Origin: an uncultured Pelagibacteraceae bacterium
Lineage (GTDB): Bacteria; Pseudomonadota; Alphaproteobacteria; Pelagibacterales; Pelagibacteraceae
Length of the DNA: 64,000 nucleotides
Direction of reading: 5' to 3'
Assembly (NCBI GenBank): GCA_902603905.1
Contig: CACKWM010000004.1
Coordinates: forward strand, 16,163-80,162
Part shown: positions 1-64,000 of the stretch, one piece after another
How the letters are laid out: every line of letters starts with the position of its first letter
Position numbering within the stretch: position 1 is the stretch's first letter
Translations under genes and position numbers: made by a program
Notes under the pieces: model-generated
Told to the model about the DNA's origin: nothing
Databases searched by the model: none
The model's input: the letters and a program-made list of their open reading frames with translations, nothing else

Positions 1-15
1 TAAAGCGAGGGAAGC

Positions 16-1662
16 ATGACCAAAAAAAAGAATACTTGGAAAAATCCTTTGGCTATTTGGGGTGCAAAAGGTGGAAATTATGAAGTTCCAACACCACCAT
101 ATAAAGATCCGCATGATATATGGAAAAAAACAAATTCATATAAAGTTCCAATAAAAAAAATAGGTAGATTTCACTATGAATATAAGTCTTCAAATCACGG
201 AAACAAAATTTGGAATCGTCTAAGATGGTGGCCAACAAGAAGAACTATTTTGTGGACTAAAGGAGTTTATAATAGAAAAAGTTTAAAAGCTGAAAAAATA
301 AGAAAAGACAAAAGACCAATTTTTTGGTTTTTTGGATTGCTTTTTTTAGCTATTGCTCCATTTATTTTACCAGAAGGAAACAAAACTGCTCTTTTAACAG
401 CAGGAGGAATTTTTGGAATTTATGCATCTATTAACTTGTGTTGGACACTTATAATTGGAACTGCAGGCATATTTTCCTTAGCAACATATGCTATTGTAGG
501 AATTTCAGCATTTTTTACATGCTGGCTATCAATAAACTTGGGTCTTCCTTGGTGGACCTTGCCTTTAATAGGTATGTTTATAGGCTTAGGGTTTGGAATA
601 ATTATTGCGCTACCAGCTTTAAGATTAGATGGCTTTTACTATGGATTGCTTACCCTGGGGCTAAATGAACTTTGTAGAGTTTTTATAACGACATCAAAAG
701 CTTTCGGATCAGCATCTGGTGGTTTGTTCGGAGCAGACACTTTTATAAACCAAGACTGGACACCAATGACACAAACCTATGCAAGTTATTATAGTGCATT
801 TCTATTATTAATTGCTGCATTGTTTTTATTTAGATTTGTTGATGGAAAGCGTATAGGAAGAATTTTAAAATTAGCGCCAGAAAAAAAAGAGTCATTTGCT
901 GAAGCTTCTGGGGTAGATTATAAAAGAGCTAGAGTTACAGTGTTTTTAATTTCCTCAGTTGCATTAGGATTCATTGGAGGTTTTTATGCAGCTTATTACA
1001 GAGGCGTAGCTTTTAATCTTTTTGATTTTCATACTGTAGTAATGGGGCTAGCCATGATCACAATTGGTGGAATTGGCAGATCTGAAGGCGCAGTTGTAGG
1101 CACACTAATAATTGTAATTTTAGATAGAGTGTTAATAGAATTAGGTCCAATGAGATATATAATTATTGGGGTTTTAATGATGTTTACCATTTTATTTCTT
1201 CGAAATGGGTTATTTGGAATAAGAAAACAATTTAAGGAATGGAGAAACAAAAAAAAGAATGAAGTAAGATCAACCAGGGTAGAAAGAGGAGGAGAAATGT
1301 TACCAGAGCAATCAACTGAGATGGATAATAAAGATGAAGTGTATAGAAAGAGATATGATAAAATGCAAAGAGAGTTTTTAAAAACCCTAATTTGTAATGA
1401 AATTATTGAAGAACATAAAAATAAACCATTAGGCCAACATAGCGAAGCGCTGGAAAGAGTTTTGTATTATTTTAGAAGAGCAGCAATGAATGATAAGTAT
1501 GTTGTTAAATGCGAAGAGCCTTTTAAGAAATATAAAATTATGGCTTTATCAGGTGTTAGAGGTAGGTCACCACGACTTGTTGAGGACAAAGTTTATCCCT
1601 CAGTAACGGATGCTTACCATGGGTTATTTTTAAGAAGAGTGCAAGATTTAATGGAGGCATAA
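16..1662 (+). CDS. LivM-type branched-chain amino acid/amide ABC permease with ~100 aa N-terminal extension and C-terminal dimethylformamidase small-subunit-like domain (fusion)
   Basis: 548 aa ORF. Residues ~100-410 are a polytopic LivM-like permease (GGIFGIYASINLCWTLIIGTAGIFSLATYA..., ALPALRLDGFYYGLLTLGLNEL...). Residues 428-548 align by eye with the separate DMFase small subunit at 61560..61979 (LGQHSEALERVL..., YKIMALSGVRGRSPRLVED..., LFLRRVQDLME). Confidence 0.85.
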   Translation: MTKKKNTWKNPLAIWGAKGGNYEVPTPPYKDPHDIWKKTNSYKVPIKKIGRFHYEYKSSNHGNKIWNRLRWWPTRRTILWTKGVYNRKSLKAEKIRKDKRPIFWFFGLLFLAIAPFILPEGNKTALLTAGGIFGIYASINLCWTLIIGTAGIFSLATYAIVGISAFFTCWLSINLGLPWWTLPLIGMFIGLGFGIIIALPALRLDGFYYGLLTLGLNELCRVFITTSKAFGSASGGLFGADTFINQDWTPMTQTYASYYSAFLLLIAALFLFRFVDGKRIGRILKLAPEKKESFAEASGVDYKRARVTVFLISSVALGFIGGFYAAYYRGVAFNLFDFHTVVMGLAMITIGGIGRSEGAVVGTLIIVILDRVLIELGPMRYIIIGVLMMFTILFLRNGLFGIRKQFKEWRNKKKNEVRSTRVERGGEMLPEQSTEMDNKDEVYRKRYDKMQREFLKTLICNEIIEEHKNKPLGQHSEALERVLYYFRRAAMNDKYVVKCEEPFKKYKIMALSGVRGRSPRLVEDKVYPSVTDAYHGLFLRRVQDLMEA

Positions 1663-1665
1663 AAA

Positions 1666-3987
1666 ATGGCAGAAATTAAAATATTTGGCTATACTGACAA
1701 GATATCTGTAAAACAAGGAGAAAAAATTAACTTTCACGTGTCAGCAGATGGAACAAAAACTGCTCAAGCACAACTGGTAAAATTAATTCATGGTGATGGA
1801 CATCCAGATGGGCCTGGATATTTAGATGAAAAAATTGATGATAAAATCAATGGAGAGTGGAGTGTTGAAAAACAATTCACGCAATTAGGTTCTTTCTTAA
1901 AAGTAAATGATCCAGAAAATAAATTAGCAATAGATGGTGATTTCACAATATTTGGATACATTTGTCCTTCAACGCCAAAAACTGGACATCACCAGTGGAT
2001 CTTTAGTCGTTGGAATAATAAAACAAACGAGGGGTATGGCATAGGAATTAATAAAGATGGATACTTTGAACTTGCAGTTGGAGATGGTAAAGAAGTTGAC
2101 TATTTGATTTCTGAACTGCCTATGATTAAAAAAGTTTGGTATTTTGTGGCAGCAACCTTTAACTACAAAACGGGCGATGCAACTTTATATCAAGAAGGTG
2201 TATTAACCAGATATAATTCATTACTTGGAAAAGTTGTACCCTATGATTACCGTTCACACACAAAAACAACTTTTAGATTTAAACAAAAAAATAATCCAAA
2301 AACTCCATTTATTGTTTCTGGAGCATATGATTTACATGAGTTAAGAGGTCATTTTATTTCAGGTACTTATGCAGGAAAGGTAGATAGACATGGTATTTGT
2401 AATAAAGTTTTATCTAAAGAAGATTTGGACAAAATTCGTGATGGAGAATTGCCAGAGAAAAATTCTATACTAGCGTATTGGGATACTACTGTAGGTTTTT
2501 CAGATAATGGAATAAATAATACTGTAATTGACATTGGGCCAAATAAATTAAACTCAGAAGGTCATAACCATCCAGTAAGAGCTATGACTGGATGGAACTG
2601 GAATGGAAAGAATGATAATTTTAGATTAGCCCCAAAAGAATATGGTGGAATTGATTTTCATCCTGATGCAATAACAGATGCAAAATGGAAAGTTACAAAC
2701 TCAATGACAATTCCTGAAGATTTAAAAAGTGGTGTTTATGCAATAAGATTAAGATCTGGCCCTGGTACTGGTTTAAGTGAGGAATATATTGTATTTTTTG
2801 TAAGACCTAAAAAACCAAAATCTAAAATTTGTTTTCTAGTTCCTACTGCTAGTTATTTAGCTTATGCAAATGAAAAATTAAGTTTTGAAGCAGTTATAAT
2901 TCAACCAATGACTGGGCAACCACCTACAATTACAGATATTGATATTGAGCAATATAAAAATCCTGAGTTTGGATTATCAACTTATGATAGCTACGCTGAT
3001 GGAGCTGGTGTTTGTTATTCGTCTTATAAAAGACCAATACTAAATATGAGACCGAAGTATAGAACTTCGGGAATGGGTATAACTTGGCAATTTCCTGCAG
3101 ATCTTTCTGTAATTGGGTGGTTAGAACATAATAATTATGAATATGATATAATTACTGACGAAGATCTACATAAAGAAGGTTTAAATTCTGTTAAACCTTA
3201 TAATTGCGTAATTACTGGTACTCATAATGAATATTATTCAGAAAAAATGCTTAACGCCTTAGAAGATTATGTAGCTAATGGTGGTAGAGTTTTTTCTACA
3301 GGAGCTAATGCTTATTATTGGGTTGTTGCATTTCCTGAAGAACAACCTTGGTGCATGGAAGTAAGAAAGTTAGAAGCTGGAATGAGAGCATGGGCTGCAA
3401 AACCTGGTGAGTATTATATGCAAACAACTGGAGAAAAAGGTGGATTATGGAGAACACGTGGACGTCCACCTCAAAAATTTGCAGGTGTGGGATTTATTGC
3501 AGAAGGTTTTGATACTTCTGAAAAATACAGAAAAATGCCTGATGCATGGCATAGAACAGTTTCATGGATCACAGAAGGTGTTGAAGGTGAAATTATTGGA
3601 GATCATGGATTGGCATATGGAGGTGCTGCTGGAGTGGAAATAGATAGATACGATCTTTCTTTGGGAACTCCTCCTCATACTAAAATCATTGCTTCTTCAG
3701 GGGGTCATAGTGATAATTACGTTCTTGTCACTGAAGAACTATTATATGCCTACGCTGGATTGGTGGGATCATTAGATTATAGAATAAGAGCTGACATGAC
3801 TTATTTTACATCTCCAAATAATGGTGCTGTATTTTCCACAGGATCTATTGCATTTGGACAGTCCCTACCTAGTAACAATTTTAATAATAGTTCATCAACA
3901 GTGATGAAAAATGTAATTAATGCATTTATGAAAGATGGAAAGTTGCCTGGAGGCTTGTGGACTTTAGAAGAAAAACAATGGAAGTAA
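1666..3987 (+). CDS. N,N-dimethylformamidase large-subunit-like protein
   Basis: 773 aa, strong whole-length similarity to the second copy at 59180..61537; shared motifs PT(A/N)SYLAYxN, GLSTYxxxxDGxGV, ILNMRPKYR, EVRKxEAGxRAW. Confidence 0.85.
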   Translation: MAEIKIFGYTDKISVKQGEKINFHVSADGTKTAQAQLVKLIHGDGHPDGPGYLDEKIDDKINGEWSVEKQFTQLGSFLKVNDPENKLAIDGDFTIFGYICPSTPKTGHHQWIFSRWNNKTNEGYGIGINKDGYFELAVGDGKEVDYLISELPMIKKVWYFVAATFNYKTGDATLYQEGVLTRYNSLLGKVVPYDYRSHTKTTFRFKQKNNPKTPFIVSGAYDLHELRGHFISGTYAGKVDRHGICNKVLSKEDLDKIRDGELPEKNSILAYWDTTVGFSDNGINNTVIDIGPNKLNSEGHNHPVRAMTGWNWNGKNDNFRLAPKEYGGIDFHPDAITDAKWKVTNSMTIPEDLKSGVYAIRLRSGPGTGLSEEYIVFFVRPKKPKSKICFLVPTASYLAYANEKLSFEAVIIQPMTGQPPTITDIDIEQYKNPEFGLSTYDSYADGAGVCYSSYKRPILNMRPKYRTSGMGITWQFPADLSVIGWLEHNNYEYDIITDEDLHKEGLNSVKPYNCVITGTHNEYYSEKMLNALEDYVANGGRVFSTGANAYYWVVAFPEEQPWCMEVRKLEAGMRAWAAKPGEYYMQTTGEKGGLWRTRGRPPQKFAGVGFIAEGFDTSEKYRKMPDAWHRTVSWITEGVEGEIIGDHGLAYGGAAGVEIDRYDLSLGTPPHTKIIASSGGHSDNYVLVTEELLYAYAGLVGSLDYRIRADMTYFTSPNNGAVFSTGSIAFGQSLPSNNFNNSSSTVMKNVINAFMKDGKLPGGLWTLEEKQWK

Positions 3988-4003
3988 CACTTAAAATAAT
4001 AAA

Positions 4004-4075
4004 ATGATAAAATTATTAATAGTGGTAGCTGTGATCGTGATTTTAGCTGCAATTCTAGTTTATTTATATGCCTAA
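4004..4075 (+). CDS. Putative 23-aa single-TM peptide (MIKLLIVVAVIVILAAILVYLYA)
   Basis: Hand-translated small ORF just after the DMFase large subunit; almost entirely hydrophobic. Confidence 0.4.
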   Translation: MIKLLIVVAVIVILAAILVYLYA

Positions 4076-4092
4076 TTGTGATTTAAATAATT

Positions 4093-4245
4093 ATGGAAAA
4101 CGGAGAAAACAAAAATAAAACGCCATATAAAATGGCTCGTTTAGCTTGGCCAAAAGCAAAATATGGCCTTATATTTGCAGTTATTATGATAGTAATTATT
4201 AATCTGATTTATTATAAAGATGCTATTTTTTCATTATTTAAATAA
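4093..4245 (+). CDS. Putative 50-aa single-TM protein (MENGENKNKTPYKMARLAWPKAKYGLIFAVIMIVIINLIYYKDAIFSLFK)
   Basis: Hand-translated small ORF filling the gap between the DMFase large subunit and the GS-like gene; charged N-terminus followed by one TM helix. Confidence 0.5.
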   Translation: MENGENKNKTPYKMARLAWPKAKYGLIFAVIMIVIINLIYYKDAIFSLFK

Positions 4246-4269
4246 CGTTGAATTAAAATTAAAAAAAAT

Positions 4270-5595
4270 ATGTCAAAAAATTTATCTAAAATAGCAAAAA
4301 CAAAAAAAATTAAATATTTTTTAATTAGTTTCGTTGATTTGTTTGGTGTTCTGAGATCAAAGTTAGTTCCTGCGCGAGCGATTGGCGAAATGCAAGAAAA
4401 TGGCGCTGGATTTGCTGGATTTGCAACTTGGCTTGATATGACACCAGCAGATACTGACATGTTTGCTATCCCAGATCCTGACAGCTTAATTCAACTGCCA
4501 TGGAACAAAGAAGTGGGTTGGTTAGCATCGGATTTATGGATGGGTGGAAAACCTGTAAAAGCATCACCGCGTGTAATGCTTAAAGAACAGATAAAAAAAC
4601 TTAATACAAAAAATTTAACTATGAAATCTGGTGTTGAATGTGAATATTTTTTAATCACACAAGATGGGAAAAAAATTGCAGATGAAAGAGATACTCAATC
4701 AAAACCTTGTTATGATCAATCAGCTTTAATGCGAAGGTATGATTTAATTAAAGAAATTTGCGATAGTATGATTGAACTTGGATGGAACCCTTATCAAAAT
4801 GATCATGAAGATGCTAATGGGCAATTTGAAATGAATTGGGATTACAGCGATTGTTTAACAACGGCAGATCGACATGTTTTTTTTAAATTTATGGTAAAAT
4901 CATTAGCAGAGAAGCATGGTTTAAGAGCAACTTTCATGCCTAAACCTTTTCAAAACTTAACTGGCAATGGTTGTCATGCTCATATTTCTTTATGGGACGG
5001 CAAACAAAATAAATTTTTAGAAAGTGGGGAAAAACTTGGTTTAAGCAAAATAGCATATAATTTTTTAGGTGGAATAATGAAATTTGCACAACCATTAACT
5101 GCTTTCTTTAATCCTACAATAAATAGTTATAGAAGAATTAATGCACCGCCTACTAAATCAGGTGCTTCATGGTCTCCAAGTAGTATTTCTTACTCAGGAA
5201 ATAATAGAACCCACATGATAAGAGTCCCTGACCCAGGAAGATTTGAATTAAGATTAATGGATGGTGCAACTAATCCTTATTTGCTGCAAGCAGGAGTTGC
5301 CGCGGCAGGTATACATGGATTAATTAATAAAATAGATCCAGGTGAACCTTTGTCGTGCAACATGTATACGGAATACAAAAAATATCCTGATTTAAAAAAA
5401 TTGCCTGATTGTATTGAAGATTCTTTAGATGAACTTGATAATAGTAAAGAAATTAAAGAAGCTTTTGGAGAGAATGTAATAAACAGTTTTATAAAATTAA
5501 AAAAAATGGAAGTAGAAGAGTTTAATAAAGAAGAAAATTTTGATAAAAAAAAAGAAGTTACAAGCTGGGAAAAAGAAAACACTTTAGATTGTTAA
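4270..5595 (+). CDS. Glutamine synthetase family protein, type III/GlnT or gamma-glutamylmethylamide synthetase (GMAS)-like
   Basis: 441 aa: KIKYFLISFVDLFGVLRSKLVPA, GFAGFATWLDMTPADTDMFAIPDPDS, GNGCHAHISLWDG, FELRLMDGATNPYLLQAGVAAAG. Confidence 0.8.
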   Translation: MSKNLSKIAKTKKIKYFLISFVDLFGVLRSKLVPARAIGEMQENGAGFAGFATWLDMTPADTDMFAIPDPDSLIQLPWNKEVGWLASDLWMGGKPVKASPRVMLKEQIKKLNTKNLTMKSGVECEYFLITQDGKKIADERDTQSKPCYDQSALMRRYDLIKEICDSMIELGWNPYQNDHEDANGQFEMNWDYSDCLTTADRHVFFKFMVKSLAEKHGLRATFMPKPFQNLTGNGCHAHISLWDGKQNKFLESGEKLGLSKIAYNFLGGIMKFAQPLTAFFNPTINSYRRINAPPTKSGASWSPSSISYSGNNRTHMIRVPDPGRFELRLMDGATNPYLLQAGVAAAGIHGLINKIDPGEPLSCNMYTEYKKYPDLKKLPDCIEDSLDELDNSKEIKEAFGENVINSFIKLKKMEVEEFNKEENFDKKKEVTSWEKENTLDC

Positions 5596-5598
5596 CGA

Positions 5599-6723
5599 AT
5601 GTCAACAGGATCTGAAGTTCTAAAATGGAAATATTCACAGTTTTTAAAAAACAAAAAAAATAACTTTAACAAAAATAATATTTTAAACGTACTAACAAAG
5701 CATGAAATTGATGAAGCATACAAGATAATTTCAAAATGGGAGAATTACTCACCTACTCCACTAATATCTTTAAAAAAACTTTCTGAAAAATTAAAACTTA
5801 ATAATATTTTTTATAAAGATGAGTCTAAAAGATTTCATCTAAAATCATTTAAAGCTCTTGGGGGTTCTTATGCTGTTGAAAAAGTTACTAAAGGAAAAAA
5901 AAATATAATTATTTCTACTGCTACTGCCGGAAATCACGGAAGATCAGTTGCATGGGGGTCCAAAAAATTAGGACTAAAATGTAAAATTTTTATTAGTGAA
6001 TACGTAAGTGAATTTAGAGCAAAAGTAATGAGAAGCTTTGGTGCAGACGTAATAAGAGTTAAGGGAAATTATGATAATTCGTTAAAAGAATGTATTAAAC
6101 AATCTAAACAAAATAAGTGGCAAATCATTCAAGATGTCGCGTGGCAAGATTATAAGTTGGTACCTAAATTAACTATGGCAGGATACACAGTAATGATGAA
6201 AGAAATATCAGAACAAATAAATAATAAGAAAATTTCACATGTTATATTGCAAGCTGGAGTTGGTGGAATGGCAGCCGCAATGATAGCTGGTATAGCTAGA
6301 TATTTAAATCATATTCCTCAAATTATTGTAGTTGAACCAGAAAGTGCAGCATGTGTTCTGGAAAGTATAAAAGCCGGCAAAATTGAAAAAATTTCTATTA
6401 AAAAAGAAAGTTTAATGGGTGGCATGTCTTGTGACGAAGTATCCATGGTTCCCTGGGAAATATTAAAAAATTCTGTAAACCATTGTGTAACTGTTTCAGA
6501 TAATTACATTTCAAAAACTGTTAAATCTCTTTCAAACTGTGAGTTTAGTAAAGAAAAAATTATTGGGGGTGAATGCTCAACGCCAGGAATTATTGGTTTA
6601 GCCGGTTTATGTAATGATAATGAAATTAAAAAAAAAATAAATTTAAATGATCGATCTAATGTTTTGCTATTTGGTTGTGAGGGTGATGCGGATGAAGAGT
6701 TGTATCAAAAATTATTAAATTAA
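5599..6723 (+). CDS. PLP-dependent diaminopropionate ammonia-lyase/threonine dehydratase-fold enzyme
   Basis: 374 aa with YSPTPLISLKKLSEKL..KDESKRFHLKSFKALGGSYAV (PLP Lys region), TATAGNHGRSVAWG and LFGCEGDAD. Confidence 0.75.
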   Translation: MSTGSEVLKWKYSQFLKNKKNNFNKNNILNVLTKHEIDEAYKIISKWENYSPTPLISLKKLSEKLKLNNIFYKDESKRFHLKSFKALGGSYAVEKVTKGKKNIIISTATAGNHGRSVAWGSKKLGLKCKIFISEYVSEFRAKVMRSFGADVIRVKGNYDNSLKECIKQSKQNKWQIIQDVAWQDYKLVPKLTMAGYTVMMKEISEQINNKKISHVILQAGVGGMAAAMIAGIARYLNHIPQIIVVEPESAACVLESIKAGKIEKISIKKESLMGGMSCDEVSMVPWEILKNSVNHCVTVSDNYISKTVKSLSNCEFSKEKIIGGECSTPGIIGLAGLCNDNEIKKKINLNDRSNVLLFGCEGDADEELYQKLLN

Positions 6724-7220
6724 TGGTTAATTTAATGAAAAAAAACTTAATATTAATAATTATATTTTATTTTATATTTATCATTTCTTCTTATGGAGCT
6801 GGATCAGGTGCTGGTGCTGGATCAACTGATTATTATAAAAAAGCAATATCTCTAGTTAAAAGAGCAAAAAAACTCGAAAAAAAAGGTAAAATTGAGAAAG
6901 CTAATAAGAGGTACGAAAAAGCTCTTCAATATTTAATAAAATCTAACAAAAAAAAACCAAACCAACCTGATACACTTAACTATTTGGGGTTTACTACAAG
7001 AAAATTAGGTGATTATAAAAAAGGAGAAGAATATTATTTATCAGGATTAAAAATTAATCCTAACCATAAAGGAATAAATGAATATCTTGGCGAACTATAT
7101 GTAGTTACAAATAGAATTAAGCTTGCAAAAGAAAGATTAAATGTTTTAAAAAATTGTAACTGTGAAGAGTATATAGAATTAAAAGAAATTATTGAGGGTA
7201 AAAAAAAATCTAAATATTAA
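6723..7220 (+). CDS. TPR-containing secreted/lipid-anchored protein
   Basis: Signal-like N-terminus followed by TPR motifs (NYLGFTTRKLGDYKKGEEYYLSGLKINPNHKG). Confidence 0.65.
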   Translation: MVNLMKKNLILIIIFYFIFIISSYGAGSGAGAGSTDYYKKAISLVKRAKKLEKKGKIEKANKRYEKALQYLIKSNKKKPNQPDTLNYLGFTTRKLGDYKKGEEYYLSGLKINPNHKGINEYLGELYVVTNRIKLAKERLNVLKNCNCEEYIELKEIIEGKKKSKY

Positions 7221-7225
7221 TTTTT

Positions 7226-7606
7226 ATGCATATTATAGAAGCTCTTGGAAGAATTTTTCTTTCAAGTTTATTTTTAATTGAAGGAATTAAAAAGTTTTTC
7301 TTACAAGAAGAAACTATAATATATATGGAAGAATATGGAGTTCCTGAAATTTTATTTTTTCCTTCTCTTATTCTTGAAATTCTATTTCCCTTGTTAATAA
7401 TTGTGGGATACAAAACCAGAATTTCAGCATCAATAATGTCACTATTTACTTTAACTGTTGCAATAATTTTTCACACTAACTTTCAAAATGAAATGGAATT
7501 AATTTTTTTCTTAAAAGATCTAGCAATTGCAGGTGGTTTTTTGATTATAGCCACAAACGACCCTAAAATTTGTAGTATAGATTATTTTTTAAAATCAAAA
7601 AAATAA
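7226..7606 (+). CDS. DoxX-family membrane protein
   Basis: 126 aa; GRIFLSSLFLIEGIKKF..., LEILFPLLIIVGYKTRISA. Confidence 0.65.
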   Translation: MHIIEALGRIFLSSLFLIEGIKKFFLQEETIIYMEEYGVPEILFFPSLILEILFPLLIIVGYKTRISASIMSLFTLTVAIIFHTNFQNEMELIFFLKDLAIAGGFLIIATNDPKICSIDYFLKSKK

Positions 7607-8061
7607 TGAAGTTATTAAAAAAAAAGGACAAAGAAAATTTCTATAAAATTTTTAAACCAGAACTTTCTCCAAAAAAAATGTTGGAGTTGGGTGTATTTGG
7701 AGGCTCATATTTTGGAAGTAATATCAAAGAATATCCAAAATCTTGGTTTGTTAATGCAAAAATTAGTAAAGACTTTAATGTTGATCTAAATAGATTTAAA
7801 GTTAAATCAGGTTTATCCAGAGAACATTGGATTGAAAAAGGATGGATTTTTAAAGAGGATCCACTGGGGTGGTTCCAGTGGTATTGTAGATTTTCAAATG
7901 GAAGACGTCTTCCTCATATTGATGAGATCCAAATTAAAAGATGGAAAAATTTTAAGCGTCATGTAGTTGCAATTAAAAAAAACTGTGAACCAATTGATCT
8001 AAATTGTAGAAAAAAGCAAAGACAGGCAATTTTACAGTGGGCATATAGTCCATTTATTTGA
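7606..8061 (+). CDS. Conserved hypothetical protein
   Basis: 151 aa, tightly packed after the DoxX gene; no family recognised with certainty. Confidence 0.55.
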   Translation: MKLLKKKDKENFYKIFKPELSPKKMLELGVFGGSYFGSNIKEYPKSWFVNAKISKDFNVDLNRFKVKSGLSREHWIEKGWIFKEDPLGWFQWYCRFSNGRRLPHIDEIQIKRWKNFKRHVVAIKKNCEPIDLNCRKKQRQAILQWAYSPFI

Positions 8062-8146
8062 CCTAAAATGGGTAATAAAAAGCTAAAATTACCGTAAATA
8101 AAGACTTTTTTTAACTATTCATCCACATCTAGTATGATAAAAGAAA

Positions 8147-8175
8147 CTCAATACTACTGATTGAGATTCGGTAGT
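8147..8175 (+). promoter_or_regulatory. Overlapping hairpins (possible pseudoknot or switch) in the leader of the 8201 gene
   Basis: CTCAAT (8147-8152)/ATTGAG (8160-8165) interleaved with ACTACTGA (8153-8160)/TCGGTAGT (8168-8175, one G-U pair), followed by AGGGAG SD at 8189-8194. Confidence 0.35.
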
Positions 8176-8200
8176 TGTTAACAAAAAAAGGGAGTTAAAC

Positions 8201-8416
8201 ATGAAAATATTATCAGGTCTAACCGGCACGATAAATAGCTTAACTAGCGTAGTTATTGCTTTGTTAGGATTAGGTATCGTTGTTTCTCTACTTGGTGGAA
8301 ATGTTCCATTTGTAGGTGGAGTGGCAGATAACATAGTAAGTCTGGTTCAAGGTTTAGGTGATGCAGGTATAGTTGGCTTAGTAGCGGCTATTATCATTTT
8401 GAACCTATATAAATAG
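8201..8416 (+). CDS. Small hydrophobic membrane protein (71 aa)
   Basis: AGGGAG Shine-Dalgarno 6 nt upstream; paralogous to 8526..8762 (GxNVPFxG...NIxSLxxxLGxxG). Confidence 0.7.
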   Translation: MKILSGLTGTINSLTSVVIALLGLGIVVSLLGGNVPFVGGVADNIVSLVQGLGDAGIVGLVAAIIILNLYK

Positions 8417-8437
8417 AGGAAGATTAACTAAATTAAG

Positions 8438-8461
8438 TTAGCAACCTCCCTCTCTTGCTAA
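8438..8461 (+). ncRNA. Hairpin with C-rich anti-SD-like loop (candidate 3'UTR-derived sRNA element)
   Basis: TTAGCAA (8438-8444)-CCTCCCTCTC-TTGCTAA (8455-8461). Confidence 0.35.
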
Positions 8462-8477
8462 TGGTTATATGTAAAAT

Positions 8478-8508
8478 TCCCTAATCTTACACCTTGTAAG
8501 ATTAGGGA
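8478..8508 (+). other. 13-bp perfect hairpin, possible terminator or RNA-stabilising structure
   Basis: TCCCTAATCTTAC-ACCTT-GTAAGATTAGGGA; no long T-tract follows, so intrinsic termination is uncertain. Confidence 0.6.
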
Positions 8509-8525
8509 TTTAAGGAAGGAAAATT

Positions 8526-8762
8526 ATGAATAGTTGGATTTCAAAAATTACAAGTTACTTAAACAAATTTTTAGAAGTTGGAGTTTTGCTGTTAGGAGTT
8601 TCTGTTATAGCAGAAATACTGTTTGGCCCTAATGTGCCTTTTTTTGGTTCACAAGTAACTGAAAATATAATTTCGTTGCTTAATAGCCTAGGTAACCAAG
8701 GTACTGCTGCTTTAATAGTAGTTTTCGCAGTATTATTCGTTTACAGAAAATTTTTAAAGTAA
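8526..8762 (+). CDS. Small hydrophobic membrane protein (78 aa), paralog of the preceding gene
   Basis: AAGGAAGG SD; FGPNVPFFGSQVTENIISLLNSLGNQGT matches GGNVPFVGGVADNIVSLVQGLGDAGI. Confidence 0.7.
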   Translation: MNSWISKITSYLNKFLEVGVLLLGVSVIAEILFGPNVPFFGSQVTENIISLLNSLGNQGTAALIVVFAVLFVYRKFLK

Positions 8763-8812
8763 ATATTAAACATAGTTTTTTAAAATTTAAATTTCTAAGA
8801 AAATATTTTTGC

Positions 8813-9232
8813 TTATTTTCCAATGAAATGATGTAATATTTTTCTGGTATGATTTTCTAATCTATGCTCAAATAAATATAAACCCTGCCAAGTTCCAAGT
8901 ATAATTTTATTCTCTTTTACACTTAAAGTTAAATGGCTATTTGTTAAGGTAGATTTAATATGTGCAGGCATATCATCTTTGCCTTCGGTTGAATGTTTAT
9001 AAATTTTATCATCCATAGGAACTAATTTCTTAAAAAAATTATTTAAATCATACAAAACATCTGGATCTGCATTTTCTTGAATGGTTAAAGACGCGCTTGT
9101 ATGCAAAATGTTTAGATTTAAAATACCATTAAAAAGTTTGTTTTTATTTACAAAATCTTGTGCTTGTCTGGTAAAATCATACAATCCAGGTCCATTTGTT
9201 TTAATAATAATTTCATGAAAGATTTGCTTCAT
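8813..9232 (-). CDS. YjbQ/UPF0047 family protein (secondary thiamine-phosphate synthase-like)
   Basis: LHTSASLTIQENADPDVLYDL and GTWQGLYLFEHR motifs. Confidence 0.85.
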   Translation of the reverse strand: MKQIFHEIIIKTNGPGLYDFTRQAQDFVNKNKLFNGILNLNILHTSASLTIQENADPDVLYDLNNFFKKLVPMDDKIYKHSTEGKDDMPAHIKSTLTNSHLTLSVKENKIILGTWQGLYLFEHRLENHTRKILHHFIGK

Positions 9233-9234
9233 AA

Positions 9235-9663
9235 TTAATTTTTTGATTTAAAGTCAATTCCATATTTTGATCTTGGTCCTTTTCTTAATCCAAAAGGGCC
9301 TGGAATAAATAAAGTTAAAGGTTTTGTACCAGGTTTTAAATCAACTCTATGAAGATTATTAGCTGATCTAAATCCAATATACCCAGGTGGTCTCCAATGC
9401 TTTCCTGTATTTGTGGTTTCCCAATAACCACCGCGTAAAATTATAGTTATGTAAGGACATAAATGAGAATGAACTCCTTCACCATGATCATCATTTAACA
9501 TTTCATGTATTATAATATTAAAAGGAAACCATTTTGGTCTATGTCTAAATAACAAATAATAACGATTTAACCATGGTTTAGCATTATTATAATTTGGATG
9601 AGATGGTCCTCGATCTAATACTAATTTTTTTCGTCCTATTTTATCAAGCAACTTTAGGATCAT
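9235..9663 (-). CDS. Cupin-like protein
   Basis: HEMLNDDHGEGVHSHLCPYITIILRGGYWE... HRVDLKPG. Confidence 0.5.
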   Translation of the reverse strand: MILKLLDKIGRKKLVLDRGPSHPNYNNAKPWLNRYYLLFRHRPKWFPFNIIIHEMLNDDHGEGVHSHLCPYITIILRGGYWETTNTGKHWRPPGYIGFRSANNLHRVDLKPGTKPLTLFIPGPFGLRKGPRSKYGIDFKSKN

Positions 9664-9665
9664 TA

Positions 9666-10970
9666 TTAATTAAGTTTAATAATAGAATTTTCTTTAATTA
9701 TATATAAATTTTGATTTAAAACAAATGGTCTTGATATCTTTTCATTATCTATTTTAAGCATTGATATAGTTTTGCCTAAGCTAGCATCAATAACCAATAA
9801 CCTTCCATGATTTGTTGTCAAATAAATGTTTTTTGATCCCATAATAAATCCAATTGGTTTAATTTGTGATCGTTTTTTCTTATTAAATTGTTTAAAAATA
9901 TCAGTCTTTCTGATAATATTTCCTTGTCGACTATCTATAACTACTAAAAATCCTTCCATTGTTACTGTTAAAATTAAATTATTAACTATAGTTGATGTTA
10001 AGGTGGAGTTTATTTTATGCTGCCAGTTTATGATTCCAGTTTTCAAGTCTACTGAAAAAAACTCATTTTTGTCGTTGGATAAATAAATTGAATTTTTGCC
10101 TGCTACCAAAACAGATGATTTTGTAAAAAAAGACTGGCCAACTACTTTTGTATTGTGTGTAGGTGTAAGCCATAATAATTCTCCATCATCAATATTAACT
10201 GCAGATATATCTCCTATAGAATTATTAAAATAAACTTTATTGTCTTTAATAACCAAAGAAAGTTTTTTTACGGATTTTATAAGCGATGCTTCAGTTTTTA
10301 TATTCCAAATTTCAGTTCCATCTTTTATTGAATAACATCTTAAAATATTTTTAGAATCAATTGCAAAAAATTTATCCTTATAAACTTTAACTTGCGAGTT
10401 AAAATGTGCAGAATTATTTTTTGACCATAATAATTCTCCAGTTTTAATGTTCATTGCGTACAATTTTGCAATAGTATCTACTACTATTAAAGTATCTTTG
10501 TTATTAGCAAAAAATAGTATTGGTTTTAAGTTTTTTTCTGATTTTGAATAATGATTTTTTTTCCAGATCAATTTTGAAGAATTGTCAAATTTAAGTATTG
10601 ATCCTTTATTATCAAAAAAAATAACATTATTATTTGAAAAAATAATGCTTGGTTCAAATTGATTAAAATTATCTATTTTTGAAAACTTAAATCTAGAAAT
10701 GCTCTTTAATTTACCATTATAGTTAGTTCTGCCATTATTATTGCTTAAGTTGTTAATAAAACTATTATTAACAACTTTTCCCTTTAAATTTATTTTTAGA
10801 TTTATATTAAATTCAGTTTCTTGAACTTTTTCATCTTTAAATAATACTTCGATAAGTTTTTTTTTCTCTATAGATATTTTTTCACTTTTTGTCCAAAAGT
10901 TAGATTTTTTATTTAAAGAACAATTAGTTACAAATACTATTAATAATAAGGTACTTAAAAATCTAATCAC
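9666..10970 (-). CDS. PQQ-like beta-propeller outer-membrane assembly lipoprotein (BamB-like)
   Basis: Lipobox-like N-terminus (VFVTNCSLN); repeated GxxxW blades (NIKTGELLWSKN, NIDDGELLWLTP, DLKTGIINWQHK). Confidence 0.65.
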   Translation of the reverse strand: MIRFLSTLLLIVFVTNCSLNKKSNFWTKSEKISIEKKKLIEVLFKDEKVQETEFNINLKINLKGKVVNNSFINNLSNNNGRTNYNGKLKSISRFKFSKIDNFNQFEPSIIFSNNNVIFFDNKGSILKFDNSSKLIWKKNHYSKSEKNLKPILFFANNKDTLIVVDTIAKLYAMNIKTGELLWSKNNSAHFNSQVKVYKDKFFAIDSKNILRCYSIKDGTEIWNIKTEASLIKSVKKLSLVIKDNKVYFNNSIGDISAVNIDDGELLWLTPTHNTKVVGQSFFTKSSVLVAGKNSIYLSNDKNEFFSVDLKTGIINWQHKINSTLTSTIVNNLILTVTMEGFLVVIDSRQGNIIRKTDIFKQFNKKKRSQIKPIGFIMGSKNIYLTTNHGRLLVIDASLGKTISMLKIDNEKISRPFVLNQNLYIIKENSIIKLN

Positions 10971-11607
10971 TAAAATCTCTATTTAATCTTTTTTCAGCTT
11001 CTATTTTAATATTTTGGTTACTATTTTCTAAAGTTAAAATTTGATTAAAAAATTCTTTGGATTTTTGTTTATGATTTTTATAATAAAAATATTCTGCCAT
11101 TAAATAAAGTGCGTGTGATTTCCAAACACTATCTGAATTAATAATAGGATTTAAAATTTTAATTAAATTATTTTCAGATTCAAATTCTGAATTAAATAAA
11201 GCTTTTTTATAAATTACCAAATTTTTAATTTCTTTTTCTAAACTTGTTTCGTTTATTATTGTATCAAAAAGTTCATTTATTTTTTCATTTTCACTAATGA
11301 TATTATTATCAATTAGAAAATATAGAGCTAATGGTGAATAAGTTCTATCTTTTTCATTAACTATATCTATTAATTCATTTTTTACTTTATTTTTATTTCC
11401 AGAAATAAATTCTATTTTTGCAAAATTATACCTGTCAGCTAATTTAATTTTATTTTTTTTTTCAAATTCTTCAAAAACAAAATATCCAAAAAGAATTAAA
11501 ACTAGTGTTGAAATTACAATTATTATTTTTTTTGTATTTTTAACAAAAAAAACTTTAATTTTCTCTTTTCTAGTATTTTCGTTTATTATTGCTGTATCTT
11601 CATCCAT
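10963..11607 (-). CDS. YfgM-like TPR membrane protein
   Basis: Single N-terminal TM helix followed by helical repeats; overlaps the BamB-like gene by 8 nt. Confidence 0.55.
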   Translation of the reverse strand: MDEDTAIINENTRKEKIKVFFVKNTKKIIIVISTLVLILFGYFVFEEFEKKNKIKLADRYNFAKIEFISGNKNKVKNELIDIVNEKDRTYSPLALYFLIDNNIISENEKINELFDTIINETSLEKEIKNLVIYKKALFNSEFESENNLIKILNPIINSDSVWKSHALYLMAEYFYYKNHKQKSKEFFNQILTLENSNQNIKIEAEKRLNRDFSD

Positions 11608-11609
11608 GA

Positions 11610-14279
11610 TTAAATCATATTTCGTAAAACGTACTGAAGTATCCCTCCATTTTTATAATATTCTAATTCATTCTTAGTATCAATTCTGCAAAGTGTCTTA
11701 ATTTTTTTTATGTCTCCAGATATATATTTTATTTCCACTTCCACTTTATCTGAAGGTAAAATACCTTTTTCTATATCAATTACACTTAATAATTCTGATC
11801 CAATCAACTTTAGACTTAATCTGTCCATTTCATCAATAAACTGAAGCGGAAGTATACCCATGCCAATCAAATTTGACCTGTGTATCCTTTCAAAACTTTC
11901 AGCTATAACAATTTTTACACCTAACAGTTTTGTACCTTTTGCAGCCCAATCTCTAGATGATCCTGTTCCATATTCTTTTCCACCTATAACAACTAGATCT
12001 GTTCCTCTTTTTTTATACTCTGTAACGGCATCATAAACTGGCATCACTTTTCCTTCTGGGTATAATTTTGTAAAACCACCTTCGGTTCCAGGTGCCATCT
12101 CATTTCTTATTCTTATATTTCCAAAAGTTCCTCTCATCATTACTTCATGGTTTCCTCTTCTTGATCCATATGAATTATAATCTTTTGTCAAAATTTGATG
12201 TTTCATAAAATATTCACCAGTAGGGCTATCTTTTTGAATGGAGCCTGCTGGTGAAATATGATCAGTTGTAATCATGTCTCCTAAAATTAATAAAGGTCTT
12301 GCATTTTTTATTTCTTTAAACCCCTCTGGATCATTTTCTAAATTTTCAAAAAATGGTGGTTTTTTTACATAAGTTGAACTTTCGTCCCAATTATAAATGC
12401 TACTTTTTACAGTTTTGATTTTTTGCCACTGTTCTGGCCCTTTAGAAATATTTAAATATCTTTTTACAAACATTTCAGGGTTTAAAGAACTTCTTAAAGT
12501 ATCTTCAATTTCTTTATTTGAAGGCCAAAGGTCTTTTAAATAAATATCTTTACCTTCAGAATTTTTGCCTAATGAATCATTATAAAGATCAAATTCCATA
12601 TGGCCTGCTAATGCATAAGCAACAACAAGCGGAGGTGATGCTAGATAATTAGCTTTAATTAATGGTGATATTCGTCCTTCAAAATTTCGATTTCCTGACA
12701 AAACCGAAACTGCATAAATGTTATCTTTTTTTATAGATTCAGAAATGTTTACATCTAAAGGTCCAGAATTTCCAATACAAGTTGTACAACCATATCCAAC
12801 TAAATTAAAACCTAATTTATCTAAAAATAGATTTAATCCAGCTTTGGCTAAATAGTCAGTCACAACCTGTGAGCCTGGTGCTAATGAAGTTTTTACCCAT
12901 GGTTTAGTTTTTAATCCAAACTCTACAGCTTTTTTTGCTAATAACCCTGCTCCAATTAAAACATTTGGATTTGAAGTGTTTGTGCAAGAAGTTATGGCAG
13001 CAATTAAAATTGAACCATCTTTAATTTCATAATCTGTGCCTAAAACTTTTGAAGTATTAGGTTTTTTTCTTTTTGTTGTACTTTCAAAAATTATTTTAAA
13101 ATTTTCTGATGCTTTAGTTAATAAAACTTTATCTTGTGGTCTCTTTGGACCAGAGATTGTTGGAACAATTGTAGACATATCTAATGATAAAGTATCAGTA
13201 AATTCAATATCCTCACTTGACCATAAACCTTGTTCTTTTGCATACTCTTCAACAATTTGCAAAGTCGAACTGCTTCTACCTGAAAATTTTAAATATTTTA
13301 AAGTTTCATTATCGATTGGAAAAAATCCACAAGTTGCGCCATACTCTGGAGCCATATTTGCAATAGTAGCTCTATCGGCTAAAGATAAATTCTTTAAACC
13401 TTCTCCATAAAACTCTACAAATTTACCAACTACGCCCTTGTCTCTAAGCATTTTTACAACAGTTAAAACTAAGTCAGTTGCAGTTGTTCCTTCAGGCAAT
13501 TTATTAGTCATTTTAAAACCTATAACTTCTGGAATTAACATTGAAATAGGTTGACCCAACATGCCTGCTTCAGCTTCAATGCCTCCAACTCCCCATCCAA
13601 GAACTGATAACCCATTAACCATAGTTGTGTGACTATCTGTTCCAACTAAAGTATCTGGAAATAAAAAATCTTTTCCTTCAAATTTTTCAGTCCAAACTAC
13701 CTTTGATAAATACTCTAAGTTTACTTGGTGACAAATGCCTGTTCCTGGAGGAACAATTCTAAAATTATTAAAAGCTTGCTGTCCCCATTTTAAAAAAGAA
13801 TATCTTTCTCCATTTCTTTCAAATTCTATCTCAACATTTTTTTTTAAAGAGTCTTTGTTAGCAAATTTATCCACTTGAACAGAGTGATCAATTACCAAGT
13901 CTACTCTGGAAAGTGGGTTAATAGTATTTGGATCTTTATTTTTTTCTTTAACAGCCTCTCTCATGGCTGCTAGGTCTGCAACAGCTGGAATCCCAGTATA
14001 ATCTTGTAATAGAACTCTTGCTGGGCGATAAGATATTTCTGTAGAAGATTTTTTCTTTTGAAGCCAATTTTTTATTGCTTCTATTTGATTTTTTGTAACG
14101 GTTAAATCATCTTCATATCTTAACAAATTTTCTAATAGTACTTTTAAAGATTTTGGAAGTTTTGAAATTCCACTTAATCCATTTTTTTCAGCTTCTAAAA
14201 GAGAAAAATATTTATAATCTTTTCCATCAATACTGATCGTTTTCAAAGAATTATAAGAATTTTTTTGCCCAGGTTTCAT
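11610..14279 (-). CDS. acnA: Aconitate hydratase
   Basis: 889 aa with VVGYGCTTCIGNSGPL, LIAAITSCTNTSNPNVLIGAGLLAKKA and GGKEYGTGSSRDWAAKGTKLLGV. Confidence 0.97.
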   Translation of the reverse strand: MKPGQKNSYNSLKTISIDGKDYKYFSLLEAEKNGLSGISKLPKSLKVLLENLLRYEDDLTVTKNQIEAIKNWLQKKKSSTEISYRPARVLLQDYTGIPAVADLAAMREAVKEKNKDPNTINPLSRVDLVIDHSVQVDKFANKDSLKKNVEIEFERNGERYSFLKWGQQAFNNFRIVPPGTGICHQVNLEYLSKVVWTEKFEGKDFLFPDTLVGTDSHTTMVNGLSVLGWGVGGIEAEAGMLGQPISMLIPEVIGFKMTNKLPEGTTATDLVLTVVKMLRDKGVVGKFVEFYGEGLKNLSLADRATIANMAPEYGATCGFFPIDNETLKYLKFSGRSSSTLQIVEEYAKEQGLWSSEDIEFTDTLSLDMSTIVPTISGPKRPQDKVLLTKASENFKIIFESTTKRKKPNTSKVLGTDYEIKDGSILIAAITSCTNTSNPNVLIGAGLLAKKAVEFGLKTKPWVKTSLAPGSQVVTDYLAKAGLNLFLDKLGFNLVGYGCTTCIGNSGPLDVNISESIKKDNIYAVSVLSGNRNFEGRISPLIKANYLASPPLVVAYALAGHMEFDLYNDSLGKNSEGKDIYLKDLWPSNKEIEDTLRSSLNPEMFVKRYLNISKGPEQWQKIKTVKSSIYNWDESSTYVKKPPFFENLENDPEGFKEIKNARPLLILGDMITTDHISPAGSIQKDSPTGEYFMKHQILTKDYNSYGSRRGNHEVMMRGTFGNIRIRNEMAPGTEGGFTKLYPEGKVMPVYDAVTEYKKRGTDLVVIGGKEYGTGSSRDWAAKGTKLLGVKIVIAESFERIHRSNLIGMGILPLQFIDEMDRLSLKLIGSELLSVIDIEKGILPSDKVEVEIKYISGDIKKIKTLCRIDTKNELEYYKNGGILQYVLRNMI

Positions 14280-14282
14280 ATT

Positions 14283-14873
14283 CTATAAATAAAATGTAGC
14301 TATACAACTTACAAGCAAGAATGACATAATATAATTAAAGTTTTTAATAAATTTTTCATTTGTTGCAAATTTTCTTAAAAATTTACCCAGTAATGACCAA
14401 AAAGAAATGCTAAAACATGCAAAAAAGAAAGATACTCCTATTATCCAAATAGAATGTTCCAAATAATGATTTGTGCTATCTACAAAAGTTACAATTGTAA
14501 TAACACCTACTGAAACTCCTTTGGGATTAATAAATTGAAAAAAATAACTTTCAAAAAATTTGACTGGATTGTTAATTAAATTTCCAGATTTTGATTTTGA
14601 AAATGAAATTTTATAGGCAAAATAAATTAAAAAAATTGAACCTAAAACCTTTAATACATCTTGGATAATAGGGTACTTTTTAAAAGGAAATATTAAACCT
14701 ACATCTAAAATAGTTATCATTGATGTGTAACCTAAAGCTACTCCTAACATATGTGGTAGAGTTTTTTTTATACCAAAATTAAATGAGGAATAAGAAGCCA
14801 AAATATTATTAGGGCCTGGTGTACAACTTGTTACAAAACAAAATAACATTAATGATAATAAATTTGGATGCAT
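14283..14873 (-). CDS. LysE family amino-acid exporter
   Basis: FVTSCTPGPNNILASYSSFNFGIKKTLPHMLG signature. Confidence 0.85.
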   Translation of the reverse strand: MHPNLLSLMLFCFVTSCTPGPNNILASYSSFNFGIKKTLPHMLGVALGYTSMITILDVGLIFPFKKYPIIQDVLKVLGSIFLIYFAYKISFSKSKSGNLINNPVKFFESYFFQFINPKGVSVGVITIVTFVDSTNHYLEHSIWIIGVSFFFACFSISFWSLLGKFLRKFATNEKFIKNFNYIMSFLLVSCIATFYL

Positions 14874-14889
14874 GAATTTATTAATTTAT

Positions 14890-15231
14890 TTAAGCAATTT
14901 TTAAACCGTTTTTCGTCGGTTGAGATGGGTGCAATAAAACCACTTTCCCATCTTCTTCAAGAGCTCCTAGTACAAGAAATTCAGATTTAACTCCTGCAAT
15001 ATTTTTTTCTGGAAAGTTACAAACTCCAATTACTTGTTTTCCTTTTAAATTTTCTTCATTATAATAGTGTGTAATTTGGGCAGAAGATTGTTTGATTCCA
15101 ATTTCATTTCCAAAATTAACTTCAATAATTAAAGAGGGTTTTCTGGCTTTTTCATTTTTTTTAACAGAAATTACTGTTCCAATTCTTATATCTACTTTAT
15201 CAAATGTATCGTAGGTTATTTGTTCTTTCAT
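14890..15231 (-). CDS. csaA: tRNA-binding domain protein CsaA (start likely at internal Met of the listed ORF)
   Basis: VDIRIGTVISVKKNEKARKPSLIIEVNFG.EIGIKQSSAQITHYY; start MKEQITYDTF avoids overlap with the divergent 15259 gene. Confidence 0.85.
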   Translation of the reverse strand: MKEQITYDTFDKVDIRIGTVISVKKNEKARKPSLIIEVNFGNEIGIKQSSAQITHYYNEENLKGKQVIGVCNFPEKNIAGVKSEFLVLGALEEDGKVVLLHPSQPTKNGLKIA

Positions 15232-15258
15232 AAAATTAATATATAATTCATTTAATAT

Positions 15259-16449
15259 ATGAGTACAGAAAAAAATTTGCAAACACTGTATGAAAACTCT
15301 GTAAAAATACTTACAGATTTAATTGCTTTTAAAACTGTTTCAGGGGAAGATAATAATTCTTTAATCAATTATTGTGATGAAATTTTAAAAAAACTTGGCG
15401 CTACTTCTTTTAAAACTTTTGACGAAGATAAAAAAAGAGTCAATCTTTTTGCAACTCTAAAAGCTAAAAAACCAAACGGCAAAGCACCAATTATACTTTC
15501 CGGTCATACAGATGTTGTTCCGGTTTCAAAAGGATGGTCCACAAATCCATTTGAAGCGGTAATTAAAGAGGATAAACTTTATGGAAGAGGATCTTGTGAT
15601 ATGAAAGGTTTCATTGCATGTACTCTAGCGTATGCACCAATTTTTTCAAAATCTGATTTAAATAGAGATATTCATTTTTCTTTTACATTTGATGAAGAAA
15701 CTGCATGTAAAGGAGCTCCAATTTTAATTCAAGAATTAAAAAAAAGAGGGTTAAAAAATGGAATATGTATTGTTGGTGAACCAACAAACATGAAAATAAT
15801 TGATGCACATAAAGGTTGTTATGAATATACAACTTATTTTGAAGGTTTGGCTGGTCATAGTTCTCAGCCCGACAAAGGTGTAAGTGCTGTTGAGTATGCA
15901 GCAAGGTATGTAAATAAATTAATAGAATTACGACAGAAACTAAAAGATAGAGCGCCAAAAAATTCAATATTTAATCCTCCACATTCTACTCTTCAAATAG
16001 GAGGAGTTTTTGGAGGAATAGCACACAATGTAATTGCTGATAAATGTTTTGTAAATTGGGAAACAAGACCTGTGGTTAAAGAAGATGGAGTATTTTTAAA
16101 TACAGAATTAGACAAATATGCAAATGAAGTATTACTTCCGGAAATGAAAAAAGTTTTTCCAAGCTCATCGATTAAGAAAGAAATAATTGGAGAAATTATT
16201 GGTTTTGATCGAGTAAAAAATTCAGAAGCGTGTGAATTTGTATCTAGTATTACTGGTGACAACTCTAGAGAAGTTGTTTCATTTGGAACAGAAGCTGGTT
16301 TATTTCAAGAAATTGGTATAAGTACAGCAGTTTGTGGACCAGGTTCAATTGAACAAGCGCATAAAGTAGATGAATTTATTAAATTAGAGGAAATTAATAA
16401 ATGTTTGAAATTTCTTGATGGTATTAAAAATAAAACTATTAATTTATGA
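15259..16449 (+). CDS. argE: M20 deacetylase, acetylornithine deacetylase-like
   Basis: APIILSGHTDVVPVSKGWSTNPFEA, LYGRGSCDMKGFIAC, FGTEAGLFQEIGISTAVCGPGSIEQAHKVDEF. Confidence 0.85.
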   Translation: MSTEKNLQTLYENSVKILTDLIAFKTVSGEDNNSLINYCDEILKKLGATSFKTFDEDKKRVNLFATLKAKKPNGKAPIILSGHTDVVPVSKGWSTNPFEAVIKEDKLYGRGSCDMKGFIACTLAYAPIFSKSDLNRDIHFSFTFDEETACKGAPILIQELKKRGLKNGICIVGEPTNMKIIDAHKGCYEYTTYFEGLAGHSSQPDKGVSAVEYAARYVNKLIELRQKLKDRAPKNSIFNPPHSTLQIGGVFGGIAHNVIADKCFVNWETRPVVKEDGVFLNTELDKYANEVLLPEMKKVFPSSSIKKEIIGEIIGFDRVKNSEACEFVSSITGDNSREVVSFGTEAGLFQEIGISTAVCGPGSIEQAHKVDEFIKLEEINKCLKFLDGIKNKTINL

Positions 16450-16465
16450 TTACAAATTTAAGTAA

Positions 16466-17899
16466 TTAATTCCAACCACCTACAGTTTTTACTTCTAAAA
16501 ACTCTATAAGACCTTCTGTTCCTGCTTCTCGTCCAATACCAGAATGTTTATATCCACCAAATGGAGAACTTACAGCTATACCAACTCCATTTACATCCAC
16601 CATTCCAGATCTAAGTTTTTTTGCAACTCTTTTAACTTTTTCTTTATCTTGTGTTTGAATGTAATTTGTTAAACCGTATGGAGTGTCGTTTGCTATTGAA
16701 ATAGCTTCATCTTCATTTTCAAAAGGAATTATAGATAATACAGGACCAAAAATTTCAGTTCTTGCTATCTCCATTTGATTATTTACATCAGCAAAAACAG
16801 TTGGTTTTACATAATAGCCTTTTTCTAAACCTTTAGGTTTGCCAGTTCCGCCTGCTACTAATTTTGCACCTTCGTCTATTCCTTTTTGAATTAAAGTTTG
16901 AATTTTATTAAATTGCACTTCAGAAACCACTGGTCCAATATGATCGCCATCTTTTTCAGGAGAATCTACTTTTGTATTATTCGCTAATTCTTTTACTTTT
17001 GCTACAGTTTCATTATAAATTGATTTTTCAACAAGCATTCTTGTAGGAGCGTTACAGGATTGTCCTGAATTTCTAAAACATCTTAATACTCCTCTTGCCA
17101 CTGCTTCTGAATCTGCATCTTTAAAGATTATATTTGCACCCTTCCCTCCTAATTCTAAGCTTATTCTTTTAAAATCTTTTGCAGCATTTTGGGAAATTAA
17201 TGCACCAGCTCTTGTTGATCCTGTAAAAGAAATCATATCAACATCTGGATGGCTAGTTAAAGCATCTCCAGTAATAGCTCCATCGCCATTTACTAAATTA
17301 AAGACACCAGAAGGAAACTTAACTTCATCAATCATCTCTGCAAGTAACATTGATGACAAAGGTGCTATTTCAGATGGTTTTAAAATCACTGTGCAAGCTG
17401 ATGCTAAAGCTGGAATTACTTTTAAATTAACTTGGTTTATTGGCCAATTCCAAGGCGTAATCAAAGCACAAACACCTTTTGGTTCATACAATAATTTTTG
17501 ATTATTCTTCTCTTCTCCTAAATCCTTCTCAAATTTAAAATCTTTTAATATATTTTTAAAAGACTTAATGTGACTAGCGCCAGTTGCGGCTTGCATTTCT
17601 GTAGAAAATTTCATAGGTGCCCCCATTTCAAGAGAGATAAGTTTTGCCATTTCAGCCCATCTTTTTTTATAGATAACATACAATTTTTCTAATAATTCCA
17701 ATCTTTCTTCTTTTTTCGTGAAAGCCCAAGTTTCAAAAGCTTTTTTTGCAGCGCTAACAGCATTATCTACATCTTTTTTTCCACCAAGAGATATTTCTGC
17801 ACAAGGCTCTTCATTAGATGGATCAATAACTTTGCAAGTTTTTGATTCGACTGGGGAAACCCATTTTCCATTAATGTAAAAATTTTTTTTATCTAACAT
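16466..17899 (-). CDS. Aldehyde dehydrogenase family protein (paralog of 31072..32502)
   Basis: ALITPWNWPINQ, FTGSTRAGALI, LELGGKGANIIF, GQSCNAPTRMLV. Confidence 0.92.
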   Translation of the reverse strand: MLDKKNFYINGKWVSPVESKTCKVIDPSNEEPCAEISLGGKKDVDNAVSAAKKAFETWAFTKKEERLELLEKLYVIYKKRWAEMAKLISLEMGAPMKFSTEMQAATGASHIKSFKNILKDFKFEKDLGEEKNNQKLLYEPKGVCALITPWNWPINQVNLKVIPALASACTVILKPSEIAPLSSMLLAEMIDEVKFPSGVFNLVNGDGAITGDALTSHPDVDMISFTGSTRAGALISQNAAKDFKRISLELGGKGANIIFKDADSEAVARGVLRCFRNSGQSCNAPTRMLVEKSIYNETVAKVKELANNTKVDSPEKDGDHIGPVVSEVQFNKIQTLIQKGIDEGAKLVAGGTGKPKGLEKGYYVKPTVFADVNNQMEIARTEIFGPVLSIIPFENEDEAISIANDTPYGLTNYIQTQDKEKVKRVAKKLRSGMVDVNGVGIAVSSPFGGYKHSGIGREAGTEGLIEFLEVKTVGGWN

Positions 17900-17913
17900 T
17901 GGACAAACTTAAC

Positions 17914-18873
17914 CTAAAGTTTTTTATTTGCAAATAAATTAGTTAATTCGTAAATTATTGTAGCTGCGGCTAAAGATGTTAGTTCGGCATGATCATAAGC
18001 AGGTGCTACCTCTACTACATCTGCAGAAATTAAATTCATACCAGAAAGACCTCTTAATACATTTACCATTTCTCTAGTTGTCATTCCTGCAATTTCAGGA
18101 GTGCCTGTTCCTGGTGCATGAGCAGGATCTAAAACGTCTATATCTATTGATAAGTATAATGGATTGTTTCCAACTCTTGTTCTAATTCTTTCTACTATTT
18201 TATCAATTCCTTCTGTTTGAAATTGGTCACAATGAATTATTTTAAAACCAAAACTTGCATCATTTTTTAAATCATCTCTACTATAAAGTGGTCCTCTTAT
18301 TCCAACATGCATTGAAGCATTATCTAAAAATAAATTCTCTTCTCTTGCTCTTCTAAAAGGTGTTCCGTGTGTATATGGAGCTCCAAAATATGTGTCCCAA
18401 GTATCTAAATGAGCATCAAAATGAACTAATGCTACTGGCCCCTTATTAATTTTATTTACTGCTTTTAATAATGGAAAAGCAATTGTGTGATCTCCACCCA
18501 TACTAATTATACCGCCAACTTTATTTAATAAATTTAAAGCACCAACTTCTATTTGTTTTATAGCTTCATTAATATTAAAAGGGTTGCATGCAATATCTCC
18601 AGCATCTGCAACCTGCTGCTCTACAAATGGTTCAGCATCATAATTTGGATGATAATTAGTTCTTAAGTGTCTTGAGGCTTGTCTAATACTTTGTGGTCCA
18701 AATCTTGCACCAGGTCTGTAACTTGTGCCTGCGTCAAATGGGATACCAACAATTGCAATATCACATTCTTTAACATCTCGTAGTTCTGGTAATCTCGCAA
18801 AAGTCGATGGACCTGCAAATCTAGGAACTTTTGTTCCAAGCACTGGTTGAATTGTTTTTTTATTTTTTTTCAA
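17914..18873 (-). CDS. speB: Agmatinase/ureohydrolase family
   Basis: GIISMGGDHTIAFPLLKA, VHFDAHLDTWD, LSIDIDVLDPAHAPGTGTPE. Confidence 0.85.
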   Translation of the reverse strand: MKKNKKTIQPVLGTKVPRFAGPSTFARLPELRDVKECDIAIVGIPFDAGTSYRPGARFGPQSIRQASRHLRTNYHPNYDAEPFVEQQVADAGDIACNPFNINEAIKQIEVGALNLLNKVGGIISMGGDHTIAFPLLKAVNKINKGPVALVHFDAHLDTWDTYFGAPYTHGTPFRRAREENLFLDNASMHVGIRGPLYSRDDLKNDASFGFKIIHCDQFQTEGIDKIVERIRTRVGNNPLYLSIDIDVLDPAHAPGTGTPEIAGMTTREMVNVLRGLSGMNLISADVVEVAPAYDHAELTSLAAATIIYELTNLFANKKL

Positions 18874-18883
18874 AGTATATTTA

Positions 18884-19717
18884 TTAATATTTTCCTTTTT
18901 TATTTAGATCTTTATAAAATATTTTTGATAATTCTTCATTAGCTATTTTTCTGACATTATTGTCATTTTGGCCCATGGTAACCTTAGGTCTTGCAACATG
19001 CTCATGATAATTAAAACTATCTTCTCCTCTAGCTTGCTGTACATACATTTTTCCTAAAACTTGCGTAACATTACTTCCAATATAACTTTGAATTACAAAT
19101 CCAATTCTTCTTTCCTTGCTTAAATTAACTCCAGATCCATGAACAATTCTTGGGTGATGCAGAGACATTTGTCCAGCATTTAGGATAACTGGCTCTGTTT
19201 CTTCTAAAGGAACATTTTCAACAGTTTGCCCTCTAGTTAATAAATTTCCCTCATTGTTATCAAATTTTTCTATATGATTTTTTAAATCATTTTTATGAGT
19301 ACCGGTCCACATTCTCATACAACCGTTTTTTTCATTGGTATCCGTTATTGCTATCCATGCTGTTACCCAATTATGAGGTTCTAAACCAATATATTTTGCA
19401 TCTTGGTGGAAACTTACAAATCCTTTTTCATCAGGATTTTTAATAAAAAGAGTTGTTCCACAGGCTAAAATATTTTTACCAATAATACTTTCAACAGCAT
19501 CTAAAATTTTTGAATTATGCACGACCTTATCAAATATAGGGGAAATTAAATGAACATAATTTCTTCCTAAACCATTTAACTCATTAGGCCATTTTTTTTC
19601 TATAAACTCTATTTCATTTTTAACTTCATCTGCTTCTGTTTTAGTTAAAGCATCTATAGGAGCAATAAATCCTTTTTCTTGATATTGTTCATGTTGTTGT
19701 GATGTTAATTTTGGCAC
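18884..19717 (-). CDS. Phytanoyl-CoA dioxygenase (PhyH) family
   Basis: SFHQDAKYIGLEPHNWVTAWIAITDTNEKNGCMRMWTGTHKN...HHPRIVHGSGVNLSKERRIG. Confidence 0.85.
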   Translation of the reverse strand: MPKLTSQQHEQYQEKGFIAPIDALTKTEADEVKNEIEFIEKKWPNELNGLGRNYVHLISPIFDKVVHNSKILDAVESIIGKNILACGTTLFIKNPDEKGFVSFHQDAKYIGLEPHNWVTAWIAITDTNEKNGCMRMWTGTHKNDLKNHIEKFDNNEGNLLTRGQTVENVPLEETEPVILNAGQMSLHHPRIVHGSGVNLSKERRIGFVIQSYIGSNVTQVLGKMYVQQARGEDSFNYHEHVARPKVTMGQNDNNVRKIANEELSKIFYKDLNKKGKY

Positions 19718-19784
19718 TAGGGTTATTATACTAATGCACTAGATTATTGAAATGAATTTTATACCTAACAAAATATATAGATAA

Positions 19785-19952
19785 TTATATTAGTTTGCTG
19801 ATTTTATCTTTTATTTGAAGTTTTAATTTTTTTAATTTTTTTAAATCTCCCCAACTTTTGCTGGTACGATCATTTAATCTTTTTTTTGTTAAGCTTTTAA
19901 TTTGAACTTCAATTTGCTTATGTTTTTTCTTTAGTTCTTTTACCTCAGACAT
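19785..19952 (-). CDS. Small YdcH/DUF465-like protein (55 aa)
   Basis: Hand translation MSEVKELKKKHKQIEVQIKSLTKKRLNDRTSKSWGDLKKLKKLKLQIKDKISKLI. Confidence 0.6.
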   Translation of the reverse strand: MSEVKELKKKHKQIEVQIKSLTKKRLNDRTSKSWGDLKKLKKLKLQIKDKISKLI

Positions 19953-20064
19953 TAATTTTAATATTGAATATACTAGACCAGATATATCAATAATTCATTA
20001 ACTATATTTATAATTTTCTAGTTAAAGTTTAATTTTATTTATTTATTTAAATTAAAATTGTTAA

Positions 20065-22287
20065 TTAATTAATTAAAGGTTTGCCTGTTGCTAAAGTATG
20101 TTTAATTCTATCCTGAGTTTTCTTTGTCTCAATTAATCTCATAAAAGAATCTAGTTCTAATTTATATAAATCGTCTTCTGAAAGTGTTTTTTCAATTGTA
20201 GTATCTCCCCCGCTTAAAACGTTGGCTAGTTCTTTGCCTACCTCTACGCCATGGTCTGCTATCACTTTTTCATTATAAAGTTTTTCTAGAGTTTTAATCA
20301 TCTTTTCTTTAAGAGCTCTTCCAGATAAATTAAATTTGCATTCTTTGGGTGCTTTAAAATCTTTGTTGTCATCAAGAATTTTTTTAGAAACAGCTAATAG
20401 ACTATTTCTGTTCATAATTTTTTTATCCTCAGGTCTCAAATATTTCAAAGGTTCTGCTTCAACCGGTGAAGTTGCTGTTTTGGCATAACCAATTATTTCA
20501 AATACTTTTAAAGGAGCAAAATCAGGATTTTTTTTTGCCTCATCTGATTGGCACCATCTCCAAAGTACTTCTTTACAACCACCACCCGCTGGTACCAAAC
20601 CAACAATTGTTTCTACTAATCCCATAACAATGTTTGTGTGTGATACTACAAAATTACTTTGCAAGATTACTTCTTCTCCACCACCTAACGACAATCCTGA
20701 TGGAGCTGAAATCACTGGATATTTTGAATATTTAAGATGCTTGCAAGTTTCTTGAAAATATTTAATAAATTTTTCAATAGATTTAAAATCACCTTTGTCT
20801 GCAAAATTCATCGTATAGCTTAAGTTCACTCCAGCCGAAAATTGCATACTTTCATTAATTATTATCAGCGGCTTATCTGTTGCTTTCTTTAAACAGTCCA
20901 TGGAGTTGTAATCTAAAGTATTAGCTTTGGTAGTAAATTCTACGATATTAAAATCTTTAAACCTATAAATTTCTGCTGAGCTGTTTTTATCAATTTTGAT
21001 AGCTCTTGGTTTAACTTTTCCTAATGTTTCGATATCAGTGTATTGTTGTCTTTCACCATAAAAATTTTCATCTTTTGACTTAGATAAATTTTCCAAAAAT
21101 TCGTTATTTTTAAAATTATCAATTCTTTCAAAAAAATTATTAACGCCTATTTCTTTTAACATTTCAAATGGTCCCTGGGCCCAATTAAAGCCAAGTCGCA
21201 TAGCTTCATCAATATCATTAAATTTATTTGTAATACCAGGAACTAAAGAAGACGCATATTTTATTATTTGTGAAATAACTGACCATGCATATTCACCATA
21301 TTTATCTTTCCTATTAATTAACGAGTTTAAATTTACAGTCTCAATACCTAGGTCAATTTTATTTGACGGTGCATACTCACCTGTTTCGAGATCAATCGCC
21401 TCTAATATTTTTTGATTGCCTTTTTTATTCATCTTATAGAAGCCACCTTTGCCTTTTCTGCCTGTATAGCCTGTTTGAATTAATTTTGTAATTAATGGAA
21501 TTTCCTTGGCAACTAATTGGAAAGGATCATTTTTTGAAAGTTCTTTTATAAAACTTTTCAAAACATCAGCCATTAAGTCTATTCCAATTAAATCATAAAG
21601 ACCAAAGACTCCAGTTTTTGGTATGCCCATTGGTCTACCAAATACTGCGTCTGCTTCTTCAATAGATAGTTTCATTTTAAAAGCTTCAGTCATTGCCACT
21701 TGCATAGCAAAAACTCCTATTCTATTTCCTAAAAAACCTGGAGTATCATTACAAATTATTGCTCCTTTTCCTAGTTCCTGTTCACAAAACTTTTTTAATG
21801 AATTAATTTTATCAAGATCATTATTTTCATTTTTAACAATTTCTAACAAACCCATGTAACGGACAGGATTAAAGAAGTGTGTAATACAAAAATCCTTTTT
21901 TTGATTATCATTTAATTTTTCTGATAAAACTTTTATAGGTATCGAAGAAGTATTAGACGAAACAATTGCACCTGATTTTCTTGATTTAAAAATTTTTTCA
22001 TAAATATTATGTTTAATATCAATTCTTTCAACAACAGCTTCGACGACCCAGTCAGCATCTTTTACTGCATTAAAATCATCGTTTATATTTCCTACATTAA
22101 TATTATTTATTTTTGATTTATCTATTAGCAGTGGAGGTCTTGATTTATGTATTCTCTCTCTAGCTTTCTCTGAAATTTCTGTTTTTAAATCTAGTAGTGT
22201 TACAGGAATATTTGCATTGCATAAATGAGCCGCTATACCACTTCCCATTGTTCCTGATCCTATAATTACTACTTTTTTTATTTTCAT
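20065..22287 (-). CDS. 3-hydroxyacyl-CoA dehydrogenase/enoyl-CoA hydratase (FadB/FadJ-like)
   Basis: IGSGTMGSGIAAHLCNANIPVTLLD, THFFNPVRYMGLLEIV, crotonase-like segment SLGGGEEVILQSNFVVSH. Confidence 0.9.
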   Translation of the reverse strand: MKIKKVVIIGSGTMGSGIAAHLCNANIPVTLLDLKTEISEKARERIHKSRPPLLIDKSKINNINVGNINDDFNAVKDADWVVEAVVERIDIKHNIYEKIFKSRKSGAIVSSNTSSIPIKVLSEKLNDNQKKDFCITHFFNPVRYMGLLEIVKNENNDLDKINSLKKFCEQELGKGAIICNDTPGFLGNRIGVFAMQVAMTEAFKMKLSIEEADAVFGRPMGIPKTGVFGLYDLIGIDLMADVLKSFIKELSKNDPFQLVAKEIPLITKLIQTGYTGRKGKGGFYKMNKKGNQKILEAIDLETGEYAPSNKIDLGIETVNLNSLINRKDKYGEYAWSVISQIIKYASSLVPGITNKFNDIDEAMRLGFNWAQGPFEMLKEIGVNNFFERIDNFKNNEFLENLSKSKDENFYGERQQYTDIETLGKVKPRAIKIDKNSSAEIYRFKDFNIVEFTTKANTLDYNSMDCLKKATDKPLIIINESMQFSAGVNLSYTMNFADKGDFKSIEKFIKYFQETCKHLKYSKYPVISAPSGLSLGGGEEVILQSNFVVSHTNIVMGLVETIVGLVPAGGGCKEVLWRWCQSDEAKKNPDFAPLKVFEIIGYAKTATSPVEAEPLKYLRPEDKKIMNRNSLLAVSKKILDDNKDFKAPKECKFNLSGRALKEKMIKTLEKLYNEKVIADHGVEVGKELANVLSGGDTTIEKTLSEDDLYKLELDSFMRLIETKKTQDRIKHTLATGKPLIN

Positions 22288-22336
22288 AAATGAAATGATT
22301 TTTAACTTATAATAGTCTGTCTGAAAATGATAAAAT

Positions 22337-23218
22337 TTATCTATGTTTAATTCCTCTTAATCTTTCAGATCTTCTTCTTAACATCTCAACAGTTGTTAAT
22401 AGTGCTATTGATAATGCTACTAGACATGTTGCCATGCACAAAATAACTGGACTTGTTTCTTGACGAAGTCCTGCCCACATCTGTTTTGGTATGGTTATTT
22501 GTTCAACACTACCAACAAACATAACAACTACAACTTCATCGAAAGAAGTAATGAATGCAAATAATCCACCAGAAATAACACCCGGAAGAATTAGAGGCAT
22601 AATGACTTTAAAAAATGTACGCATTGTATCTGCTCCCAAACTTTGTGATGCTCGAATTAAATTTGTATCAAAACCAGTTAAAGTAGCTGTAACTGTGATT
22701 ACAACAAACGGTGTTCCAAGAGCAGTGTGTGCAAGAATTAATCCTAAATAGGTGTGAGTTAATCCAATTTTTGAGTAAAAGAAAAACATTCCTGCAGCAG
22801 TTATAATTAGCGGAACAATCATTGGTGAAATTAATATTGCCATAAGAATAGCTTTAAATGGCATATGAGGTCTACTTAGACCTAACGCAGCAACAGTTCC
22901 TAGCGCAGTTGCAAGAAGTGTTGCAACAATTCCTATAAAAAAACTATTTCTAGTTCCTAGCATCCATTTGTCAGTAACAACTGTTGTGTCTCCTATACTG
23001 CTAATACCAACCATTTGTCTGTACCATCTAAGAGACCAAGCTTCTGGATCTAAATTCATAAATTCTTTAGTAAATTCAAAAAATGGTGAAGCGCTAAATG
23101 ATAAAGGAAGAATTATAAAAATAGGTGCAATTAAAAAGAAAAAAACTAAACCACAATAGGTAAGAAAAGAATAATATCCTAATTTTTGTCCAGTTGTTGC
23201 ATATGCAGGTAAAGCCAT
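22337..23218 (-). CDS. Spermidine/putrescine-type ABC permease (PotC-like)
   Basis: RASQSLGADTMRTFFKVIMPLILPGVISG EAA-loop motif. Confidence 0.88.
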   Translation of the reverse strand: MALPAYATTGQKLGYYSFLTYCGLVFFFLIAPIFIILPLSFSASPFFEFTKEFMNLDPEAWSLRWYRQMVGISSIGDTTVVTDKWMLGTRNSFFIGIVATLLATALGTVAALGLSRPHMPFKAILMAILISPMIVPLIITAAGMFFFYSKIGLTHTYLGLILAHTALGTPFVVITVTATLTGFDTNLIRASQSLGADTMRTFFKVIMPLILPGVISGGLFAFITSFDEVVVVMFVGSVEQITIPKQMWAGLRQETSPVILCMATCLVALSIALLTTVEMLRRRSERLRGIKHR

Positions 23219-23220
23219 AA

Positions 23221-24480
23221 TTATCCTAATTTAATATTTTCTATTCCTACTATTTTATTATAAGCCCAATACAAAACAGTCATCATTGCTAAGAGTATAG
23301 CTCCTAGTGAAGCACAAAGTCCCCAATTCAAAGTCGTTTTTAAATGATAAGCAATCCAGTTTCCAACCATTTGGCCATCTTTACCACCTACTAATTCAGG
23401 TGTGATGTAGTATCCAATCGCAATTATAAATACAAGTAAACACCCTGCGCTAATACCTGGAATTGAGTTTGGCATATAAACTTTATAAAATGCATGTAGA
23501 GGAGAAGCTCCAAGATTTAAAGCTGCTCGCATATAAGTTGGTGAAATAGTTTTCATAACACTAAACAAAGGTAAAACCATAAAAGGCAGTAAAATTTGTG
23601 TCATTACTATTACAACTGCTGTTTGATTGTACATGAGTTGCCATCGGTTTTCATCTGCAAGCAAATTTGACATAACTAATAGATTATTAAGCACACCTTT
23701 TTGTTGCAACATAACCATCCAGGCAACAGTTCGAACTAGTAAAGACGTCCAAAAAGGCAGTAAGACACATATCATCAAAAGATTGCTATATTTTAAAGGC
23801 AACGTCGCAAGCAAATAGGAAATTGGATACCCTAAAATCAAACAGAAAAACGTAACTAAAAGACTTACCTTAAATGTTTTAATCCATGTTTTGTTGTAAA
23901 TTCGTCTGTTTTCTTTTTGTTGAATTATATCTTTATTAGAATCATATTTTAAATCAACAGCATTTAAGTAGTATCCCATAGTTGTTGGGTCAACCATTTG
24001 CCCAAGAGCTTTCCAGTACTCAGGATCAGCCCATCTTTTATCGGTCGCAATCATTTGTTCTTTATAAGGACCTTCTTCAATTTTTTTAAATTTTCTTTTA
24101 GATTTTTTTAATAAACTTTTCCAACCAGATTTAGAATAGTTCATTCTAGTGCTAGCTTTACCTATCTGGTAACCTTCACTGTTTTTTACTTCAAAAAACA
24201 TTGTTTTGTAAACTTCTTCGGAAGGTAAACCTTGTCTATCCCATTTTTTATAAACCTCAAAAGTTTTTGGAAAAACTGTATTGATTTGTCTGTCATCAAT
24301 GCTTCGAGCTAACATGTCGCCAATTGGGACTAAGAATGTAATTAATATAAATACCAAAAGCGGAAGTACTAAAAGAAATGCTCTGATTTTATTTATACGT
24401 TCAGCTTTTTTAAGACTAACTTTTAATGGAATCCCATCGGTTGTTAATATTGGACCTGATGCTGTTTGAGCTTGATTCAT
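23221..24480 (-). CDS. Spermidine/putrescine-type ABC permease (PotB-like)
   Basis: RAALNLGASPLHAFYKVYMPNSIPGISAG EAA-loop motif. Confidence 0.88.
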   Translation of the reverse strand: MNQAQTASGPILTTDGIPLKVSLKKAERINKIRAFLLVLPLLVFILITFLVPIGDMLARSIDDRQINTVFPKTFEVYKKWDRQGLPSEEVYKTMFFEVKNSEGYQIGKASTRMNYSKSGWKSLLKKSKRKFKKIEEGPYKEQMIATDKRWADPEYWKALGQMVDPTTMGYYLNAVDLKYDSNKDIIQQKENRRIYNKTWIKTFKVSLLVTFFCLILGYPISYLLATLPLKYSNLLMICVLLPFWTSLLVRTVAWMVMLQQKGVLNNLLVMSNLLADENRWQLMYNQTAVVIVMTQILLPFMVLPLFSVMKTISPTYMRAALNLGASPLHAFYKVYMPNSIPGISAGCLLVFIIAIGYYITPELVGGKDGQMVGNWIAYHLKTTLNWGLCASLGAILLAMMTVLYWAYNKIVGIENIKLG

Positions 24481-24520
24481 AATATTACTTTATAAAATAA
24501 AAATTATTATAGAATAAAAA

Positions 24521-24551
24521 AAAAGGCGAGATAAAAATCTCGCCTTTTTTT
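24521..24551 (-). terminator. Intrinsic terminator/attenuator downstream of the SBP gene
   Basis: AGGCGAGAT-AAAA-ATCTCGCCT flanked by A and T runs on the respective strands. Confidence 0.85.
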
Positions 24552-24568
24552 AATTATATTACGAATTA

Positions 24569-25630
24569 TTAGTTACCTTTCCAAGCACCAAATCTTTCAT
24601 GAACTTCAGCACCGTTATCAGCCCACCAATAAGGGTCAGCTATAACAGCTCTTTTCAGAACTTTTGGAGTAGTTGGCATGTGACCTAAGATATCAATATT
24701 ACCACCTTCTTTTATGAACCAAGGTTCACCTTTTTTGATAATACCAATACTAGATTTTCTCATAGGGCCGTATGGAATGTATTTAGCTTGCTCAGCATTA
24801 GACTCTGCTGTAGAAGCATGCGCCATAAACGCAAGTGCTTCAGCTTCGTTTCCACCTTTGATTGCTACAAGATATTCTTGCTCTAACACAGTTCCGTCCC
24901 AAATGTATTCGAAGTTTTTACCTTCAGAAAGGATAGCAGCACCAATTCTACCATTGTATGCTAATGCCATAACAACTTCACCACTTGAAACTAACTCAAG
25001 CGGCTTAGAACCTGCTGACCAGAATACAACATGATCTTTAATTGTATCTAGTTTTGCAAATGCTCTATCTATTCCTTCAGGAGTACTCATTACATCGTAT
25101 ACTTTGCTTGCTTTAACTCCGTCAGCAACTAGTGCCATTTCGATTAAAGCGTTTGCCCAAGTATGTATTCCTCTTTTTCCAGGAAACTTTTTAACATTAA
25201 AGAAATCTTTCATGCTTTTTGGTTTTTTTCCTGGGAATGCTGCTTTGTCATAAAATGCAGTGTAAGCCCAAAAGATTTGTGGAACTACACAGTCAGAAAC
25301 TGGTGGTACCACTAAGTCATTGATAAACTCACTTTGGTCTACTTTAACAAATAAACCTTCGTCGCATCCTGTGATCGCTTGGTCTGGAAGTACGTCTACT
25401 ACATCCCAAGTTACATTTCCTGCTTCTACTTGTGCTTTGATTTCTCCAAGACCACCGTTGTAGTTTTCAACGGTAATTGAAGAACCTTTAGCATAAGTAT
25501 CTATGTAAGCTTTTTGTTGACTGGCTGTATATGCGCCACCCCAAGAAACGAAAGTTATATCTGCAATTGCAGATCCAACAAACGCCATTGAGATTAAACC
25601 AAAAAAAGCTGCTTTGATTGTTTTTCTCAT
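24569..25630 (-). CDS. ABC substrate-binding protein, PotD-like
   Basis: Signal peptide; ITFVSWGGAYTASQQKAYIDTY; adjacent to PotB/C/A-like genes. Confidence 0.88.
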   Translation of the reverse strand: MRKTIKAAFFGLISMAFVGSAIADITFVSWGGAYTASQQKAYIDTYAKGSSITVENYNGGLGEIKAQVEAGNVTWDVVDVLPDQAITGCDEGLFVKVDQSEFINDLVVPPVSDCVVPQIFWAYTAFYDKAAFPGKKPKSMKDFFNVKKFPGKRGIHTWANALIEMALVADGVKASKVYDVMSTPEGIDRAFAKLDTIKDHVVFWSAGSKPLELVSSGEVVMALAYNGRIGAAILSEGKNFEYIWDGTVLEQEYLVAIKGGNEAEALAFMAHASTAESNAEQAKYIPYGPMRKSSIGIIKKGEPWFIKEGGNIDILGHMPTTPKVLKRAVIADPYWWADNGAEVHERFGAWKGN

Positions 25631-25638
25631 TATTTTCC

Positions 25639-25671
25639 CCTTTAAATTAAGTTAAACTTAAGTTTTAAAGG
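25639..25671 (-). promoter_or_regulatory. 5'UTR inverted repeat overlapping the SD of the PotD-like gene
   Basis: CCTTTAAA-TTAAGTT-A-AACTTAA-GT-TTTAAAGG; SD AAGGGG (minus strand) lies at 25637-25642. Confidence 0.45.
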
Positions 25672-25741
25672 CGAAAGTAAAACATAATTACTTAAAGACT
25701 GCAAAAAGTTTTTTTGATTGATTTTTCCTAAATTAATTAGC

Positions 25742-26836
25742 TTAATTAAGGTCCAAGGCTCTAGAATCTGATGCTTTCCATGATAGTTTTACTGTCGCAC
25801 CTTCTTTTAGGTTTGCTCCCATATAAGAATTTGGGATTTTAACTATAAATTGATCATTTCCACAAACTTCAACACGAGACCTTATATGATCACCTAAATA
25901 AATTAATTCTTTTACTTTCGCTTCAAAATTATTTTCAAAATTTTCTGACGAGTTAATAGCAACTCTCTCTGGTCTTAATGAAACTAAAGATGAATCGCCA
26001 TTATTATTTACATTTATTTTTAAAGCTTGAATATCATCTCCAGACTCTGTGGTAATAATACAATTCTCTCCATTAATTGATTTTACTTTTCCTTTTAGTT
26101 GATTATTCTCTCCAATAAATTGTGCAACAAAAGAACTATTTGGTTTTTCATATAAAACATCTGGAGAAGAAATTTGTTGAATCTTTCCATCGTTAAAAAC
26201 TGCGATTCGGTTTGACATTGTTAAAGCTTCACTTTGGTCATGAGTTACATAAACAACAGTAATCCCAATTCTTTCATGAATGTGTTTAATTTCATATTGC
26301 ATTTGTTCTCTTAAATTTTTATCAAGTGCTCCAAGTGGCTCATCCATTAAAACTAATCTTGGTTCAAATACCAAAGATCTTGCTAATGCGACACGTTGTT
26401 GTTGTCCACCAGATAATTGTAATGGCATACGATTTCCAAAATCTTGTAACTCAACCATTGCTAGTGCATTTCCAACTTTTTCATCAATTTCAGATTTTTG
26501 CATTTTTCTAACTTCAAGTGGGAATGCTAAATTTTCTTTTACAGTCATATGAGGAAATAAAGCGTAATTTTGAAAAACCATACCTATGCCTCTTTTGTTT
26601 GGCGGAATACTACTTATTGGATTTCCATCCAAATAAATCTCTCCGCTTGTTGGAGTTTCAAATCCAGCTAACATCATTAAAACAGTTGTCTTACCTGATC
26701 CAGACGGTCCTAACATAGTTAGAAACTCACCTTTTGGAACGTCAAGATTTAAATCTTTAACGACCAGTATCTCGCCATCGTAGCTTTTATCTACCTTTTC
26801 GAATTTTACGAAACTATCTTTTTGAGACATGCACAT
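25742..26836 (-). CDS. Spermidine/putrescine-type ABC ATPase (PotA-like)
   Basis: Walker A GPSGSGKTT, LSGGQQQRVALARSL, LVLMDEPLGALDKNLR. Confidence 0.93.
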   Translation of the reverse strand: MCMSQKDSFVKFEKVDKSYDGEILVVKDLNLDVPKGEFLTMLGPSGSGKTTVLMMLAGFETPTSGEIYLDGNPISSIPPNKRGIGMVFQNYALFPHMTVKENLAFPLEVRKMQKSEIDEKVGNALAMVELQDFGNRMPLQLSGGQQQRVALARSLVFEPRLVLMDEPLGALDKNLREQMQYEIKHIHERIGITVVYVTHDQSEALTMSNRIAVFNDGKIQQISSPDVLYEKPNSSFVAQFIGENNQLKGKVKSINGENCIITTESGDDIQALKINVNNNGDSSLVSLRPERVAINSSENFENNFEAKVKELIYLGDHIRSRVEVCGNDQFIVKIPNSYMGANLKEGATVKLSWKASDSRALDLN

Positions 26837-26909
26837 TTAAAACATTAGATAAAGATTAATTCAAGGATTAATTAACGATCACTTCTTATAGTTGTTTTTA
26901 CTATATATT

Positions 26910-27470
26910 TCATATTGACTGTTCTTTAATTAATTTTTTTATATGCGGAATCATAACCTTTGGTGATTCCATTGATGGATGTAATTTTTCTACTTCTCTA
27001 TAACTTTTAATAGCTTTTTTATAATTTTTTAATTTAATTTGAACCAAACCTTGTCCAGACAATGCTCCAAAGTGTCTTTTTTCAAGCTTAAGTACTTCGT
27101 TTATATCGTTTTGAGACTGTTCATAGTTACCCATCATATAAAGAACTGTAGCACGTTTATTCCAAGCTTCAGCCCATTTAGGATCCTCTAAAATTATCTG
27201 TGAAAAAAGCCCATAGGCTTTTTTTAATTCTCTCTGATTAATTAAAAACGAACCTTGAGCTAACAACTCTGTTAGTCTATAGCCTCGCCTATCTTCAGAT
27301 GGATGCGTTATCCAAATTTTCCATATTTTATTTTCTATTTCTATAGCCTTTGTGTTTTCGCTATTTTTAAGGAGTTTAAATAGATAGTTTAATTCATTAT
27401 CTCTTTTTTCGGCACTAACATTGCTAAAGATTAGGAAGCTTAGAATAATGAATTGTGCTAACTTTTTCAT
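26910..27470 (-). CDS. TPR-repeat secreted protein
   Basis: Signal peptide; PKWAEAWNKRATVLYMMGNYEQSQNDINEVLKLE. Confidence 0.65.
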   Translation of the reverse strand: MKKLAQFIILSFLIFSNVSAEKRDNELNYLFKLLKNSENTKAIEIENKIWKIWITHPSEDRRGYRLTELLAQGSFLINQRELKKAYGLFSQIILEDPKWAEAWNKRATVLYMMGNYEQSQNDINEVLKLEKRHFGALSGQGLVQIKLKNYKKAIKSYREVEKLHPSMESPKVMIPHIKKLIKEQSI

Positions 27471-27478
27471 AATTTTTA

Positions 27479-28105
27479 TTAAACTTTTTCTAAATAATTT
27501 TTAAGAACTTTGCTTCTAATGTCAATTCTGAAAGTGTCAAATTGATTAATATCTTTTATAGGTGAATCAATTTGATTCGTTGCTTTATCCATATTGTAAC
27601 ATGATAAAATTATTTTTCCTTTATCCTTAAAATCAAATGAAATACTAGTTGCTGTGCTTTTTCCTGATTGGCTTGCCTCTTGAAAAACTTTTCTTGGATT
27701 ATAAGCAACCTTGTATAATTTTTTTTTACTTCGCTTAGTATTTTTAAACAATCCTGATATATCTAATGCTGCAGAATCTAGTTCCTCATTACATTTAACG
27801 TCATCATATTTTTTTTTTACTACTATTCCAACTAACCCTTCAATTATAAAATTGTCATCATCACTTTTATAACTAATTTTAATCCAGTCATAAGTATCTT
27901 TTCCCGATACAAGTGAAGTTGCGTACTCTTTATGACTATAATTAAACCAGTCTAGCTCGCCATTCTCTAGTTCAGATTCATTAAAATAATCCAAAGCACT
28001 ATCTCCAATACTTATGCTTTCAATCTTAAAATCTCTAATATTATCTGTATGAGCGCTTGTACTTAAAAATAAACTCAGAAACACAATCCCTAAAATTTTT
28101 TTCAT
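27479..28105 (-). CDS. Hypothetical secreted protein
   Basis: 208 aa with signal peptide (MKKILGIVFLSLFLSTSAHTDN). Confidence 0.5.
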   Translation of the reverse strand: MKKILGIVFLSLFLSTSAHTDNIRDFKIESISIGDSALDYFNESELENGELDWFNYSHKEYATSLVSGKDTYDWIKISYKSDDDNFIIEGLVGIVVKKKYDDVKCNEELDSAALDISGLFKNTKRSKKKLYKVAYNPRKVFQEASQSGKSTATSISFDFKDKGKIILSCYNMDKATNQIDSPIKDINQFDTFRIDIRSKVLKNYLEKV

Positions 28106-29274
28106 TACCCTTTAATATGTAGCTCATCAGGGAATTTATAAAAATTCTCAGCTCCATTATCTGATACTCTAATTGACTCACTACTTTCAACTCCCCATTC
28201 TCCAAACTGCATTACAGCGATCATATGAAAACAAACGTTTTTTTGTAAAACAGTTTTGTCTCCTTTTTGAATGTTAAGTGTATGTTCGCCCCAATCCGGA
28301 GGATAGCCAATACCTATTGAGTAACCTGTTCTAGATTTTTTTTCTATTCCATATTTATCCAAAACTTTCCAAAATGCTTGAGCTACATCATCCGCAGTAT
28401 TTCCAGGTTTTGTTACATCAATACCAGCTTGTAGTGCTTCTCTTGTTCTTTTCATTGTATCTATTTTTTTTTGATCAGGTTTTCCTAGCAATACTGTTCT
28501 TGCCATTGGACAGTGATATTTTTTATATACTCCAGATATTTCAATTATTGATGCCTCTCCTTCTACAAACTTATCGTCTGTCCAAGATAAATGTGAAGCT
28601 GACGTTCCTTTTCCAGTTGGTATTAATGGTACAATTGACGAATAATCTCCACCATGTTCTTTTGTTCCACTTATCAAAGTTGAATATATTTTTGCAACTG
28701 CATCGCATTGTCTTACTCCAGGATTAATTGATTCAAATGCTGTATTCATTCCTAGTTGAGTGATTTGAGATGCTATTTTCATAAACTTTATTTCTTCATC
28801 TGATTTAACCAATCTCACCCAGTTAACTAATCTCTCACAATCTTTAATTTTAGAATTAGGTAAACCATTTTTTAATTTTTCATGAGAATAAGCAGTGAAA
28901 TAATGACTATCCATCTCAACACCAATACTTAAGTTATCCCACTTTCTCTCTTTTATAATTTCTATCAATCTATCGTAAGGATGTATTGGCCAAACATGGA
29001 TGTATTTTTCATCGTAAACAATAATATTTTCATCTTTTAGATAAGTTTTTATGTAAGCCCCTCCTGCATCTTGTGCTCTTACAAAGCACAAAGGCTCTTC
29101 CAAATTAACATGAACTATTACACACTGAGCATAGTAAAATGACCATGCATCATAACCTGTAAGATAATTCATGTTATTTGTGTCTTGCGAAATTAATAGC
29201 TCAATACCTTTCTCTTGCATTGATTTTTGGACTTTTTTAAGTCTTTCTTTGTATTCTTCTTTTGAAAATAACAT
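28105..29274 (-). CDS. M24 peptidase-family hydrolase, ectoine hydrolase (DoeA/EutD)-like
   Basis: LISQDTNNMNYLTGYDAWSFYYAQCVIV, IGIGYPPDWGEHTLNIQKGDKTVLQKNVCFHMI. Confidence 0.75.
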   Translation of the reverse strand: MLFSKEEYKERLKKVQKSMQEKGIELLISQDTNNMNYLTGYDAWSFYYAQCVIVHVNLEEPLCFVRAQDAGGAYIKTYLKDENIIVYDEKYIHVWPIHPYDRLIEIIKERKWDNLSIGVEMDSHYFTAYSHEKLKNGLPNSKIKDCERLVNWVRLVKSDEEIKFMKIASQITQLGMNTAFESINPGVRQCDAVAKIYSTLISGTKEHGGDYSSIVPLIPTGKGTSASHLSWTDDKFVEGEASIIEISGVYKKYHCPMARTVLLGKPDQKKIDTMKRTREALQAGIDVTKPGNTADDVAQAFWKVLDKYGIEKKSRTGYSIGIGYPPDWGEHTLNIQKGDKTVLQKNVCFHMIAVMQFGEWGVESSESIRVSDNGAENFYKFPDELHIKG

Positions 29275-29276
29275 GA

Positions 29277-30023
29277 TTAATTACTCAAAAACAATTTTCC
29301 AAAACCATTAACTGGCTCAGTTTTTTTTATATTTTGTAAAGTGTCCCAAATTAAAACCTGGTTACTAGATAAAACTATTTTGTTTAATTTTTTTTCTAAT
29401 TTATCAACAATATTTAAAGCTGGCAAATTTGTACAAGAAAGAAAAACTGCTTCCGCCTCTCCTAAATCCATTTTTGTAATAACTTCAAACAAATAGTCAG
29501 GATCAACTTTTGCAATATCATTATCATATAAAATATCAAAATATGAATTTGATGTAACAATAAAATTTTCTTTTTTAAAATAGTCCACTACATCATTATT
29601 TAATTTTTCTGAATAAGGTGTAAAAATAGATACTTTTTTAACATTCATTTTTCTAAGCGCGTTAACAGCGGCTGAACTTGGTGTTACAACTCTTGCTTCT
29701 GGTTTTGCTAAATTAATTTTATTTTTAATTGAATCATATCCCGAAGCTATTGTTCCTGAGGTACAACCATATACAACACAATCTAATTTTTCGTCAGGAA
29801 GTATATCTTTAGAAACTTCTGTTACATTTTCACCCATCTTAATTAGATTTTCTTTAGTTAATGGATAATAACTTCGAATACGATTTACAAATAGATCAAT
29901 GTTCATGTTTTCAATAATTTTTTTAAAATCTTTTTCAATCATAAAATCAGTTGATAATGCTATTAAACCTACTTTAGAATTAATTCCTGAGTTGAATTTT
30001 GGAGCTATCTTTATTGAATTCAT
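29277..30023 (-). CDS. Asp/Glu racemase-family protein (EutA-like)
   Basis: GLIALSTDFMIEKDF, CVVYGCTSGTIASG, VTPSSAAVNALRKMNVKKVSIFTPY, FLSCTNLPALNIVDKLE. Confidence 0.7.
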   Translation of the reverse strand: MNSIKIAPKFNSGINSKVGLIALSTDFMIEKDFKKIIENMNIDLFVNRIRSYYPLTKENLIKMGENVTEVSKDILPDEKLDCVVYGCTSGTIASGYDSIKNKINLAKPEARVVTPSSAAVNALRKMNVKKVSIFTPYSEKLNNDVVDYFKKENFIVTSNSYFDILYDNDIAKVDPDYLFEVITKMDLGEAEAVFLSCTNLPALNIVDKLEKKLNKIVLSSNQVLIWDTLQNIKKTEPVNGFGKLFLSN

Positions 30024-30108
30024 TTAATATCTTACAATATAGAATAAAAAATGAATATATAATTTAATATTAATTATTCAAATTAGATATTCTTATAGAA
30101 AGGATATA

Positions 30109-31050
30109 ATGAAAATAGGATTTATTGGATTGGGAAATGTAGGTGGAAAGCTCGCTGGAAGTTTATTAAGAAATAAATTTGATTTGACTGTGAGAGACCT
30201 AGAAACAAAACTAACAAACGATTTTAAAAATCATGGAGCTAAGGTTTCAAACAGTGCAAAAGAGCTAGCTGAACAAACAGATTTGATTATTACTTGTCTT
30301 CCTTCTCCTGAAATATGTGCAGAAGTTATGGAATCCCCAGAAGGAGTTATTAATGGACTTTCAAAAAATAAAATATGGTTGGAAATGAGCACAACAGACG
30401 AATCTGAAGTTAAAAGATTGGGTAAATTAGTTATGGACAAAAAAGCTATCCCTTTGGATGGCCCAGTTAGTGGTGGATGTCATAGAGCCGCAACAGGTAA
30501 CATTGCTATTTTTGTTGGAGGAGAAAGAAATAGTTTTGAAAAAATTTTACCAGTTTTAACTACTATGGGTAGAAAAATTTTACACACTGGGGAACTTGGA
30601 ACCGCGTCTATCTTAAAAGTAATTACTAATTATTTAGCTTCTGTTCATTTAGCTGCACTTGGTGAAGCATGGACTGTTGCAAAAAAATCAAAATTAAATC
30701 TTAATAAAACTTACAAAGGAATAGCAGTTTCGTCTGGAAATTCTTTTGTTCATGAAACGGAAAGTCAAGTAATACTAAATGGGTCCTATAATATAAATTT
30801 TACAATGGATTTAGTTAAAAAAGACATGAATCTTTTTAATGAACTTTCTAAAAAACTAAACACACCATTAGAAATATCACCTTTTGTATTAGATATATTT
30901 AAAGATGCTCAAAAAAAATATGGCCCTAGAGCTTGGTCTTCAATGGTGGTAAAAAGACTTGAGGATAAATTTGGTTTGGATTTTAGATCTAATGGTTTTC
31001 CAGATCAATTGATAGATAATGAAAAAGAAGTAAAAGGATATGAAATTTAA
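30109..31050 (+). CDS. NAD(P)-dependent beta-hydroxyacid dehydrogenase (HIBADH/tartronate semialdehyde reductase family)
   Basis: IGFIGLGNVGGKLAGSLL, DGPVSGGCHRAATGNIAIFVGG. Confidence 0.88.
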   Translation: MKIGFIGLGNVGGKLAGSLLRNKFDLTVRDLETKLTNDFKNHGAKVSNSAKELAEQTDLIITCLPSPEICAEVMESPEGVINGLSKNKIWLEMSTTDESEVKRLGKLVMDKKAIPLDGPVSGGCHRAATGNIAIFVGGERNSFEKILPVLTTMGRKILHTGELGTASILKVITNYLASVHLAALGEAWTVAKKSKLNLNKTYKGIAVSSGNSFVHETESQVILNGSYNINFTMDLVKKDMNLFNELSKKLNTPLEISPFVLDIFKDAQKKYGPRAWSSMVVKRLEDKFGLDFRSNGFPDQLIDNEKEVKGYEI

Positions 31051-31071
31051 TTAATGTGCTAATAATAAATT

Positions 31072-32502
31072 ATGCTTGATAAAAAAAATTTTTATATAAA
31101 TGGAAAATGGGTTAAACCTTTAAAATCAAAAGATTTTGAAGTTATAAACCCATCAAACGAAGAGCCTTTTGCTGTTATTTCACTAGGATCAAAAGATGAT
31201 ACTGATGCGGCCGTTAATGCAGCAAAAAAAGCTTTTTTAAAATGGAAAGAAACTTCTAAGGAAGAAAGAATAAAATTATTAGAAAAACTTCTAAGTATTT
31301 ATAAAAAAAGATTTAATGAAATGGCAGAAGCTATTTCAATGGAAATGGGAGCGCCAATGGACTGGGCAACTGATGTTCAAACTGCTTCTGGGCAAGCTCA
31401 TTTAGAAGATTTTATTTCAAGATTAAAAAATTTTAACTTTGAAAAGCAATTCGATACAAAATCTAACAATCATATATGTTATGAACCTATTGGAGTATGT
31501 GCTCTAATCACTCCATGGAATTGGCCAATCAATCAAATAGCGTTAAAAGTAATTCCTGCTTTTGCAACAGGTTGTACAATGATACTCAAGCCTTCAGAAA
31601 TTGCACCAGTGTCAGCAATGATTTTTGCTGAAATGGTTGATCAAGCTGGTTTTCCTCCTGGTGTATTTAATTTAGTAAATGGTGATGGTGCAGGAGTTGG
31701 AACGCATTTATCTGGTCACAATGGAATCGATATGGTTTCTTTTACTGGCTCGACAAGAGCTGGAAAACTAATTTCTAAAAACGCAGCAGATACAATTAAA
31801 AGAGTTTGTTTAGAGCTAGGTGGTAAAGGAGGAAATATAGTTTTTGCTGATTCTTATCCAAATGCAGTTAGAGATGGAATTAAAAATGTTATGAGTAATT
31901 CTGGGCAATCGTGTGATGCTCCAACAAGAATGCTTGTTGAAAAATCAATTTATGAAAAAGCTATTAAGGAAGCAACAGATGAAGCTAATAAAATTAAGGT
32001 AGATATAGCTTCTAAAAAAGGAAATCATATAGGGCCTGTAGTTTCAAAAGTACAATACGATAAAATAATCAACTTAATAAAAGACGGCATTAATGAAGGA
32101 GCAACGCTTGCGGCCGGAGGTCCTGACTTACCAAATAATTTAAATAAAGGTTATTTCATTAAACCAACAATATTCACAAATGTTACAAATGAGATGCAAA
32201 TAGCAAAAAAAGAAATTTTTGGACCTGTTCTTTCTATAATTCCATTTGAAACAGAGGAAGAGGCAGTCGCTATTACAAATGATACTGAGTATGGTCTTGG
32301 AAACTATTTACAAACTGAAGATAAAGAGAAAGCAAAAAGAGTTGCAAAAAAATTAAGATCTGGATGTGTTTATATCAATGGCAATGGCGCTGATCCCGGA
32401 ACACCTTTTGGTGGATATAGACAATCTGGTAATGGTCGTGAAGGTGGCAATTGGGGATTAGAGGAGTACCTAGAAGTAAAAACAATTACTGGGTGGAAAT
32501 AA
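31072..32502 (+). CDS. Aldehyde dehydrogenase family protein
   Basis: 476 aa; ALITPWNWPINQ, LELGGKGGNIVF, GQSCDAPTRMLVEKS; N-terminus MLDKKNFYINGKWV identical to the 16466 paralog. Confidence 0.92.
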   Translation: MLDKKNFYINGKWVKPLKSKDFEVINPSNEEPFAVISLGSKDDTDAAVNAAKKAFLKWKETSKEERIKLLEKLLSIYKKRFNEMAEAISMEMGAPMDWATDVQTASGQAHLEDFISRLKNFNFEKQFDTKSNNHICYEPIGVCALITPWNWPINQIALKVIPAFATGCTMILKPSEIAPVSAMIFAEMVDQAGFPPGVFNLVNGDGAGVGTHLSGHNGIDMVSFTGSTRAGKLISKNAADTIKRVCLELGGKGGNIVFADSYPNAVRDGIKNVMSNSGQSCDAPTRMLVEKSIYEKAIKEATDEANKIKVDIASKKGNHIGPVVSKVQYDKIINLIKDGINEGATLAAGGPDLPNNLNKGYFIKPTIFTNVTNEMQIAKKEIFGPVLSIIPFETEEEAVAITNDTEYGLGNYLQTEDKEKAKRVAKKLRSGCVYINGNGADPGTPFGGYRQSGNGREGGNWGLEEYLEVKTITGWK

Positions 32503-32511
32503 TAGTATTCA

Positions 32512-33159
32512 GTGACTTCTTTAATAGTCCACAGAGGTATTGTAAACAAACAATATGAAGAGAACCTTCTTAAATCATTTAAACAGTCATTTAAAAAAGG
32601 CTACGGAATTGAAACTGATATCCATTTTACAAAAGACAATGAATTTATTTGCTTTCATGATTTTACCTTAAATAGAATTTTTAAAAAAAAAAGAAGTGTG
32701 AAGAATATAAAGTATTCTAAAATAAAAAAAATAAGTGCTCAAAATAAAAAACCAATCCCACTTTTAAAAGATCTGCTTAAAATTTCAAAAAATAGGTACC
32801 CTTTGTTTATTGAAATAAAACCAGTTTTCTCAAAAAAACTTTTGCAAAAATTATTAAAAGAAACATCTAAATTTTCAAAATGTGTATTTATCTCTTTTAA
32901 ACATAGAAATATTTACAATTTATTAAAAATAAAAAGCAATATAAAAGTAGGACTGTCTTTTTCACCTCCTACAAGCGTTAAAACAATTATTAAAAAATCA
33001 AATAATAAAAAAATTGATTGTTTGATCTTGGACAAATTTTTTTTAAAAAATAAAAGTATTCAAGATTTGAAAATTAAAAAATATTATTACACAATTAAGA
33101 CAAAATCAGAATTTAACAAATATAGTAAAAATAATAATTTGATATTTGAGAATTTATAA
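32512..33159 (+). CDS. Glycerophosphodiester phosphodiesterase family (GTG start)
   Basis: HRGIVNKQYEENLLKSFKQSFKKGYGIETDIHFTKDNEFICFHDFTLNR. Confidence 0.75.
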   Translation: MTSLIVHRGIVNKQYEENLLKSFKQSFKKGYGIETDIHFTKDNEFICFHDFTLNRIFKKKRSVKNIKYSKIKKISAQNKKPIPLLKDLLKISKNRYPLFIEIKPVFSKKLLQKLLKETSKFSKCVFISFKHRNIYNLLKIKSNIKVGLSFSPPTSVKTIIKKSNNKKIDCLILDKFFLKNKSIQDLKIKKYYYTIKTKSEFNKYSKNNNLIFENL

Positions 33160-33161
33160 AA

Positions 33162-34289
33162 TTATTTTTTTAAATAATTTAATCTTCCAATAATTTCGTC
33201 TCGATCCATATAATAACCTTGAAGATGCCTGTTGCCTGAGTTCGGATCAAATTCAGTTCTTCCATGCAAAAGTCTTCTATTGTTAAATGAAAAAATATCT
33301 CCAGACTCTAATCGAAATTTAATTTGAAATTTATTATCATGTAAAAGTTTTCCAAATCTATGATGAGCTTTATAAACTTTTTCCATAATATCAGGATGAC
33401 AATCTAATGCATCCATAGTAGCAACACTAAATCTTATATCATTATAATCCCCATCTTTGGTCAATGTGATTGCTGGAGCATGAAAGCCCCTATGTAAGTT
33501 TTGTGTGTAATCTTTATCTCTAAATTTAAGTGGCACACTGACTAAAGTATCAAAAATTTCTTTTTCATTCTTTCTTAAATAATCTGCTACTGCAAACGCA
33601 TCAACTGTTGATGAATCTCCTCCTTTTGCAGAATTATCTAAACAATGAAGAAATTGATAACCTGGAGGATTTTCAAACCAAGGTAAATCCATATGATTAT
33701 TTAATGCATGCGCTGTGTAAGCAGAATTATTTGGTTTTGGAATATTTATAACCTCGAAAGGTGTTTTAAAAAAAGTTTCTCTCGTATGACTTATTCTATT
33801 TAAAACTGGAAATGCTGACTCTTTTTCAACTGGTGTATTTTTTACAATTGCAATTCCTTTATAGTGTAAGAGTTCTAACCATTTTATTAAACCTTCATCA
33901 GAATTAATGATTTCATCATGATCTACGTGAATAGATTTTAAATTTTTTTGTAAAGAGTTATCCCATAAGTGATAAGGAGATGTGTATTTTTTTTTGTTAT
34001 TTATAGTGTAGCAATTTTTTCTTAACCATTCTTTGTCATAATAACTTGTATGATTGCCCTCGCTCCATTCTATTTCTAACTTTCCTTCATTGTTAATTTT
34101 GCATTTTTTTGGTTCTATGCTTGTTGAAACTTCAAGGATGTTAAACATTCTATGCCGTGAATCTTTATCGTGAGCTGTTGGACAGTTATCTCTTAACCAC
34201 ATAAAGTTAAAATTACTTTTTTCACCATCACTCCATTCAAGATTTAACGATGAACCATTTTTTGAAACTTTAAAAATCTCTACTGTCAT
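33162..34289 (-). CDS. Gamma-butyrobetaine dioxygenase-like (BBOX/TauD family, with DUF971-like N-terminus)
   Basis: LNLEWSDGEKSNFNFMWLRDNCPT N-domain; NHMDLPWFENPPGYQFLHCLDNSAKGGDSSTVDAF; FSFNNRRLLHGRTEF. Confidence 0.82.
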   Translation of the reverse strand: MTVEIFKVSKNGSSLNLEWSDGEKSNFNFMWLRDNCPTAHDKDSRHRMFNILEVSTSIEPKKCKINNEGKLEIEWSEGNHTSYYDKEWLRKNCYTINNKKKYTSPYHLWDNSLQKNLKSIHVDHDEIINSDEGLIKWLELLHYKGIAIVKNTPVEKESAFPVLNRISHTRETFFKTPFEVINIPKPNNSAYTAHALNNHMDLPWFENPPGYQFLHCLDNSAKGGDSSTVDAFAVADYLRKNEKEIFDTLVSVPLKFRDKDYTQNLHRGFHAPAITLTKDGDYNDIRFSVATMDALDCHPDIMEKVYKAHHRFGKLLHDNKFQIKFRLESGDIFSFNNRRLLHGRTEFDPNSGNRHLQGYYMDRDEIIGRLNYLKK

Positions 34290-34466
34290 AAAACAATTGT
34301 TATTTTATTTAGTTTTGTTTTCAATTCAATTTATAATTGAATCTACGTATTGTATATTCCTTTTTCCTATATTTTATTGACCCATATCAATCTTATTAAA
34401 GGTTGTCTTTTGTGTCGTATCAAGTTTTAATACGATCAGTTTAAACTAAATAATGGAGGGAATTTA

Positions 34467-35492
34467 ATGAAATTTCTTAAAAACTTAATACTTTCATTTG
34501 TATTTGCAGGAGCAATGTCGCTTACAACTACGAGCGCTAACGCTGCATGCAAAGTACACTTGGGAGATTTCGACTGGGATAGTGCTAACATTCATACTGC
34601 AATAGCAGGATATATCATTGAAAAAGGATATGGCTGCAAAGTAGAAGCAACAAAAGGTAGTACTACTCCGATAATGGCAGCTCTTTTCGATCAACAAATA
34701 GATATTATTACTGAGGTTTGGAGAGACAACCTTGTTCAATTAATAGAAGACAATGTAGCTAAAGGAACTATAGTTGAGCTTGGCGTTAACACTCCTTCAT
34801 CTACTCAAGGATTCTATGTAGATAAACCAACAGCTGATAAATATGGTCTAAAACATGTTGATGACATGAAGAGCGAAAAAATTGCAAAACTATTTGCAGA
34901 TCCTGAAGCTCCTGGAAAAGGAAGAATGACAAGCTGTATTTCTGGATGGACTTGTTACACTATTAACTTAGTGAAGCACAAAGTTTATGGTCTAGATAAA
35001 TACTATACTAACTTTGACCCAGGTTCGGGTGGAGCGTTAGACGCAGCAATCGCTGGTGGATTTAAAAAAGGAAAACCAGTATTTTCATACTATTGGACAC
35101 CAACAGGTTTAATGGGCAAAGTAGACTTGGTTAAATTGGAAGAGCCTAAATATGACCAAGCTTGCTGGGATAAAATGACAAAAGTTGTTGAAGATATTAA
35201 AGCAAATGGTCCAGATGTATATAAACCTACGTGTGCGTGTGAATACGTTAATATGTCTTTAACAAAAGCTGCTTCAACTAAATTTGCAAGTAATGCTGCA
35301 AACAAACCAATTATAGACTTCATTAAGAAGTATTCTATACCGACAGCTGATGTGAACAAATCTTTAGCTTTCTATATGGATGAATCTGGTGGAGACATGG
35401 AAGCAACAGCTAAAAACTTCTTATCTAGCAATAGTATGTGGGAGAGTTGGGTACCAAGTGATGTTGCGAGTAAAGTTAAAGCTTCGCTTTAA
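34467..35492 (+). CDS. Glycine betaine/quaternary amine ABC substrate-binding protein (OpuAC/ProX family)
   Basis: Signal peptide; VHLGDFDWDSANIHTAIAGYIIEKGYGCKVEATKGSTTPIMAAL. Confidence 0.88.
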   Translation: MKFLKNLILSFVFAGAMSLTTTSANAACKVHLGDFDWDSANIHTAIAGYIIEKGYGCKVEATKGSTTPIMAALFDQQIDIITEVWRDNLVQLIEDNVAKGTIVELGVNTPSSTQGFYVDKPTADKYGLKHVDDMKSEKIAKLFADPEAPGKGRMTSCISGWTCYTINLVKHKVYGLDKYYTNFDPGSGGALDAAIAGGFKKGKPVFSYYWTPTGLMGKVDLVKLEEPKYDQACWDKMTKVVEDIKANGPDVYKPTCACEYVNMSLTKAASTKFASNAANKPIIDFIKKYSIPTADVNKSLAFYMDESGGDMEATAKNFLSSNSMWESWVPSDVASKVKASL

Positions 35493-35512
35493 TTTGTAAC
35501 AATAAATTAACT

Positions 35513-35552
35513 ACTAAGAGCCCTTTTAAGTACAAGGGCTCTTAGTTTTTTT
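35513..35552 (+). terminator. Intrinsic terminator/attenuator between SBP and permease genes
   Basis: ACTAAGAGCCCTT-TTAAGTAC-AAGGGCTCTTAGT followed by a T-run. Confidence 0.9.
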
Positions 35553-35564
35553 AATCTTATAAAA

Positions 35565-36584
35565 ATGGAAAAATACAAAAAATTTATAAAACCTTTTATT
35601 TACTCATCAGTTTTTATATTTTTAATTATAATTAGCTATCGTTCAGCCAAACCTAGATATAAACCTGATCATTTTACAGATATATTTAAAGATTTTTCTT
35701 GGCTAGGAAATTGGCCTAAGTGGCTTGATTTTCCATTAATGCAACCTCTTAATTCTGGTTTTGATTGGTTAATTGTAAAATACGGATTGTTTTTTGAAGG
35801 AATAAATAACTTTTTATTAGGACTTTATACTACAATGAAAGATTCTATAGTTGGTTTGCCTTGGCCAATTGTTATAGCAATAGTTATTTTTATTACTTAT
35901 TTTGCGAGTGGAAGAAAAACTAACACTACTGTAATGGTTGCTTTCTGTACTTTTTTTCTAGGTTTTTTAAGTCCACGATATTGGGATAAATGTATTATGA
36001 CAACTTGTATCGTGGTTATTGGTATGTTGCTTTGTATAGTTGTAGGAATCCCAATTGGAATTGCAATGGCTAGAAATAAAAGAGTAAGAAATGCATTATT
36101 GCCTGTACTTGATTTAATGCAAACAATTCCAAGCTTTTGTTATTTAATTCCAGGTATTTTACTATTTGGATTGGGTGCGGTGCCAGCAATAATTGCAATT
36201 TTTGTTTACGCGGTCCCTCCCCTTATTAGATTAACTGATCTTGGTATAAGACTAGTTGACAAAGAGGTAATTGAAGCTTCGGAAGCTTTTGGAGCTAACA
36301 AAAAACAAACACTCTGGGGTGTTCAAATCCCTCTAGCTTTACCTAATATAATGCAAGGAATAAACCAATGTACAATGATGTCATTAGCAATGGTAGTAAT
36401 TGCATCAATGATTGGTACCAGAGGAATTGGAGATGAAGTATTGCTTGGATTGCAGCAGTTAAATGTAGGTATGGCAACAGAAGCTGGTATTGCAATAGTT
36501 TTACTAGCTATTATATTCGATCGAATTACACAATCCTATGGAGAAAAAATTCAAGAAAGAACACAAGTAAAGAAAAAAATATAA
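35565..36584 (+). CDS. Glycine betaine/proline ABC permease (ProW/OpuAB)
   Basis: DLMQTIPSFCYLIPGILLFGLGAVPAIIAIFVYAVPPLIRLTDLGIRLVDKEVIEASEAFGANKKQ. Confidence 0.92.
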   Translation: MEKYKKFIKPFIYSSVFIFLIIISYRSAKPRYKPDHFTDIFKDFSWLGNWPKWLDFPLMQPLNSGFDWLIVKYGLFFEGINNFLLGLYTTMKDSIVGLPWPIVIAIVIFITYFASGRKTNTTVMVAFCTFFLGFLSPRYWDKCIMTTCIVVIGMLLCIVVGIPIGIAMARNKRVRNALLPVLDLMQTIPSFCYLIPGILLFGLGAVPAIIAIFVYAVPPLIRLTDLGIRLVDKEVIEASEAFGANKKQTLWGVQIPLALPNIMQGINQCTMMSLAMVVIASMIGTRGIGDEVLLGLQQLNVGMATEAGIAIVLLAIIFDRITQSYGEKIQERTQVKKKI

Positions 36585-36587
36585 ATT

Positions 36588-37643
36588 ATGTCAAAAATAG
36601 AAATTAAAAATGTTTACAAAATTTTTGGTGACCAACCTTCAAAAGTTCTTCCAATGGTTCAGGATGGAGCAACAAAAGAAGAAATATTAGAAAAAACAGG
36701 ACACACTGTTGGCCTTGATAATGTATCGTTATCAATAGAGGAAGGTGAAACTTTTGTTTGCATGGGTTTATCTGGTTCAGGTAAATCTACTCTTATTCGT
36801 CATATAAATAGATTAATAGATCCAACCTCAGGGGTAGTTTCTGTAGAAGGCACAAATGTTATGGATCTGGATAAAAAAAAATTAATTGAATTTAGAAGAC
36901 ATAAGATGAGCATGGTATTTCAAAGATTTGGTTTATTTCCTCACAAAACTGTTATTGAAAATGTTGGATATGGTCTTGAAGTCCAGGGACAAAAACCAGA
37001 GGAAAGAAACAAAACAGCAATGGAAAAAATTGAATCTGTAGGATTAACTGGCTTTGAACACCAGTACCCAAATCAATTATCTGGTGGAATGCAACAAAGA
37101 GTTGGGCTTGCAAGAGCACTCGCAACAAATACAGATATAATGTTAATGGACGAAGCATTTTCTGCTTTAGATCCATTAATTAGAAGTGACATGCAAAAGC
37201 AGTTAATAGATTTACAAAGTGAATTAAAGAAAACAATAGTTTTTATTACTCATGATTTGGATGAGTCATTAAGATTAGGAGATCATATAGGAATATTAAA
37301 TGGTGGAAGATTGGTGCAAGTAGGCACCCCTATAGATATTATTATGAATCCAGCAGATGATTATGTTGAAAAATTTGTAAAAGATGTGAACCGTGCAAAA
37401 GTAATTAAAGCCAAAATTATTATGACTCCAGCTAATTCATCAAATGGAGTTGATAAATCTAACCTAGTTAAAGTTCAAGAAGATCAATTTTTAGATGAAT
37501 TTTTACCTCAAGTTGTTTGTTCAAATTCAAACTGTGAAGTTGTTGATAAAGAAGGAAATGTTAAAGGATACATAACACAAAAAGAGCTTTCAAAAGCTTT
37601 AACAAAAGAACATATGGCTGATGCTACTAAGCCTAAAAAATAA
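36588..37643 (+). CDS. Glycine betaine/proline ABC ATPase (ProV/OpuAA)
   Basis: FVCMGLSGSGKSTLIRHINRLIDPTSG, LSGGMQQRVGLARALA, MDEAFSALDPLIR. Confidence 0.93.
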   Translation: MSKIEIKNVYKIFGDQPSKVLPMVQDGATKEEILEKTGHTVGLDNVSLSIEEGETFVCMGLSGSGKSTLIRHINRLIDPTSGVVSVEGTNVMDLDKKKLIEFRRHKMSMVFQRFGLFPHKTVIENVGYGLEVQGQKPEERNKTAMEKIESVGLTGFEHQYPNQLSGGMQQRVGLARALATNTDIMLMDEAFSALDPLIRSDMQKQLIDLQSELKKTIVFITHDLDESLRLGDHIGILNGGRLVQVGTPIDIIMNPADDYVEKFVKDVNRAKVIKAKIIMTPANSSNGVDKSNLVKVQEDQFLDEFLPQVVCSNSNCEVVDKEGNVKGYITQKELSKALTKEHMADATKPKK

Positions 37644-38406
37644 AAAAATCATTATTTCAGCTGGAGCTTCAGGAATTGGTTGGGCAACTGCAAAAGTTTG
37701 TCTTTCTAAAGGTGCACATGTTTTTCTTTGTGATTTAGACAGTAAATCAATAAAAAAAACTCAAAAACATCCTTTAAATAATAAGAGATTATTTTCTTAT
37801 GAATGTGATGCTTCTGATGAAGATGATGTGACTAATTTTTTTAACCAAGTATATAAAAAAACAAAAAAAATTGATGCACTTATAAATAATGTTGGGATTG
37901 CAGGTCCTACTGGAACTATAGAAAAATTAACTTCTGAAGATTGGGAACAAACATTAAAAATTAATGTCATAAGCCATTTTTACTTTACAAAACTTGCAAT
38001 ACCTATGCTTAAAAAAAATAAAGGTGGGTCTATTATAAATCTTTCATCAGGCGCAGGAATTATGGGTTTCCCATTACGCTCTCCATATACCGCAAGCAAA
38101 TGGGCTGTAATAGGTGTAACAAAAACTTTGGCAATGGAATTAGGTAAATTTAAAATTCGTGTTAATGCAATTTGTCCAGGAACCATCAAAGGAGATAGAA
38201 TGGTAAGAGTGATAAGAGATAAAGCAAAGTTTTTAAAAGTTTCTAAAAAAAAAATAGAAAAAGAATTTGTATCTATGGCATCTATGAACTGTTGGATTTA
38301 TGAAGAAGATATTGGAAAAATATGTTCTTTTTTAATTTCAAGTGATGGTGAAAGAATATCAGGTCAAGCTATACCTGTGGATGGAAATGCTACAAGAATG
38401 GATTAA
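37621..38406 (+). CDS. Short-chain dehydrogenase/reductase
   Basis: ISAGASGIGWATAKVCLSKGAHVFLCD, INNVGIAGPTG, SPYTASKWAVIG; overlaps the ProV gene by 23 nt. Confidence 0.88.
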   Translation: MLLSLKNKKIIISAGASGIGWATAKVCLSKGAHVFLCDLDSKSIKKTQKHPLNNKRLFSYECDASDEDDVTNFFNQVYKKTKKIDALINNVGIAGPTGTIEKLTSEDWEQTLKINVISHFYFTKLAIPMLKKNKGGSIINLSSGAGIMGFPLRSPYTASKWAVIGVTKTLAMELGKFKIRVNAICPGTIKGDRMVRVIRDKAKFLKVSKKKIEKEFVSMASMNCWIYEEDIGKICSFLISSDGERISGQAIPVDGNATRMD

Positions 38407-38426
38407 ATAAATTTTTTAATTACTAA

Positions 38427-39311
38427 TTACTTATAATTTTTTAATTTCAATTTTTCTCTAGTTTCTGCAGGAGTCATTATAGATACTCCAAGATCGTTGA
38501 CAATTCTTATCGCTTTTTCAACCAATTGAGCATTAGTAGCTAATTTTCCTTTTTCCAAATATAAGTTGTCTTCAAGACCTACTCTTGGATTTCCTCCCAT
38601 AATTACAGTTTGTGCAACAAAAGGCATTTCGTTTCTTGATATTGCAAAACCAGACCATATACCTTCTTTGGGCATAATATCTTTCATTGCCTGCATTGCT
38701 AAAGGTGTTGCTGGAGCACCCCAAGGTATTCCAAGACACATCTGAAACATTGGTGGATCATCCAATAATCCTTCTTTATATAATTGTGCTCCAAACCACA
38801 TGTTTCCTAAATCAAAGGCTTCTATTTCGGGTTTGACATTTATTTCTTGTAGTCTTTTAGCAGCTTTTCTTAAATCATTAGGAGTGTTAACGGTAATTAC
38901 TGAGCTGTCACCAAAGTTTAATGTACCACAATCTAAAGTACAAATTTCTGGAAGAAACTGTTCAGCGTTTGCGATTCTTTCCATTACATTTGCCATGTCA
39001 GTCATAGGACCAAAATCAAGAGGGTTTTTTCCTTGTCCAATGTCTAAGTCTCCACCCATTCCAGTTGTTAAGTTTAAGACAACATCTGTATCGCTTGAAC
39101 GAACACGATCTACCACTTCTTTATATAATTCTAGTCGTCTGCTGGGTTTTCCATCATTTTCTCTAACGTGAATATGTGCAATTGCAGCACCAGCTTTTGC
39201 TGCTTCTATGGCTGCATTTGCTATTTGTTCTGGTGTTTTTGGCAAATCTGGGTGCTTCTTTGCTGTGTCACCAGACCCAGTTACTGCACAAGATATAAAT
39301 ACTTTGTTCAT
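38427..39311 (-). CDS. Beta-keto acid cleavage enzyme (BKACE/DUF849), probable dehydrocarnitine-cleavage subtype
   Basis: ISCAVTGSGDTAKKHPDLPKTPEQIANAAIEAAKAGAAIAHIHVRE, LNLTTGMGGDLDIG, PEICTLDCGTLNFGD. Confidence 0.82.
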   Translation of the reverse strand: MNKVFISCAVTGSGDTAKKHPDLPKTPEQIANAAIEAAKAGAAIAHIHVRENDGKPSRRLELYKEVVDRVRSSDTDVVLNLTTGMGGDLDIGQGKNPLDFGPMTDMANVMERIANAEQFLPEICTLDCGTLNFGDSSVITVNTPNDLRKAAKRLQEINVKPEIEAFDLGNMWFGAQLYKEGLLDDPPMFQMCLGIPWGAPATPLAMQAMKDIMPKEGIWSGFAISRNEMPFVAQTVIMGGNPRVGLEDNLYLEKGKLATNAQLVEKAIRIVNDLGVSIMTPAETREKLKLKNYK

Positions 39312-39340
39312 TTTTTTTTTAATGAAATTATACTATCATA

Positions 39341-40072
39341 TTGATTATGGAAAGATCAGAAATATTAAATGATTTAGCTGCTGCTTTTAGATGGACAGCA
39401 AAATTGAATATGCACGAAGGAATAGCTAATCATTTTAGCGTATGTATGCCAGATTCAAATGACTTTTATGTTAATGGAACCGGTATGCATTTTAGCAATA
39501 TCAAGGCTAGTGATTTAGTTTTAATTAAAGATAAAGAATTTGAAGAAATGAAAAAAAAACCTGAAATTGTTGATCCTACAGCAATTAACATTCATGGTAC
39601 TATTCATAAAAAGGTTCCAAATGCAAAATGTATACTTCATGTTCATTCAAAATACGCATTAGCATTATCTTGTCTAAAAGATCCAACTCTTCCTCCTATA
39701 GATCAAAACACTATGCGTTTTTATAATCGTGTTGCGCTTAACAATGAATTTGGAGGTTTAGGATTTGAGGAAGAGTCTAAAAAAATGGCTAACAGTATTG
39801 GCAACCATAATATATTGTTATTAGCTAATCATGGAATTTTAACAGCCGGTCCGACAGTTGCTCAAGCTTTTGATGATTTATATTATTTTGAAAAAGCATG
39901 CGAAACATACATTACTGCCCTATCAACTGGAAAAAAATTAAATATAGCAAGTCCTGAAGTTGCAGAAAAAACTGCTCAAGATTGGGAAAATTATAGTACC
40001 GATATGGGAGAACTACATTTAAAAGCTATAAGATCAATTCTGGACAAAGAAGACCCTAGTTATAAACAATAA
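39341..40072 (+). CDS. Class II aldolase/adducin family protein
   Basis: NMHEGIANHFSVCMPD, KCILHVHSKYALALS, ILLLANHGILTAGPTVAQAFDDLYYFEKACE. Confidence 0.88.
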   Translation: MIMERSEILNDLAAAFRWTAKLNMHEGIANHFSVCMPDSNDFYVNGTGMHFSNIKASDLVLIKDKEFEEMKKKPEIVDPTAINIHGTIHKKVPNAKCILHVHSKYALALSCLKDPTLPPIDQNTMRFYNRVALNNEFGGLGFEEESKKMANSIGNHNILLLANHGILTAGPTVAQAFDDLYYFEKACETYITALSTGKKLNIASPEVAEKTAQDWENYSTDMGELHLKAIRSILDKEDPSYKQ

Positions 40073-40089
40073 TAAGTAAAAAATATTTT

Positions 40090-40551
40090 ATGAAAAAAAT
40101 ATTAATTATTTTATTATTTATTTGCACACCTTTAAAAGCTGAAAAAATAGAACAACTAAGTTGGTTTAATTTACAGGAAATTCTTGAAGATGATAAGTTA
40201 ACATATAAAATAATAAAAAGTTGTGTATCTTTAAATTCTGCAGTAACTGAATTAATAAAAAAAGAACATCCAAAACTTGCAAAAGAATTTTTTCAAACAG
40301 CAAATTATCTTTATCCTTTTGGCATTCTTGTTTTAAAAAAAATAAAAAATATAGAAAATAAAGAAGCTGAACAAGAGTTTTTTTCTAGCGTAGATAGTCT
40401 TACGGATGATTACATGGATTTTATGATAAAAAATGGCCAAACCACAAAAAGTTTTTTTGAAGGAACTTTTTTAGGAGAGGATTTAAATTACTGTAATGAA
40501 ATTAGAGCAGCTATTGAAACAACTCTATCAGAATCAAAAAAACAAGAATAA
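40090..40551 (+). CDS. Hypothetical secreted protein
   Basis: 153 aa ORF with signal-peptide-like N-terminus. Confidence 0.5.
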   Translation: MKKILIILLFICTPLKAEKIEQLSWFNLQEILEDDKLTYKIIKSCVSLNSAVTELIKKEHPKLAKEFFQTANYLYPFGILVLKKIKNIENKEAEQEFFSSVDSLTDDYMDFMIKNGQTTKSFFEGTFLGEDLNYCNEIRAAIETTLSESKKQE

Positions 40552-40552
40552 G

Positions 40553-40867
40553 TTATTCTGTTTTTTTCTTTTTAAACTTAGGTATTTTTGATTTTTTTTT
40601 CTTTATTTTAGGTTTTTTAGGTATTTTAGATTTTTTTGTTCCCTTAACTTCTTCCTCTGTTCCACTTGCTTCTTCTAGTGCTGGCATTATCTCTGTACAT
40701 TTTAGTGAGTCGCAAAAGTAGGTTGCCCCTGTGCTACTATTATAAAGGTATGCACCACAATTATCTTTTTTTTTTATAGTACAATTAACAGGTTCTAATC
40801 TATATTCTGCCAACAAAACTGTCGAAGAAAATAAAAAAAGTATCAAAGCTAAAAAAAATCTTTTCAT
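40553..40867 (-). CDS. Hypothetical secreted protein with Lys/Pro-rich C-terminus
   Basis: 104 aa; signal peptide and KSKIPKKPKIKKKKSKIPKFKKKK low-complexity tail. Confidence 0.5.
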   Translation of the reverse strand: MKRFFLALILFLFSSTVLLAEYRLEPVNCTIKKKDNCGAYLYNSSTGATYFCDSLKCTEIMPALEEASGTEEEVKGTKKSKIPKKPKIKKKKSKIPKFKKKKTE

Positions 40868-41085
40868 AAAATTAATAAAAAAAAATTAATAAAATATTAA
40901 TAAGATTCAACTCTTATTAGAATAAATTATCAACTATTTTATTTCTAAACTTAGTATATTTTTTTCATTAAAAACAAACAAAAATTTTACCTATAAAAAG
41001 TATATATATAAAAAAGGTATTCATATACCTGGAAAAATCTATCTATACATGAGACAATAATTAAAAATATAAGGAGGAGACTACT

Positions 41086-42288
41086 ATGAGAATAAGTAAA
41101 TTAATCTATGTTGTTCTTTTTTCTTGGTTTTTAGGAATTTTTAGTATTGCCTCTGCACAAGAATTATGCACGGAATGCTTAAGTAAAGTACCTAAAGACA
41201 TGAGAGACTATGTGTACAACATGGACTTTATGGATAAAGACCAACCTTTAGGACCGACTGTCATGAAAGGTTGGAAAAGTCCTAGAAAACCACCTTGGAC
41301 AATAGGTTATGCTAGTACATATGCTGGTAATACTTGGCGTAAAGGTGCAATGGAGCGTTTAATGGAAGTAGTTTATCCAAAATGGAAAGCGTTAGGAATG
41401 GTTGATGAAATCGTTATAACTCAGTCTAACTTGGATGATACTTTACAGATTCAACAGATGAGACAGATGATAGACGGCGGAAAAGTTGATGCCATTATTA
41501 TCTGCTGTTCAAACTTAACAGCGCTTAACCAAACAATTAAATATGGTTGGGAAAAAGGTATTCCTACACTTTCTTTTACAGGATTTACAACTTCACCGTA
41601 TTCAATCAATACATCAGTTAACTATCGACTAGTTGGTTTTTATATTGGTGCATGGATGGCTGAACTAATTGGTGAAAAAGGAAATGTAATAGTTATGGAT
41701 GGAATTCCTGGTTACTCTGCATCTGACCAACAAAGTGATGGTATGTTAGAAGGCTTAGGACAATATCCTGGTATAAAAGTTGTTGCACAGTTAGCACATA
41801 ACTGGACATCGCAAGTTGCACAGAAAGAACTATCTCAATGGTTATCAAGTAACCCTGTTGAGGTACACGGTATTGCTGTTCAATCTTCAGGAGAGACCGG
41901 AACTTTACAAGCATTACTTCAGTCTGGACGTGATCCAATTCCACCAATCGCATTAGGTGGAGAGCTAGGTGCTCTATGTTATTGGAGACAAAATCCAGGT
42001 TATATCGACGAAGCGATATATGCTTGGCCTCCAGGAGATGAAATAGAGTTAGGTATGGAAGTGATGATCAGAACTTTACAAGGTCAGGGTCCAAGAATCC
42101 AATCTATATTGGTTGGTCCTGCGACTAAGAGTTTTGATGATATCGCAAAAGTACTGGGTGAAGATTGTGATAGAAACTCTACAGGTTGGGATAATCCAGG
42201 AATAGAAAACTGGGCTCCTAGAGCTTATGTAGAATCATTCTTTGACAATCCTGCAGATCCAGAGAAATACGATCCAAAATCACACTAA
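41086..42288 (+). CDS. Type 1 periplasmic-binding protein of a sugar-type ABC transporter
   Basis: Signal peptide; IGYASTYAGNTWRKGAMERL..., DAIIICCSNLTALNQTI, AGGAG SD (aaggaggag). Confidence 0.85.
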   Translation: MRISKLIYVVLFSWFLGIFSIASAQELCTECLSKVPKDMRDYVYNMDFMDKDQPLGPTVMKGWKSPRKPPWTIGYASTYAGNTWRKGAMERLMEVVYPKWKALGMVDEIVITQSNLDDTLQIQQMRQMIDGGKVDAIIICCSNLTALNQTIKYGWEKGIPTLSFTGFTTSPYSINTSVNYRLVGFYIGAWMAELIGEKGNVIVMDGIPGYSASDQQSDGMLEGLGQYPGIKVVAQLAHNWTSQVAQKELSQWLSSNPVEVHGIAVQSSGETGTLQALLQSGRDPIPPIALGGELGALCYWRQNPGYIDEAIYAWPPGDEIELGMEVMIRTLQGQGPRIQSILVGPATKSFDDIAKVLGEDCDRNSTGWDNPGIENWAPRAYVESFFDNPADPEKYDPKSH

Positions 42289-42305
42289 TACTTTAAGTTT
42301 AAAGT

Positions 42306-44075
42306 ATGAGTGCTGAACAAAACATTAAAGACAACACCTCTAATAAAGAGGTGTTGTCTAACAAATCAAAAAATATTACTGGTGATATTTATGTGCAAGA
42401 TGTGCATAAATATTTTGGAGTAACTAAAGCTCTTAACGGAGTTAATTTTAGTGCAAATTTTGGTGAGATTCATGCCATTGTTGGTGGTAACGGTTGTGGA
42501 AAAAGTACGCTTGCAAAAGTAATGTCGGGTGTTTTGCCTATTGATAAAGGTAAAGTTTCTGTTTTGGGTCACGTGCCTACTTCACCAGTTATGGCAAGAG
42601 AGCTGGGTATAGCTACTGTTTTTCAAGAAGTTATGATAGCTGAAGAAGCTTCTGTTGTAGATAACTTATTTGTTGGTTCAGACAGCTTTTGGTACAAAAA
42701 TTTAACGCAAAGAGAAAAAGTAATAAAAGCACAAGAACTTATGGAAGATCTTGCGGGCGAATATATAGATCCATACACTCAAGTATTTAATTTATCATTA
42801 CCAATTAAAGCTTGGATCACTATTGGAAGAGCTTTTTTGCGTGAAAATACGAAAGTACTAATTCTTGATGAATCGTCTGCAGCTCTTGATTTTGATTCAA
42901 CCGAAAGATTGTTTAAAAAAATGAGAGAGTTAAGAGATAATGGTGTTGCAGTTTTTATTGTTACCCACAGAATTGCAGAACTAATACGTATAAGTGATAA
43001 AGCAACAGTTATGAGAGATGGTAAAGATGTTGGTGTTTTAGAAAAAAAAGATCTTAACGAAAAAAATTTATTAGGTTTGATGACAGGTAGAGTTGAAACT
43101 GGAGAAAAATCTACGTCTGTTGCCGTACAAACAAAAACGGATAAAGTGGTAATGAGAGCGGAAAATCTAGTTGTTTGGCCTGAAAGTACACCAGTTAACT
43201 TTGAAGTGCGTAGAGGTGAAATAGTTGGTGTTACAGGATTAGATGGCAACGGACAAGATGATTTTGTAAAAATTTTAGCAGGTGTGCAAGAATCTAATGG
43301 GGGCACTACTGAAGTCTTAGATATTAATAACAAATTCATAAAATATAATTCTTTAATGGATGCAAAAAAAAACGGAATTTCTTTTGTTTCAGGAGATAGG
43401 AAAAAAGAAGGAATACTTCCTAATTTAAGCATATATGAAAATTTAGTTGTTCCACTTTATCGAACAACAAGTAAAGCGGGATGGCTGGGATTTGTTAATT
43501 GGCTGGAGTTAAATGGCATATATGAATACGAAGTTGAAAGACTAAGTATTAAAACTGGACCAAGAGATAATCTTATAGGTTCGCTAAGTGGAGGCAATCA
43601 ACAGAAAGTTATGATAGCTAGATCTCTAGCAACACATCCTAAAATTCTTGTCTTGAATGATCCTGCTAGAGGCATTGATGTAAGCACCAAACGAGATCTA
43701 TACACTCATCTTAGAAAATTTGTAGAAGAAGGAAACACTGTTATTTTTTTATCTAGTGAGCTCGAAGAGTTTATCGGACTTTGTCCAAAAGTAATTGTAT
43801 TTAGACATGGAACAATATTTGATATTTTTGAAAATGAAAAAGTTAAAGCAGATACTTTACTCGAAGGAATGTTTGGTCAAACTGCAGGAATAGGATCAAC
43901 TAGTATTAGCAAATCAACCAGCACGGACGCTTCATTAAATAAAAAAAATATAAACACAAATATAATAAATTCAGCTAAAATAGATAAAAAGATCATAAAA
44001 GTTATAGATTTTGATAAAGAAAAAAAATCTAAAGAAAATAGTTCAAATAAAAAAATAAAAATAAAAACATTTTAA
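42306..44075 (+). CDS. Sugar-type ABC ATPase (RbsA/MglA-like, two nucleotide-binding domains) with C-terminal KIxVIDFDKEK tail
   Basis: VGGNGCGKSTLAKVMSGVLP; GSLSGGNQQKVMIARSLATHPKILVLNDPARGIDVSTKRDLY; extra Lys/Asn-rich tail. Confidence 0.9.
   Translation: MSAEQNIKDNTSNKEVLSNKSKNITGDIYVQDVHKYFGVTKALNGVNFSANFGEIHAIVGGNGCGKSTLAKVMSGVLPIDKGKVSVLGHVPTSPVMARELGIATVFQEVMIAEEASVVDNLFVGSDSFWYKNLTQREKVIKAQELMEDLAGEYIDPYTQVFNLSLPIKAWITIGRAFLRENTKVLILDESSAALDFDSTERLFKKMRELRDNGVAVFIVTHRIAELIRISDKATVMRDGKDVGVLEKKDLNEKNLLGLMTGRVETGEKSTSVAVQTKTDKVVMRAENLVVWPESTPVNFEVRRGEIVGVTGLDGNGQDDFVKILAGVQESNGGTTEVLDINNKFIKYNSLMDAKKNGISFVSGDRKKEGILPNLSIYENLVVPLYRTTSKAGWLGFVNWLELNGIYEYEVERLSIKTGPRDNLIGSLSGGNQQKVMIARSLATHPKILVLNDPARGIDVSTKRDLYTHLRKFVEEGNTVIFLSSELEEFIGLCPKVIVFRHGTIFDIFENEKVKADTLLEGMFGQTAGIGSTSISKSTSTDASLNKKNINTNIINSAKIDKKIIKVIDFDKEKKSKENSSNKKIKIKTF
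42330..42358 (+). other. Perfect 12-bp hairpin inside the 5' end of the ATPase CDS
   Basis: GACAACACCTCT-AATAA-AGAGGTGTTGTC. Confidence 0.75.
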
Positions 44076-44596
44076 TGAAAAAAGAAACTAAAAATAATTA
44101 TTACACAGATGAAGATTTAATTAACTTTAAAAAATTAAATAATTTTAAGGAATTTAAATCTGATAAATTAAACAATAATCAAACAACTAAGTATCCGGTT
44201 AAATATTCAATGTCTGACAATAATAATTTTAAGAAAATTATGAATATTGAAAATAGTGAAATATTTTCATTTAAAGAGGATAATAAATCAAAAGAGAATT
44301 CTTATTACAATTCATTAGATTTTCAAAAATTTAATAAGCTTAAACAATTCACAAATTTTGAAAATAGTAAAGATTCGAAAACTAAAAAAGAAGATTCAAA
44401 AAGTGTCACAAGCTATACTTCAGATGATGTGAACAAATTTGATAAAATTATTAAAACAAAAAACCAAAGTATTAATAACAAAGCTGCAAATAATAAAAAA
44501 ATAAAAATAATTGATTTTGGTAAGTTAAAAGAAAAAGAAAAAAATTTTAAAAATAAATTAGGTATTGAAAAAATTAAGGTTGTTTATTTTGATTAA
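44075..44596 (+). CDS. Uncharacterised Lys/Asn-rich repeat protein (four YxxxDxxxFxK[I/L] repeats plus KIKxIDF tail)
   Basis: 173 aa; ATG overlaps the ATPase stop (TAATG); repeats start at residues 10, 44, 78 and 114. Confidence 0.75.
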   Translation: MKKETKNNYYTDEDLINFKKLNNFKEFKSDKLNNNQTTKYPVKYSMSDNNNFKKIMNIENSEIFSFKEDNKSKENSYYNSLDFQKFNKLKQFTNFENSKDSKTKKEDSKSVTSYTSDDVNKFDKIIKTKNQSINNKAANNKKIKIIDFGKLKEKEKNFKNKLGIEKIKVVYFD

Positions 44597-44599
44597 TTT

Positions 44600-46921
44600 A
44601 TGGAAATAGTAGATAAAATTACAAAAACTTATAGATCAAGTGTAGATACTTCTTCAAACAAGTATCTTATGGTGCCAATTTTTATTTTCTTTTCATTATT
44701 AATTTTTGCAATGATAAGAAGTCCAATTATAATCTCTCAATCAGGAATTGGTAGTGCAATAATTCTTAGCGCACCACTCATATTAACAACTTATGCTTTA
44801 ACATTTATTGTTATGGCTGGTCGAGGTGGTGTTGATTTATCTATTGGTCCTTTTATGGGTTTTATAAATGTAAGTAGTATTCAATTATATGCTCATGGAT
44901 ATTTACAAACACCTATTGGTTGGTTTATTTACGCCATTGTAATAGGTTTAATTTGGCAATTTTTTTATGCTTTGATTGTAGTATTTGTTAGAGTTTCTCC
45001 AATTATAGTAGCGTTAGCAGGATACCTAGCATTCACCGGGATTAATCTTGTTATTCTATCTCGTCCAGGAGGTATTGCACCAGATTGGCTAATACCTTGG
45101 GGAGAAGGTTTTACAATATTTAACGAAATATTCCTTCTAATGATTTTAGCAACAATTTTATTTTATATCATCACTCATACAGCTTTTTGGGGTCATTTAA
45201 AATTAATGGGCGCAGACGAGCGTGCTGCTTTTACCAGTGGCGTTAAAATTAACTGGGTAAGAATAGTTGCACACTTAATAGCTGGAGTTTTTGCTGCACT
45301 ATCTGCAATATGTTTTACTGCGTTGGTTGGTTCTGGAGATCCTATACAAGGAACTAAGTATACGCTTTTAGGAGTTACCGCACTAGTTCTTGGTGGAGCG
45401 AGTCTTATAGGTGGTCGAGGTGGTGCATTTGGAGCAATTTTAGGTGCTGGAAACCTTTATTTAATTAATTATATTTTGGTTACTTTTAGATTTGAAAGAT
45501 TACAAAGTTTTGTCTCTGATTTATCTTATGGAGCCGTATTAGTTATTGCTTTACTTGTAAGCCTTATTCTTCCTTATGTACAAAGAGTCACTAAAGGATT
45601 GTCTGTTATGGTTTTTTTCATTCTTATGTCTTTTGCCGGTACGTTTGTGATAATGCATCAAGTTTATGATCAGCCTATAGTGGTGGAATCTGAAATAAAA
45701 GAAGATACAGACGAAGCTTCTAAAGCTTATCAACGAGGTCAAAAAGTACGTAAATTAGATGCAACAGGAAACATTATAGTTGAAGAAGGCGAAGCAGGGA
45801 CTACTACTGGAACAGGAACAAAACAAGGTGGTTCTCTGGCTGGTCACTCGGTTGTTCGGTTGACAGAAACGCCAGGAACAATAATGCTTTATATTATTAT
45901 TGGAATTGCAGGTCTTGCTCTTCTTCTTTACCTACTTACTGTTCATAGGAGTCCTGCTACCACAACATTTGCCGTTGTTGTGGCTATTATAGTTGCGGGT
46001 CTAATATTTGATCCTGAAGATAAACAAAAAGATATATTAAAAGATACTGAAAAGATAAGCATACAATCAGGACAAACAAGTAGTATCGAAACTTCTTCTC
46101 CTGAATATTTTAGCCTTGAAAAGATTGATTATTTATCAAATTTATCTATTTCAGGAACAACGTATAGTATAATTTATATTGCTGGAGTTGTATTGCTTGC
46201 TTCTTTAATCGTTATAGCAATGTTGCCTCAATTTAATAATCGTACAAAATCTGCTGCCATGCTTTTTTTCTTGGCCGCTTTAACAATGATTGTTTTGAAA
46301 GGTGTGTCTTATAATAATTTAATAGAAAGTACTGATAAAAGCTTTTTTGGCATCCAAGGGTACGGTGTCATATTAGTAATTTTGTTACTTTTTGTCATTA
46401 CAGCTCCATTTGTTCACTCTAAAATAAAAAATCTTACAAATGTTTATATTTTTGGATTCGGTGTTTTGGCTATTCTTGCAACTTATTTTGTAGGAGGAAA
46501 TACTTTTATTTCTGATGATCCATCTTTGTATCAACCTAAAATTATAAGTGAGTTGAATATTGGAGACATTTCACAAATTAAATATCAAGAACCAAAAAGA
46601 TTTTTTTATGAAATTATAAGGAGTGGTTACTCACAAGTAGCTTTTAGTATACTTGCTGTTTTTTTATTACAGTATTTTTTGTTTTTAACAATGAGCCATA
46701 AGGTAAGCTATAAAAGATTTGCTCCTTATATGTACATAGTAATATTTGCAAGTTTGCTGTGGGCTGCAATGTTTTATTCTGTAGGATATTCTTTTTATAA
46801 AATTATAGCAGTCTTTATAATTGGTATACCCATTACACCTCTAGTATGGCAATTTATGAGAATCTACAGAGAAAAAATTGCTCGTGATAGCCAATTAAGT
46901 CAATGGGAGGAGGTTAAATAG
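44600..46921 (+). CDS. Sugar-type ABC permease (RbsC-like) with ~440-aa additional C-terminal membrane region
   Basis: GRGGVDLSIGPFMGFINVSSI; GVTALVLGGASLIGGRGGAFGAILGA; many extra hydrophobic segments after ~residue 335. Confidence 0.85.
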   Translation: MEIVDKITKTYRSSVDTSSNKYLMVPIFIFFSLLIFAMIRSPIIISQSGIGSAIILSAPLILTTYALTFIVMAGRGGVDLSIGPFMGFINVSSIQLYAHGYLQTPIGWFIYAIVIGLIWQFFYALIVVFVRVSPIIVALAGYLAFTGINLVILSRPGGIAPDWLIPWGEGFTIFNEIFLLMILATILFYIITHTAFWGHLKLMGADERAAFTSGVKINWVRIVAHLIAGVFAALSAICFTALVGSGDPIQGTKYTLLGVTALVLGGASLIGGRGGAFGAILGAGNLYLINYILVTFRFERLQSFVSDLSYGAVLVIALLVSLILPYVQRVTKGLSVMVFFILMSFAGTFVIMHQVYDQPIVVESEIKEDTDEASKAYQRGQKVRKLDATGNIIVEEGEAGTTTGTGTKQGGSLAGHSVVRLTETPGTIMLYIIIGIAGLALLLYLLTVHRSPATTTFAVVVAIIVAGLIFDPEDKQKDILKDTEKISIQSGQTSSIETSSPEYFSLEKIDYLSNLSISGTTYSIIYIAGVVLLASLIVIAMLPQFNNRTKSAAMLFFLAALTMIVLKGVSYNNLIESTDKSFFGIQGYGVILVILLLFVITAPFVHSKIKNLTNVYIFGFGVLAILATYFVGGNTFISDDPSLYQPKIISELNIGDISQIKYQEPKRFFYEIIRSGYSQVAFSILAVFLLQYFLFLTMSHKVSYKRFAPYMYIVIFASLLWAAMFYSVGYSFYKIIAVFIIGIPITPLVWQFMRIYREKIARDSQLSQWEEVK

Positions 46922-46924
46922 TTT

Positions 46925-48340
46925 ATGACAAGGTCTGCTTTTCTTTTTTTTAAAGGTTTGGGTTTATTTTTTGCAATCTTGTGCGGAATAGGTACTGCCG
47001 TATTAGGTTGGTTTGATGGTGCTGACTGGATGAATATTGTGACCTATTCGATAGCAGTAACTGGATTAATATTATGGGGCTGGTATCATTTTTCTGTTAG
47101 ATGGATTAATAGTGATCTAAAGCAAAATATATTTACTAAATTTCCAAAAGGAGAAAAAGTTGAAGGTAAGGAAATTCCTGATGAAGAACATGAAGAGAAT
47201 TTCTTTTTTAAAAATATTCGTGCGCATAAGTGGAAAACACTAGCTTTTATATTATTAATACTTATTTTTATTTTTGTTTCATTCATTGCTGAAGGCTTCT
47301 TTTCTGGTCGTACGTTAGTATCTTTTTTAATATTCCTGGGCTTTATTATATTAATGGGAGTTGTTGGCCGATATATAACCGCACAAAAAAGTGTGTTTAT
47401 TGGTATTTGTGTCTTAATTGCATTGTTTATATTAGGCTCGCTTACCATAAGTGGCTTTCTCTCACTTTTAAACATGAAAGCAATGTTAGTGTTTGCAGCA
47501 TTTTTGGGTTTAGCTACAGTGGGACAAACCTTTGTTGCATTATTAGGTGGTCTTGATTTATCAATTCCATTTTTGATAGGAGCGTCCAATGTTGCTCTAA
47601 TGTCATTAATATCAAAAGGTGTACCTCCATGGTTGGCTTTGGCTGCTGTGTTATTATTAGGTCTCATAATAGGATTAATTAATGGCATCTTAAGTTTTAG
47701 GTTACAAGGTCAGGCATTAATATTAACTTTAGGTGTTGGTTTTTTTGTTAAGGGAGGTGTTCAAATCCTTGTAGCGATGGGTACTTTTTCTGCAGGTACA
47801 GTTTTTGGTGTTGTACCAGATTGGATGAGAAATATTGCTTCAATGAATGGTGAAACGGTAGGACTGCCTATACCCCCCATTATTTTGATTTGGATTGTCG
47901 CTTCTATAATCATAATTGTTGCTCTTCGTTTAACTAAATGGGGAAGAAATCTTTACGCTCTTGGAGGTAGCAGGCTATCTTCAGAAAGATTATCTATTTC
48001 TGAAAGAGGATATTGGGTTGGTGCTTATGTAATTAGTGGTTTTTTTGCATCTCTAACTGGAGCATTGCTTCTTGGTTGGAGCGGAGGTGGTTTTATAGGA
48101 GTTGGTGATACATATTTATTTTTAACAATTGCTGCAGTTGTTGTTGGAGGAACTTCTTTATTGGGAGGTGTTGGTGGATACGGATTAAGTGTAATTGGAG
48201 TTTTGATTTTACAAGTAATTACAACAGTACTAATTGGTTGGGGTTTAAAATGGGAAGCGCAACAGTTTATATTAGGTTTATTAATTATACCAATGGTTGC
48301 TCTATACGCTAGATCTCCACATATTAGATCACAAATTTAA
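46925..48340 (+). CDS. Sugar-type ABC permease (RbsC-like) with extended N-terminal region
   Basis: TFVALLGGLDLSIPFLIGASNVALMS; AAVVVGGTSLLGGVGGYGLSVIG. Confidence 0.87.
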   Translation: MTRSAFLFFKGLGLFFAILCGIGTAVLGWFDGADWMNIVTYSIAVTGLILWGWYHFSVRWINSDLKQNIFTKFPKGEKVEGKEIPDEEHEENFFFKNIRAHKWKTLAFILLILIFIFVSFIAEGFFSGRTLVSFLIFLGFIILMGVVGRYITAQKSVFIGICVLIALFILGSLTISGFLSLLNMKAMLVFAAFLGLATVGQTFVALLGGLDLSIPFLIGASNVALMSLISKGVPPWLALAAVLLLGLIIGLINGILSFRLQGQALILTLGVGFFVKGGVQILVAMGTFSAGTVFGVVPDWMRNIASMNGETVGLPIPPIILIWIVASIIIIVALRLTKWGRNLYALGGSRLSSERLSISERGYWVGAYVISGFFASLTGALLLGWSGGGFIGVGDTYLFLTIAAVVVGGTSLLGGVGGYGLSVIGVLILQVITTVLIGWGLKWEAQQFILGLLIIPMVALYARSPHIRSQI

Positions 48341-48364
48341 AGTGAAAAGGATAATAATAATAAA

Positions 48365-49084
48365 ATGACAAAAATAAATTGCGATATGGGTGAGAGTTTT
48401 GGAATTTATAATGCAGGTAATGATGAAGAAATAATGCCTCTAATAGATGTTGCTAATGTTGCGTGTGGGTTTCATGCCTCAGATCCCAATCATATGAGAA
48501 AGACAGTTGAGTTAGCAAAAAAATATAAAGTAAAAGTAGGAGCACATCCATCCTTTCCAGATTTACAAGGTTTTGGAAGAAGAGAAATGAAAATGCCAAA
48601 ATTAGATTTAAAAAATATGATAATGTATCAAGTTGGTGCTCTTAAAGCCTTTTTGGATGAACTAAATATGCCTTTAAATCATATAAAACCTCATGGATCT
48701 TTGTATGTTATGGCGTCAAAAGATGAAGAAATAGCAAGAGCAATTGCAGATGCTGTTAAAGCTTTTGATGTAAGTATTTATGGAATGGCAAATACTGCTC
48801 ATGAAAAAATTTATAAAAAAGAAAGAAAGTTGGATTTTGTCGCTGAGTTTTATGCTGATTTAGATTATGACAAAGAAGGAAAACTTGTAATAGCAAAAGG
48901 AAAAAATTCCAAATATAGCAGCAAATTAGCAGTAAAACGCTGCTTAAGAGCTATCAAAGAAAAAAAAGTTAAGAATACTAGTGGCACAGATACTGATGTT
49001 GGGTGTGATATAATTTGTGTTCATTCAGATACACCTAATGCTGTTGAAATAATAAAAAGTTTAAAAAAAGCTCTCAAAAAATAA
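48365..49084 (+). CDS. pxpA: LamB/YcsF family, 5-oxoprolinase subunit A
   Basis: INCDMGESFGIYNAGNDEEIMPLIDVANVACGFHASDPNHMRKTVELAKKY...KPHGSLYVMA. Confidence 0.92.
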   Translation: MTKINCDMGESFGIYNAGNDEEIMPLIDVANVACGFHASDPNHMRKTVELAKKYKVKVGAHPSFPDLQGFGRREMKMPKLDLKNMIMYQVGALKAFLDELNMPLNHIKPHGSLYVMASKDEEIARAIADAVKAFDVSIYGMANTAHEKIYKKERKLDFVAEFYADLDYDKEGKLVIAKGKNSKYSSKLAVKRCLRAIKEKKVKNTSGTDTDVGCDIICVHSDTPNAVEIIKSLKKALKK

Positions 49085-49089
49085 ACTAG

Positions 49090-51546
49090 ATGAAGAAAAT
49101 TCTAATAGCAAATCGTGGAGAAATTGCCTGTAGAATTATTAATAGTTGCAAAAAATTAAAGTTTCATTCAATTGCTGTCTATTCGGATGTAGATAAGAAT
49201 AGTAAACACGTTAAAAAAGCTAATGAATCTATTCATATAGGTGGTTCAAAAGCACAAGACAGTTATTTGTCTTCAGATAAAATAATTGAAGCAGCTAAAA
49301 AAGTAAAAGCTGACGCTATTCATCCAGGTTATGGTTTTCTTGCAGAAAATGATAAATTTGCACAAAAAGTAATTGATGCAGGGATCGTGTGGATAGGACC
49401 TAAACCGAATACTATTGTGTCGATGGGTAACAAAGATATAGCTAGAGATTTAGCATTAAAAAGTGGTCTGCCAATTTGTCCGGGCTTAAACAATAAAGAT
49501 TTAGAAAAAAGTGATTTAGAAAAAAAATGTAATGATATTGGATTTCCTATTTTAGTAAAAGCAAGTGCTGGTGGTGGTGGAATAGGAATGCAAATTGTAA
49601 ATAATTACAACGAATTAGTTAAATCTGTAGAAAAAACAAAAAATTTAGCAAAGAAGGCATTTGGAAATAGTGATGTTTTTTTAGAAAAATTTATAAAAAA
49701 TGCAAGACACATAGAAATACAAATATTCGGTTTTGGAGAAAAAAAAGCTGTCCATTTTTATGAAAGAGATTGTTCGATACAAAGAAGATTTCAAAAAATT
49801 ATAGAAGAAAGCCCAGCACCAAAAGTAGGACCCGACATTATAAATAAAATGTCAGAAAGTGCTGTAAATTTTGCTAGCAATCAAAAATACGAAGGTGCAG
49901 GAACAATAGAGTTTATTTATGATGTAGATGAAAAAAAGTTTTACTTTTTAGAAATGAATACACGAATTCAAGTAGAACATCCAGTAACAGAATCTATAAC
50001 AAATTCTGACCTAGTTGAGATGCAAATTAAATTTGCACTAGGAATTGATACTAATTTAACAGAACAAAATAAAATTAATAGAACTGGACATGCTATTGAA
50101 TGTAGATTGTATGCTGAGGATCCCTCAAAGAATTTTCTACCTTCACCTGGAAAAATTTCAAAACTTAAAATTCCAAATACTAATTTGGCAAATATTAGAT
50201 TAGATATTGGAGTAGATGAAGGGGATGAAATATCTTTTTACTATGACCCAATGATAGCAAAAATTATTGCTAAAGGTTCTACTAGGGTTGAAAGCATTAA
50301 AAATATGTTACAATATTTAAAAGAATTTGAAATTGAAGGAATTAATACTAATAAATCTTTTTTAATATCTGTGCTTCAAAATAAAAATTTTGAAGAGGCA
50401 AATTTTAATACCAAATTTATTGAAAATAATTTGACCTTATTCATAAAGAAAAAAGGAGATATTTTACCAACTAAAAAACAAGATAAAACCAAAATTAAAC
50501 AGGAATATAGTGATAAAGATGTAAAAGCTTTTGAAAAAATTATTGCTAAAACACCAAAAAGCAAAAATGGTCAAGGCTATACTGAAAAGGATTTAAAAGC
50601 CTTTGATAATATTTTTTCTTCAAGACATAAAAAAACAGAAATAGAGGTAAAAACAGAAGTTAAAAATATTCAAGGTAAAATTTACGATGCTCCTAAATTT
50701 TTACCTGCTGGTGATAAATATATGCTTATTGAATTTGGTAATGTGATGAATTTAGAATTAAATTTTACTGCTCAAAACTTAGCTAAAGCAATTAAAGATC
50801 ATAAAGTTAGAGGGGTTTATGAAACCTCTCCCTGTTTCGCATCAATGTTAGTTCATTATGAACCAGAAGAAATAAAATTTAATGATTTAAAAAACGAATT
50901 AAAATCTCTTGTAAATTCTTTGGGTCCTTCCGATGATATAGAAATTAATAGTAGAATTTTTTCTTTTCCTACAGTTTATCTTGATAAATGGACAAAAGAA
51001 TGCATTGAAGATTACTCAAGCAAAATTGCTAAAAAAAAACCTGATCCTGAACTTATAACGGAGTTAAATAATCTTGAAAACACAGAACAATTTGTAAGAG
51101 TGCATTCTGGAACTGAATATTGGGTTTCTGCTATAGGTTTTTGGCCTGGTCTTCCGTTTATGATGGCTCTTGACCCAAGGTGTAAACTTACAGTTCCAAA
51201 ATATAACCCACCACGAACATGGACGCCAAAAGGAACAGTCGGAATGGGCGGTGCTTCCACATCAATATATCCAGATCGATTACCAGGTGGATACCAGATT
51301 TTTGGTATTATTCCCGTTCCAATTTGGGATACAAAAAAAAGTTTTCCAGTATTTGAAAATAACATTTGTCTTTTTCAACCAGGAGATAGAGTAAAATTTA
51401 TTCCCACAACATATGAAGAATTTGATCATGTTACTAAAAAAATAGAAGATGGTACTTATGATTATAATATTGTTGAGTATCAGAAATTTTCAGTAAAAAA
51501 TTATAAAAAATGGTTAACTACAATTGATCAAACAAAAAGGTTTTAA
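49090..51546 (+). CDS. Biotin carboxylase-PxpB (KipI/AHS1) fusion with repeat-bearing linker
   Basis: KKILIANRGEIACRIINSCKKL, KASAGGGGIGMQIV, EMNTRIQVEHPVTE; C-terminal HSGTEYWVSAIGFWPGLPFMMALDPR...PRTWTPKGTVGMGGASTSIYP. Confidence 0.92.
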   Translation: MKKILIANRGEIACRIINSCKKLKFHSIAVYSDVDKNSKHVKKANESIHIGGSKAQDSYLSSDKIIEAAKKVKADAIHPGYGFLAENDKFAQKVIDAGIVWIGPKPNTIVSMGNKDIARDLALKSGLPICPGLNNKDLEKSDLEKKCNDIGFPILVKASAGGGGIGMQIVNNYNELVKSVEKTKNLAKKAFGNSDVFLEKFIKNARHIEIQIFGFGEKKAVHFYERDCSIQRRFQKIIEESPAPKVGPDIINKMSESAVNFASNQKYEGAGTIEFIYDVDEKKFYFLEMNTRIQVEHPVTESITNSDLVEMQIKFALGIDTNLTEQNKINRTGHAIECRLYAEDPSKNFLPSPGKISKLKIPNTNLANIRLDIGVDEGDEISFYYDPMIAKIIAKGSTRVESIKNMLQYLKEFEIEGINTNKSFLISVLQNKNFEEANFNTKFIENNLTLFIKKKGDILPTKKQDKTKIKQEYSDKDVKAFEKIIAKTPKSKNGQGYTEKDLKAFDNIFSSRHKKTEIEVKTEVKNIQGKIYDAPKFLPAGDKYMLIEFGNVMNLELNFTAQNLAKAIKDHKVRGVYETSPCFASMLVHYEPEEIKFNDLKNELKSLVNSLGPSDDIEINSRIFSFPTVYLDKWTKECIEDYSSKIAKKKPDPELITELNNLENTEQFVRVHSGTEYWVSAIGFWPGLPFMMALDPRCKLTVPKYNPPRTWTPKGTVGMGGASTSIYPDRLPGGYQIFGIIPVPIWDTKKSFPVFENNICLFQPGDRVKFIPTTYEEFDHVTKKIEDGTYDYNIVEYQKFSVKNYKKWLTTIDQTKRF

Positions 51547-51551
51547 TATCT

Positions 51552-52679
51552 ATGGTAAAAGTAATTAAAAAAGGTCTAGAAACATCTGTTCAAGATTATC
51601 CTGGAAGAATTGGAACTCTAAATCTGGGCTTTCCACCTTCAGGTCCAATGGATAGTTGGTCTTTTAGACTTGCTAATGTTTTAGTTGAAAATGAACCTGG
51701 TGCTGCAGCTTTAGAATGTCAGTTTATGGGTCCTACTCTTAAATTTAATAGTGATAGAATAATTGCTATTACAGGTGCTGACATGTCTCCCAAAATAGAT
51801 GGCAGTCCAGTTCCTTTATGGGAAAGCTTGGAAGTTAAAAAAGATCAAACTTTAGAAATGACTTTTGCAACAGTGGGTGCAAGATCTTATATTGCTTTTT
51901 CAGGAGGAATAAATACCACTCCATGGTTAGGTTCAAGATCAACTTTTCATAAAGCAGGAGTTGGTGGTATAGAGGGAAAAGCAATTCAAGATGGTCAAAT
52001 TATTCCTTTAAACAAATCTAAATCAGTGGCTGGAAGAAAAGTTAAAAAAAACTCTATACCAGTTATGTCCACAAACAAAAAATGGTCTGTAGAAGTTGTT
52101 AAAGGTCCTAATGATGATTGGGTTGATGAAAAAGGACATAAAATGTTTTTAAATTCTAATTGGAAGCTTCAATCTAAAAGTGACAGAACTGGTTATAGGC
52201 TAGAAGGACCCAAGTGGTCTTTTACAGAAAAAGCAACTCACAAAGGTTTAGAACATGGAACATTTCCTTCAAACATTATTGATCAAGGATATCCAGTGGG
52301 TGCAATAAACTTGGCTGGACAAACCCCAATTATACTAGTCAATGATGGTCCAAGCATGGGTGGATTTATTGTTCCTTACACAGTTCCATCAGCTTCTTTT
52401 TGGAAACTAGGACAAGCAAAACCGGGTGATAGTTTTAATTTTGTAGAAATATCAGTTGAAAAAGCTCAAACATTAAGAACTGAACAAACTATTATCTGCA
52501 GTGAAGCAAGTCTAATGTCATCTAAAAAAGAAAGTGGTTTATTACATGAAGCAGCAGCCAAAAAAATAGAACATATTAAAATAGTAGATTTTGATAAAGA
52601 AAAAATGAACGAAAAAATAAGAAATAAAATGATGGAAAAAAGAGGAATGAAAAATATAAAAGTTCGCTTTTTTAATTAA
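51552..52679 (+). CDS. PxpC/KipA (AHS2) family carboxyltransferase subunit with C-terminal KIxxIDFDKEK tail
   Basis: GLETSVQDYPGRIGTLNLGFPPSGPMDSWSFRLAN; IITGAD-like ITGADMSPKIDG. Confidence 0.92.
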   Translation: MVKVIKKGLETSVQDYPGRIGTLNLGFPPSGPMDSWSFRLANVLVENEPGAAALECQFMGPTLKFNSDRIIAITGADMSPKIDGSPVPLWESLEVKKDQTLEMTFATVGARSYIAFSGGINTTPWLGSRSTFHKAGVGGIEGKAIQDGQIIPLNKSKSVAGRKVKKNSIPVMSTNKKWSVEVVKGPNDDWVDEKGHKMFLNSNWKLQSKSDRTGYRLEGPKWSFTEKATHKGLEHGTFPSNIIDQGYPVGAINLAGQTPIILVNDGPSMGGFIVPYTVPSASFWKLGQAKPGDSFNFVEISVEKAQTLRTEQTIICSEASLMSSKKESGLLHEAAAKKIEHIKIVDFDKEKMNEKIRNKMMEKRGMKNIKVRFFN

Positions 52680-52699
52680 AAAAAATACGAAAGAATTTT

Positions 52700-52918
52700 A
52701 TGACAACAGAAGTTAAAACAACTGTGCCAGGCAATATGTGGAAAGTTTTGGTTAAAGAAGGAGATATTGTAAAAAAAGGAGACCCTTTATTCATTATGGA
52801 AGTTATGAAAACAGAAGTTCATCATGACGCGCCTGTAGATGGAAAAGTGATTAAAGTTAATGTTGTTAATGATCAAGAGGGTATAGATCCAGGTACAGTA
52901 GCGGTAATAATTGAATGA
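52700..52918 (+). CDS. Biotinyl carrier protein (BCCP domain)
   Basis: 72 aa; KEGDIVKKGDPLFIMEVMKTEVHHDAPVDGKVIKV. Confidence 0.9.
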   Translation: MTTEVKTTVPGNMWKVLVKEGDIVKKGDPLFIMEVMKTEVHHDAPVDGKVIKVNVVNDQEGIDPGTVAVIIE

Positions 52919-53124
52919 TAAAAAAAATAACAAAAGAAACTTCATATATAAGAATAATAAACGATCTCTCTGAAGATATAGGAATATCAAAAGAAGAAAC
53001 GAAAAGTTTAGTTGATGTAGCTTTATCTTCTACTGACCTTAGAGATGTAAATTATGAAAATCTAAAGGAAGAAATTACAACATTTCTCGTTATTAATATT
53101 TTTTTTCTTATCTGTAAATTGTAA
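52915..53124 (+). CDS. Small hypothetical protein
   Basis: 69 aa ORF overlapping the BCCP stop (ATGA). Confidence 0.45.
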   Translation: MIKKITKETSYIRIINDLSEDIGISKEETKSLVDVALSSTDLRDVNYENLKEEITTFLVINIFFLICKL

Positions 53125-53129
53125 TTTTT

Positions 53130-53729
53130 ATGCAAGACCAAATTATTTTGTACAATGGTCCAAACTCTCCTTTTGGAAGAAAAACTAAAATAACCTCTTT
53201 AGTACAAGAAATAAAATTGGAAGAAAAAATTATTAATGTTTACGAAGCTGATTTTTTAGATAAGCATAACCCTATAAGGAAAATTCCAACATTAGTGGTT
53301 AATAAGTTAGCAATTATAGATAGTGATAATATTTGCTTGTATCTTGATACAATATCAAAAAAAAATACATTATTTCCTAAAAAAAAATATTGGGAAATAA
53401 TGTCAATGACTTCGATTGCTAATGGATTAATGGAGTCGGTGCTGGAAAGACGTATGGAAATGATTAGACCTGATAGTGAAAAAAGTAACAATTTCATCAA
53501 CAAACAGGAAGTAAGAATTACAAGAACCATCAGCTGGTTAGAAAATAACTGGAATAATTACAATGACTCTTATTTGACCATGGATCAAATTGCGATTGCA
53601 TGTGCTTTGGATTACACTATTTATAGATTTAACGATAAGTGGAGAACACATAATACAAAACTTAATAAGTGGTTTAGCAATTTTTTAGAAAAAGATTTTA
53701 TGAAATCTACATTGCCACGTGAAAAATAA
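53130..53729 (+). CDS. Glutathione S-transferase family protein
   Basis: LYNGPNSPFGRKTKI..., NPIRKIPTLVVN, DSDNICLYLD. Confidence 0.82.
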   Translation: MQDQIILYNGPNSPFGRKTKITSLVQEIKLEEKIINVYEADFLDKHNPIRKIPTLVVNKLAIIDSDNICLYLDTISKKNTLFPKKKYWEIMSMTSIANGLMESVLERRMEMIRPDSEKSNNFINKQEVRITRTISWLENNWNNYNDSYLTMDQIAIACALDYTIYRFNDKWRTHNTKLNKWFSNFLEKDFMKSTLPREK

Positions 53730-53731
53730 GT

Positions 53732-54703
53732 ATGATTAAAGCAGCTTCAATAGGATTAGGATGGTGGTCAGATGAACTTGCAAAATCAATTCAAGGAAAA
53801 AGTAAAAAAATTAAAATTGTAAGTTGTTATTCTAAAAGCAAAAAAAAAAGAATTAATTTTTCAAAAAAATATAAAACTAATTATCATGACTCTTTCATGG
53901 CCATACTTAAAGATCCCAAAATTGATGCAATAATATTAACAACTCCACATTCACTACATTCAAAACATGCCATTCAAGCAATGCAAAATGGAAAACATGT
54001 TTTTGTAGAAAAACCAATGGCAACAAAATTTTCAGATGCAAAAAAAATGTATTTAATGGCAAAAAAATATAAAAAAACTTTATCTGTTGGACATAACAGA
54101 AGATACTCTAGTGTTTTTGATTTTATTAATAATTTAAATCGAAAAAAAAAAATTGGGAAAATATTACATATCGATTCAAATTTCTCTGCTCCAGGCGCTT
54201 TAAATTATAAAAAAAAATTTTGGCGTTCAAATAAAAAAGAAAGTCCAGGAGGAGCAATAGCTGGACTTGGTATACATATGATAGATTTAATGTGTTATTT
54301 TGGAGGAAAAGTTAGATCAGTACAATCATTGGTAAAAAGGTATGCTGTAAAAGTAAACATTGATGACACTACTTCTGCTCTTTTTGAATTTAATAATTGT
54401 ACAGGAAACCTAACTACTATTTTTGCTTGTCCTTACACTTCAACATTTAATATTTTTGGAACTAATATGAATATTTTTTCCAAAGTAGATAAAAATAAAA
54501 TCAAAATAGTTAAAAAAAATGGAAGCGTTCAAAAAATAAATTTAGCTAATAAAGATACTCTTTTTTTAGAACTACAAGAATTTGCTAGCAGTTGTAATAA
54601 TAAAAAAAAATATAGAATAAAAAATTCTGAAGCTGCTCATAATGTCAAAGTTATGGAAGCAATTGTTAAATCTTCTAAAAAAAATAAAAAAATATATTTA
54701 TAA
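53732..54703 (+). CDS. Gfo/Idh/MocA family oxidoreductase
   Basis: GKHVFVEKPMATKFSDAKKM, LSVGHNRRYS, GGAIAGLGIHMIDLMCYFGG. Confidence 0.88.
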   Translation: MIKAASIGLGWWSDELAKSIQGKSKKIKIVSCYSKSKKKRINFSKKYKTNYHDSFMAILKDPKIDAIILTTPHSLHSKHAIQAMQNGKHVFVEKPMATKFSDAKKMYLMAKKYKKTLSVGHNRRYSSVFDFINNLNRKKKIGKILHIDSNFSAPGALNYKKKFWRSNKKESPGGAIAGLGIHMIDLMCYFGGKVRSVQSLVKRYAVKVNIDDTTSALFEFNNCTGNLTTIFACPYTSTFNIFGTNMNIFSKVDKNKIKIVKKNGSVQKINLANKDTLFLELQEFASSCNNKKKYRIKNSEAAHNVKVMEAIVKSSKKNKKIYL

Positions 54704-54704
54704 T

Positions 54705-55559
54705 TTAATCGTAATAAAACATTGGTGCTTTTTTCCAATCGGCCCAAGAAACAGGATCATGTCCCCAAACAACTTTTGCATCATATTCTTTTGCAACTTT
54801 TCTTAATTTTTTAACTGATGCAGCAGCATCAGAAGAAGAAGCAACAAGTCCTGGTAAACATTTATCGCACCAGTGATCACCAGTATAACAAGCATCACCA
54901 GTAAATAGCATATAGCCAGTTTTTGGAAGATTAACTAATACTGATTGATGACCTGGTGTATGTCCAGGTGTAAATATTACTTTTATAACTCCATCGCCAT
55001 AAACATCATAAAAATCAGTTTTTCTACCTTGTAAAAATTTCCAACGAATATTCGGTTTATCAAAATCTGCTCTAATGTAAGCTGGTTGTGAAAACCAATC
55101 AGGATTAAATGCATAATCATATTCTAATCTTTGTGTAATATGTGTAGCGTTTGGAAAATGTCCAATTGCACCTGAGTGATCTAGGTGAAGATGGGTTTGT
55201 ATTACATATTTAACATCTTCAGGTTTGGTATTAACGCTTTTTACCACATCTTTACACCACTCTGATACTTTCATAACCGGATCATAGGCTTCGACTACCG
55301 AGCCCCAATGTTTGTGTTTATCCAAAGCTGCTTCTATTGGCATTCCACCGTCAATAATTACATCTCCTTCAGGATGTTTAATTAAAAACCATGGTACTGG
55401 TATTTCATAAGGTTCTTCACCTTGGTTCATTTTTATAAATTTTAATTTTGTTTTAATTGATCCTGTTTGAAACATGTATAATTTAATACCTGAGTTGAAT
55501 TTTTTTGTTTGTTCAAAAATATCTTTATCTTTTTCTTTCATAAATAACAGTTCTACCAA
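54705..55559 (-). CDS. Metallo-beta-lactamase fold lactonase, AttM/BlcC-like
   Basis: QTHLHLDHSGAIGHFPNATHI, FTPGHTPGHQSVLV, FTGDACYTG. Confidence 0.8.
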   Translation of the reverse strand: MVELLFMKEKDKDIFEQTKKFNSGIKLYMFQTGSIKTKLKFIKMNQGEEPYEIPVPWFLIKHPEGDVIIDGGMPIEAALDKHKHWGSVVEAYDPVMKVSEWCKDVVKSVNTKPEDVKYVIQTHLHLDHSGAIGHFPNATHITQRLEYDYAFNPDWFSQPAYIRADFDKPNIRWKFLQGRKTDFYDVYGDGVIKVIFTPGHTPGHQSVLVNLPKTGYMLFTGDACYTGDHWCDKCLPGLVASSSDAAASVKKLRKVAKEYDAKVVWGHDPVSWADWKKAPMFYYD

Positions 55560-56722
55560 GCTGACTGATAAATGCTAAGTGCATCTGATTCAGTTACTTC
55601 TCTTGGATTATTAACTAATAGTCGTGTTTGTTTCATTGCATCACTTGCCATTTTTTCACATGCATTTTTTGGAATATTAACCTCTCTTAATTTTTGTGGA
55701 AGACCTAATCTCTTAGACAAATCTTCTAGTTTATCAATAAACTCTGCACAAACAGCTTGTGTTCCTTGATTAATGTTTAAATTGGGAAAAACATATGGTC
55801 CAAGCTCAGCATAATTTTTAGCTGCCTTTGTATCAATGCTATTAAATCTAAGTACATAAGGTAAAACTAATGAATTCGAAAGTCCATGTGAAACATGAAA
55901 AGTTCCTCCTATTGGATAAGCAAGAGCATGAACTGCCGCAACCGGAGAATTAGCAAAAGCTTTTCCTGCTAACATAGCTCCAATAAGCATATTTCCTCTA
56001 GCTTCAATATTTGAACCATCAAAAACAGCTTTTTCTATAGAGCCTCCAAGTAGCTTTAACGCCTCAATTGCCAGCATTTTTGAAATAATATTATTGTTTT
56101 TATTTGAAGATGCATATCCTTCAATCGCATGAACCATTGCATCAATTCCTGTTGCTGCCGTAGTCCCAGCTGGAAGACCTAATGTAAGACTTGGATCTAA
56201 AATTGCTAAATCTGGTAAAATTATTGTTGAAGAAACTCCTTTTTTTTCTTCTTCTCCAACTGTGATGATTGATACAGGAGTGACTTCAGAGCCAGTTCCT
56301 GCTGTAGTTGGTATTAACACTAAAGGTAAACGCGGTCCTTTTGCATTTGCAACTCCCCAGGCTTTTTCTAAATCTTCATTAGAACCAAGTATCAAAGCTG
56401 TTAGTTTAGCTACATCCATTGATGATCCTCCACCAAAACCAATAACTCCTGTTGCTTTAAATTTTTTTCCAATCTCTATTGCTGTTAAAAGAGTTTTTTT
56501 AGATGGATCAGCTTCTACTTCATCAAAGACTTCAACCTCTCCCATTGTTTTTAATTCTTGTATAGTTGGCTTGGTTAATCCTAAAGACATTAATCCTTTA
56601 TCTGTAATAAACAAAATACGAGAACCAAGTTTATTAAATATTTCTTTACACGAATTTTTTGCTTCTCCACTTCCAAATCGAAGTCCAGGAGTTGTGTTGA
56701 ATTGAAAATTATTTAAAGTCAT
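55553..56722 (-). CDS. Iron-containing alcohol dehydrogenase (AttL/BlcB-like)
   Basis: GVIGFGGGSSMDVAKL, PTTAGTGSEVTPVSII, VHAIEGYAS, HGLSNSLVLPYVLRFN. Confidence 0.87.
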   Translation of the reverse strand: MTLNNFQFNTTPGLRFGSGEAKNSCKEIFNKLGSRILFITDKGLMSLGLTKPTIQELKTMGEVEVFDEVEADPSKKTLLTAIEIGKKFKATGVIGFGGGSSMDVAKLTALILGSNEDLEKAWGVANAKGPRLPLVLIPTTAGTGSEVTPVSIITVGEEEKKGVSSTIILPDLAILDPSLTLGLPAGTTAATGIDAMVHAIEGYASSNKNNNIISKMLAIEALKLLGGSIEKAVFDGSNIEARGNMLIGAMLAGKAFANSPVAAVHALAYPIGGTFHVSHGLSNSLVLPYVLRFNSIDTKAAKNYAELGPYVFPNLNINQGTQAVCAEFIDKLEDLSKRLGLPQKLREVNIPKNACEKMASDAMKQTRLLVNNPREVTESDALSIYQSAW

Positions 56723-56728
56723 GAATTA

Positions 56729-58795
56729 TTATACAAAATAAACATAGAATATTATTGAAAATATTGCCATTCCTATAAGAATTAATATCCAACCATAGCC
56801 TGTTCCAACTTTATCTATATAGTTAACTTCTCCTTGAACCTCATCTGGCTTTTTATATAGATCGTTTGCTTGAATAGGTTTGTTTGGCAAAGTTGATAAA
56901 TCCATTTTACTTGCCAAAAACCAAATTAACCCTATGCCAAATAACCACCAAATCAACTGATATCCCCAAATAGACGGTATCTTAAGTATCCAAGATTCAT
57001 AGCCAGCTCCAGGTTCTCCAAAAAAACTATTTCCAAGAATTTGCCCTGGACCAACTCCAAAAAAAAGCCAGATTAAAGCAATTACATAAGCAAATGATCT
57101 TAGTTTTGTTCTGCTTGGATGTAAGCCCATATGTTCATTTAAAAAATCATGAAACTTTTGTCTGTGTGGTCTGTAAATATCAATTTTTGTAATATTAGAA
57201 AAAGCAGAAATAGAAAAACAGATAAAAACGTTAAATAACATTCCCCATACACCTGAATGTATCGTTAGTGGCCACCTTCCCCAAGGCAATCTGTTTCCGG
57301 CTATTTGTTGTCCAATAGTTTCAGTCAAAATTACAATGATTATTCCAATAACTAATCCAAAAATTGCTGCTCCTCTTGTTATCCAAGGAAACCAAACTAG
57401 ACCAAGTAAAACAATTAAAAACTGAAAGGCTATAGAAATTGCTATTCCGCTAAAAATTACCATTGCTGGCTTAGCAAATGTTGCTAAATAAAGTGATGCT
57501 AAAAATACTAACATCATTATTATACGAGCAGCAGCACGTTCTTTTTCCCAATTTATGTTTTTATTAATATAAGCTTTATATAAATCCCTTGTAATAATAC
57601 TTCCTGATGTCATTAATAAAGCTGCAGCTGTTGACTGAAGTGCTGCAATCAATCCAACTGCTAATAAGCCAGTTAACCAAAGAGCATGCTTGTCCATTAA
57701 ACTTATAATGTGATAAATTATTAATGAATGATCTTTGTTAGAAACTTCTGGCAGCAAAGTACTTATTGAAAGACCGCTCTTATTAATTTCTGCATTTGCT
57801 CCTAATAAATTCGCACCGATTCCTTGATATGTTGCAAATACAAATAATAAAAAACCTACGATAACAGCAGATCCCCAAACTTGATAATAAGAAAAAGCTT
57901 TTGGGTGTTTTGCTGAATAACTCCACATGGAAAATGAAGGTGAAAGAACTATTCCCATAAAAGAAAGTGTAAAAGTAAAAATCATCATTGCAGTCCAGGG
58001 ACCACCAACTGCCTCGTTCTTTCCTAGTCCTGATACCCATTGAACAACACCTGGTAAGGCAAAATATCCATTATAATCACCACCTCCATAACCATTGGTA
58101 GTTTCCCAAGAACTCATATTTGTGCTTGCAACCTTTGCTAATGCTTTGCCAAAAGTTTCAAAATTTCCAATTAAAGAATAAACGATAATTCCTAAAAGAA
58201 TTACTGTCAAAAAATAAAGCCAAGATTGAACCACTCCTACGGTAACAATAGATTTAAAACCTCCTCTCGTTACATAGAACAAAACAATTATGGAAATTAT
58301 CCACATGCTTAATTCCCTAGAAACATGTCCTTCAGTTAAGGTATTGACTAAGTAGCCTGTGGCGCCAAAAAAAACTGCAATTAAGGGTATTGCTATAAAA
58401 AAAGTTACTATGACTGAAATAACACGGATTGCATCACTCTTATAGTAATCATAATACATTTCACCTGGAGTGATATATCCAAACTTTTTGCTTAACATCC
58501 ATTGTCTCTTAAAAAAAAATATACTTCCTAAAGGAACTGTTATCGCAACAAAAGCTGTTCCAACATATTGAAAGCCATCATGAAAAATAAGATTTACCTG
58601 GGATATAACTGTTAAACCAGCAAATGTAGCCGCTGTTGCTGCAAAGAAAAAAACCCATGATGAAACATTTCTGTTTGCTAAATAATATTTCTCTGCACTG
58701 TCAGAATTATATTTTGATCCTCTTACACCCCAAAAAAAACAATAAGCAGCATACAACAAAATAAAAATAAACAACCAAAGAGATTTTTCGGACAT
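56729..58795 (-). CDS. Sodium:solute symporter (SSS) family protein
   Basis: 688 aa; ~14 TM segments, AALQSTAAALLMTSGSIITRDLYKAYI. Confidence 0.88.
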   Translation of the reverse strand: MSEKSLWLFIFILLYAAYCFFWGVRGSKYNSDSAEKYYLANRNVSSWVFFFAATAATFAGLTVISQVNLIFHDGFQYVGTAFVAITVPLGSIFFFKRQWMLSKKFGYITPGEMYYDYYKSDAIRVISVIVTFFIAIPLIAVFFGATGYLVNTLTEGHVSRELSMWIISIIVLFYVTRGGFKSIVTVGVVQSWLYFLTVILLGIIVYSLIGNFETFGKALAKVASTNMSSWETTNGYGGGDYNGYFALPGVVQWVSGLGKNEAVGGPWTAMMIFTFTLSFMGIVLSPSFSMWSYSAKHPKAFSYYQVWGSAVIVGFLLFVFATYQGIGANLLGANAEINKSGLSISTLLPEVSNKDHSLIIYHIISLMDKHALWLTGLLAVGLIAALQSTAAALLMTSGSIITRDLYKAYINKNINWEKERAAARIIMMLVFLASLYLATFAKPAMVIFSGIAISIAFQFLIVLLGLVWFPWITRGAAIFGLVIGIIIVILTETIGQQIAGNRLPWGRWPLTIHSGVWGMLFNVFICFSISAFSNITKIDIYRPHRQKFHDFLNEHMGLHPSRTKLRSFAYVIALIWLFFGVGPGQILGNSFFGEPGAGYESWILKIPSIWGYQLIWWLFGIGLIWFLASKMDLSTLPNKPIQANDLYKKPDEVQGEVNYIDKVGTGYGWILILIGMAIFSIIFYVYFV

Positions 58796-58811
58796 TTAAT
58801 CCTTTTTAAAT

Positions 58812-59180
58812 TTAGGTGCAACGCCTTGGTGCTGATTCACCTCGCTCTTTTTTAATTCTTTCTGCTTCTTTTTGTGCTGCTTCAATTGATGTAAAAACTT
58901 TATCTTCATACAAAATAAATGGCTTAGCTCTATCAGCATTAAGCTGGGCCACACACCATTCTTTACCAGGCTTAGTGCACATTACCATGTAAGCTCCCGG
59001 TATAGGTCCATATTTTCTATTATTTAGAGTAAAAAGACTTTTAGCTAGTTCATTTAGTTTATCTTCATCTAAATTTCCTAAAGCATTTTTTTCTAATTCA
59101 TTAAAAGGTGTAACATTATCAGATCCTAATATGCTTTTACCGCCTGTTCCTTCTGGTCTTGTAAATTGAGGTTTATTCAT
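58812..59180 (-). CDS. Hypothetical protein in DMFase operon
   Basis: 122 aa; MVMCTKPGKEWCVAQLNADRAKPFILYEDKVFTSIEAAQKEAERIKKERG. Confidence 0.55.
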   Translation of the reverse strand: MNKPQFTRPEGTGGKSILGSDNVTPFNELEKNALGNLDEDKLNELAKSLFTLNNRKYGPIPGAYMVMCTKPGKEWCVAQLNADRAKPFILYEDKVFTSIEAAQKEAERIKKERGESAPRRCT

Positions 59181-61537
59181 TAAGGTAAAGGCCCTTCCTT
59201 TAAAAATCCGTTTATTGCATTTTCAAGTATTTTAGAAACATTATTATTGTAATTATTATAAGACAAACTTCCGCAAAAAGATAAAGAACCAGGAGCAAAC
59301 AACGCTCCATCATTTGGAGTTTTATAATAAATCATATCAGCTCTAACCATTGGGTTTTCCGTTCCTCCTCCATAAAAACCTCTTACGGTAAAATGAATTT
59401 CTTCATTAACTTGCATCATTAAATTTGTGTGATTTTCAGATCTGGCTAAAAGATATGCATTAGGCGGTGTTCCAAATTCCAAGTCATATCTATCAAGTTC
59501 TAATCCTGCAGCTCCTCCTCCAACTAAACCAAAATCTCCAATTACCTCGTCTTCTCCAACACCATCAAATATCCAAGAGCATTCAGGTCTTTTACTGTCA
59601 TCGCACCTTTTATAATAGGAACTAACATCAAAACCATAAGCTGTAAAAGTTAGACCACAAACTTTAGATGGAATTCTTCCTCTTGCTCTCCACATTCCTC
59701 CATATTTTCCATCAAAGGCATTATTATATTCTCCAGGATTAGCTGTCCATGCTCTAGTGCCAGCTTCTCCTTTTCTAACTTCAATAATATTTGGATTATC
59801 TGGGTGGTATTCACTTATCCAATAAAAACCATCAGATCCTAAATAAATCCATCTTCCACCATTTAATTGATATTGCTCATAGGCAGCTAACATTTTTTCT
59901 GAACTGTATTCAGGGTGTGAGCCAGTTAAGACACACTTATAACGATTTAATAAATCTACCCCTTCCAAATGTAAATCTTCATCAGTTACTACATCAAAAT
60001 CAAAATTTTTTTCTTCTAACCAATCAGTTAAGTGCAAGTCTGCATTTAATTGCCATAAGGAAGGAGACAACCAATGTCTATATTTTGGTCTCATGTTTAG
60101 TATTGGTCTTAATCTTGATGAGATTGCAACTCCGCTACCATCTGAATGTTTAGAATAAGTTGATAATCCATATTCTCTGTGTTCATTTAGATATAAATCT
60201 GACGCAGACATGACAGGGACTTTTCCTGCCAATAATTGGGCAACTACAGAATTTGTTCCTAAATTATCATTTGAATAAGCCAAGTAACTATTAGTTGGAA
60301 GTACAAAACAAAGTTTAGAAGTTGCTTTTCCTTTTGGTGGTTTAATTACAAACGGAATAAAGTCTTCAGTCTCTGCAGACTCTTCTCCATTAATTCTTAA
60401 TCTTGCCGCATAGACTCCACTTCGAATAATATCTGGAACTTTAAATGTAAAATCGACATCCCATCTAGCATCATCTATATCATCATCGTGAAAATGTATT
60501 GCTCCATATTCTTCAGGTTTATGATGAAAAACCATTTCATCTGCAGTCCAATTGTATCCTGTCATAGCTCTACAAGGTAAATTTATAATAAAACCATTTA
60601 AATGATTTGAAGTTGTGTCAATAATAAATGTTGATGCCATATTTTTGGTAATATTTGCATGAAAATCCCAGGCCCCAATTACTTCTGATCTTAACTCTGA
60701 GGTACAACCACTAAATCCTCTTGCAAGAGATTCTATGTCAGATTTTGATAAGGCTTTTTTACTTAATCTTGGTCTATCAATCTTGCCATTGTAGGTTAAA
60801 TTTTGTTCGGGTAATTCTATTGGGTCTATTGCTTCTTTATAATGAGCTCCATGGATATGCCGTCCAGAACGATCCTTTAAAGTGCTTGCTGCCATTAAAA
60901 ATGGTGCGTCATTTGCTCTAGGTTTTAAATTATTTGTAGCTTCAACAAATGCTGTTGTTTCATCCGCAGGATGAAGTAAAGACAATCCTAAACCACCATT
61001 TGTTGGTGTTACACAAGGTTCTTGATAAAGTTTTAATTTTCCTGAATTAGCATCATAAGTTGCGGCCACTAGATACCAAACTTTTCGCATTAACTTTTTT
61101 TCGCTTGAAAGTTTTGTTAACTGACCACTGCCATCACCTATCATTACTGATAAGCATGCATTTTCATCTATAAAAAGTCCATAACCACTTTTTGCTTGAT
61201 CATTCCATTTAGTCAAGATTCCTTGTTGACCTTTATCTGGTGTTGTGGGAAAAATATATGCCTGAAGAGTAAAACTTTCTGTATTTAATCTATCATCTTG
61301 AGGTATTATAATATAGGAACCACCATGTATTCTTTGGTTTCTTCCTTGAAGAGTTTTATTGCACTCTGCTCCAATTTCTTCATCTTTATAGCCTGGTCCT
61401 TCAGGATTTGTATCTCCGTGAATTAGTCTAACAATTTGAACATCATAATTTTCATTTTTTTCTGCGTTTACATAAAATTTAATTTCATCGCCAGGGAAAG
61501 CCTGATATTTATCGCTGTAGCCCGTAATTCTAAGCAT
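59180..61537 (-). CDS. N,N-dimethylformamidase large-subunit-like protein (second copy)
   Basis: 785 aa; LPTNSYLAYSND, GLSTYSKHSDGSGVAISSRLRPILNMRPKYRHW, IIEVRKGEAGTRAW. Confidence 0.85.
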   Translation of the reverse strand: MLRITGYSDKYQAFPGDEIKFYVNAEKNENYDVQIVRLIHGDTNPEGPGYKDEEIGAECNKTLQGRNQRIHGGSYIIIPQDDRLNTESFTLQAYIFPTTPDKGQQGILTKWNDQAKSGYGLFIDENACLSVMIGDGSGQLTKLSSEKKLMRKVWYLVAATYDANSGKLKLYQEPCVTPTNGGLGLSLLHPADETTAFVEATNNLKPRANDAPFLMAASTLKDRSGRHIHGAHYKEAIDPIELPEQNLTYNGKIDRPRLSKKALSKSDIESLARGFSGCTSELRSEVIGAWDFHANITKNMASTFIIDTTSNHLNGFIINLPCRAMTGYNWTADEMVFHHKPEEYGAIHFHDDDIDDARWDVDFTFKVPDIIRSGVYAARLRINGEESAETEDFIPFVIKPPKGKATSKLCFVLPTNSYLAYSNDNLGTNSVVAQLLAGKVPVMSASDLYLNEHREYGLSTYSKHSDGSGVAISSRLRPILNMRPKYRHWLSPSLWQLNADLHLTDWLEEKNFDFDVVTDEDLHLEGVDLLNRYKCVLTGSHPEYSSEKMLAAYEQYQLNGGRWIYLGSDGFYWISEYHPDNPNIIEVRKGEAGTRAWTANPGEYNNAFDGKYGGMWRARGRIPSKVCGLTFTAYGFDVSSYYKRCDDSKRPECSWIFDGVGEDEVIGDFGLVGGGAAGLELDRYDLEFGTPPNAYLLARSENHTNLMMQVNEEIHFTVRGFYGGGTENPMVRADMIYYKTPNDGALFAPGSLSFCGSLSYNNYNNNVSKILENAINGFLKEGPLP

Positions 61538-61559
61538 TATATAAACCTCAATAAATTAA

Positions 61560-61979
61560 TCATTCTGAATATCTTTCTAGAAGATCCACTACTCTTTTTA
61601 AAAAAATAGCATGCTCAACTGCCTCTTCTGAGGAAAAAGATTCTTCTAAAATTTTAACTGGCTCACCTCTAACTCCTGTTACTATGCCTATTCTATAATC
61701 TTCAAAATCTTTTTTACATACTGTTACATATTTCTTTATATGCATTGGCTGTCTTCTTAGTTTATCTAAAACAATTTGAAGTTCCTTGCTATGCTCAACC
61801 ATTGGTTGGCCTTTGTGTGGTTGAGCTGCCTTACCGACTGGGCACGCTCTATGCTCTTCAATTAATTTATTTCTCATTTTTTCATCTTTTAATAGAGGTA
61901 AAACATATTTTCTGGTTATGAAGTCATCAGTGCTTGTATGACCCCGATCTAATTGAACTCCAGTTTTATCTTTTGTCAT
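61560..61979 (-). CDS. N,N-dimethylformamidase small-subunit-like protein
   Basis: 139 aa, EHSKELQIVLDKLRRQPMHIKKYVTVCKKDFEDYRIGIVTGVRGEPVKIL; immediately upstream of the large subunit. Confidence 0.8.
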   Translation of the reverse strand: MTKDKTGVQLDRGHTSTDDFITRKYVLPLLKDEKMRNKLIEEHRACPVGKAAQPHKGQPMVEHSKELQIVLDKLRRQPMHIKKYVTVCKKDFEDYRIGIVTGVRGEPVKILEESFSSEEAVEHAIFLKRVVDLLERYSE

Positions 61980-61982
61980 AAA

Positions 61983-62837
61983 TTACTTATTAGTCCTTTC
62001 TTTAATAATTTTTAAAGCTTCCATTAGATAAACTCTAAATACTTCATGGTTTTCACTCATTGGAAAATGTCCGATATCAGTCATTTCTATATAAACACCT
62101 CCTTTTATTTGTCTTGCGGTATTCTCTGTTGCTTCTGGAGGTGTCAAATAATCATAAGTTCCTGTTAACATTACAACAGGGCATTTATGTCCATCAATAT
62201 TTTTTAATTCTTTTCTTAGATCATGATCAACAGAATAAAAATATAGGTCTCCTTTAAATGCTTCTGAGCCTTGAGTATAATAATGCCAAGTTAACCATCT
62301 ATCTTTTTCAGGAGATTGTGGTGCCATTAGATCCCACGTTCCACTAGCACAAACTTGAGCAGCATTTGCATGAGGATGTCTCCACCAATCTAAATAAAAT
62401 CCTGGAGCATAATCTGCAGCTTCAACAGGTATTACAGCTCTAAATTTGTTTGGATGACGTAATGCTAATTGTAAAGCAACATTTCCGCCAAAAGAAGATC
62501 CCATAAAAATTGGTTTTTGCAAACCTAAGGCATCACATAACTTAACAATAAAATTACAATAGTGTTCAGCTTTTAGTTTGTATTCTTCTTTCCACCATTC
62601 TTTATTATGTGGGGGATCTGATTTTCCATGTCTTGGAAGGTCATAAGCAATAACATTATAATCTTTAGTAATTTCTGGATCTTCAAGCAAACCTCTCCAT
62701 TGATGGTTATGACATCCAGCAGTATGTTGACAAATTAAAGGTATTCCTTTTCCATTTTGAAGGTAAAAAACTTTATATTCACAATCGTCAACCTCAATTG
62801 TAACATAACGTCCTACAACATCATGATGCTTTACCAT
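61983..62837 (-). CDS. Alpha/beta hydrolase
   Basis: YDLPRHGKSD, IFMGSSFGGNVALQLALRHP nucleophile elbow, MTDIGHFPMSENHE. Confidence 0.87.
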   Translation of the reverse strand: MVKHHDVVGRYVTIEVDDCEYKVFYLQNGKGIPLICQHTAGCHNHQWRGLLEDPEITKDYNVIAYDLPRHGKSDPPHNKEWWKEEYKLKAEHYCNFIVKLCDALGLQKPIFMGSSFGGNVALQLALRHPNKFRAVIPVEAADYAPGFYLDWWRHPHANAAQVCASGTWDLMAPQSPEKDRWLTWHYYTQGSEAFKGDLYFYSVDHDLRKELKNIDGHKCPVVMLTGTYDYLTPPEATENTARQIKGGVYIEMTDIGHFPMSENHEVFRVYLMEALKIIKERTNK

Positions 62838-62868
62838 TGTAATACTCCTTCTAATTTAAAATTTTTCA

Positions 62869-63258
62869 TTAAACTGGTACTCCTGTTTTTCTTAATAATT
62901 CAAACTGAACTGTAAAATTTCTAAGATTTTTCATTAATATCAAATGATTGCCCTCAATTTTTAAATCTTTTAAAAAACTAGCAGACCATATACCGTGATA
63001 CATTGGTTTAGGCATTGGTTGTCCAAATTCTCTCCAAGTTTTTGCTGATGCTCTTAAAGCAAAGTCATATGGGTCTAAAGGCGAAGGATTTGTGTTAATA
63101 TTTTTTACTTTGCCGTCGTGCATTTCTATAATTACTTTTGCGTTCTCCATATCAAACATAAAAGAGCAAGTATAATATTTTGCCATAGCTTTAATAGTGT
63201 CATCACTATTAGTAGCTTCTTCATATTTTTTTGCCCAGTTATCTAAACCACTACTCAT
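62869..63258 (-). CDS. Hypothetical protein, possibly SCP2-like
   Basis: 129 aa; TCSFMFDMENAKVIIEMHDGKVKNI. Confidence 0.45.
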   Translation of the reverse strand: MSSGLDNWAKKYEEATNSDDTIKAMAKYYTCSFMFDMENAKVIIEMHDGKVKNINTNPSPLDPYDFALRASAKTWREFGQPMPKPMYHGIWSASFLKDLKIEGNHLILMKNLRNFTVQFELLRKTGVPV

Positions 63259-63273
63259 AATATTTTACTTTCG

Positions 63274-64000
63274 TTACTTAGAACCCTTGGTTCCTTTAGT
63301 TGGATCGTTGTCGAAGTTCATATGATAATCTTTTTTGGGATTTTCATAATCACCAAGAATATTTCTGATATTGCTTATTTCTCCAGGATTCATTCCAATT
63401 TCTCTAAGCAAACTATCTAGAAATGGTTGGTGTGCTCTATAACGTAATGCCGAACTAACTACGTTATCTGCTAAATTACCACTTCTTCCTGATCCTCCTG
63501 CAGTTGCTGTCTCACCACTACCTCCTGAACCAGAAGTTCCACTAAAGCCTGGTAAACCGTTAACATCAACAATTTTAATATCTCCAATGTTTGCCATCGG
63601 TTTAACACTTTCTCTAATGATTGCTTCAATTTTTTCAGCAAGTTTTAATCTTAAAGCACTTCTTCTGCTTGCATCGCTTCTTAGGTTTTCAGCGGCATTT
63701 AAAGCTTCTTTACCAGCGGCATCTATTTCGTATCTTAGTTTCGCTGCCATAGTTGCAAATCTATCCTGTTCCGCTTTTGAAGCAGCTGAAATAACATCTA
63801 CTTTCTTAATACCTTGAGCTTTTTCGATATATCTAGCAGAGTTAGCTTTTTCTTCAGCTTCTATTGCTCTAGCTCTAGTGCTTTCTTCTTCTGCTTTAGA
63901 TTTTAAAACTTGTTTTGATTTATTTATAACTTCAAGATTTTTTTGATGCTCTTCTATACTTAATCTCTTAGCTTTCTCTATATCAAGAAGCCTTACTTCT
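63274..64000 (-). CDS. Flotillin-like protein, C-terminal part (continues off the right edge)
   Basis: The minus-strand frame stays open to the window edge: ...EVRLLDIEKAKRLSIEEHQKNLEVINKSKQVLKSKAEEESTRARAIEAEEKANSARYIEKAQGIKKVDVISAASKAEQDRFATMAAKLRYEIDAAGKEALNAAENL. Confidence 0.75.
   Translation of the reverse strand, partial: EVRLLDIEKAKRLSIEEHQKNLEVINKSKQVLKSKAEEESTRARAIEAEEKANSARYIEKAQGIKKVDVISAASKAEQDRFATMAAKLRYEIDAAGKEALNAAENLRSDASRRSALRLKLAEKIEAIIRESVKPMANIGDIKIVDVNGLPGFSGTSGSGGSGETATAGGSGRSGNLADNVVSSALRYRAHQPFLDSLLREIGMNPGEISNIRNILGDYENPKKDYHMNFDNDPTKGTKGSK

Follow-up and report, generated by a model that had tools for sequence, protein, structure and literature searches.

A LivM-type permease fused in frame to a dimethylformamidase small-subunit domain, with a candidate internal start at the junction

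The fusion gene and its operon

We analyzed a window of 64,000 nucleotides (G000:C4:16163-80162), the whole stretch under study, from a SAR11 genome, G000, that is 853 kb in size and 61% complete. The features described below between 16 and 6723 lie on the forward (+) strand. The gene at 16..1662 encodes a protein of 548 aa in which a LivM-type ABC permease runs in frame into a small-subunit domain (DmfA1) of N,N-dimethylformamidase (DMFase). Its ATG overlaps the 3′ end of a LivH gene by 4 nt, its open reading frame is uninterrupted, and its stop codon ends at 1662, with the large-subunit gene starting at 1666. The N-terminal part was identified as BPD_transp_2/LivM-like (PF02653, E = 1.8e-23), and the same operon holds a binding protein (SBP), two ATPases, and LivH, giving the full set SBP-G-F-H-M shared with the LivHMGF and UrtBCDE importers of branched-chain amino acids and urea. 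The fused permease scored under the curated equivalog cut-offs for both LivM (63.2 vs. 366 bits) and UrtC (44.4 vs. 296 bits); it therefore represents a separate subfamily whose substrate, by that test, is neither branched-chain amino acids nor urea. In contrast to the permeases of those importers, it adds a C-terminal enzyme-subunit domain and an N-terminal extension of approximately 100 residues (16..318, from the alignment) ahead of the first transmembrane helix. This extension was kept in most fused proteins, was shorter in the divergent L067, and was modeled with low confidence; it is possibly another docking surface.

After the last transmembrane helix, a linker (1219..1296), basic and then reading E(R/K)GGE, leads to the junction, where a Shine-Dalgarno (SD)-like sequence, AGGAGGAG (1287..1294), precedes an in-frame internal ATG (1297..1299), the proposed start of a free small subunit of 121 aa. 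The 121-aa DmfA1 domain (1297..1662) was recognized by both sequence and fold. It matched the solved DMFase small subunit 6lvb_B (phmmer, E = 6.9e-8) and shared 37% identity over 88 aa with the free paralogue at 61560-61979. Modeled alone (pLDDT 85.5), it matched 6lvb_B in Foldseek with E = 7.1e-8 and TM 0.86/0.84, and it has the two long terminal helices and small sheet of that subunit. The full-length fusion was modeled at pLDDT 53, with low confidence in the basic linker; its top structural matches were nonetheless DMFase small subunits, and interface claims from this model were dropped because it was too poor. An earlier note on this DNA had described the in-frame fusion of permease to DmfA1, the resemblance of its last domain to the free small subunit at 61560..61979, and the positions of the SD, ATG, stop, and large subunit around the junction, and all of these were borne out.

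The adjoining large-subunit gene, DmfA2 (1666..3987), was 41% identical to that of Paracoccus DMFase (6lvb; PMC7686228) and kept all 5 catalytic positions compared, namely the iron ligands Y399, Y440, and E521 of the 2-Tyr-1-carboxylate site plus H519 and N547. It also resembled N-acetyl-beta-phenylalanine acylase (8huy). The small-large gene order and the small-subunit fold (TM 0.86) are likewise those of Paracoccus, whereas Paracoccus DmfA1 is a free protein of 132 aa whose gene follows a regulator gene of its own, the stretch read there containing no gene for an ABC importer, and its counterpart here is fused to the C-terminus of an ABC permease. Further downstream, we identified an orthologue of GmaS, gamma-glutamylmethylamide synthetase (4270..5595; TIGR03105; E = 1.9e-169 to 7cql, which is GmaS [PMC7948447]), followed by a diaminopropionate ammonia-lyase-like PLP enzyme (5599..6723) that also comes after GmaS in related SAR11 operons reaching that far.

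Spread and conservation of the fusion

A fusion with the same junction was present in 8 further SAR11 genomes and in 5 or more non-SAR11 lineages. The scan of 85,462 species genomes yielded 16 loci, with 9 of these belonging to SAR11. Fusions outside SAR11 came from a Rhodospirillales MAG, Dongia (Dongiales), Acidiferrobacteraceae, and other Gammaproteobacteria, and were also found on plasmids of Ensifer, Aminobacter, Rhizobium, and Agrobacterium, as well as in G197 and G601; besides SAR11, the carriers are a number of unrelated proteobacteria from soil and sea. Broader genome sampling by class added little, no relatives were found in viral contigs, and no description of a permease-DmfA1 fusion was found in the open-access literature searched. 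A 483-aa open frame, L035, was dropped as an extra permease fusion because its upstream frame encodes something other than a permease.

The frame was open through the permease in 8 of the 9 further SAR11 loci, with nearly equal lengths (431-435 codons 5′ of the ATG). The ninth, L009 from a single-cell assembly, had a frame break inside LivM (L009:527-531) that is either an assembly error or decay, with the DmfA1 part and the junction intact. Among SAR11 sequences, dN/dS was 0.03-0.09 (about 0.05) in the fused domain, which is under strong purifying selection, and at most approximately 0.19 in the linker, which is conserved as protein. Of the 121 domain columns, 44 were invariant. One substitution could in principle join 2 adjacent genes, and the fusion would then reflect either an error in sequencing or a stop codon lost recently between livM and dmfA1. 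This explanation, which retains next to no probability, was ruled out by the open frames and fusions in relatives: no related genome had a stop before the junction, the database search recovered permease-DmfA1 fusions in SAR11 and in many unrelated bacteria, and dN/dS was low across linker and domain.

In every locus whose contig continues, a DmfA2 gene follows the fusion. In Paracoccus, the large subunit has no activity without the small subunit, which binds it and lines the active-site entrance (PMC7686228). Whole-genome searches identified the fused domain as the sole small subunit in G197, G578, and 4 SAR11 genomes, each with 1 large subunit, and the small/large counts in fused-only genomes were 1/1 in G197 (98% complete), G578, and SAR11 and 5/5 in G601. 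The fused domain was also the only small subunit in G579, with 3 large subunits, and in G580, where the adjacent large subunit is cut off. Of 3 genomes with a separate free copy, 2 had 1 extra small subunit (small/large, G582 4/3 and G581 3/2). The comparison supports the adjacent DmfA2 as the likely partner of the fused domain. On the Aminobacter plasmid pMDW2 (L026:10730-15473), 2 DmfA2 genes follow the fusion, the second with Ala in place of iron ligand E521.

The junction start codon and separate small-subunit genes

The loci fell into 2 classes. Class 1, comprising SAR11 (10 sequences), L018, L019, L026, L027-L030, L061/L068, and L067, carries the junction ATG in frame and lacks a separate small-subunit gene ahead of DmfA2. 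Class 2, comprising L017, L021, L022, and L025 (all no-ATG loci with a continuing contig), has Ala codons at the position of ATG1297, lacks any other ATG, GTG, or TTG start in the next 7 codons, and carries a free small-subunit gene that separates the fusion from DmfA2. Contig ends truncate L020 and L023. The opposition of an ATG without a free copy to a free copy without an ATG held in all readable loci, and the plasmid and genome matches fetched after the pattern had been noticed (Ensifer vs. Aminobacter and Agrobacterium; G601; G197) all agreed with it.

In the tree of LivH, LivM, and DmfA2, class 2 formed one clade (100/99), sister to SAR11 (100/100), and the ancestral state was an ATG without a free copy. 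Loss of the ATG and gain of the free copy were one change each on the same branch, which makes up about 1% of the total tree length as calculated from the printed branch lengths. They count as one event, and the coupling therefore provides no replicated test; an independent-pairs test of ATG against free copy had no statistical power because it contained only one independent contrast. In the DmfA1 tree, the free copies of class 2 clustered with that class's fused copies, nested among the fused sequences (96/91), placing the duplication after the fusion, and evolved faster than the fused copies.

We compared the predicted SD pairing at 1287-1294 with 55 nearby gene starts, among which it ranked third strongest, and ATG1297 stood alone among the operon's 176 in-frame internal ATGs in having an SD of this strength. 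The bare DNA pattern AGGAGG-N3-9-ATG was discarded as an improbable feature, with 3 occurrences in the window against 1.5 expected, not rarer than chance. SD strength was also dropped as proof of selection in SAR11, where it equals the expectation from coding ERGGE in local codons (P = 0.57). Against synonymous codons, the corresponding values were P = 0.008 in L067, 0.09-0.17 in Acidiferrobacteraceae and Aminobacter, and about 0.94 in the Agrobacterium group, whose SD is weak. Codon conservation was more telling for the start: in the nine SAR11 sequences compared, the gene's longest run without synonymous variation spans codons -5 to +2 relative to the ATG, with P = 0.018 for the 5 SD codons and 0.0006 for all 7 codons at this pre-specified site, and P = 0.09 for a run of 7 such codons anywhere in the gene. 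The junction has a conserved in-frame candidate start with an SD at a domain boundary, as in genes with internal starts, and the comparison supports the use of ATG1297 as a second start that would give a soluble small subunit.

The strongest competitor to this second start is that the fusion protein is the only product, the hydrolase is always tethered to the membrane, and the ATG and SD are by-products of a linker reading E-K/R-G-G-E-M/A-L-P. The linker is indeed kept as protein even without the ATG, and the junction residue is conserved as Ala in the clade lacking it, so some of the Met conservation may be due to constraint on the protein; SD strength at the synonymous expectation in SAR11 and the weak SD of the Agrobacterium type point the same way. 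However, the synonymous freeze in SAR11 falls exactly on the SD and start, all lineages that lack a free copy have the ATG and the clade that has one lacks it, L067 keeps an ATG shifted by one codon behind a perfect SD (AAAGGAGGTGAAGTCATG), and the free copy of L021 begins at the very codon position of ATG1297 (MLPE). We therefore regard a fusion-only gene as unlikely, at roughly one part in four of our expectation, and a two-product gene that was split into 2 genes in one clade as the most economical reading. The earlier proposal that one gene yields both a tethered and a soluble small subunit accordingly stands in part: its soluble product gains from the ATG/free-copy comparison and the synonymous freeze, and loses from an SD in SAR11 that matches coding expectation and from a coupling that is a single event on the tree.

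Importer, a probable docked hydrolase, and a proposed methylamine pathway

We consider it likely that the locus encodes an importer and a DMFase-family hydrolase whose large subunit, DmfA2, docks through the C-terminal domain of LivM, with ATG1297 also providing a free small subunit. The ABC importer (binding protein, two ATPases, LivH, and LivM) would bring in an N-methylated amide or formamide, and the small subunit of the hydrolase would be the cytoplasmic C-terminal domain of the permease, so that DmfA2 would dock on the importer. Internal initiation at ATG1297 would produce this small subunit in untethered form as well. Each transporter would carry one tethered small subunit and the alpha2-beta2 enzyme needs two, and the free copy would therefore fill the second place; we offer this stoichiometry as conjecture, and the free copy may alternatively supply a soluble pool of the enzyme. 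At the membrane, hydrolysis of the imported amide would release methylamine for assimilation by GmaS and the operon's N-methylglutamate-synthase-like enzymes. The hydrolase probably sits on the importer that supplies its substrate; we infer docking, channelling, stoichiometry, and substrate. The fuller picture, in which importer and metalloenzyme form one complex at the cytoplasmic exit, the gene has dual initiation, and the roles were divided in one clade by duplication and loss of the start, is evenly poised in our judgment.

Several observations bear on tethering, which the earlier note had framed as recruitment of the amidohydrolase to its own transporter. That idea gained support from the fold, the dN/dS of about 0.05, and the fused domain's standing as sole small subunit in several genomes, and further from its being kept even where a separate free copy exists; the analysis turned up nothing that speaks against the predicted binding to the large subunit. 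In class 2, the tethered domain is retained and cannot be freed from the same start, which argues that tethering itself is useful. A different role for the domain, either regulating the transporter (e.g., by sensing the level of product or large subunit) or being proteolysed at the linker, would suit a linker that is basic and modeled with low confidence. We hold this to be improbable, as the whole domain is strongly conserved, it is the sole small subunit for the large one in several genomes, and the free-copy clade keeps a fused domain that evolves more slowly than its free copy.

A gene yielding a full-length protein and, by initiation at an internal start, a short C-terminal isoform is known from SpaO/SctQ of type III secretion (PMC13059759). 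The arrangement predicted here from sequence is alike in giving a full-length fusion and a free C-terminal domain from one gene, and differs in its products, SpaO being a soluble scaffold whereas the long product here is a membrane permease and the predicted short one an enzyme subunit.

Genes resembling the N-methylglutamate pathway (GmaS, MgsABC; PMC7948447, PMC4543880) flank the importer and hydrolase in SAR11. Upstream of the window's fusion gene, the DNA of L024 encodes an FAD oxidoreductase, a glutamine-synthetase-like protein, and GATase, GXGXG, and Glu_synthase proteins (mgsA/B/C-like), and further an Amt transporter, a periplasmic binding protein, two UrtD/E- or LivG/F-like ATPases, and LivH. 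A further mgsABC-like set lies between DmfA2 and GmaS in L009, L010, and L012-L016; the window has no set at that place. Outside SAR11, importer, fusion, and large subunit are kept, but no mgs genes turned up in the flanking DNA, a point against the overall reading. SAR11 thus has a DMFase-type hydrolase, the fused importer, and N-methylglutamate genes in one cluster; in Paracoccus, the DMFase and N-methylglutamate systems are on different plasmids (PMC4543880). These gene families suggest an operon that imports and hydrolyses an N-methylated amide and proceeds through methylamine to N-methylglutamate.

If true, physical attachment of the first catabolic enzyme to an importer would exemplify natural coupling of transport and metabolism in oligotrophic SAR11 cells, which face scarce substrate and can lose small amides by leakage, and the loss of an internal start with the gain of a separate gene would offer a testable case of a two-product gene split in evolution. 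The operon also points to an N-methylated amide as an overlooked marine source of C1 and nitrogen.

A second DMFase pair, a free DmfA1 (61560-61979) and a DmfA2 (59180-61537), lies within 56729-63999 of the window, adjoined by a sodium-solute symporter, an alpha/beta hydrolase, and a flotillin gene (PF15975). The neighbourhood corresponds to the FArhodopsin-associated cluster reported from SAR11 (PMC10308929), and the "inner membrane translocator" of that description may be the free DmfA1 under a wrong name taken from the permease fusion. The free DmfA1 of the archaeon Halalkalicoccus (L033:7800-8342) is annotated "inner-membrane translocator" as well, a label apparently carried over from permease-DmfA1 fusions, and the fusion may explain the membrane-translocator annotation of some small subunits in the DMFase family.
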